Of a DNA stretch of 26,457 bases, positions 1-26,457 are shown piece by piece. How positions within the stretch are numbered: position 1 is the stretch's first letter; each line of letters starts with the position of its first letter. Made by a program: the position numbers and the translations under genes. The notes under the pieces are model-generated. The model saw nothing but the letters and a program-made list of their open reading frames with translations, was not told where the DNA came from and ran no database searches. This DNA comes from a virus: positions 1 through 26,457 of the IMG/VR virus record IMGVR_UViG_3300048589_000800; one strand, given 5' to 3'.

Positions 1-679
1 CGCCGCCTTCGGGAACGACGGTCGACGCTGAGTCGTCGATCTCATCGGAGAGGTCGGGATACTGCTCTTTCAGGATATCGACCTGCACCCAGTATTCCCG
101 AAAGAGCTGGGGCGGCCGCCCATAGATCGCCTCGTATTCATCGACGATGATCTCCGATTCGCTCACCCGTTCAAAGATGATGCGCTTTCCCTGGATCTTT
201 GGATGGATAAATCCTGTTCCCGTAATGCATGCATCCCGGAAAGCCATGCGGCCCTCGGGATAGGCGCCGCCCGTTTGAAAGACGCCCTCAATATACTTGG
301 TAAGGTTCTTGGCCCGGCGCTGAAGCGACCACGAGCCCTTTTTTGTGAGAAATACAGGGCGCGGTTTTTTGGTTGAGATCTTGCTGCAGAGCGTGTCCGT
401 ATTGGATTTGATAACGTTTATCGTAGGTCTTGACGCGGTTGAAATACGGTTTTGAATGTAATATCCCGAACGGAAAGGACTGATGTCCTCATTTTGATAG
501 ATCTGCGATAAAAACGTGAGGCGGCTCATTCTTTGGCTCTGGGCCTTTTTAATCCGCTCCGCCTCCTCCGTGACCAGGATATGGATCTTTTCGTCCGGAG
601 CCCGCCACCAGCGCTCTTTTGTGAGATCCGGCTTTTGATTGTAATACTCGGCCTTGATAACCTCTTTTGCAAATGCCAT
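1..679 (-). CDS. Portal-like (head-tail connector) protein, cut by left edge
   Basis: The minus-strand frame stays open from an ATG at 679 to the window edge, giving the first 226 residues. AAGGAG lies about 9 bases before the ATG, inside the end of the preceding gene, so the two are probably coupled. The N-terminus is highly charged (KERWW, TEEAERIKKAQ). Further on, NRISTASRPTINVIKSN, a GTGFIHPK segment and a DEYEAIYGRPPQL segment followed by REYW resemble the portal proteins of short-tailed phages, which form the dodecameric DNA channel at one capsid vertex and dock the terminase. Position supports this, because the gene follows the large terminase with one tiny gene between. The family call rests on motif resemblance and gene order. 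The C-terminal half is outside the window. Confidence 0.72.
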   Translation of the reverse strand, partial: MAFAKEVIKAEYYNQKPDLTKERWWRAPDEKIHILVTEEAERIKKAQSQRMSRLTFLSQIYQNEDISPFRSGYYIQNRISTASRPTINVIKSNTDTLCSKISTKKPRPVFLTKKGSWSLQRRAKNLTKYIEGVFQTGGAYPEGRMAFRDACITGTGFIHPKIQGKRIIFERVSESEIIVDEYEAIYGRPPQLFREYWVQVDILKEQYPDLSDEIDDSASTVVPEGG

Positions 680-685
680 AAGCTT

Positions 686-934
686 TTACTCCTTGACTCC
701 GTGGTATGGATCCATGAGAAGGCGAACATCCTCAGGTGACAGAATACCGCCCGTAGGATTCTCCTCCCGCTTTCCCTGGCGCTCAAGCTTTTCAGGCTGC
801 GGCTCGTCCTTGTCAGGCGGAATGAGATCCCCTTCGCGCTGGAAAAACTCCACCTTGAGATCTCCACCTGAAAGGCGGAGCGATCTAACGCCCTCTTTTC
901 TTGCGTGCGAAATGAGCCTTTGCATATCATCCAT
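686..934 (-). CDS. Small conserved-type phage protein between terminase and portal
   Basis: This is an 82-residue protein starting MDDMQRLISHARKEG. The start at 934 overlaps the terminase stop codon by 8 bases (ATGGATGA) and has a GAGG about 9 bases upstream. A longer in-frame version from 1054 would lie inside the terminase gene and is less likely. The first 35 residues form a helix followed by a short strand pair (VRSLRLSGGDLKVEF), a pattern I associate with small proteins found next to phage terminase or portal genes. The rest is charged and proline-rich (PPDKDEPQPEKLE) and probably unstructured. It is translated in the packaging operon, and the portal ribosome binding site lies in its last codons. 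Its function is unknown; a minor structural or assembly role is inferred from position only. Confidence 0.68.
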   Translation of the reverse strand: MDDMQRLISHARKEGVRSLRLSGGDLKVEFFQREGDLIPPDKDEPQPEKLERQGKREENPTGGILSPEDVRLLMDPYHGVKE

Positions 935-2429
935 AGAGGATTTCCTCGTCGTCGTCCCAGTCGTCAAATCCCTCGTCTTCATGCCCTCGGCGAAAGAGGC
1001 CCCCAGCCCTGGACTTCCGGACAGCTCTTGATTTTCGCTCCTCCCACTCATCAACCTTCTCCTCGTCAGTTTTCGGCGGGGCCTTCATCGGCCGCACGTT
1101 TTCATAGTGCATCATCATAAGCTTTCGCCACACATAGAGCGTGGCGTCTGACATATGGTTTTCGCATCCATCATGCTCGACTTTTTTGGGAAGTTTCTTT
1201 TCATCCCAGATGAGAGCGTCCCACTCAAGCTCAAGAGGAGTAGTGGCTCCCGATGCGGACAGCACGAAAAGCTCGCCCATGATCATGGCCGAATTCATGA
1301 GCTCAATCGCCTCGGCTTTTCCAGCCTTGTCCGCCGACTCAAATGGCACCGAGAAATATTGTTTCAAAGTCTCGACAGCCTGCTTGTTCGCGCCGTCGAT
1401 GATGTAGCTCAGAAAAAAGAAACGCTTCTGGAGGACTTCGATTGCCTCGTGGACCTTGTGCAGTATCATTTCCGAGGCTTTAAACTGATAAACAACGTAG
1501 GCTTTTCGTTGGCCGTCGGCAAGTGCCAGCACCGAAAATGCGGTCGCATCGTTATAACCAAGGTCAACTCCAAGGGCGTAGTAGTATTTTCCCTCGGGAA
1601 GCTCACGCACAAATGTTCCGGGCTGGGCCTTGTAGCAAAGCTTTGATTTATCGCGGGTCCATTTCCCCAGATAGTTACGCTGAAAGTGAGGCGTTCGGAT
1701 CACATCAGGATTTTCCCGCTTGAGATCCTCGATCTCCTCCTCCCACTGAACGCGGACGTAAGGGTTATCCCAGCCCGTCCATTCAAAAACGCGCCAGCCG
1801 GAAAGCCTTGGCGTTTCATCGTCGCGCGTAAGGAGATAGAAAAAGCCGCCCGTAAAGTCCTCGGGCGTTCCCCCAAAGCAGATCCAGCCCCGAAGGTCGA
1901 TGAGGGCGGGCCGAAGCTTATCGCGGTAAAGCTTTTCAAGGTTGATGCGGAAGGATCCGCACTCATCCACGGCCACGCCCGCATACTTGCCCCCAAGGAG
2001 CTTGTTCATCTGGGCCTCATCAGCATCCATCCCAAGCACGTAAAGAATGGCCCCGTTCGGGAGCCTGCATTCCATCCTTTGCTCGTTGAGCCTGACGCGC
2101 CCTGTCAGGCCCAGCCTGTCGAGCATGGGCTTGAGCGTTCCCTCCCAGAAAATCCGCCGCGCCTGATCGCGCGTCAGCGAAATATAGAGGAGGGGAACGC
2201 GTGAGCGTTTGAAGCCAGTATGGAGTAGGCGCCTGCACATGGAGTCGGTCTTGGCCATCCGCCGCGTCCCGAAGATGGCAAGCCAGCGTTCGGGCGCGAG
2301 GACAAACTCGGCCTGCTTCGGAAACGAAGGATCCACAAACGTCGGAACCTCCTGGAGACGGCGCGCGATCTCCCGGAGGACGAGCTGACTCGTCTGGTAG
2401 TCGAGTTTTATTGCCGGATCCGCTGACAT
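927..2429 (-). CDS. terL: Terminase large subunit (packaging ATPase and nuclease)
   Basis: This 500-residue protein has both terminase domains. The N-terminal ATPase has a variant Walker A loop, AIFGTRRMAKTDSM, around residues 51-64, and a Walker B strand ending in VDE (AGVAVDECGSF, about residues 148-158). The C-terminal RNase H-like nuclease has three acidic positions: ALGVDLGYNDATAF (about 287-300), SYIIDGANKQ, and a late MSDATLYVWRK. Length is typical for the family. It pumps DNA into the prohead through the portal and cuts the concatemer. The very acidic C-terminus (DDWDDDEE) may contact the portal or capsid. The start ATG overlaps the preceding stop by one base (TGATG). Family assignment is firm; the packaging strategy (headful or cos) cannot be read from the sequence. 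Confidence 0.97.
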   Translation of the reverse strand: MSADPAIKLDYQTSQLVLREIARRLQEVPTFVDPSFPKQAEFVLAPERWLAIFGTRRMAKTDSMCRRLLHTGFKRSRVPLLYISLTRDQARRIFWEGTLKPMLDRLGLTGRVRLNEQRMECRLPNGAILYVLGMDADEAQMNKLLGGKYAGVAVDECGSFRINLEKLYRDKLRPALIDLRGWICFGGTPEDFTGGFFYLLTRDDETPRLSGWRVFEWTGWDNPYVRVQWEEEIEDLKRENPDVIRTPHFQRNYLGKWTRDKSKLCYKAQPGTFVRELPEGKYYYALGVDLGYNDATAFSVLALADGQRKAYVVYQFKASEMILHKVHEAIEVLQKRFFFLSYIIDGANKQAVETLKQYFSVPFESADKAGKAEAIELMNSAMIMGELFVLSASGATTPLELEWDALIWDEKKLPKKVEHDGCENHMSDATLYVWRKLMMMHYENVRPMKAPPKTDEEKVDEWEERKSRAVRKSRAGGLFRRGHEDEGFDDWDDDEEILYG

Positions 2430-2707
2430 CAGTTGGCCTCGGCAAAGATCTCTTGATCAGTAAACTCCTGGGTAGGTGTCTTTCTGATCCGTTTCGGCTT
2501 TGGGGCCTCCTCCTCCTCCCAGGTCGACACGTTGAAAAGCGAGCTGTAAACCGCACGGCCCGTCTTCACGTTGACGATCCTTACGCGATAATCATCAAGC
2601 CAGAGCTCAAACTTCCCCTTATGCCTGTTTGATGTATCAATGAAGTTGAGCATCTCACCGCCGACACTCACTGCATTGGCAAACCGGATCCAAATCAGCT
2701 TTTGCAT
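2429..2707 (-). CDS. Small hypothetical phage protein upstream of terL
   Basis: This protein has 92 residues from the chosen ATG at 2707, which has GGAG and AGGA just upstream. An alternative in-frame ATG at 2746 overlaps the preceding gene and also has a G-rich stretch before it, so the start is not certain. The protein begins MQKLIWIRFANAVSVGGEML, followed by a strand-rich middle (FELWLDDYRVRIVNV, AVYSSLFNVSTWEEEE) and an acidic/basic C-terminal tail. It looks like a small beta-rich fold of the kind often found near phage terminases, where a short protein with an Asn-Val-Ser-Trp-like motif recurs. No catalytic residues are evident. Its stop codon is fused to the terL start, suggesting translational coupling. 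A packaging accessory role is possible but inferred from place only. Confidence 0.75.
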   Translation of the reverse strand: MQKLIWIRFANAVSVGGEMLNFIDTSNRHKGKFELWLDDYRVRIVNVKTGRAVYSSLFNVSTWEEEEAPKPKRIRKTPTQEFTDQEIFAEAN

Positions 2708-2732
2708 TGTTCCTGTCTCCATTGGGGTTATT

Positions 2733-3242
2733 TCAACTGACCGCATGCCGCTGGGCTCCCCCGAGCTTTAGGACGGCAAGCGATATGATCATGGGATGAT
2801 GTGACTCATCATGAGCGTATGGGTTATGCACCGCACTTTTGTCTATATGGTTCCAGTTGGGCGAATAGTGGGATATGAGCACCGGAAGATCCTCATCATG
2901 CCCGAGGGCCTTCGCAGCGAGGTAAAGCCGCCTGCCGATACCAAAGCGCCTTTGAGATCCCCTCACATAGCAGTAGTGGACGCAAAGCTGATGGCCGATC
3001 ATCTCGTAGGCGATCCATCCGTAGATCAGAGTCGGGACCTCGGGATCGCAAGCAACGAGCACACTCCCACGCCTAAGGAGCTCCTGGATGATCGTTCTAT
3101 GGTGGGACTCAAACGTCCGCCGGTCGATGGCCTTGACGTTGGCTCCGATGTCAAAATGAGCCTTAAGCCAGGATGAATAGATAAAGGACTCATCATCCCC
3201 TTCCGATGCTCTCAGTATGATGTCAGGTCTGAATGCCCTCAT
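2733..3242 (-). CDS. GNAT-like acetyltransferase-fold protein
   Basis: This 169-residue protein resembles the GNAT fold. An N-terminal strand and helix (IILRASEGDDESFIYSSWLKAHF) is followed by a helix pair, a strand pair with VLVACDPEVPTLIYGWIAYE, then VHYCYVRGSQRRFGIGRRLY. The QRRFGIGRRL stretch (about residues 98-107) matches the Q/R-x-x-G-x-G/A pyrophosphate-binding motif that GNAT enzymes use to hold acetyl-CoA. The C-terminus is divergent (HYSPNWNHIDKS, DESHHPM). It sits between the candidate small terminase (ATGA overlap at 3239-3242) and terL, so it is expressed with packaging genes. GNAT-like proteins do occur in phage packaging clusters, but their substrate is generally not known. 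Whether it is an active acetyltransferase cannot be decided here. Confidence 0.75.
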   Translation of the reverse strand: MRAFRPDIILRASEGDDESFIYSSWLKAHFDIGANVKAIDRRTFESHHRTIIQELLRRGSVLVACDPEVPTLIYGWIAYEMIGHQLCVHYCYVRGSQRRFGIGRRLYLAAKALGHDEDLPVLISHYSPNWNHIDKSAVHNPYAHDESHHPMIISLAVLKLGGAQRHAVS

Positions 3243-3748
3243 GAGCTGCTGCCCTCCGGTGTAATGTTAACGATCCCCGATAAAGGATCCTGTTCACCCG
3301 TTGCCAGTACATCCATCGCCTGACGCGCAAGCTGAATAAGCTGATCAAGCGGCATGGCTGCAAGTAGCGCCGGAATCGAAGGATTGTCATCCCTCTTGAC
3401 CGGAAACCCGGCCCGATCAAACAAAAATGCGGCCGTCTTGACATCACCTGTTACAAAGGCGTTGGTCGTAAGACGCGCCACAATCCGCGTGATCATCGGC
3501 GCATCAGGATCAAGCAGCACATCGGCGACCGCATCCTCCTTCGACCACACGATCTGGAGCACCGCACGCTCGAGCTCCTCCCGGGAGAAGTTTCTCGCAG
3601 CCAGAAGATCCGGAGGCGTCTTCGGCCTTCCGTTCGGGTTTCCCGACTGGCCAGGCTTGAATTTATGCTCGGATAAATGTGCAGCTCGTTCAGCTCCGGA
3701 TTTTTTTGGCTTTCCTGGCGCGGTCTTCTTAGTCGATTTTTTTGTCAT
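3239..3748 (-). CDS. DUF5681-like protein, candidate terminase small subunit
   Basis: The protein has 169 residues from ATG 3748, with GAGG six bases upstream; a TTG four codons earlier is a poorer start. The N-terminus is very basic (TKKSTKKTAPGKPKK) and is followed by KFKPGQSGNPNGRPK at about residues 33-47. That is the signature of DUF5681-type phage proteins found beside large terminases. The rest is predicted helical (REELERAVLQIVW, ITRIVARLTTNAF, LDQLIQLARQAMDVL). A small terminase subunit recognises viral DNA and loads the large subunit. The basic N-terminus and location two genes upstream of terL fit that role, but the functional call is inference. It overlaps the preceding gene by 20 bases. 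Confidence 0.72.
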   Translation of the reverse strand: MTKKSTKKTAPGKPKKSGAERAAHLSEHKFKPGQSGNPNGRPKTPPDLLAARNFSREELERAVLQIVWSKEDAVADVLLDPDAPMITRIVARLTTNAFVTGDVKTAAFLFDRAGFPVKRDDNPSIPALLAAMPLDQLIQLARQAMDVLATGEQDPLSGIVNITPEGSSS

Positions 3749-4013
3749 GTGGAGCCTCAATCGGATCTGCCACGCGCCTCATGAAGTCGTCCGTTACATG
3801 ATAAAACTGACCGTCCTCACTGAGGCAGATCCAGCTCCCATGCTCGACAACCATTAAAAGCTCGCCAGCCTGAAAGCCGAGCAGGGCCCGATCGCGGCTG
3901 ATCGTCAAATCCTTCGGGCGATACTCGCGGCGAAACCATTGCGGGAAGGATTCCTCGCTCTGGCCCTGCCATCTGAAAGCCTGAAACTCCACCGGGCGCG
4001 TTCTAAACCGCAT
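3729..4013 (-). CDS. Small conserved phage protein, paralogue of the 10086-10376 gene
   Basis: This 94-residue protein begins MRFRTRPVEFQAFRWQG, the opening of a widespread family of short phage proteins (usual form: K-[YF]-R-K-[KR]-P-V-x-[VI]-E-A-x-[QR]-W). The usual glycine-aspartate-tryptophan block near the C-terminus is weakly represented here (QAGELLMVVEHGSWICLSEDG, then FYHVTDDFMRRV). It is 95 residues or so, as expected for the family, and probably a small beta-rich domain. The ATG at 4013 has AAGGG about ten bases before it. It is the first minus-strand gene after the divergent plus-strand gene at 4127, so its promoter should lie in 4014-4126. A second family member is at 10086-10376. 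The role is unknown. Confidence 0.8.
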   Translation of the reverse strand: MRFRTRPVEFQAFRWQGQSEESFPQWFRREYRPKDLTISRDRALLGFQAGELLMVVEHGSWICLSEDGQFYHVTDDFMRRVADPIEAPHDKKID

Positions 4014-4050
4014 GCTGGTTTACCCTTCAGTGATTTTAATATCGGTCGGC

Positions 4051-4079
4051 TTGATGCGTTTAAATCTAACGGATATCGT
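4051..4079 (+). promoter_or_regulatory. Candidate plus-strand promoter upstream of the 4127 gene
   Basis: TTGATG (4051-4056) and TATCGT (4074-4079) are separated by exactly 17 bases, resembling a sigma-70 promoter with four of six matches in each box. It lies in the only noncoding gap between two divergent genes (4014-4126) and points at the plus-strand gene. This is a visual match only. No equally convincing minus-strand promoter was found in the same gap. Confidence 0.35.
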
Positions 4080-4126
4080 AATTTGAAAGGAAGCCAATTT
4101 TTCAGTCTGACGTGGGAGATGCGCGC

Positions 4127-4468
4127 ATGCTTGTGATGATTGATAAGCGAAACCCGAATAGAAAATTTGAGGATAAAAGTGTGGATAAGCTTCTGGATAA
4201 GGCTTCCGAGGAGGAGAGGAGTCAGAGGCTTTTCTATTTCAGAAAGCGAATCGGTTATAACGAATATCTCGTGCAGATCTGGAGAGGGCATCCCGTCAAT
4301 CAAAAAGCCAGGGCCAAAATGGTTTGGGAAATATATGGCGTCAAACGAAAGGACCTTACTGAGATGAAAAAAGAGTTTCCCCGCCCTGAGCCGAAGCGTC
4401 CTGTCATCAAGGGCGGACGGCCCATCGAGGATCCGGATCTCCCTCGTCAGCTCTCGATCCTTCGCTGA
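4127..4468 (+). CDS. Putative small DNA-binding regulator (Cro/YdaS-like), opposite strand
   Basis: The protein has 113 residues from ATG 4127, preceded by GGGAG; ATG 4136 and GTG 4112 are alternative starts. The central segment RKRIGYNEYLVQIWRGHPVN followed by QKARAKMVWEIYGVKRKDL has the spacing of a Cro/YdaS-type helix-turn-helix: a short helix, a turn, a recognition helix ending in a W-R-G-type turn, then a helix with A-K-x-x-x-E-x-x-G-V. The C-terminus is proline- and basic-rich (PRPEPKRPVIKGGRP). It is one of only three plus-strand genes and faces the packaging operon divergently, a usual arrangement for a regulator. Its last 22 bases overlap the convergent gene at 4447. The DNA-binding role is inferred from motif shape; the reading frame is well supported but not certain. 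Confidence 0.58.
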   Translation: MLVMIDKRNPNRKFEDKSVDKLLDKASEEERSQRLFYFRKRIGYNEYLVQIWRGHPVNQKARAKMVWEIYGVKRKDLTEMKKEFPRPEPKRPVIKGGRPIEDPDLPRQLSILR

Positions 4469-4803
4469 ATGGGCCGCTCAGGAGGAAGCCAGACGGCAAC
4501 GTCACGGCTTCTAAAATGAGCCTCGATCACGAGCCTATTGTCTTCGAGCGGATGCATCAGAATCCGCCAGATGTTTCCATCCTTCCGCCAGGCGTGCACG
4601 CGAAAGCCTGTGAATTCATGCCATTTTGGGATTTCACGCCGGCCGTTCAATATGATGAAAAGGATGTCCTGAGGGAGGGCAATCTTAAGCCTCGCCTCGT
4701 CTTCATCAATAAGAAGCGTCTCGAAAGCGTTGAGGCGCTCGGCTTTTTTGATTCTCTTATGGTTCCACTGGTATGTATTTCCGGCGACCGTTAAAGCGAT
4801 CAT
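4447..4803 (-). CDS. Hypothetical protein
   Basis: This 118-residue protein starts MIALTVAGNTYQWNHKR at ATG 4803, with GGAG eight bases upstream. It appears to mix short helices and strands (FETLLIDEDEARLKIALP, ILFIILNGRREIPKW, RVHAWRKDGNIWRILMHP, LVIEAHFRSRDVAVWLPPERP). I do not recognise a family. There is no signal peptide or long membrane segment. The 3' end overlaps the 3' end of the convergent plus-strand gene by 22 bases, so each transcript carries antisense to the other at its end. The ribosome binding site lies in a small hairpin (4811-4830). The gene belongs to the accessory block between SSB/lipoprotein and packaging genes. Confidence 0.7.
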   Translation of the reverse strand: MIALTVAGNTYQWNHKRIKKAERLNAFETLLIDEDEARLKIALPQDILFIILNGRREIPKWHEFTGFRVHAWRKDGNIWRILMHPLEDNRLVIEAHFRSRDVAVWLPPERPIQRRIES

Positions 4804-4810
4804 CTTTTTT

Positions 4811-4830
4811 GCTCCATTGGTTTTTGGAGC
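4811..4830. repeat. Small inverted repeat covering the ribosome binding site of the 4803 gene
   Basis: GCTCCA and TGGAGC form a 6-bp stem with an 8-base loop. On the minus-strand transcript the Shine-Dalgarno GGAG of the following gene is inside the stem, so folding could limit its translation. No T-run follows, so it is not an obvious terminator. Confidence 0.4.
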
Positions 4831-4850
4831 ATACTAGCAGCTGATCTCCC

Positions 4851-5228
4851 TTAGTCACAAGGGCGTGATGCAGGGCGGAGTTTGCAGCTGAACAGGCAAA
4901 AAAAGATGTTCCGCGGCACCGGCCGGTATTCCTTCACAACGCCGCCTCCCACAATAAACTGATTCAGGCATCCCCTTGAGGACTCGGAGCCCTCGCAGTT
5001 TCCGCCATTGCAGGATGCCTTCAAAGTATTTTCCATATTGCTGTATATCCAAAGCTCATCACCGTTTGATAGCGAACGCTTTTCCAGGGGAAGCCCCGAA
5101 AAGAAGGGATGCGTCTCAAGGTCGATCAGGGGCGCTCCGCGCCAGGACTCAAGGTCCTCATTGTTGACCTTATGCGCGCACGCAAAAAATGTGGGAAACG
5201 TAAGAATTATCAGAAGTCTTCTAAGCAT
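4851..5228 (-). CDS. Putative cysteine-rich lipoprotein
   Basis: This 125-residue protein has an N-terminal lipoprotein signal: MLRRLLIILTFPTFFAC, two arginines, a hydrophobic stretch, and a lipobox-like FFAC with the lipid-accepting cysteine at residue 17. The mature part has a W-R-G-A-P-L segment, HPFFSGLPLEKRSLSNGDELWIYSN, and six further cysteines (CNGGNC, RGC, FFCLFSC, a final PCD) that could form disulfides in the periplasm or at the surface. It is expected to be anchored to a membrane by its modified cysteine. Phage-encoded lipoproteins include outer spanins and superinfection-exclusion or lysogenic-conversion factors. This one is longer and more cysteine-rich than a usual outer spanin. 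The ribosome binding site GGAGG lies in a hairpin (5231-5250). Confidence 0.75.
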   Translation of the reverse strand: MLRRLLIILTFPTFFACAHKVNNEDLESWRGAPLIDLETHPFFSGLPLEKRSLSNGDELWIYSNMENTLKASCNGGNCEGSESSRGCLNQFIVGGGVVKEYRPVPRNIFFCLFSCKLRPASRPCD

Positions 5229-5230
5229 GG

Positions 5231-5250
5231 GCCCTCCGGGAGTTGAGGGC
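5231..5250. repeat. Inverted repeat covering the lipoprotein ribosome binding site
   Basis: GCCCTC (5231-5236) and GAGGGC (5245-5250) form a 6-bp GC-rich stem with an 8-base loop. On the minus-strand RNA the Shine-Dalgarno of the lipoprotein gene falls in the stem, immediately before the ATG at 5228. It could reduce translation initiation. This reading is structural inference. Confidence 0.4.
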
Positions 5251-5278
5251 TCATCGGCAGGATGGGAGGAGGGGCTTT

Positions 5279-5296
5279 AGTTAAGAATTCCTTACC
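5279..5296. promoter_or_regulatory. GTTAAG-type palindrome, candidate operator (site 3)
   Basis: GTTAAG, five bases (AATTC), then CTTACC. The half-sites match one another except for one base. The sequence shares 14 of 18 positions with the perfect palindrome at 10453-10470. It lies in the gap between the SSB stop and the lipoprotein start, so it could control the lipoprotein gene and genes after it. No cognate protein can be named. Confidence 0.4.
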
Positions 5297-5299
5297 AAT

Positions 5300-5686
5300 T
5301 CAGGCATTCCGGTAACGAAAGGACGGCTCCCCTGGCTCAGCCTCATGCCTTTGCGGGGATGAAAGAAACTTTATATCATCCGCGATGATCTCCGTTGAAT
5401 AACGATCCTGGCCCGTCTCAGGATCCCGGTATTTTGATGTGGAGAGCTTTCCTTCAATGTAGGCGCTCGATCCTTTTTTGAGGTATTTCGCGCAATTTTC
5501 AGCCGCTTTTCCCCAGACCATGATCCGATGCCATTCGGTTTTTTTCTGCCTCTGCCCTTGCGCGTCGCTCCATTCATCTGTGGTCGCAAGGGAGAATTTA
5601 CAGAAAGCCTTCCCGCTTTGCGTGTATTTGAGATCAGGATCTCCGCCCAGGTTTCCCATGAGTATCACAAGGTTTACGCTTGCCAT
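5300..5686 (-). CDS. ssb: Single-stranded DNA-binding protein
   Basis: This 128-residue protein starts MASVNLVILMGNLGGDPDLKY, the canonical opening of bacterial and phage SSB proteins (OB fold). AAAGGAGC nine bases before ATG 5686 fixes the start; an upstream in-frame GTG at 5803 would add 39 residues unlike any SSB. Other family features are a FSLAT strand, KKTEWHRIMVWGKAAENCAKYLKKGS (about residues 47-72), and YIEGKLSTSKYRD. It coats single-stranded DNA during phage replication and repair. The tail is very short and ends PSFRYRNA, without the acidic D-D-D-I-P-F-type tip that cellular SSBs use to recruit partners. It lies downstream of the accessory genes, far from the replication initiator but on the same strand. 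Confidence 0.96.
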   Translation of the reverse strand: MASVNLVILMGNLGGDPDLKYTQSGKAFCKFSLATTDEWSDAQGQRQKKTEWHRIMVWGKAAENCAKYLKKGSSAYIEGKLSTSKYRDPETGQDRYSTEIIADDIKFLSSPQRHEAEPGEPSFRYRNA

Positions 5687-5799
5687 GGCTGAAAGCTCCT
5701 TTCTTTCACGCTCCCTCGTTTCCCTGAGCGAGTCTGTTCCAAAGCTCGTCCGATAGTGTAGCCGGCCGAGGTTTTTAAAGCGATCCGATGCCCAGCGGC

Positions 5800-6099
5800 T
5801 CACTGGAGTTTCTCCGGTGGAGGGGCTGATCTGAGCCTCTTTAAAGGATAGCGCGGGACCTCATCCGAAGTACGGAAGACATCAGCCTCAAAGGATCGGA
5901 TGATGTCATCACGGAAACGGGACGCGAATATTTCAACCTTGGTGTCCGGATCGGTCGAACGGCTCGAAAGATCTGCAGCGAGGATAGCCACGGCTCCGAG
6001 GATAAAGTCCATCTGCACGCTTGCCGGAAGGTTGGGATACGCGCGGCCCGCGGCTTTTACAATGTCCACCTGAAGCTGGGATAATGGTGATTTCTTCAT
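5800..6099 (-). CDS. Hypothetical protein upstream of ssb
   Basis: This 99-residue protein starts MKKSPLSQLQVDIVKAAG at ATG 6099, with GGAGGA some 12 bases upstream. It looks mostly helical: an N-terminal helix, PNLPASVQMDFILGAVAILAADLSSRS (amphipathic or weakly hydrophobic), then DTKVEIFASRFRDDIIRSFEADVF, and a basic proline-rich tail. There is no clear membrane segment or catalytic motif. I do not recognise the family. It is separated from the SSB start by 113 bases (5687-5799) that contain no convincing gene; an in-frame GTG at 5803 overlaps its stop but would only extend SSB. It is transcribed with SSB and could be a replication accessory protein, though nothing in its sequence shows this. 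Confidence 0.7.
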   Translation of the reverse strand: MKKSPLSQLQVDIVKAAGRAYPNLPASVQMDFILGAVAILAADLSSRSTDPDTKVEIFASRFRDDIIRSFEADVFRTSDEVPRYPLKRLRSAPPPEKLQ

Positions 6100-6144
6100 G
6101 TTTCTTCAAATCCTCCGCATCTCGTTTTTATCATCATCATCAGG

Positions 6145-6150
6145 TAGAAT
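6145..6150 (+). promoter_or_regulatory. Candidate -10 box for the PLA2-like gene
   Basis: TAGAAT matches the sigma-70 -10 consensus at five of six positions and sits 24 bases before the ATG at 6174, in the divergent gap 6100-6173. The -35 region is poor. The gene needs its own promoter because its neighbours are all on the other strand. Confidence 0.3.
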
Positions 6151-6173
6151 CATTCTCAAATGGAGAAAAATCA

Positions 6174-6530
6174 ATGATTATACCCGCTGGATACGCGCGC
6201 GAGGACGATTGCGCATGTGGCCTTAATGGTGTGAAAAACGATCTTATTCCTGATTACATCATCGGCCTGAATGTGAAGGATGCCTGCTGCATTCACGACT
6301 GGATGTACGGAACGGGAAAGACTGAAAACGATCGGCGGAATGCTGATAAGGTTTTTCTCCGAAACCTTCTTTGGTTGATTGATGAGGCTGGAGGATCATG
6401 GGGCTTAAGGGCTGCACGCAAGGCCATTGCTTATAAGTATTACCTTGGCGTGCTCATGTTCGGTGGGGCGGTCTATTACCGGCGTTCAGGCATACGGGAT
6501 GCCGCCTCGCTCAAACAGCCAAATGGATGA
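6174..6530 (+). CDS. Phospholipase A2-like protein, isolated on the plus strand
   Basis: This 118-residue protein has a clear secreted/viral PLA2 pattern. A glycine-containing candidate calcium loop CACGLNG (residues 13-19) is followed by KDACCIHDWMYGTGK (35-49), whose H41-D42 pair matches the C-C-x-x-H-D active-site helix. NADKVF in the next helix places an aspartate (D58) where the second catalytic Asp is expected. The family hydrolyses the sn-2 ester of phospholipids using calcium. The C-terminus has a mildly hydrophobic stretch (KYYLGVLMFGGAVYY) that could meet membrane. ATG 6174 has GGAG eight bases upstream. It is the only plus-strand gene in the accessory block and its 3' end overlaps the convergent gene by 45 bases, which suggests an independently acquired gene (moron). 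Whether it aids lysis, entry or lysogen fitness is unknown. Confidence 0.78.
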   Translation: MIIPAGYAREDDCACGLNGVKNDLIPDYIIGLNVKDACCIHDWMYGTGKTENDRRNADKVFLRNLLWLIDEAGGSWGLRAARKAIAYKYYLGVLMFGGAVYYRRSGIRDAASLKQPNG

Positions 6531-6710
6531 ATAAATGTCTTTCAATTCATCCAGCGCATCTTTGAAACTGAAAAAGAGATCCTGGCGAATGAGGAAGCTA
6601 TACCCGTTACTGCGAATATCAAGCCAGTAGCCAGATTCATACCAATCCTGGATCAGCTCGCATTCGCCAAAAAGCTCACCGAGAATGGCTTGCAAAGATT
6701 GGTAGGTCAT
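6486..6710 (-). CDS. Small hypothetical protein convergent with the PLA2-like gene
   Basis: This 74-residue protein starts MTYQSLQAILGELFGE at ATG 6710. The ribosome binding site is weak, and an ORF with an upstream start at 6911 would cover two other genes. The sequence has helix (QSLQAILGELFGECELIQDWY), strands (YWLDIRSNGYSFLIRQDLFF) and helix (KDALDELKDIYSSIWLFERGG), a compact alpha/beta pattern. I do not recognise a family. It is the last gene of a short run 7263-6486, starting 17 bases after the stop of the tiny membrane protein. The last 45 bases are antisense to the PLA2-like gene. Confidence 0.6.
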   Translation of the reverse strand: MTYQSLQAILGELFGECELIQDWYESGYWLDIRSNGYSFLIRQDLFFSFKDALDELKDIYSSIWLFERGGIPYA

Positions 6711-6727
6711 TGGCGCCGCTGGGATAA

Positions 6728-6829
6728 TCACTTTGCACGCCGCCTTCTTAATAAAAAATAGCCCAGGGCAAAGCTTAGGATGCCGCCCAGAAGCATTCCG
6801 AATAAATATTTTGTGTAAAACTCTTCCAT
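6728..6829 (-). CDS. Tiny single-span membrane protein (33 aa)
   Basis: The start overlaps the preceding stop as TGATG (ATG at 6829). The 33 residues are a short acidic/aromatic N-terminus (MEEFYTKYL), one hydrophobic span of about 18 residues (FGMLLGGILSFALGYFLL), then RRRRAK. The positive C-terminus predicts it inside the cytoplasm with the N-terminus out. Glycine-rich packing motifs (LLGGI) would allow oligomers. Such small proteins in phage operons include holins, antiholins and membrane-associated accessory factors, but this one is very short and adjacent to a secreted protein rather than the endolysin. The coding call rests on the overlap and the clean membrane profile. Confidence 0.6.
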   Translation of the reverse strand: MEEFYTKYLFGMLLGGILSFALGYFLLRRRRAK

Positions 6830-7263
6830 CACTTGCTATCAGGATTGTCCGGATTGGAAGCCCCTGCTCCAGCTGCAGCGCCAGCTCCTGTCCCGAAACT
6901 CGCCTCCACACGGACTTTTATAGAGCCGTCGGCCTTCTTTTCGTAGTCAACAACAACGCGCCCGCCCACACCGACTGACTTTGCAGCTTTCCCCACAATA
7001 TCACTCACCGCATCCGCAACGCCCCCGACCTGGCTTGGATCGGCAGACGCTGCAGGGCCGCTCCCGGCTTTGCGCGGAATATCGGATTGGAAAAATGTTT
7101 CGCATGTGGATTCGATACAGACCTCAAACTCGGTGATGTTCGGATCCTTCTCCATCAGCGTCTTACCGATCCTGTCGAATAGCACGCGAGGCGTGGCCGT
7201 CGACGCGGTAGCTGCTACAGAAAATCCCGCAATGCCTATGCCTAAAACGAGTCTTTTAAACAT
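6829..7263 (-). CDS. Putative exported protein with signal peptide
   Basis: This 144-residue protein starts MFKRLVLGIGIAGFSVAATASTA at ATG 7263, with AGGAG eight bases upstream. Basic residues, a hydrophobic core and an A-T-A-type cleavage site make a standard Sec signal peptide, so the protein should be periplasmic or secreted. The mature part has EVCIESTCETFF with two cysteines that may pair, a glycine/valine-rich segment (QVGGVADAVSDIVGKAAKSVGVGG), a strand (RVVVDYEKKADGSIKVRVEAS) and an alanine/glycine-rich tail. I do not recognise the family. It is coupled to the tiny membrane protein after it. A role at the host envelope during lysis or lysogeny is plausible but inferred from export only. 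Confidence 0.7.
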   Translation of the reverse strand: MFKRLVLGIGIAGFSVAATASTATPRVLFDRIGKTLMEKDPNITEFEVCIESTCETFFQSDIPRKAGSGPAASADPSQVGGVADAVSDIVGKAAKSVGVGGRVVVDYEKKADGSIKVRVEASFGTGAGAAAGAGASNPDNPDSK

Positions 7264-7339
7264 TCTGACTACTCCTGAATTGAAGCGTAACGCCGGGACA
7301 GTAAAGCTTTGGCAGGGAGCGGGCAAGTTAATTTATTCT

Positions 7340-7630
7340 TCAGTATTCATCCTCATCCGACTCGCCAATGTTACGAATCAAGATCGGCTCGCCATGGCTT
7401 CGATAGCATAAGAATGCCTTATCTTTGTCGATGCGCTCGCTTGCTACCAAGTTAAAACCCAATGGCACCTTTATCTCGTCGCCATCTGCAAATTGCATTG
7501 CATGCCTCAATAGCCTTTGAGGCCAATCGACTGTCAGCGGCCCTGTTTTAGGGGCTTCCCCCCTTCCAATCTCCAGCGCCATCTGAATCAGGGAAAGCAG
7601 TTGTTCTTCTGTGAAACTGTATTTTTTCAC
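7340..7630 (-). CDS. Small protein, paralogue of the zinc-ribbon protein at 8374
   Basis: This 96-residue protein uses a GTG start at 7630 with AGGTG just upstream. Residues 4-45 (YSFTEEQLLSLIQMALEIG, PLTVDWPQRLLRHAM) closely match residues of the protein at 8374-8652 (YTFTEKQLLDLIKMAFDLG, PLTLDWPLRILRHAV). The shared block looks like two helices around a conserved L-T-x-D-W-P turn. The rest differs: here it continues with a strand-rich segment (KVPLGFNLVASE, KAFLCYRSHGEPILIRNIG) and an acidic end. The two genes probably arose by duplication. Function is unknown. It is separated by about 60 bases from the upstream gene. Confidence 0.7.
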   Translation of the reverse strand: MKKYSFTEEQLLSLIQMALEIGRGEAPKTGPLTVDWPQRLLRHAMQFADGDEIKVPLGFNLVASERIDKDKAFLCYRSHGEPILIRNIGESDEDEY

Positions 7631-7693
7631 TGTTCACCTCGATTCGGAAACACTTCTATTTTGATCATGAGACTAGCGCGCTATAACTCATGC

Positions 7694-8005
7694 TTACAGC
7701 TGCCTCAGATCCCCTGAACCAAACTTTTTAGCAAGTTCGACAATGGTATCCCAATCGCCTTCAGTGATAACTTCCGACTCCGGTCCCCAAGCCAGCTGTA
7801 CAAATATCGCGTCCAGCACGTCCTGCTCTCTTTCGTTAAGGGTCACTGATATCACCCGATCTGGGACCGGCTCTGGCTCATAGTCAGGCTCTGGCGGATC
7901 GCTGAAAAAATCCTCATGACTCCCGCCGTATTTCGCTATCAATTTGTTTCTAACTGCCTCATTCGGTATTCGCTCCACTTTCAACCTCATCAAATCGAGA
8001 AACAT
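7694..8005 (-). CDS. Acidic hypothetical protein
   Basis: This protein has 103 residues from ATG 8005; the ATG at 7990 (MRLKVERIPNEAV) is an alternative. Neither has a good ribosome binding site, so the start is uncertain. The sequence has a helical basic N-terminus (ERIPNEAVRNKLIAKYG), an acidic proline-rich linker (SDPPEPDYEPEPVPD), then helices (NEREQDVLDAIFVQLAWG, DWDTIVELAKKFG). There is no signal peptide or membrane span, and no recognised family. It lies within the run of small early-type genes between endolysin and SSB. The amino-acid composition and the lack of an alternative gene in this stretch support coding. Confidence 0.6.
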   Translation of the reverse strand: MFLDLMRLKVERIPNEAVRNKLIAKYGGSHEDFFSDPPEPDYEPEPVPDRVISVTLNEREQDVLDAIFVQLAWGPESEVITEGDWDTIVELAKKFGSGDLRQL

Positions 8006-8032
8006 TAGTTTATTGGAGACAGAATGTGTACG

Positions 8033-8377
8033 CTACAACTCAGCCTTGGCCTTGAGGTACTTTCTCCAGACCTCTTTAAATTCGACTACAGTGTCTTTAT
8101 ACCCTTCTCTTTGAAGGACTGCGATTGCTTCGGGAAACGCTCTGGCCAACTCATCGCCCGCCTCGACCACGGCCAAGAGCTTGGGAAGGGCGTTGCGCAT
8201 CTCGGCGATAAGCTTAGCATTCGCACGCTGCTTATCCTGCGCCAGGACATCGCTGACGAAAGCATCAAGAACGTAATTTCCATCAAATTCAACTATGAAT
8301 CCACCGTTGGACGTTGCCAATAACCACGGCCCTGGCGTTGCCTTCGCTTCCAGTTCTTTCAGCCGTTCGATGCTCAT
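8033..8377 (-). CDS. Ead/Ea22-like small phage protein
   Basis: This 114-residue protein starts MSIERLKELEAKATPGPWLLA. The A-T-P-G-P-W block followed by a strand segment and later ANAKLIAEMRNALPKLLAVVE is the pattern of Ead/Ea22-like proteins, which are common in the accessory regions of temperate phages (short helix, A-T-x-G-P-W, then an N-A-x-x-I/A-x-x-R-N-x-x-P-x-L-L helix). Their molecular role is not established. Here the C-terminal third is helical and charged (DTVVEFKEVWRKYLKAKAEL). The ATG overlaps the preceding stop as ATGA, with GAGGA six bases upstream, so it is coupled to the zinc-ribbon gene. Confidence 0.72.
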   Translation of the reverse strand: MSIERLKELEAKATPGPWLLATSNGGFIVEFDGNYVLDAFVSDVLAQDKQRANAKLIAEMRNALPKLLAVVEAGDELARAFPEAIAVLQREGYKDTVVEFKEVWRKYLKAKAEL

Positions 8378-8652
8378 TTCGTTTCCTCACTCTCTACTAC
8401 CCGCACCGCATGCCTCAGAATCCTTAGCGGCCAATCCAAAGTCAGTGGCTCAGTATCGGGCGGCGATCCCTTCCCCAGGTCGAACGCCATCTTGATAAGG
8501 TCCAAAAGCTGCTTTTCCGTGAAGGTGTATTGGCGTTCCGTCTGGCTCATTAGTGAAATTTCTTCTCCGCATTTAAGGCAAAGTACGTGCGTTTTACTTC
8601 CAAAGTCGCCAATAAGATTTTGCGGGCCGCATTCAGGGCAATGGAAGCTCAT
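8374..8652 (-). CDS. Zinc-ribbon protein with the LTxDWP domain
   Basis: The protein has 92 residues from ATG 8652 (GAGGG five bases before it). The N-terminus carries two C-x-x-C pairs, HCPECG (about residues 4-9) and CLKCG (about 24-28), spaced like a zinc ribbon. It is followed by the YTFTEKQLLDLIKMAFDLG and PLTLDWPLRILRHAV block shared with the 7340 protein. A zinc ribbon joined to a short helical domain suggests nucleic-acid or protein binding. The first 20 bases overlap the preceding gene's end. Function is not known. Compared with its paralogue it has gained the zinc ribbon at the front and lacks the strand-rich tail. Confidence 0.72.
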   Translation of the reverse strand: MSFHCPECGPQNLIGDFGSKTHVLCLKCGEEISLMSQTERQYTFTEKQLLDLIKMAFDLGKGSPPDTEPLTLDWPLRILRHAVRVVESEETK

Positions 8653-8833
8653 CCTCACCCTCATATATGCTATCGACCATTCCAAGGTGGAAAGCCAGCC
8701 GCGAGATTAGATCCTGAAACATGCGATCCCTAAGCATGATTTGAACCATGGGCATCTCGCCCCAGACTTTCTCAGCCGCTTTGACAAGCTCATTCACGCT
8801 TATCTGTTTCGACCTTTCCATATCGACGCTCAT
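8633..8833 (-). CDS. Small hypothetical protein
   Basis: The protein has 66 residues from ATG 8833, chosen because AAAGGG lies five bases upstream; a longer version from 8908 lacks a ribosome binding site. The sequence is mainly helical (SKQISVNELVKAAEKVWGEM, QIMLRDRMFQDLISRLAFHLGMV) with an acidic end (YEGEDELPLP). Phage early genes often encode such small helical proteins, but no family is recognised here. It overlaps the zinc-ribbon gene by 20 bases, implying coupled translation. The 97 bases before it (8834-8930) hold no recognisable feature. Confidence 0.55.
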   Translation of the reverse strand: MSVDMERSKQISVNELVKAAEKVWGEMPMVQIMLRDRMFQDLISRLAFHLGMVDSIYEGEDELPLP

Positions 8834-8930
8834 GGATGCCCTTTCGTGATCAAAATACAGCTGGTTATTGAACGATGCTTTCGTACTTTTGTCTGGATGC
8901 AAAATCATTTCGCTATTTCAGCGAACACCC

Positions 8931-9263
8931 TCATTTTTCATCATGAGTTTTCTGATCGCATTTTCTGGAGATCTCCAAACTGTATTGACCGCCAGTAAAG
9001 CCCCAGTCAAGCTTTACACCTTCTTTCAGATATGGCCGTATTGCATCCACCACATCGGCCAGAAGATATTTTGGCAAGTCGTCGCCTCTGACAGGGATCA
9101 CAATAACGGTCTTCTCACTGTGAGCGACATCCAGCGTGGCTTCGTACAGGCTCTCGATTCCGTGGACTTCCGCGCTGCTCATTTTAACAAGCCCGGACTT
9201 GAAATCATCCAGACTCTTTTTCAGCTCGAAAGACTGAGGCGAAACATATTTTTCACTGCTCAT
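8931..9263 (-). CDS. Hypothetical protein
   Basis: The protein has 110 residues from ATG 9263, with AAAGGAG eight bases upstream. It starts MSSEKYVSPQSFELKKSLDDF, continues with a helix (SSAEVHGIESLYEATLDVAH), a strand TVIVIPVR, a helix (DLPKYLLADVVDAIRPYLKEG), and ends with strands (KLDWGFTGGQYSLEISRK). This alternating alpha/beta order suggests a compact cytoplasmic domain. No motif identifies a function. It lies between the coiled-coil protein at 9291 and the small-gene cluster at 8833 and is probably co-transcribed with both. Confidence 0.7.
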   Translation of the reverse strand: MSSEKYVSPQSFELKKSLDDFKSGLVKMSSAEVHGIESLYEATLDVAHSEKTVIVIPVRGDDLPKYLLADVVDAIRPYLKEGVKLDWGFTGGQYSLEISRKCDQKTHDEK

Positions 9264-9290
9264 GGTGTTTTCTCCTTTGTTCGTTATCAA

Positions 9291-9461
9291 TCATGCTTTT
9301 TTTCTTTCCGGAGGCGCATACTGAACTAGCTCGGCCTCGATTTCCAAAAGCCTCTCCCACAATGCTTCACGCTCACCCCAGAGCAGAGCAATCTGCAGCT
9401 CCATCTCCGGAAATGTCTTTCTCACCCACTCCAGGTATTCCTTGTCTCTCATCGCTTTCAT
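9291..9461 (-). CDS. Small coiled-coil protein after the endolysin
   Basis: The protein has 56 residues from ATG 9461, which forms an ATGA overlap with the endolysin stop and has GGAG six bases upstream; ATG 9473 would add four residues. The protein is almost wholly helical with heptad-like leucines and glutamates (FPEMELQIALLWGEREALWERLLEIEAELVQ), then a basic end (PPERKKA). Its position directly after the endolysin fits a lysis accessory such as an inner spanin fragment, but no membrane anchor is present, so that role is unlikely. Function unknown. Confidence 0.6.
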   Translation of the reverse strand: MKAMRDKEYLEWVRKTFPEMELQIALLWGEREALWERLLEIEAELVQYAPPERKKA

Positions 9462-9862
9462 TTCCTGCTCCATGGCGTAAACACACGCGCCGACGCGCGC
9501 CTTTTCTGAAGATGCACATGATTCGGAGTCCACTCCGGATCCTCCATCCATGCATCCCAATCCTCCAGCTTTCCCCTGCAAAAATCCTGAAACTCTTTGA
9601 TGTCCCTGTCGAACGCCAGAAGGTCAAGTGCAAGGCCAACATTATGCGCGGAGTTTGTTGCCGCTTTATATCCACGCTTTTTCAAAGACTTTGTGTAGCG
9701 TTCGCAGCGTGCTGCGTTCGCGCAAAGTATCGGCCTGCCCCAATCCACGTACACCATGTACAGAAGGGATATGGTTTCGCTCTGTGGCATCTTTCCGCAG
9801 CCGCAGGGGCAGGCAAGGTCTGATCCCTTCACATGCTCAATGCGGATCTCTCCTCCTTCCAT
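9458..9862 (-). CDS. M15-type peptidase, likely endolysin
   Basis: The protein has 134 residues from ATG 9862 (AGGAG seven bases upstream). It has the zinc-site pattern of the M15 (VanY/DD-carboxypeptidase-like) family: SAHNVGLALDLL (about residues 71-82), supplying the first His and the Asp, and NHVHLQ near residue 116, supplying the last His. A PCGCGK motif near the N-terminus resembles the C-x-C-G element of the M15A subgroup. Such enzymes cut peptide cross-links of peptidoglycan. No signal peptide is visible, so a holin or similar should be needed for release. The small membrane protein at 10477-10653 is the nearest candidate. It overlaps its upstream neighbour by 34 bases. Confidence 0.82.
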   Translation of the reverse strand: MEGGEIRIEHVKGSDLACPCGCGKMPQSETISLLYMVYVDWGRPILCANAARCERYTKSLKKRGYKAATNSAHNVGLALDLLAFDRDIKEFQDFCRGKLEDWDAWMEDPEWTPNHVHLQKRRASARVFTPWSRK

Positions 9863-10089
9863 CGCTCTCTCCTTTCGAGGACGAGTCTTTCGTGCTGCCT
9901 TTTCTCCCGCTCGGTCGCAGGAGTCAGGCTTTCCGGACTCGCCCAGGCTTTCACATACATCCGAATTTTTGGGGCCCATTTCAAAATTTGGATGTTCTTC
10001 CCAGTCCGATTCGCTACAGTGCAGAGTATCCGCGAAACGGATCCATCCGGCCGCTTTTTATTCCATACGCAAATTTCCCCACGCTTCAT
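9829..10089 (-). CDS. Basic hypothetical protein upstream of the endolysin
   Basis: The protein has 86 residues from ATG 10089, which overlaps the preceding stop as ATGA. The N-terminal half is strand-rich and basic (GEICVWNKKRPDGSVSRILCTVAN, NIQILKWAPKIRMYVKAW). The C-terminal half is a highly charged helix (PATEREKRQHERLVLERRERWKEE). No family is recognised. Its end overlaps the endolysin start by 34 bases in another frame, so the two are translationally linked. The basic, charged helix could bind nucleic acid or a protein partner; this is a guess from composition. Confidence 0.65.
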   Translation of the reverse strand: MKRGEICVWNKKRPDGSVSRILCTVANRTGKNIQILKWAPKIRMYVKAWASPESLTPATEREKRQHERLVLERRERWKEERSALSM

Positions 10090-10376
10090 GCAGCGCCATC
10101 CTCCCCCTCGCACATGTATTCGAGATGAAAACGCTCGTCTGACATCACTTCCAAACGTCCCTCCTCGTCCCGAAGGAGCCAATCGCCTGGCCTGATGCCG
10201 CTTGTTACATTCCCGCGCCGAAGGACCGTCAGCTTTCCGGTGATCTCGATCCTGCCCATGAAAGTCGAGGCGTTCTTGTGGGCGCGGAAAACCTTTGGCA
10301 GGTCCTTAAGCTCACCCGTCCACCGCACGGCCAGCACTTTCCTTGTCTTTCGTCTATAAACCGGAAGCTCTGCCAT
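10086..10376 (-). CDS. Small conserved phage protein of the GDW family
   Basis: This 96-residue protein starts at ATG 10376 with GGAGGG just upstream. It opens with VYRRKTRKVLAVRWTG, and the C-terminal half has GIRPGDWLLRDEEGRLEVMSDERFHLEY. Together these define a common family of short phage proteins: a V-x-A-x-x-W opening, then G-D-W-[LI]-[LIV]-[RK]-[DE]-x-x-G and a C-terminal F-x-x-x-Y. The family probably has a small beta-barrel-like fold, and no biochemical role is established. A weaker relative is at 3729-4013. It is the first gene after a 100-base gap full of palindromes (10404-10470), which may contain its promoter and operators. Confidence 0.8.
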   Translation of the reverse strand: MAELPVYRRKTRKVLAVRWTGELKDLPKVFRAHKNASTFMGRIEITGKLTVLRRGNVTSGIRPGDWLLRDEEGRLEVMSDERFHLEYMCEGEDGAA

Positions 10377-10403
10377 CAGTCCCTCCCATGATTACCTTCA
10401 CTC

Positions 10404-10470
10404 ATTGATCAATAACTCTTAACTAAAAACGGTAAGCCGCATCTGCTTCTTTGGTTAAGAATCCTTAACC
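10404..10470. promoter_or_regulatory. Cluster of palindromes, candidate operators (sites 1 and 2)
   Basis: Three dyads lie in the gap 10377-10476: a 10-bp palindrome ATTGATCAAT (10404-10413), CTTAAC then seven bases then GGTAAG (10418-10436), and GGTTAAG-AATC-CTTAACC (10453-10470), a perfect 7-bp inverted repeat. No T-run follows on either strand, so these look like protein-binding sites rather than terminators. A related site is at 5279-5296. They would control the minus-strand genes starting at 10376. Confidence 0.5.
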
Positions 10471-10476
10471 CCGCAT

Positions 10477-10653
10477 TTAATCCTGGCGGTACCGATCCTT
10501 TCTGAGCGTCCGAGCGAGCTCGACATCGGAGATCATGAGCGACCGAGGGCCCTTCTTTGGGCTCCTGATCAACTTTCTTACGATGGCGAGTATCATCGCC
10601 GCCCCCACAAATGCACCGAGCGTCAGGCCCATTAGCACGCGTTTAATCTCCAT
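10477..10653 (-). CDS. Small single-span membrane protein, holin candidate
   Basis: The protein has 58 residues from ATG 10653, with AGGA six bases upstream. The N-terminus is MEIKRVL followed by one hydrophobic span with small residues (MGLTLGAFVGAAMILAIV), then a basic cytoplasmic tail (RKLIRSPKKGPRS) and a charged helix (DVELARTLRKDRYRQD). It lies in the same operon as, and upstream of, the M15 endolysin, with two genes between them. That makes it the best holin-like or lysis-accessory candidate in the window, although the family is not recognised and other small membrane roles are possible. Confidence 0.65.
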   Translation of the reverse strand: MEIKRVLMGLTLGAFVGAAMILAIVRKLIRSPKKGPRSLMISDVELARTLRKDRYRQD

Positions 10654-10676
10654 TCATGGTCCTGACTATAGTTTAA

Positions 10677-11021
10677 TCAATTGTTTGACTGCATAAGCGA
10701 TCGAACCAGGTCAGACAGAAAAAACTGCCTTGGATGTCTCTCGATAACTCCATACTCATCCAGCGAAGCAAGAGATGTTGCAAATCTCCTGGGAGCCAAA
10801 CCCGTGTCCTTCAATGGCTCCTTCAAAAACATCCAATAGTAAGATCCGCTGATATTGACTGAAACCACGCCATCTATCTGCTTTCTGTTCGCACGAAGAA
10901 ATGCATATAACACGACTTTTTCCTCAGAAGTCGGACACCTTATGGGAAAGATCTCACTGAGTCCCGAACCAAAGACAAAGTCACAGCACTGCTCAAAAGG
11001 CATCCAAACGTGTCCGTTCAT
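10677..11021 (-). CDS. Winged-helix-like protein in the helicase-loader position
   Basis: This 114-residue protein's ATG overlaps the initiator stop codon as ATGA (11018-11021). The sequence has helices (SEEKVVLYAFLRANRKQ) and a pattern like a winged helix (LKDTGLAPRRFATSLASLDEYGVIERHPRQFFLSDL): a helix, a turn, a recognition helix and a two-strand wing with V-I-E-R. In lambda-type phages the gene immediately after the origin-binding initiator encodes the helicase loader. This protein is shorter than lambda P and shows no loader motif that I can recognise, so the position is suggestive only. It could instead be a DNA-binding regulator of replication. Confidence 0.68.
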   Translation of the reverse strand: MNGHVWMPFEQCCDFVFGSGLSEIFPIRCPTSEEKVVLYAFLRANRKQIDGVVSVNISGSYYWMFLKEPLKDTGLAPRRFATSLASLDEYGVIERHPRQFFLSDLVRSLMQSNN

Positions 11022-12118
11022 TCGCCTGCCTCTGATACGGGCCTCACAGAGCCTTCGCCCCGCGCCTGCATTCCATGCGCGACCAGACGATGGAGCTCCA
11101 ACACCTCGTAGTCAGTGATAATCCCGAGCACATCATGGGCTTTCATCTTTTGTACCTCCTGATGCATTTGCTTATACCAATAATGGATGTCGTTCCGTGC
11201 TATCCCCTTATCCCACTTCGGCCCAAGCTTTGGCATCAGCCTGAGAACCAGCTCCGGGTAGTAGCTGGCCAAAAGATCCCGATAGCTTCGATAGCCAGAG
11301 TTATCCCAAAAGTCCGGTTTCCCCTCGTAGCGGTTCCACTGAATCCAGGCATTGATGGAGAGATCCAGCAGGTGCTGATAATTCGTTTTGTCGTATCTGC
11401 TTATCTTCACCTTTTCAGCGTCCCCCATTTCAGGGGGGACTATAGGGGGGATTTCTTTGGAAACCGGGGAAGGAATAAGAATAGGAAATAGGACGGAACT
11501 GAGTTCCTCCCCCTCCGGAACTGAGTTCCCTCCCTCCCGGAACTGAGTTCCTCCCCCTGCTATCGTTTCCGAGTATTTTTCATCGCTCCCCACGGAACTG
11601 AGTTCCTCCCCTCCTGGGGATAATTCCTCATTAGCTGCTGACATTTGCTCATCACCCCCGGAACTGAGTTCCTCTCCCCCACTTGACCTGCCTTCCGGAA
11701 TGAGAAGTCTTTGCCGGGCATAGTCCACAAACAGCTTTGGAAGCATTCGATATGCGGAGATATCCGCCCCGCCATTACGCTTTTGCCGAGCGACTGAAAT
11801 GATCAGGCCCTTATCCTCCAGCTGGCGAAGAATCTTTCTCACTCCTCTGACCGTGAGTGATGTCCTTAACGCCATCTTTTTCATGCTGATTAGGACTGGT
11901 TTTGAAAACCACTGAAGCCGAAAGTCATGAAACGCACCGATTTGGCAAAGCACCGATTTTTCCCCTGTGCTTAGATCTGTGCGTTCCCATACTGCATCGA
12001 GGCATCTTCCGCCCCCTCGAGCTCGCTTGGAAATTTCCCGAGCAGCTTTTATTTTGGTTTGAAAAACAGATGGTTTGCGGTCTTGGAGAGAAATAACATT
12101 GCTTTTCTTCTTATCCAT
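11018..12118 (-). CDS. Replication initiator-like protein with winged helix and internal iterons
   Basis: This 366-residue protein has a winged-helix region of the kind found in phage replication initiators (lambda O, HTH_36 type). Residues about 68-130 read LQWFSKPVLISMKKMALRTS, then VRGVRKILRQLEDKGLIISVARQ. A low-complexity linker (about 145-225) of GGEELSS-like repeats follows. That linker is encoded by five copies of a palindromic DNA motif. The C-terminal domain (about 245-340) has a helical segment with LSINAWIQWNRYEGKPDFW and IHYWYKQMHQEVQKM. The role inferred is origin recognition and recruitment of the host replication machinery through the following gene product. The ATG at 12118 has only a weak ribosome binding site. 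A plus-strand terminator lies in its leader. Confidence 0.82.
   Translation of the reverse strand: MDKKKSNVISLQDRKPSVFQTKIKAAREISKRARGGGRCLDAVWERTDLSTGEKSVLCQIGAFHDFRLQWFSKPVLISMKKMALRTSLTVRGVRKILRQLEDKGLIISVARQKRNGGADISAYRMLPKLFVDYARQRLLIPEGRSSGGEELSSGGDEQMSAANEELSPGGEELSSVGSDEKYSETIAGGGTQFREGGNSVPEGEELSSVLFPILIPSPVSKEIPPIVPPEMGDAEKVKISRYDKTNYQHLLDLSINAWIQWNRYEGKPDFWDNSGYRSYRDLLASYYPELVLRLMPKLGPKWDKGIARNDIHYWYKQMHQEVQKMKAHDVLGIITDYEVLELHRLVAHGMQARGEGSVRPVSEAGE
11468..11672. repeat. Palindromic iterons inside the initiator gene, candidate replication origin
   Basis: The 13-bp sequence GGAACTGAGTTCC, an inverted repeat with a single central base, occurs exactly at 11495-11507, 11517-11529, 11539-11551, 11594-11606 and 11660-11672. 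A degenerate half-copy is at about 11615-11627. Start-to-start distances are 22, 22, 55 and 66. The copies fall in all three codon phases of the gene (encoding ELSS, GTQF and GNSVP), so the DNA, not the peptide, is conserved. A strand-biased purine-rich stretch (about 11468-11494) adjoins the array on its downstream side. The arrangement matches the lambda origin, where O-binding iterons lie within gene O next to an asymmetric, easily melted segment. Confidence 0.75.
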
Positions 12119-12207
12119 GATAGATACTCTTTTAACGGAATTTGTGAATGAAAGGGCTTACCAAGCCCAACCCAGCCAAGGTTTGCAGACCTTGGCTTTC
12201 TTTTTTT
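12099..12207 (+). ncRNA. Possible short antisense RNA opposite the initiator leader
   Basis: A weak promoter-like pair, TTGCTT (12099-12104) and GATACT (12123-12128) 18 bases apart, would start a plus-strand RNA near 12135 that ends at the terminator at about 12207. The RNA would be about 70 bases long and mostly two hairpins. This is like lambda oop, a short antisense RNA next to gene O. The terminator is clear; the promoter and the RNA itself are inference. Confidence 0.3.
12154..12207 (+). terminator. Plus-strand rho-independent terminator facing the initiator leader
   Basis: A first hairpin, GGGCTT-ACC-AAGCCC (12154-12168), is followed by AGCCAAGGT-TTGCAG-ACCTTGGCT (12174-12197; a 9-bp stem) and then a T-run with one C (12198-12207). 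The T-run is only on the plus-strand RNA side, so it ends plus-strand transcription. Every gene to its left for about 5.6 kb is on the minus strand, so any transcript it ends would be noncoding and antisense to the initiator or its leader. Confidence 0.7.
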
Positions 12208-12235
12208 CCTCATAACCTTCCCTACGCTTTTTTGT

Positions 12236-12820
12236 TCATTCCTTGAACATGATGCAGTCCTCCCTTTCGCCAACCCGCTGGCGCTCATATCTTTCAGCCT
12301 GTAATAGCCGCGGAGAGTGATCATATAACCCCTCGCTGGCGTAACTATCTGGTTTTATGTGGTTTTTTAGGGTGCCGAAGGCATCCAATATACAGGGACA
12401 CATAGATCCTAACGCTGCGTAATAATTGGTTTTTACTCTGTTTGACGCGGCATTATTTCGACGCGTAAAAGTGATCTGAAAACCCCTATCTCGTGCGCAT
12501 TTGCCTGTTTTTATAGGGTTTTCTGTGATCTGAAATCCATCCAATATACACCGGAAGGTGGATCCTTTCGCCGCGTAATGCATGATGCATGTGGCTTTCA
12601 GGGACTGTTTGTTGAATGAAATATTTTTGGATTGAGCAGAATTGGAAACCATTTTGATAAAACGCGAAAGCTTCAAACTCATGCAGGGCATGTCGCCTGT
12701 CAATTTTGAATGACTCACTTCCGCTATCACTGACGCTTTCTCCACCTTCTGCACTGCAGCCGAGGACTCATGGCTGTTACGGTTTTGAAACCTTTTAACA
12801 TATTCCGTTATCCTCGACAC
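12236..12820 (-). CDS. Questionable ORF containing an internal repeat
   Basis: An open frame of 194 codons starts with GTG at 12820 but has no well-placed ribosome binding site. The predicted protein has no recognised domain and is rich in Asn, Ser, Cys and Lys. It contains a repeat 52 residues apart: YAAKGS, three residues, then CILDGF, versus YAALGS, three residues, then CILDAF, each followed by N-x-I-K. The same repeat is visible as DNA (76% identical over the best 42 bases). The 156-base spacing is a multiple of three and some changes are synonymous, which favours coding. The missing start signals and unusual composition favour a noncoding control region. I cannot decide. If real, it is the first gene of the replication operon, lying before the initiator. 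Confidence 0.35.
   Translation of the reverse strand: MSRITEYVKRFQNRNSHESSAAVQKVEKASVIAEVSHSKLTGDMPCMSLKLSRFIKMVSNSAQSKNISFNKQSLKATCIMHYAAKGSTFRCILDGFQITENPIKTGKCARDRGFQITFTRRNNAASNRVKTNYYAALGSMCPCILDAFGTLKNHIKPDSYASEGLYDHSPRLLQAERYERQRVGEREDCIMFKE
12317..12579. repeat. Diverged direct repeat pair, about 108 bp each, spaced 154-156 bp
   Basis: Copy A starts at 12317 and runs to about 12423; copy B starts at 12471 and runs to about 12579. Both begin GTGATC, continue with an AACCCCT-like block, and end with a better conserved core: CATCCAATATACA (identical, 12382-12394 and 12538-12550), GATCCT, and GCGTAAT. Copy B also holds AAAACCC and GGGTTTT arms around a long loop (about 12479-12521). The pair lies in the 840-bp stretch 12121-12958 between initiator and repressor. 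The pair may be part of a gene or may be regulatory DNA. Confidence 0.6.
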
Positions 12821-13030
12821 ATCCTTTTTTAAAGCGTAAGAAAATTTTAAATGATTCTCATGGGAGTCATGCAGGATAGGGGAGTGAGCGTAATCCCGTG
12901 TAGCGGACGGTAAATCTGACTCGAATTACGAAAAACATTTCATCAGGGACTGCCGGGCTTGATTTTACTCTGCTATTATCGGAAAAGATCGGTTTTGCAA
13001 AGTCTCATCAAACGCTTTGAGGATGGAAAG
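12821..13030. other. Control gap upstream of the XRE regulator
   Basis: No gene was found here. A dyad, TGATTCTC-ATG-GGAGTCA, lies near 12852-12869. A TATTAT near 12973 is followed at 13031 by the plus-strand regulator gene, so it could be its -10 box, but no matching -35 is seen. Operators for the regulator are expected in this gap. Confidence 0.35.
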
Positions 13031-13282
13031 ATGTTCAGTGCAAAGAGCTCCCGGATCTGGGCGGAAAATATCAGACGTTACCGCGAAATACACATGATCA
13101 CGCAGAACGAGCTTGCGCGGAAAGTGAATCGGTCAACCATGGCGATCAGCAGATACGAGGAGGGAACCATACCCTCGCCGTCGGTGATCGACCGCATCGC
13201 CAAAGCCTTTCACATTGAGATTCACGAGCTGTTTGTCCCGCCCGAGCAAAAAGCCTGGCCGCAAAGAAAGGTCGCCCTCTGA
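13031..13282 (+). CDS. XRE-family helix-turn-helix regulator (CI/Cro-like)
   Basis: The protein has 83 residues from ATG 13031, preceded by GGATGGAAAG; a TTG at 12959 would add 24 unlikely residues. Residues about 11-66 form a standard XRE/lambda-repressor DNA-binding domain: WAENIRRYREIHMITQNELA (helix 1-2), RKVNRSTMAISRYEEGTIPS (recognition helix and the R-Y-E-x-G turn), then VIDRIAKAFHIEIHELF. The short C-terminus has no protease-sensing or dimerisation domain, so this is a compact repressor or Cro-like protein rather than a LexA-type CI. It is transcribed divergently from the replication operon, the standard position for a lysogeny regulator. A large inverted repeat follows its stop codon. 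Confidence 0.9.
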   Translation: MFSAKSSRIWAENIRRYREIHMITQNELARKVNRSTMAISRYEEGTIPSPSVIDRIAKAFHIEIHELFVPPEQKAWPQRKVAL

Positions 13283-13296
13283 GAAATTCACTCCCC

Positions 13297-13344
13297 CTGA
13301 AATGGGCCTGCCCCGAAGCCAATGGCCCCGGGGCAGGATTTCAG
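13297..13344. repeat. Long inverted repeat after the XRE gene
   Basis: Arms CTGAAAT plus CCTGCCCCG (13297-13303 and 13307-13315) pair with CGGGGCAGG plus ATTTCAG (13329-13344): 16 bp interrupted only by a 3-base bulge, with a 13-base loop. It starts 14 bases after the XRE stop codon. It probably ends that gene's transcript or protects its 3' end, although no T-run follows. Another function, such as an attachment or recombination site, is possible. Confidence 0.6.
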
Positions 13345-13463
13345 AGTTGCCTCATGCGCACGAGAAGAAAACAAAAAGTCAGTCTGTGGGACTCAGCCGA
13401 TCGCGATCGCCCTCAGTCATTTTAAATTCTAAGCCGCGCCAAACCTGGACACAATACATCCTC

Positions 13464-13498
13464 AAAAAAAGGGGCCCAATCCATTTGGATCAGGCCCC
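13464..13498 (-). terminator. Rho-independent terminator of the late virion operon
   Basis: On the minus strand GGGGCCTGATCC and GGATTGGGCCCC form a strong hairpin with loop AAAT (13471-13498), followed by seven Ts (13464-13470). It lies 29 bases beyond the stop of the 1061-residue virion protein gene and ends the late transcript, shielding the XRE gene from it. Confidence 0.88.
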
Positions 13499-13526
13499 AG
13501 ACCTCACTCGAAAGGCAGGCAAAACA

Positions 13527-16500
13527 TTAGGCGTCAAGAGACTGACGCGGTTTGATGTTTGCATAACCGGCTGCGATATTCACATTCATCGGCTGGCCCC
13601 CGGCTCCCTGATTCTCGGGAGGCTTCGGCTGATAGATGGCCTGGCTTGACAGGATGCCCGAATCCGAAAGCCCCGAATCCCAGTTTGCATCGAAAAGAAG
13701 GCTCAGCTTGATTCGATCCCCGCGGCTGACCTCGGCTTTTGACTCCATAAGGCGCTCACCGGTACGGAATTTGATCTCCTCATAAATCCGCGGATAATTC
13801 GCGCGAAGGCTCTCCACATGCCCGCGGCTGATCGTTCTGTCCTTCATGCGCTCGATCACCACAAATGGATCCGCCAGGACCTCGAGCTTATCGTCGAACA
13901 TTTTGAGCTCGTAGTCGCTCGGCTTCCACTGCGTCTTTGGCGCAAAAGGGGAGGGCGCGCGCGGCGCTTTTGGCATCTCGTCCATGATGTACTGGATCGA
14001 CTTCATGAGCTTTTGGTTGAAACGCCCGCCGATGGATGGCGCTCCGTTGCCGGTAAGTCCTCCTGAGAGATCAGCTGCGATCCGCATCATGGCCTCCGGA
14101 TCCGATCCGATCGAGGCCACCTTCTCCTGGATCTTCTCCCAGTGCTCCCGGCGGTTTCTAAAATCCCCGGAAAGGCCCAAAACAGCCTGGATGCCGCCCG
14201 CTCTGATCACGCGCGGCACCGCACCATTCCCGCGACTCGAAAATGAATCCACGGCCCCGCTGATCCCGTCGAGTCTTTTTGCCGCTTTTTTCATCTGGGC
14301 CTCGACAAATAAAAGCCCCCGGTAGTTATTGCCGTTGATGATGAAATCCCGGAGCATCTTTCCGCCATAGTAGTCGAGCACGGCACCGCCCCCGGCTCCA
14401 ACCGATGCGCCGGCCGCCGCGCCTACAGGCCCAAAGAGCGAGCCGATCGCCGTTCCGATGGATCCGCCCATGACCGTTTTTCGGGATCCATTCACCCGCG
14501 CCTGGTCGAACGAGTCCCACACCGCACGATCCTTCGCCTCCTGGAAGAAATTCCTTGGCGTGTATCCGGGATTGTCGGGCGTTCCAAAGTATCGGTCCCG
14601 AACGCGGGAAAGCTCCTCAAGCTTTCTCATGTCCTCGATACTCGCATTCTTCCACTCGGTCTTATTGATAACGTTTTCGAGCCGCCTTCTGCTCCAGCCT
14701 TTGAATGGAAGGAGCTCCGCGTCAGCCGCATCAGCTCTCATCCGGGCCTTATCGAGCACATCAGCCTGCGAAGGAAGGAGCTCACGGAATACCTCCTCCT
14801 TGTCCCTCGGGCTTATCTTTGCTTTTTTGTATAACTCTTTTCGATAAAGCCATTCATCCAGCATGGGCATGATCGGCTCTCCGACCTCACGCTCGACCGC
14901 CTCAAGGGCCTTTGCAATCTCTGAGGATCTGAAATTCTTTCCGCTCATCGCATCAAGGGCGTTGGCCGTTCTTTGCGGGACCGAGAAGAAATCAGTCGCA
15001 TCATCCAGGGCCCTGGCCTTTCGGATCTGAGCATCCCAGATGTCAACGCTCCGCCGCGCGATCTGCCCTACGGCATCGGCTGTCATGGGATCCACAACCT
15101 TCGAGGTAAGGCGGGTATCCTGGAGCTGCGCGAGCTTCATTCGGATCGACTCCCGGAGCTCTCCCTGAACGCCCTTGATCGTCTTTTGAACCGCACTGTC
15201 AAACTCACCGGAGGCTTTGCCATAGCGGGCGATATCATCAAGGTCCCGCACAATGTTTCGCGCAAAGAGAAGATCCATACCGGGAGCCGCCTCGCGGCCG
15301 ATCTCATCGTCAATTCTCTCGTAATACCCCTCGATCATCTCCCGCACTGTGGCAAGGCGTGACCGCGCCGAGATGTTTCCGGGACTCGCCGTAAGGTCGG
15401 TCGGGCCGAGCCTTGCAGACTCCGCGCCCAGGGCGTTATCGAGCCCATTAAGCATTTTTGTCAGAGTCTGCTTTGGTATATAGTGCGGCATCTTTTTGAG
15501 TGAATCGGGACCGCCTGCACTGACCACAAGGTCTTCGATCTGCCTCAGCGTATTATCGTATTCGATCCGGAGCGTCGAGCTATCCTCTTTCATCCGGTCG
15601 AGATAGTCCGTGATCCTTTGGATGACAGGCTCCGGAGCGGATCCGCGGCCGATATCGTCAAGCTCCCGATTGAATGCCGTGGTCGAATCCGCCATGATCT
15701 GCGTGTAGCTCTCCTTTGCCAGCCTTTGGTTTTCCTGGATCTGAGAAAGGACAGCCTCCGCCTCATCGGCAATCGCCTCCCGCTCGGGGATGATCACATC
15801 GTATCCGCCTTCGGGCTTTCTTCTGATCATCCGCTCCAGGTTGCCCTCATCGGCCAGGTGAGCGATATGCTCCTCGGGAACGCCCGTAACCGTGCGCGCC
15901 AGCTTTTTGGATACCTCGGCCCCTGTCAGAGGACGCCCCTCGGCCCAGGAATAAAAGCGGCTTGAGCCATTTTTTGTGGCGTTGAGGAGCTCCCCAGCAA
16001 GTCCGCCGCCCGCTCCAAAGACACCGCCCGCCATGGTTCCAAAGAGCATCGACTCTGCGGCCGCCTCGTGATCTCCGAATGCCGATTCGGTGATCGCATG
16101 CGGAAGGGAGAGGAGGGCGCCCTCGGTAATGCCGTCAACCGTTGATCCGCCAATCTTTTGAAGAACGCCGCCCGCCATCTTCTGAGCGGCCTTTGTTCCT
16201 CCGATCCGTGCAGCTATGGCTTTTTTTGCAACGCCGGAGATCGGCTTTGAGGCAGCCATCCCGACTCTCGCAGGGCCCCAGAGGGCTGATCCCACAAAGC
16301 CTGTAACCCCACCGAGCGTATTTGCAAGCTCATGCTGGCTTTTGATGGCCTCACGCTTGGCCGCCTCAAAAGGATCCTCAGAGTAGTCCGCGATCAGCTC
16401 AGGAACGCCCAGAGCAAATTCATCCAAAGCCTGCCCGAAAAAGACTTTCGCGGCTCCCGCCAGATTGTCGTTTTCTTTCAGATACTCGCCGATCGCCAGC

Positions 16501-16712
16501 TCCCTCGGGCCGACCACGCGAAAGCCTTCCTTTAATGCCGCCCGCAGCTCGCCCGCTCCAATGGTGCCGCGTCTGCCATCCGGATCCATTATCGGGACGG
16601 CCGCGTCGGCCGCGAATGAATGTGTTCCGCCGAGCACCGCATCATTTATAAGATCGTCATCCAAAAGCTCGCGCTGGCGCGTCTTTACATTGAATAGCGG
16701 GTAGTCACTCAT
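13527..16712 (-). CDS. Large ejection-type internal virion protein
   Basis: This 1061-residue protein starts at ATG 16712 with GAGG eight bases upstream. It overlaps the preceding stop as ATGA. It is mainly helical with long charged coiled-coil-like stretches (about residues 320-720) and several Gly/Ala-rich hydrophobic segments: LGGVTGFVGSALWG (about 132-145), LFGTMAGGVFGAGGGLAG (about 222-239) and IGSLFGPVGAAAGASVGAG (about 750-770). Such alternation is typical of phage DNA-ejection (internal virion) proteins of short-tailed phages, which leave the capsid and form a channel across the envelope. No lytic transglycosylase motif was seen. The family call is by architecture and operon position (last gene of the virion operon, before the terminator), not by a diagnostic motif. 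Confidence 0.72.
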   Translation of the reverse strand: MSDYPLFNVKTRQRELLDDDLINDAVLGGTHSFAADAAVPIMDPDGRRGTIGAGELRAALKEGFRVVGPRELAIGEYLKENDNLAGAAKVFFGQALDEFALGVPELIADYSEDPFEAAKREAIKSQHELANTLGGVTGFVGSALWGPARVGMAASKPISGVAKKAIAARIGGTKAAQKMAGGVLQKIGGSTVDGITEGALLSLPHAITESAFGDHEAAAESMLFGTMAGGVFGAGGGLAGELLNATKNGSSRFYSWAEGRPLTGAEVSKKLARTVTGVPEEHIAHLADEGNLERMIRRKPEGGYDVIIPEREAIADEAEAVLSQIQENQRLAKESYTQIMADSTTAFNRELDDIGRGSAPEPVIQRITDYLDRMKEDSSTLRIEYDNTLRQIEDLVVSAGGPDSLKKMPHYIPKQTLTKMLNGLDNALGAESARLGPTDLTASPGNISARSRLATVREMIEGYYERIDDEIGREAAPGMDLLFARNIVRDLDDIARYGKASGEFDSAVQKTIKGVQGELRESIRMKLAQLQDTRLTSKVVDPMTADAVGQIARRSVDIWDAQIRKARALDDATDFFSVPQRTANALDAMSGKNFRSSEIAKALEAVEREVGEPIMPMLDEWLYRKELYKKAKISPRDKEEVFRELLPSQADVLDKARMRADAADAELLPFKGWSRRRLENVINKTEWKNASIEDMRKLEELSRVRDRYFGTPDNPGYTPRNFFQEAKDRAVWDSFDQARVNGSRKTVMGGSIGTAIGSLFGPVGAAAGASVGAGGGAVLDYYGGKMLRDFIINGNNYRGLLFVEAQMKKAAKRLDGISGAVDSFSSRGNGAVPRVIRAGGIQAVLGLSGDFRNRREHWEKIQEKVASIGSDPEAMMRIAADLSGGLTGNGAPSIGGRFNQKLMKSIQYIMDEMPKAPRAPSPFAPKTQWKPSDYELKMFDDKLEVLADPFVVIERMKDRTISRGHVESLRANYPRIYEEIKFRTGERLMESKAEVSRGDRIKLSLLFDANWDSGLSDSGILSSQAIYQPKPPENQGAGGQPMNVNIAAGYANIKPRQSLDA

Positions 16713-18244
16713 TGCTCATACCTCAGGGATTTGAAGCGATCCTGGCGGCCGCGAACGCCAAAGGCTTTCAGCTTTTGATCGCGGGTTCTTCCGGCGGCAT
16801 CGCGGATAACCTCAAGGGCCTTCTGGGCCTTGGCTCTGTTCGCAAAAACCTCGCCCGGGTTTCGGATGAGGTCCGCAATGAGCTCGCGCTCCGCCTCCTG
16901 CACAGTGCCCGGGCCGAGGATGGCTTCCCGGCTTTCCGATCTTAAGAGCTGCACCAGTGTTCCAATCTCGTTATTCGCGCCGAAATCAAAGCGCCCCGCG
17001 CGGCCCGCCTTTGAAAGGATCGTATTGATATTGGAAATGGTATTGTCTGCCATCGAAGTCGCCTCGACCGCCTTGTCGCGGAGCTTGGGATCCGGAGCAA
17101 AGCCATAGCCAGGAACATAGCGCGCGCCCTGCTTTTCATCCAAGTTTCTGTATGGATCATCGCTCCCCATGAGCGAATTAAGGAAAGCAGCCTGGGCCTG
17201 CTCCTGAAGGAGCTGAAGCTTTCCAAGCTGCTCAGTAACCTTCCCTTGAGTCGCGGCATCCTGATACCTTGCCCCGATCTCGGCGAGCTTGAGCTCTGCG
17301 GCTTTGAGCATATTCATTTTCGACGCCTCACGCGCCGCGCCTTCGTTTTTGAAACGCTCCAGCATGCGGCCGTAAAGGGAGTCCTTATTCTGAAGGCCCT
17401 CCTTTTTGATACTATACGCCGCCTTTTGATCGTTCACATCCCGCTCGATCGCCCGCTCAATCGCCTCAACCGCACGGTTTTGACCTCCTGAGACGGCTCC
17501 GCCAAATCCTCCAAGGATAAGGCCAATCGACGCGAGGATTTTATCGCCCGTTCCCATGTTGTGAAAAAGACGCTTTGAATCAATTGTGGTCGACTGAAGG
17601 TCGGCCCGCATGGCTTCAAGGTCCTGGAGAGCCTTCTCGCTCTGCTTTTGCTGGGCGATGTCCCTGACGCTTCCATCCTTTGCATAGCTTTCGATCTGAT
17701 CCATGGCCCGCTGGTAGGATAAAGCCTGCTCACGGCTCGCCTCCTGCAAAGCCTTTCCCTGCTCACGTATCCCCTGCCGCATCTGGCCATAGGCCCCCGA
17801 GCCTGGATAGTCAAGCGAGCCGCCATTCATAAGGGCATCAGCTCTTTCCCTCTCCTGATCCCAGGCAAGGTAGGGATCCTCATTAAGGGGAGGCGGGGCC
17901 GTATTCACCGGAGGAACGAAAGCCTCCTGATCACGCTTTGCCGACTCCCTTCGCATCTCCTGGGCTCTTTGCCCATTGAATGGATCGAGATCCCCAAGAC
18001 TCATCCCAGGGCGGGCTCCATACATCATCCCCGCATACTGCATGGCCCCCGGCGCCTCGGTCGGGATGAAATCGGGCGCCATTTCAGGGCCGATCGGGGC
18101 TTGAAACTGCTGCGTAGGAACAGCAGCCTCCGGAGGCGGAGGCATCTCAGCTCCCGCGGCCGGGAACATTTTTCCAAACTGATCCTGGTTTATAAGGCCC
18201 CGCTCAAGAGCAAGCTGGGCTTTGGATTTATCGAGCAGAGCCAT
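16709..18244 (-). CDS. Coiled-coil ejection-type virion protein
   Basis: The protein has 511 residues from ATG 18244 (AGGGG upstream). The N-terminus has a short helical motif (KAQLALERGLINQDQFGKM) and then a long Pro/Ala/Gln-rich stretch. Residues about 170-370 are strongly coiled-coil (QSEKALQDLEAMRADLQ, VEAIERAIERDVNDQKAAY). They are interrupted by one Gly-rich hydrophobic segment, ILASIGLILGGFGGAVSGG (about 235-253). The C-terminal region is helical (EAERELIADLIRNPGEVF, KALEVIRDAAG). A membrane-active segment within coiled coils suits a protein ejected with DNA. It precedes and overlaps the 1061-residue gene, so the two are probably made in fixed ratio and act together. Assignment is by architecture and context. 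Confidence 0.7.
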   Translation of the reverse strand: MALLDKSKAQLALERGLINQDQFGKMFPAAGAEMPPPPEAAVPTQQFQAPIGPEMAPDFIPTEAPGAMQYAGMMYGARPGMSLGDLDPFNGQRAQEMRRESAKRDQEAFVPPVNTAPPPLNEDPYLAWDQERERADALMNGGSLDYPGSGAYGQMRQGIREQGKALQEASREQALSYQRAMDQIESYAKDGSVRDIAQQKQSEKALQDLEAMRADLQSTTIDSKRLFHNMGTGDKILASIGLILGGFGGAVSGGQNRAVEAIERAIERDVNDQKAAYSIKKEGLQNKDSLYGRMLERFKNEGAAREASKMNMLKAAELKLAEIGARYQDAATQGKVTEQLGKLQLLQEQAQAAFLNSLMGSDDPYRNLDEKQGARYVPGYGFAPDPKLRDKAVEATSMADNTISNINTILSKAGRAGRFDFGANNEIGTLVQLLRSESREAILGPGTVQEAERELIADLIRNPGEVFANRAKAQKALEVIRDAAGRTRDQKLKAFGVRGRQDRFKSLRYEQ

Positions 18245-18248
18245 GGCC

Positions 18249-18584
18249 TTACCCCTTTCCGATCACATGTACTTCGTAGCTTGTCAGTGTCCCGGCGACA
18301 ATCGTCGGTACGATACGGTAATAGCGGGATGTGGCCTGCTGGATGGCGAGCATATCGTTTTTCGCGCCCGCCGTTGTGTACTGTTTGAGTGTCGTGGTAG
18401 CAATCCAGTTTTCGCCGTTGTTACTTTCCTCAACCGTGAAAGTGATGTCAGGAGGGGCCCCCGCGACTGTCGGGCGAATCTGAAATGAAAGCCAGTTGAG
18501 GAGCTCCGCATCGACAAATGCAATCTGGACTCCAGTGAGTGTGGCGCCGCCTTCAAATGTTTTTTTGTAGCCTTTGTAGCTCAT
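18249..18584 (-). CDS. Small beta-sandwich virion protein
   Basis: The protein has 111 residues from ATG 18584 with AAAGG nine bases upstream. It is nearly all beta: LTGVQIAFVDAE, LLNWLSFQIRPT, DITFTVEESNNGENWIATT, SRYYRIVPTIVAGTLTSYEVHVIG. The pattern, including a central W-I-A strand and a YYR-I-V strand, resembles discoidin-like (F5/8 C-type) or carbohydrate-binding sandwiches seen in phage tail accessory proteins. It lies just downstream of the tail fibre and upstream of the ejection proteins. A role as tail or head decoration, or as host-surface binding, is inferred from fold and position. A protein with similar architecture but different sequence is at 22301-22645. Confidence 0.68.
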   Translation of the reverse strand: MSYKGYKKTFEGGATLTGVQIAFVDAELLNWLSFQIRPTVAGAPPDITFTVEESNNGENWIATTTLKQYTTAGAKNDMLAIQQATSRYYRIVPTIVAGTLTSYEVHVIGKG

Positions 18585-18602
18585 ATCTAAAAACCTTTCT
18601 TC

Positions 18603-18842
18603 TCATGCAGAGACGGTTATGCAATACGGACGAACCAAGGACGCTGGTGTGCTTGTCCAGTTTGTAGTGGTCGTGGTTTTATTAGTAAACCCGCCTGTGC
18701 CAGATGACAGCGTTCCTGGGTTTTCCCCAACTTTACCCGTTTCAATCGCAGCACCAGAAACAGAGCAGTTTTTGCTCTATACGTTCCATCTGTTCCATAC
18801 TTAGCTCCTCCCAGAGCCAGCCGCCAGAAGACGGCGCTGTGG
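18603..18842 (-). pseudogene. Frame-disrupted small gene after the tail fibre
   Basis: No intact long frame exists here, yet two adjacent frames read like one protein. GGAKYGTDGTYRAK comes in one frame. Then, after a run of five A on the minus strand (18769-18773), SVSGAAIETGKVGENPG, a Thr/Gly-rich stretch and LVRPYCITVSA follow in another, ending at a stop at 18603. One extra A in the run would join them. A third frame has an excellent ribosome binding site (GGAGGAG before ATG 18798) but only 18 codons. It may be a decayed beta-rich tail module, a sequencing indel, or a -1 slip site. The second frame is in phase with the tail fibre gene but separated from it by three stop codons. Confidence 0.5.
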
Positions 18843-21800
18843 TTAGGTTGTAAACCAGCTTATTTGCCCACGGATATAGTTGGTGTTGGTTCCGCCTGTC
18901 CAACTACCACCCGACTTACTAAACGCTATTTGTTTATTCGTGAAAATCCGAACATCAGCAAGGACAAAGGTTGAACCGGAATTATCGTATATAAGCATGG
19001 ATGCTGCTACAGTATTGGTTGGCGCTGGTATTGACGAAGGCAAAACAAAAGTAAAACTTGAAGAGCCAGGAGTAATAGTAAAAGTATCGACATAAAGCCA
19101 TAAAGTAACCACGCCGTTTACCATTGCCCACTTGCATGCACCCGAAGGGACATCTCCCGAATCAATCGTACAGTTTGTCTGGGAAGCAAAGTCAGAGGCA
19201 GTAAGTGATGTAGGTGCTACTTGATTACTTACCAGACCGCTTGCAGTCTGTGTTGCCAGTCCAAACCCAGCCAGATTAAAGCTCTCATCCCAGGCTTTGA
19301 TGATGTATTTCACACCAACGTTTCGTGGACGGGTTTCCTTGCCTGTGCGCGGTGTGCCGTTGGTGCCGTCTGTGATAGGACCGGTCACACTCCCAGAAAT
19401 TTCCGCCGTGCCCTGATTCAAAAGCGGGAAGTTAGAACCGGCATCGTTTACGGAAGAGAATTGAATCGGTGTGCTATGGTAGTGGCCTTGGATCTGGTCC
19501 GCCTGATAGCCCGCAAGTGTGGTGTCAGTTCCAATTCCATCGCTGAAAGTACCTTCACCTCTCAGGAACACACCCCTTAAGTCAGGCACCCGGAAACTGT
19601 CGCTTGCTGGTGCGCTGTAAGCTGAGCCGGTTAGTGGGTTGGTGCATGTTGCCCAGGTATCACCGATGCTCGCGTAAAGTTGCGGATACTGAGTTTTAAG
19701 GTAGACACTGCCATCTCCTAAAAGCCAACCAGTCGGAGCCACTGCACCGGCGAAAGGCATGATGGTACCGGCTTTGATAGGGGATTGAGTGTTTTGGCTT
19801 AATGCATTAAGGCTCGCAGAAGTCGCCAATCTTGTTAATGGCACTGAAAACTTTGTATTGATCGAATCACTCGCTCCAAATGTAAACGGATACGCCTGAT
19901 TCACAATGCCTAGATTCGCACCTCCGCTTTCTGCTCCTATTCGCACAATTGTTGAAGTCGAGTAAACAACATTACCGGCATAAGTCATGGCGCCTGAATC
20001 ATAAATACGCGCTGAGCCTAGCACTGTTACATACGCCGCTGAACCCGAGAGTATGCTCGTGTCCATAACATCGTCAGACGGTAGAGTCAGCAGAAGATCG
20101 GCTGTGCTTGGCGCTCCGGAAAGAGTCAGATTAAGATCATACTCCATGTTTTGCCCGACCTGCCGTCGTCTGGCTGTAACAGTAGCATTTGCTCCCCAGT
20201 TATGCGTAAATACACAAGGTTCCCATTTTCCAATTGTTGGCACCTGCTGTACCGCCGGCATTCCAACACTCGGCCTCTGAATCACAATGGATCCGGTTCC
20301 ACTCACCCGCACGATGCGAAGCTCATAGTTCTTGAGCGTTCCATCGGATGTGAAGTTGTAAGGCGTTCCCAGCGGGAGTTTTCGGGTAACGGCCGGGATC
20401 AATGTATCTCCCGACACATCCGAAAGAAGGCTTACCTCGGTATAGGATCCGGTATAGCTTCCGGGCGTCGTGTCACTATTAACATAAAGCTCAAGCTTTG
20501 CCTGGCCGTCTGCATAGCTGTTCAGAGTCTTTTGATACCAGGAGATTGCAAGGACCGTTGAAAGGACCGCATCCACTGTTTGGAAGCGTCTTCTCGCGTA
20601 ATCAGATCCCGATACAAAATCAATTTTGATCCCCGATGCTCCGATGCCTGGGAGGGGAAGATCACTCGCGGTTGTTGTAACGCCGACCGCAACGCCCGCT
20701 CCTGAGGCTACCCAGCCATCAAGGGGATTGACGAGCAGATTTAGTCCGCCGTCGGATCCACCGCTCCCAATCGGAAAAAGATTTGATCCATCATCGTAGT
20801 AAACGAGATCCTGATCGGTCGCGTAATAAACCGCTCCCTCGCTCCTCGGAAGGGCGGAAAGGTTTGCGTAGGTGTCTTTTGGAAGATTGATCCGGCGGGC
20901 CGTGGAAGCTGTTCCGCCATCGAAAATGGAATCCTGATGGAGCTTGTTTGTAACGGTTTGCGATGTATCAGTCCCGAGGAGCGTTGTGTCCGCGTTGGGA
21001 ACAGCCATCACACGCGTCTGGCCTGGCGTAACGTTTCCTGCATCAAACCGAAGCTTTTTCGTCGAATCGGCCGGATCCTCAAGCGTGAATTGATCGTCTT
21101 TCAAAGCCGCGCTGTTTGTGTTATTCAGCGTTTTGCTTGAAACAGCCTGTGTATCGCCGGCCGTCAGGATCTCCTTCTCCGATCCTGCCGCCCCGGCTTT
21201 CCACTTGCTTGCAAGGGCTGAGTCATACTGCAGCCGCGCCAGCGCCACGTTTCCAGTTCCAAGGGCTTCAATCCCTGAGCCCTCGGCCGAGGCATCCGTT
21301 CCTCCGAAGTTGACCTGGATCGTCGGATCCTCAACCTGGAGCTCATCGGTATTGAGCGTCGTCTCAGTCCCTTGCACTTCCAGGTTCCCGGTGATCACGG
21401 CATTGCCGCCGACGAGAAGATCACCCGTCATGTCGAGATCACGAATCCCAGCCATATCCCCGCTATCGTTAACGCCGATCGCTGAGTCCTGGATCATCTT
21501 CCCCGTCGTGCCATCGAAGCGGGCAAGCTGGTTATCAGTCGCCGATGCGGGCCCATCGACCGTTCCGATTTTGATCTGAGCCGTCCCATTTGAGAGATAG
21601 CCGCGATCCTCGTCGGTCGCATAGGTAAGGAGGCCCTCCTCCTGCGTGAGAGCATCCAGGGCCGTTTTTGTGCCTTTGGGAAGGATGATCTTTCTGGCAG
21701 ATGATGCCGAGCCGCCATCAAAGATGGAGTCCTGATGCGTCTTATTGGTAACAGTCTGCGTATTCGTTCTGCCAAGGAGCTCAAGGTCCTCATCAATCGC

Positions 21801-22298
21801 TGATATAACCCGCGTCTGGCCAGCGGTTACGGCCCCGGCGGCAAAACGGATTTTCTTTGTGGGATCCGCAGTGTCCTCAATCCGGAGCTGATCATCCGGA
21901 ACGTCGATGGAGTTTGTGTTATCAAGCGTCTTGTTCTGAACAGTCTGCGTGGCGCCCGCAGTCAGGACTGCATATAAGGATCCGTTCGGACCTGCCTTCC
22001 ACTTTGATGCAAGCGTCGAGTCGTATAAGAGCTCAGCCAGAGTCGCACCGGCGTTGCCCAAAGCCCTAAGCCCCGAGCCCTCGGCCGTGCCGTCGGTCCC
22101 GTCGCGATTAAATTTCACGAGCTGGCCGGCAAGCGAAAGATCATCGCTTTCAATTCTCGCCGTCGACTCCCTCAGGAGCTCGCCCGATGTCCCGTTAAAT
22201 TCAGACAAGGCGCCATCCGTGGACGATCCAGGGCCCGACATGCCCCCGCCGCCTCCGCCCCCAAAGACTCCAGACCACTTGCTTTCGCGTGCCGCCAT
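18843..22298 (-). CDS. Tail fibre protein with phage collar domain
   Basis: The protein has 1151 residues from ATG 22298 (MAARESKWSGVFGG), with a G-rich site before it; an in-frame start at 22331 would lie inside the previous gene. After a Gly-rich hinge there are two copies of a ~170-residue module (about residues 72-245 and 340-515), each with EGSG-x-x-ALG, LASKWKAG, a K-T-L-x-N-T-N-S block, T-K-K-x-R-F, QTVTNK and HQDSIFDGG. A galactose-binding-like beta region follows (about 530-680). A phage tail collar domain starts with AGTIMPFAGAVAPTGWLLGDG (about 840) and includes FRVPDLRGVFLRGEG. RPRNVGVKYIIKAW ends it near residue 990. A final beta domain of about 160 residues is probably the receptor-binding tip. 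It mediates host adsorption. Confidence 0.9.
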   Translation of the reverse strand: MAARESKWSGVFGGGGGGGMSGPGSSTDGALSEFNGTSGELLRESTARIESDDLSLAGQLVKFNRDGTDGTAEGSGLRALGNAGATLAELLYDSTLASKWKAGPNGSLYAVLTAGATQTVQNKTLDNTNSIDVPDDQLRIEDTADPTKKIRFAAGAVTAGQTRVISAIDEDLELLGRTNTQTVTNKTHQDSIFDGGSASSARKIILPKGTKTALDALTQEEGLLTYATDEDRGYLSNGTAQIKIGTVDGPASATDNQLARFDGTTGKMIQDSAIGVNDSGDMAGIRDLDMTGDLLVGGNAVITGNLEVQGTETTLNTDELQVEDPTIQVNFGGTDASAEGSGIEALGTGNVALARLQYDSALASKWKAGAAGSEKEILTAGDTQAVSSKTLNNTNSAALKDDQFTLEDPADSTKKLRFDAGNVTPGQTRVMAVPNADTTLLGTDTSQTVTNKLHQDSIFDGGTASTARRINLPKDTYANLSALPRSEGAVYYATDQDLVYYDDGSNLFPIGSGGSDGGLNLLVNPLDGWVASGAGVAVGVTTTASDLPLPGIGASGIKIDFVSGSDYARRRFQTVDAVLSTVLAISWYQKTLNSYADGQAKLELYVNSDTTPGSYTGSYTEVSLLSDVSGDTLIPAVTRKLPLGTPYNFTSDGTLKNYELRIVRVSGTGSIVIQRPSVGMPAVQQVPTIGKWEPCVFTHNWGANATVTARRRQVGQNMEYDLNLTLSGAPSTADLLLTLPSDDVMDTSILSGSAAYVTVLGSARIYDSGAMTYAGNVVYSTSTIVRIGAESGGANLGIVNQAYPFTFGASDSINTKFSVPLTRLATSASLNALSQNTQSPIKAGTIMPFAGAVAPTGWLLGDGSVYLKTQYPQLYASIGDTWATCTNPLTGSAYSAPASDSFRVPDLRGVFLRGEGTFSDGIGTDTTLAGYQADQIQGHYHSTPIQFSSVNDAGSNFPLLNQGTAEISGSVTGPITDGTNGTPRTGKETRPRNVGVKYIIKAWDESFNLAGFGLATQTASGLVSNQVAPTSLTASDFASQTNCTIDSGDVPSGACKWAMVNGVVTLWLYVDTFTITPGSSSFTFVLPSSIPAPTNTVAASMLIYDNSGSTFVLADVRIFTNKQIAFSKSGGSWTGGTNTNYIRGQISWFTT

Positions 22299-22300
22299 GA

Positions 22301-22645
22301 TCAGCCCCCAATCTGCTTGGCGCGTGCCCACGCCGTAAGTGCTCCGCTTCCGCTCGATCTTTCGTATCTCAGACGCAGCTCAGAATAAGGCGTCTGGCCA
22401 AAGCTCATGATCCAGTCTGATGCAGCTCCCGATGCGACCACTGCCGGATCCAGATCCAGCTCGGTCCACGGAGCATCCTCATCAATCCTTGCATCGACAA
22501 AAAAATCACCCGTAGGCGTTCCCGTCCATTGAAGCTGGATCGCTATATTGTCAAGGCGTTCGCAGGGAATGCTGCTCGATACGAGATTGCCCGACATATC
22601 CCCGCCGTCCAGAATCTTGAATGCTTTAACGATGTTTTTGGCCAT
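22301..22645 (-). CDS. Small beta-sandwich phage protein
   Basis: The protein has 114 residues from ATG 22645, with AGGA seven bases upstream and a 2-base gap after the preceding stop. The sequence follows a common phage pattern: FKILDGGDMSGNLVSSSI, then IAIQLQWTGTPTGDFFVDARID, a W-x-x-L-D-L-x-P segment, and SELRLRYERSSGSGALTAWARAK. This matches small beta-sandwich proteins with Q-W-x-G-T-P-x-G-x-F and R-x-x-Y-x-x-x-S-G-x-G motifs that are found near phage tail genes. The biochemical role is not established, but a structural or decoration role is usual. It directly precedes the tail fibre gene. Confidence 0.78.
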   Translation of the reverse strand: MAKNIVKAFKILDGGDMSGNLVSSSIPCERLDNIAIQLQWTGTPTGDFFVDARIDEDAPWTELDLDPAVVASGAASDWIMSFGQTPYSELRLRYERSSGSGALTAWARAKQIGG

Positions 22646-22647
22646 GA

Positions 22648-24171
22648 TTATTCCTCATCCTTTTTTGTGCGTCCGCGGGCCTTATCCAGTGCTCTTTCCT
22701 TCGCGGCCATCTTCGGATCCATTTCAAGCCCGAGCACGTTCAGCATCTCTTTCATGTTTTTATCTTTGATCGGAGTCTTCTCGACGGTAAGCTTTATGGA
22801 AGGGTTAAGCCCCATTTCCCGAAGCTCCCTTAAGACCTCGACCTCAGATGGCTGGAACTGGGCCCATGACGCTGGCATTTTTTTATTATCAAACATCTGA
22901 TAATGAAACTTCACGTTGACGCCATTCTCAGCAAGCTTGTTTGCAGCTGTAATGCGGCGGGCAAGGCTCGGTGCCCCTGGCTCGATCATTCGACCTACAC
23001 TCTTATTCGGAGTCGAGAACACCATATTCACTTCATGTTTTTTGCCGATCTTCTCAAGATAATCATCATGCCCGATAAGGTCGGAACGCGTAAAAATCTT
23101 GAGAGGCTTTTCCTTTTCACGCTCAAGGAGGGCCCTGCTCACTCCATATTTTGCATCGACCCAAGCAAAAGGATCCGAATCCCCTGTAAGAACGCCCTTA
23201 CCAAGAACACCCTTGAGATCCCCGACCTTGGATGGAGGGACCGGCAAAGGCTGGGATACGTCGCGGTTCCTTGGGTTTTCGAGTGCGATCACCGCATGAT
23301 AATCACGGCCGACATAAGGCTCATCAGCACCTTCACTTTCAACTTTGCTTATAAGTCTCGTCGTCGGAGAATCCTTAGTCTCAACATCCAGCCTGGACTT
23401 CACACGCTCCAAAGCATTCTCGGGCGTATATTCCTCAACCGACGGAGTGCGCCTATGCTTTTCATCGAACTCCAAAAGGGCCGCTTTTTTATCCTCGGGA
23501 TGAAGCTTTGAAAGCTCTATTTCCTCCCTCCCATGCTGGAAACGTTCCTCATCGGAATATCTATTCTTTTTCCATTTCTGAAGCTCCTGGATTGTCTCTG
23601 ATGTCCTGCGGCCATGATGTCCAGGATATGCAGGATATCCAGTCTCACCGTCTGGCTTTTCAAGCCTTTCCTTTCTGAGCTTATCCCTCATCTTCTTAAA
23701 GTCGATCACATCCCCGATCCGGCGCATTACCTGATCCATGCCTACGCCGGTCCCGGCGCTCAGCGCCGCAGATGAAAGAGTATCCTTTGCCATCTCACCG
23801 GCATCATCCGCCTCGGATCGGCCGAGCCCTCCTGCGCCGCCCATGACAGCCATTTGCAGGGCCTTTTTCAGTTTCGATGCCTTGGAAACCGCGCCCGCCG
23901 CACCGAGCCCCGGAATGAATGCGCTCCCGATCTCGCCCGCCATAAAAGCGTTCGGGGATTCTGTCTCAGCCTGTTTGATCCTGGCCCTCGCCTCATCACG
24001 CGCGTCCATGTATCCCTGCCTTGGATCCTGGCCATGCATGAGGGCCTCCAGCCCGCCGCCTGCTCCGTAAAGCTCATCGCCAAAATCAAGCGTCGCTCCC
24101 TGACCGGCACCGATCAGAGCGTTTACAAAGTCCTTTTGAAGCTCATCCTCAGTTCTTTTTTTCTCAGCCAT
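22648..24171 (-). CDS. Virion-operon protein with a cysteine-free radical-SAM/SplB-like region
   Basis: The protein has 507 residues from ATG 24171, which overlaps the preceding stop (ATGGCTGA) and has AAGGG nine bases upstream. The N-terminus (to about 150) has Gly/Ala-rich hydrophobic segments (FIPGLGAAGAVSKASK, ALQMAVMGGAGGLG) like ejection proteins. A long charged helical middle follows. Residues about 315-425 read like the later part of a SplB/radical-SAM barrel: LTGDSDPFAWVDAKYGVSRALLE, then KIFTRSDLIGHDDYLEKIG, VFSTPN, RMIEPGAPSLARRITAANKLAENGV (shown here in parts). The protein contains no cysteine at all, so it cannot bind the usual C-x3-C-x2-C iron-sulfur cluster. It may be a degenerate fold reused structurally. 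The family link is by eye. Confidence 0.6.
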   Translation of the reverse strand: MAEKKRTEDELQKDFVNALIGAGQGATLDFGDELYGAGGGLEALMHGQDPRQGYMDARDEARARIKQAETESPNAFMAGEIGSAFIPGLGAAGAVSKASKLKKALQMAVMGGAGGLGRSEADDAGEMAKDTLSSAALSAGTGVGMDQVMRRIGDVIDFKKMRDKLRKERLEKPDGETGYPAYPGHHGRRTSETIQELQKWKKNRYSDEERFQHGREEIELSKLHPEDKKAALLEFDEKHRRTPSVEEYTPENALERVKSRLDVETKDSPTTRLISKVESEGADEPYVGRDYHAVIALENPRNRDVSQPLPVPPSKVGDLKGVLGKGVLTGDSDPFAWVDAKYGVSRALLEREKEKPLKIFTRSDLIGHDDYLEKIGKKHEVNMVFSTPNKSVGRMIEPGAPSLARRITAANKLAENGVNVKFHYQMFDNKKMPASWAQFQPSEVEVLRELREMGLNPSIKLTVEKTPIKDKNMKEMLNVLGLEMDPKMAAKERALDKARGRTKKDEE

Positions 24172-25573
24172 TTTTATTACCCTTCGCTTTAAAGAACTGA
24201 GCCATCTCCTTTTCAAGCTCCCTCAGTCGATCATTGAGCATGGCCTGCGATGCCATCATCACGCCGCCCGCTTTTCCATAGTCGATCATCTTTCCTTCGG
24301 GCGTATCGACCACAAGCTCTTTTCCGATTGGAGTCTTCTCAAGGTCCTGAGCCATGGGGCTCAGCTGTTTCCCTTCGCCGTATGCGGGATCCTTATAGCG
24401 ATAGGTGTAGGCATCTATTGCATCCAGAAAACTCTGGACCTCGCTATTTCCTTTCTTCGCGCCGGTCTTCGCGTTCTTATCACTCAGCGCCATGGCCGCG
24501 GCCGCAAGGCCCATGCCGATGCTTTGCCCCATCTTATTGTGTGGGGATTCATCGCCTTTTTGTGAGCCTTGCAGCGCATTCAGAAACTTCTTTGTGCTTT
24601 CCTTTGAAGCCGCTTCACGCGTCGGCTCAAAGGAGCTTTCCTGCATAGGGGCAGGGGAGGGCTTGGATGGCTGAAAGCCCCAATTCGCGGGACTGTCAAA
24701 ATCCACTTTCTGAATATCAGTCTTGAGGCGCTCATCTGAAATTATCGAAACGGCCGCACCGATACCGGCTCCAATGCCTCCGAGCATACCGGCTCTGTTT
24801 TGCGCTGCAGCCTGATATGCGCCCGCATTCACCTGACTTGTTCCGATAGCGTTTTGGCTTTTCATCCGCTCGCGTTCGATTTTTGCCTGGCGGTTTCTCT
24901 CGTCCATGCCCATCTGGCCTTCACGGAAAAAACGCTCCATATTATCGTTCAGCTGGCCCTGCTCCATGGCCGCGCGCTGATTCGCGGCCGCCACATTCAG
25001 ATCCTGAGTCCTCGCCGCATTTGCAAGGCCCGCGAGCTCGCCCCTTGCAGCCATCTGCTCCTGGGCTCTCAGCATTCCGCTTTGCCCGACCGTGTTCTGA
25101 GCCATCTGAGCCTGATTCTGCTGAGCAAGGCGCATGGCCATTGCAGGGGATACCCCTCTTTGCGATGCCGCCATGGATGCCGCATTGCCAAGCGATTGGT
25201 TGAGGCCCTGCTGCATTTGAAGCTGGGCCACGCTCGGCCCCTCGCCCCTTAGCGTTGCCTGAAGATTCCCCGCGAGCTGATTCTGCTGAGCCCGCCATTG
25301 GTTGGCCTGGGCCTCGTTCATTTGCGGGGCCTGACGGTTGATCACGGCCGGAAGGGCGTTTGCAAATTCGATCTGGCGCTGTTTCGCTTCGGGACTTTCG
25401 CCGAAGGCGGACTCGTCGACCTGGTATTGATCCGTACGGTATTGACCGGTCCCGAGCACGCCCGCATTATTCCGATCGCCAAACATCTTGTCACCGCCGC
25501 CGAAGCGATCGGCAACGCTGCGATTGACGCCCAGTGATCTCCCAAGGTCCTTTGTTGAGTTGTACCAGGCCAT
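24164..25573 (-). CDS. Ejection-type protein with C-terminal S74 intramolecular chaperone
   Basis: The protein has 469 residues from ATG 25573 (GGGGAG upstream). The N-terminal 260 residues are Gln/Ala/Met-rich and helical (QANQWRAQQNQLAGNLQ, MAMRLAQQNQAQMAQN), typical of DNA-ejection proteins, with a short Gly-rich hydrophobic segment (GMLGGIGAGIGAAVSII). The peptidase S74 signature SDERLKTDIQ follows at about residue 274. A second, degenerate copy (SDKNAKTG, about 362) leads into the usual rest of the domain: FLDAIDAYTYRYKDP, SPMAQDLEKTPIGKELV, TPEGKMIDYGK and a final helix. S74 domains guide trimer folding and then cut themselves off at the Ser of the S-D motif. Having it on an internal-type virion protein is less usual than on a fibre. 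Confidence 0.75.
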   Translation of the reverse strand: MAWYNSTKDLGRSLGVNRSVADRFGGGDKMFGDRNNAGVLGTGQYRTDQYQVDESAFGESPEAKQRQIEFANALPAVINRQAPQMNEAQANQWRAQQNQLAGNLQATLRGEGPSVAQLQMQQGLNQSLGNAASMAASQRGVSPAMAMRLAQQNQAQMAQNTVGQSGMLRAQEQMAARGELAGLANAARTQDLNVAAANQRAAMEQGQLNDNMERFFREGQMGMDERNRQAKIERERMKSQNAIGTSQVNAGAYQAAAQNRAGMLGGIGAGIGAAVSIISDERLKTDIQKVDFDSPANWGFQPSKPSPAPMQESSFEPTREAASKESTKKFLNALQGSQKGDESPHNKMGQSIGMGLAAAAMALSDKNAKTGAKKGNSEVQSFLDAIDAYTYRYKDPAYGEGKQLSPMAQDLEKTPIGKELVVDTPEGKMIDYGKAGGVMMASQAMLNDRLRELEKEMAQFFKAKGNKNG

Positions 25574-25582
25574 GAGCTCCCC

Positions 25583-26457
25583 TTATGGTGTGATGGTTGT
25601 AAGTCCCGCTTTTGCACTGGATGGAATTTTGCTGAGAGGCATTTTTATTCCGAATAGTAAGCCCATCGCCGTAAGCCTTACGCCTTCCCCTGATAGGACA
25701 AGTTCGCTCACGGCCGCCGTGATCTTAAAGCGCATGCTCTCGCATTTTTGCCGCTTCATATGAAACTGCCAGCGGTAGCCCTCTGCCGAAAGAGCGAGTG
25801 ATCCAAGGTCAATCCAATCGTTATCAAAATCATATGCGGCCCTTAGGGAAAGGCTTACAGGGGAAACATACTCGCCCACAATCTGGGCCCGGTAGATCCT
25901 TTGAAAGCCAGCGATATCGCCAAAGCTTTGCCATCCAGTCACGATTGCCTGATCGTAATTCACGCCATCATCGCGGAAGCTGTCCTCTGTTTCCACGCAG
26001 ACTTTCCCGTCAGACTTAAGATGCACAAAGCCCCCGCGCCAGCGAAGGGCATCGACCGCCTCATGGTTTGTAAAGACCGACCACTTTCTAAAGTAGTAGT
26101 TAAAGACCAGGGCCACGCCGTCTGAGTTTGTTATTCGGACCTCATTTTCCTCGGAAAAGAGCGTCGCCGACGTAACGGAAAGACTGTTATAGTCCTCGAC
26201 CGCATCGCCGATGTAGGACGCCGTGAGGTCACTCCCAAGGAGATAGTAGCCCTTGGAGGACTTGAAAATAATGGCCCCTGGCAGAGAAGCAGTCGACTGC
26301 TGGTCGATGCATCCCACATCGCAAGTGGAGATGCGTGTGAGTGGAGAAAAAGCGCCTCCCAGCCCAGAAGCATCCGGACCTTCGCCATATGTGAGATAGG
26401 CGGATTGCTCCTTGAAGAGGACAAGACGCTCATCAAGAATGTCGAGCCCCGTAGGCT
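25583..26457 (-). CDS. Phage tail/hub-like protein, cut by right edge
   Basis: The frame is open from the right edge to a TAA at 25583, giving the last 290 residues; a GTG at 26317 lies inside the gene and is not the real start. At the edge it reads LDILDERLVLFKEQSAYLTYGEG, followed by a serine/glycine loop, TCDVGCIDQQS, then GAIIFKSSKGYYLLG and TASYIGDAVEDYNSL. This resembles a family of short-tailed phage proteins with repeated strand motifs (E-K-L-V-L-F-K, S-D-V-G-C-I, Q/K-S-x-K-G-I/Y-x-L-L, Y-I-G-x-x-V). They are probably beta-propeller-like components of the tail hub or tube. Further strands complete the C-terminus. The family name is uncertain, but the virion role is well supported by context. 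Confidence 0.68.
   Translation of the reverse strand, partial: PTGLDILDERLVLFKEQSAYLTYGEGPDASGLGGAFSPLTRISTCDVGCIDQQSTASLPGAIIFKSSKGYYLLGSDLTASYIGDAVEDYNSLSVTSATLFSEENEVRITNSDGVALVFNYYFRKWSVFTNHEAVDALRWRGGFVHLKSDGKVCVETEDSFRDDGVNYDQAIVTGWQSFGDIAGFQRIYRAQIVGEYVSPVSLSLRAAYDFDNDWIDLGSLALSAEGYRWQFHMKRQKCESMRFKITAAVSELVLSGEGVRLTAMGLLFGIKMPLSKIPSSAKAGLTTITP

What the first reader, a model, noticed from the sequence alone, without database searches (positions are those of the whole stretch)
11495..11672. Palindromic iterons in all three codon phases of the initiator gene mark a likely origin
GGAACTGAGTTCC occurs five times exactly within 178 bp of the initiator gene. Relative to the gene start at 12118 the copies fall in codon phases 2, 2, 0, 1 and 2 and are read as ELSS, GTQF and GNSVP. 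Identical DNA read in different frames cannot be explained by protein selection or simple in-frame repeat expansion, so the DNA itself is probably the functional element. Lambda-type phages place O-binding iterons inside gene O. Here the unit is a 13-bp palindrome not known to me from any named origin.
Basis: partly seen in the sequence, partly recalled or inferred. Interest (0 to 1): 0.85.

Follow-up and report, generated by a model that had tools for sequence, protein, structure and literature searches.

The report
Phage replication origin hidden inside initiator gene
Five identical 13-letter DNA palindromes inside a phage's replication-initiator gene are most likely the landing sites where that protein starts copying the phage's DNA, and the same kind of site recurs in dozens of unrelated phages together with one matching amino acid, so origins could be predicted from sequence.

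Summary
Spacings are 22, 22, 55 and 66 bp, all multiples of 11. The reading as an intragenic, lambda-like origin is well supported. Scanning viral contigs with the DNA motif alone (GGAACNNNGTTCC pairs) gave 39 loci against 1 for the reversed control. By HMM, 29 of the 39 arrays lie in winged-helix initiator-like genes, in the linker after the DNA-binding domain; two more look so by eye. Across 34 dereplicated genes (14-27% identical to this one), iterons sit about 22 bp apart and AT-richer DNA follows in 34/34. A single recognition-helix arginine (R94 here) tracks the GG-AAC half-site: 26/28 against 2/17, p=5e-8, the best of about 1,225 column tests. Related initiators with other iterons keep the 22-24 bp spacing, as does lambda (20, 24, 23). 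The layout is known (lambda O, RepA_N plasmids); this iteron family, its breadth and its recognition residue were not found in the literature searched. Binding and origin activity remain untested. Verdict: a new variant of a known kind.

The parts
11018..12118 (-). gene for the 366-aa winged-helix replication-initiator-like protein that contains the array
   Evidence: ORF; HTH_36 E=4.9e-5, just below the curated cut-off; PHROG 270 and 8102 'replication initiation protein' E=2.5e-5 and 1.7e-4; predicted fold
11684..12019 (-). DNA-binding winged-helix domain, about residues 34-145
   Evidence: best-predicted part of the model; HMM of related initiators E=9e-29, the window being a seed member
11813..11851 (-). 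recognition helix, residues 90-102 (VRGVRKILRQLED region)
   Evidence: AlphaFold helix 90-102; alignment
11837..11839 (-). codon of Arg94, the residue that tracks the outer G of the GGAAC half-site
   Evidence: 26/28 GG-iteron initiators against 2/17 others, Fisher p=4.7e-8
11495..11507 (.). iteron 1 (last in gene order), phase 2, read ELSS
11517..11529 (.). iteron 2, phase 1, read GNSVP
11539..11551 (.). iteron 3, phase 0, read GTQF
11594..11606 (.). iteron 4, phase 2, read ELSS
11616..11627 (.). possible decayed iteron (GGGGATAATTCC), 22 bp after iteron 4 on the same 22-bp grid
   Evidence: read by eye from the sequence; low confidence
11660..11672 (.). iteron 5 (first in gene order), phase 2, read ELSS
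11469..11494 (.). AT-richer stretch next to the array on the 3' side of the gene, candidate unwinding element (65% AT over 26 nt; weak in this phage)
   Evidence: in 34 of 34 related loci the 60 bp after the array exceed the ORF's mean AT
11306..11704 (-). low-confidence (probably disordered) linker, about residues 139-271, with the iterons encoding residues 149-208
   Evidence: pLDDT below 50 in segments 139-247 and 249-271; residue numbers
11054..11389 (-). predicted helical C-terminal region, residues 244-355, presumed to recruit the replication machinery
   Evidence: secondary structure of a low-confidence model; function inferred

Best explanation
The array is the phage's replication origin, or its core, carried inside the linker-coding part of the initiator gene. 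Dimers of the N-terminal winged-helix domain each bind one 13-bp palindrome. Arg94 in the recognition helix reads the outer G of each GGAAC half-site. Because the sites are 22 bp (two helical turns) or other multiples of 11 bp apart, bound dimers stack on one face of the DNA, forming an O-some-like complex. That complex strains and opens the AT-richer DNA next to the array on the 3' side of the gene, where the C-terminal region recruits the replicative helicase machinery. The linker protein tolerates the repeats in any frame, so the DNA spacing and not the codons dictates the layout. Shown here: array, spacing, confinement, recurrence in initiator genes, AT bias across the set, residue-iteron association. 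Inferred: dimer binding, the specific Arg-G contact, opening, helicase recruitment.
For: 1) Exact array confined to this gene; the flanks between copies have diverged while the 13-mers stay identical. 2) Motif-only scan GGAACNNNGTTCC...GGAACNNNGTTCC: 39 viral loci against 1 for the reversed control. 29 of 39 are inside winged-helix ORFs by HMM, and L090 and L115 also look so by eye; the other 8 are two-copy arrays, seven of them 25-bp-spaced pairs. All arrays of 3 or more copies in that scan are in such genes. 3) Of the 34 dereplicated array genes, 30 match PHROG 'replication initiation protein' (phrog_270), 27 'replication initiation O-like' and 25 HTH_36. 4) In the 7 genes with GGAACTNAGTTCC, 19 of 22 spacings in the range 17-47 bp left free by the scan are 21-23 bp, p=6e-17. 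5) The 60 bp after the array are AT-richer than the ORF mean in 34/34 loci, p=1e-10. 6) Arg at the R94 position: 26/28 GG-iteron initiators against 2/17 others, p=4.7e-8; the next-best column has p=8e-4. Against DNA-selected GAAC iterons without the outer G: 1/7, p=1e-4. 7) Related initiators with different iterons keep the spacing: Treponema pTS1 34,23,22,23; Parabacteroides phage 24,24,22; Flavobacterium phage 22,24. 8) One phage with a 'VQK' initiator has a second, non-coding array of the same iteron followed by 40 bp of 88% AT DNA. 9) Whole-genome counts: all copies lie in the initiator-like gene in G001, G004, G006, G008, G017 and G018, and 3 of 4 in G009.
Against: No binding or replication data. 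The AT-rich stretch is weak in this particular phage (53% over 60 bp against 50% for the gene; 65% over 26 bp). No close homologue exists in the collections searched, so conservation in near relatives is untested. No recognisable helicase or loader gene follows the initiator; the downstream 114-aa ORF has no family match. Two GG-iteron initiators lack Arg (L095 Gln, L115 Lys), and one of the seven dereplicated GAAC non-GG genes (L135) and one other-iteron gene (L079) have it. The structure model is poor outside the N-terminal domain (mean pLDDT 52).
Confidence: 0.88

Rival explanations
1. The array is a binding site of the same protein, but for autorepression or silencing of its own gene rather than for replication initiation.
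For: Winged-helix proteins are often repressors; palindromic dimer sites are typical operators; an upstream Cro/C1-like regulator lies nearby.
Against: The sites are 450-620 bp inside the gene, not at the promoter; 3-6 helically phased copies followed by AT-richer DNA in 34/34 loci is an origin layout; the families matched are replication initiators.
Confidence: 0.07
2. The repeats are mobile REP-like palindromes (spread by a REP-associated transposase) that landed in a tolerant linker.
For: The same 13-mer occurs as inverted A/T-centred pairs inside ordinary genes of Parcubacteria and other MAGs (L020, L027, L032 and others), and L017 and L020 carry transposase-like ORFs (by eye); 25-bp-spaced GGAAC pairs in seven viral contigs look like this class.
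Against: Initiator arrays are direct (same centre in the window and most others), 3-6 copies at about 22 bp, confined to one gene per genome, and associated with the recognition helix; none of this is expected of REPs.
Confidence: 0.03
3. A simple tandem expansion or a protein-level repeat (ELSS/GTQF/NSVP) with no DNA function.
For: Three copies in a row are 22 bp apart with similar purine-rich flanks, so slippage may have contributed.
Against: A 22-bp unit is not a codon multiple; the same DNA is read in three frames; spacers diverged while 13-mers did not; unrelated genes share the 13-mer.
Confidence: 0.01
4. A partition (centromere-like) site bound by another protein.
For: Partition sites can be iteron arrays; two Treponema plasmid relatives sit near ParA genes.
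Against: No hit to ParA/ParB among the eight window proteins scanned; the array sits in the initiator gene itself and tracks that protein's recognition helix.
Confidence: 0.01

Closest known systems
Phage lambda O protein / ori-lambda
   Same: Origin in the middle of the initiator gene: four iterons that are inverted repeats, followed by an AT-rich region (PMC7466680); spacing 20, 24, 23 bp; iterons in codon phases 0, 2, 2, 1 and AT-rich 3' side.
   Different: Lambda iterons are 18 bp with an unrelated sequence; the window protein does not match Pfam Phage_rep_O (2 of 34 relatives do); no P-like loader gene follows here.
RepA_N plasmid initiators (pSK41 Rep)
   Same: N-terminal winged helix, central linker encoded by the ori DNA and dispensable as protein, C-terminal domain; four Rep boxes inside rep (PMC5703833); plasmid Rep and DnaD N-domains are among the structural matches, Z 7.5-8.0.
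   Different: No RepA_N Pfam match; Rep boxes differ; the structural Z-scores are no better than for generic winged helices.
pPR9 Rep (HTH_36 domain fused to the pSK41-type C-terminal domain)
   Same: A reported HTH_36 (pfam13730) initiator whose rep region supports autonomous replication of a mini-replicon (PMC5703833).
   Different: Plasmid, Staphylococcus; its iterons could not be examined here (record absent).
DnaD-like / PHROG 270, 678 and 1032 phage initiators
   Same: Same kind of N-terminal domain; 30 of 34 array-bearing proteins match phrog_270.
   Different: Families are defined by protein only; no iteron of this type is described for them in the papers found.

Membership tests
lambda-type phage initiator with intragenic origin (architecture) | iterons that are inverted repeats inside the initiator gene, between the DNA-binding and C-terminal parts | tested here: met
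lambda-type phage initiator with intragenic origin (architecture) | iteron spacing of about two helical turns (20-24 bp) | tested here: met
   22, 22, 55, 66 bp here; lambda 20, 24, 23
lambda-type phage initiator with intragenic origin (architecture) | AT-rich region flanking the array | tested here: inconclusive
   weak in the window; 34 of 34 loci as a set
lambda-type phage initiator with intragenic origin (architecture) | initiator binds the iterons | not testable with these tools
   only indirect: recognition-helix association
Pfam Phage_rep_O (PF04492) | sequence match to the family model | tested here: not met
   no match at E below 0.1; 2 of 34 relatives match
Pfam RepA_N (PF06970) | sequence match to the family model | tested here: not met
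   no match at E below 0.1
HTH_36 (PF13730) winged helix | score above the gathering threshold | tested here: inconclusive
   23.5 bits against cut-off 25, E=4.9e-5; 25 of 34 relatives match at E below 0.01
PHROG 270 replication initiation protein | profile match | tested here: met
   E=2.5e-5, N-terminal domain only; 30 of 34 relatives
REP/REPIN mobile palindromes | inverted pairs scattered through the genome | tested here: not met
   five direct copies, one gene, none elsewhere in the record

The most novel reading that the evidence does not exclude
A large, unrecognised group of phage winged-helix initiators shares one origin grammar: 13-bp palindromic iterons of the type GGAACNNNGTTCC, helically phased at about 22 bp inside the linker of their own gene with AT-richer DNA after them. 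The outer base is set by a single recognition-helix residue (Arg for G; Gln and others for C/T), so that origins and initiator specificity can be predicted from sequence across phyla.
Probability: 0.6. Interest if true: 0.72.

Novelty: new variant of a known kind. Interest (0 to 1): 0.6.

Why it matters
Origins of most phages known only from metagenomes are unmapped. If the array is the origin, a motif-plus-spacing search inside winged-helix genes would locate replication origins in many uncultured phages. The Arg94 association gives a direct, cheap test of how these initiators choose their sites. It also bears on how one stretch of DNA can satisfy protein-coding and origin constraints at once, and on why unrelated initiators share one iteron.

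Tried and rejected
Close homologues of the 366-aa protein: none in 50,697 phage records by tblastn and none in viral contigs by peptide patterns. PDB sequence searches: only generic winged helices or an irrelevant phosphatase match. Structural neighbours: RepA and DnaD N-domains are present but tied with many generic winged helices, so not used as evidence of family. GC skew: negative over nearly all of the record, with no inflection at the array. Literature search for the 13-mer: one irrelevant paper. Vibrio relatives found through the C-terminal motif (L082, L084) are DUF4373 proteins, and the detector found no array in them or in L083. L024 (two copies, 46 bp apart) was left out of the statistics because its HMM match was poor. 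pPR9 was not held. Caveats: the winged-helix HMM was seeded with array genes including the window, and at least one spacing of 20-25 bp was imposed by the scans, so the spacing test uses only the window and the six genes found with wide gaps. The residue test is not corrected for descent beyond dereplication.

Full report
WHAT IS THERE. The window (a 26,457-base virus record) encodes on the minus strand a 366-aa protein (12118-11018). GGAACTGAGTTCC occurs five times at 11495, 11517, 11539, 11594 and 11660, and nowhere else in the record even with one mismatch. It is a palindrome with 6-bp arms and one central base; all copies have the same central base. Read by the gene, the copies are in phases 2,2,0,1,2 (ELSS, ELSS, GTQF, GNSVP, ELSS). 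The distances 22, 22, 55 and 66 bp are all multiples of 11. Codon-order shuffles never give more than 2 copies of such a word, against 5 observed. The spacers differ from each other while the 13-mers are identical.

THE PROTEIN. Residues about 34-145 are a winged helix (AlphaFold, confident only there). HTH_36 scores 23.5 bits, just under its cut-off of 25; PHROG 270 and 8102, 'replication initiation protein', match at 2.5e-5 and 1.7e-4. The iterons encode residues 149-208, within a very low-confidence linker (residues 139-271, pLDDT mostly below 50), followed by a predicted helical C-terminal region. No close homologue was found.

THE SAME ARRAY ELSEWHERE. A scan for two GGAACTNAGTTCC copies found other arrays inside winged-helix initiator-like genes. 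In viral contigs these are L011, L012 and L013; in MAGs they are L019, L029 (Pyramidobacter) and L031 (Saprospiraceae). In several of these genomes every copy lies in that one gene (G001, G004, G008, G017, G018). Including one-mismatch copies, the spacings are L019 22,22,22,22; L031 21,22,22,22; L012 23,21,22; L029 67,35,35,21,22,22. Of the 22 spacings in the range that the scan left free (17-47 bp), 19 are 21-23 bp (p=6e-17).

A WIDER FAMILY. Loosening the centre to GGAACNNNGTTCC (pair 20-25 bp apart) gave 39 viral loci; the same pattern read backwards gave 1. Twenty-nine of the 39 arrays lie in winged-helix ORFs by an HMM of related domains (E<1e-3), and L090 and L115 look alike by eye. The eight remaining are two-copy arrays, seven of them 25-bp-spaced pairs, probably another kind of element. 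A second scan (GAACTNAGTTC pairs) gave 18 further loci and two already seen, many in the same kind of gene. After dereplication 34 array genes remain; the other 33 are 14-27% identical to the window protein in a rough full-length alignment. Thirty match PHROG 270 (replication initiation), 27 the O-like PHROG 678, and 25 HTH_36. The array follows the winged-helix domain, a median of 11 residues after it. 28 of 34 use more than one codon phase. The 60 bp after the array are AT-richer than the ORF in 34 of 34 (p=1e-10); the 60 bp before it are not significantly so. In the window this AT bias is weak: 65% over 26 bp.

THE RESIDUE THAT TRACKS THE SITE. In an alignment of the domains, the position of Arg94 in the recognition helix is Arg in 26 of 28 initiators whose iterons start GG and in 2 of 17 whose iterons do not (Fisher p=4.7e-8, best of about 1,225 residue-column tests, next 8e-4). 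Against the cleanest contrast, iterons with the same GAAC core but another outer base, it is 26/28 against 1/7 (p=1e-4). Genes with VQ at this site (L128, L129, L131) have C or T outside GAAC; L095 is an exception. This is what a dimer reading the palindrome through its recognition helices predicts. It is association across diverged genes, not a contact map, and is not corrected for descent beyond dereplication.

RELATIVES WITH OTHER ITERONS. Winged-helix initiators found by protein similarity carry different repeats at the same place with the same spacing: Treponema pTS1 (34,23,22,23), a human-gut phage (34,23,23), Parabacteroides phage PD491P1 (24,24,22) and Flavobacterium phage FCOV-S2 (22,24). 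In the Eubacterium eligens plasmid the gene is followed by a ZapE-type ATPase and a DnaB-like helicase. One phage (IMGVR_UViG_3300035501_000180) with a VQK initiator has a second, non-coding array of the same iteron at 17-, 15- and 22-bp steps. It is followed by 40 bp of 88% AT DNA: the same module without any coding constraint.

MECHANISM. Most likely the initiator dimer binds each palindrome, dimers on the 22-bp grid stack on one DNA face, the AT-richer DNA 3' of the array opens, and the C-terminal region recruits the helicase machinery. The array, spacing, confinement, recurrence, AT bias in the set and residue association are shown; binding, opening and recruitment are inferred.

COMPARISON. 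Lambda has the same plan: four inverted-repeat iterons in the middle of gene O followed by an AT-rich region (PMC7466680), spaced 20, 24 and 23 bp, in codon phases 0,2,2,1. RepA_N plasmids have it too: Rep boxes lie centrally in rep, and that part is dispensable as protein (PMC5703833). The same review reports that an HTH_36 initiator domain (pPR9) supports autonomous replication. Mycobacteriophage RepA origins have been suspected within or next to repA (PMC7157519). So the kind is known. The iteron, its recurrence in unrelated initiators and the Arg association were not found in the papers searched, a limited open-access library. It works like lambda O, but is not filed as a Phage_rep_O or RepA_N member because those models do not match.

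VERDICT. Observation confirmed; interpretation supported; new variant of a known kind; experiments needed are listed under next steps.

Noticed in passing
L016, L018, L020, L027, L030, L032, L033, L035-L038, L040, L042, L044, L047, L048: Candidate-phyla (Parcubacteria, Moranbacteria, Nealsonbacteria, Falkowbacteria, Giovannonibacteria) genomes carry inverted pairs of the same 13-mer (A-centred then T-centred or the reverse, 19-24 bp apart), mostly inside ordinary conserved genes, often read ELSSEASELSS. They look like REPIN-type mobile palindromes; L017 and L020 carry ORFs resembling REP-associated transposases (by eye).
   Followed up: partly
L139:2515-2580, same contig as L141: A phage with a VQK-type initiator has a second, intergenic array of the initiator's iteron next to 40 bp of 88% AT DNA, a possible second origin.
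   Followed up: partly
L041:1610-2047 and L023:6507-6821: Lamprobacter and Halochromatium have 14 and 7 copies of GGAACTGAGTTCC in arrays at 32-33-bp steps, outside any recognisable initiator gene; function unknown.
   Followed up: no
L007:3446-3492, L008:1050-1096, L010:3153-3199, L009:9758-9806: Phage contigs with a 34-36-bp repeat of the palindrome, apparently in a gap between genes, flanked by TAAACC/GGTTTA-like ends; possibly a regulatory or terminator element.
   Followed up: no
L091, L092, L093, L094, L098, L104, L112: GGAAC-type palindrome pairs exactly 25 bp apart, not in initiator genes, in several viral contigs; a separate repeat class.
   Followed up: no
window 12175-12205: A strong hairpin (GCCAAGGTTTGCAGACCTTGGC) followed by a T run lies just upstream of the initiator start; it reads as a terminator on the + strand, toward the divergent repressor gene.
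   Followed up: no
window 10677-11021: A 114-aa ORF overlaps the end of the initiator gene by four bases and has no family match; a candidate helicase-recruiting partner.
   Followed up: partly
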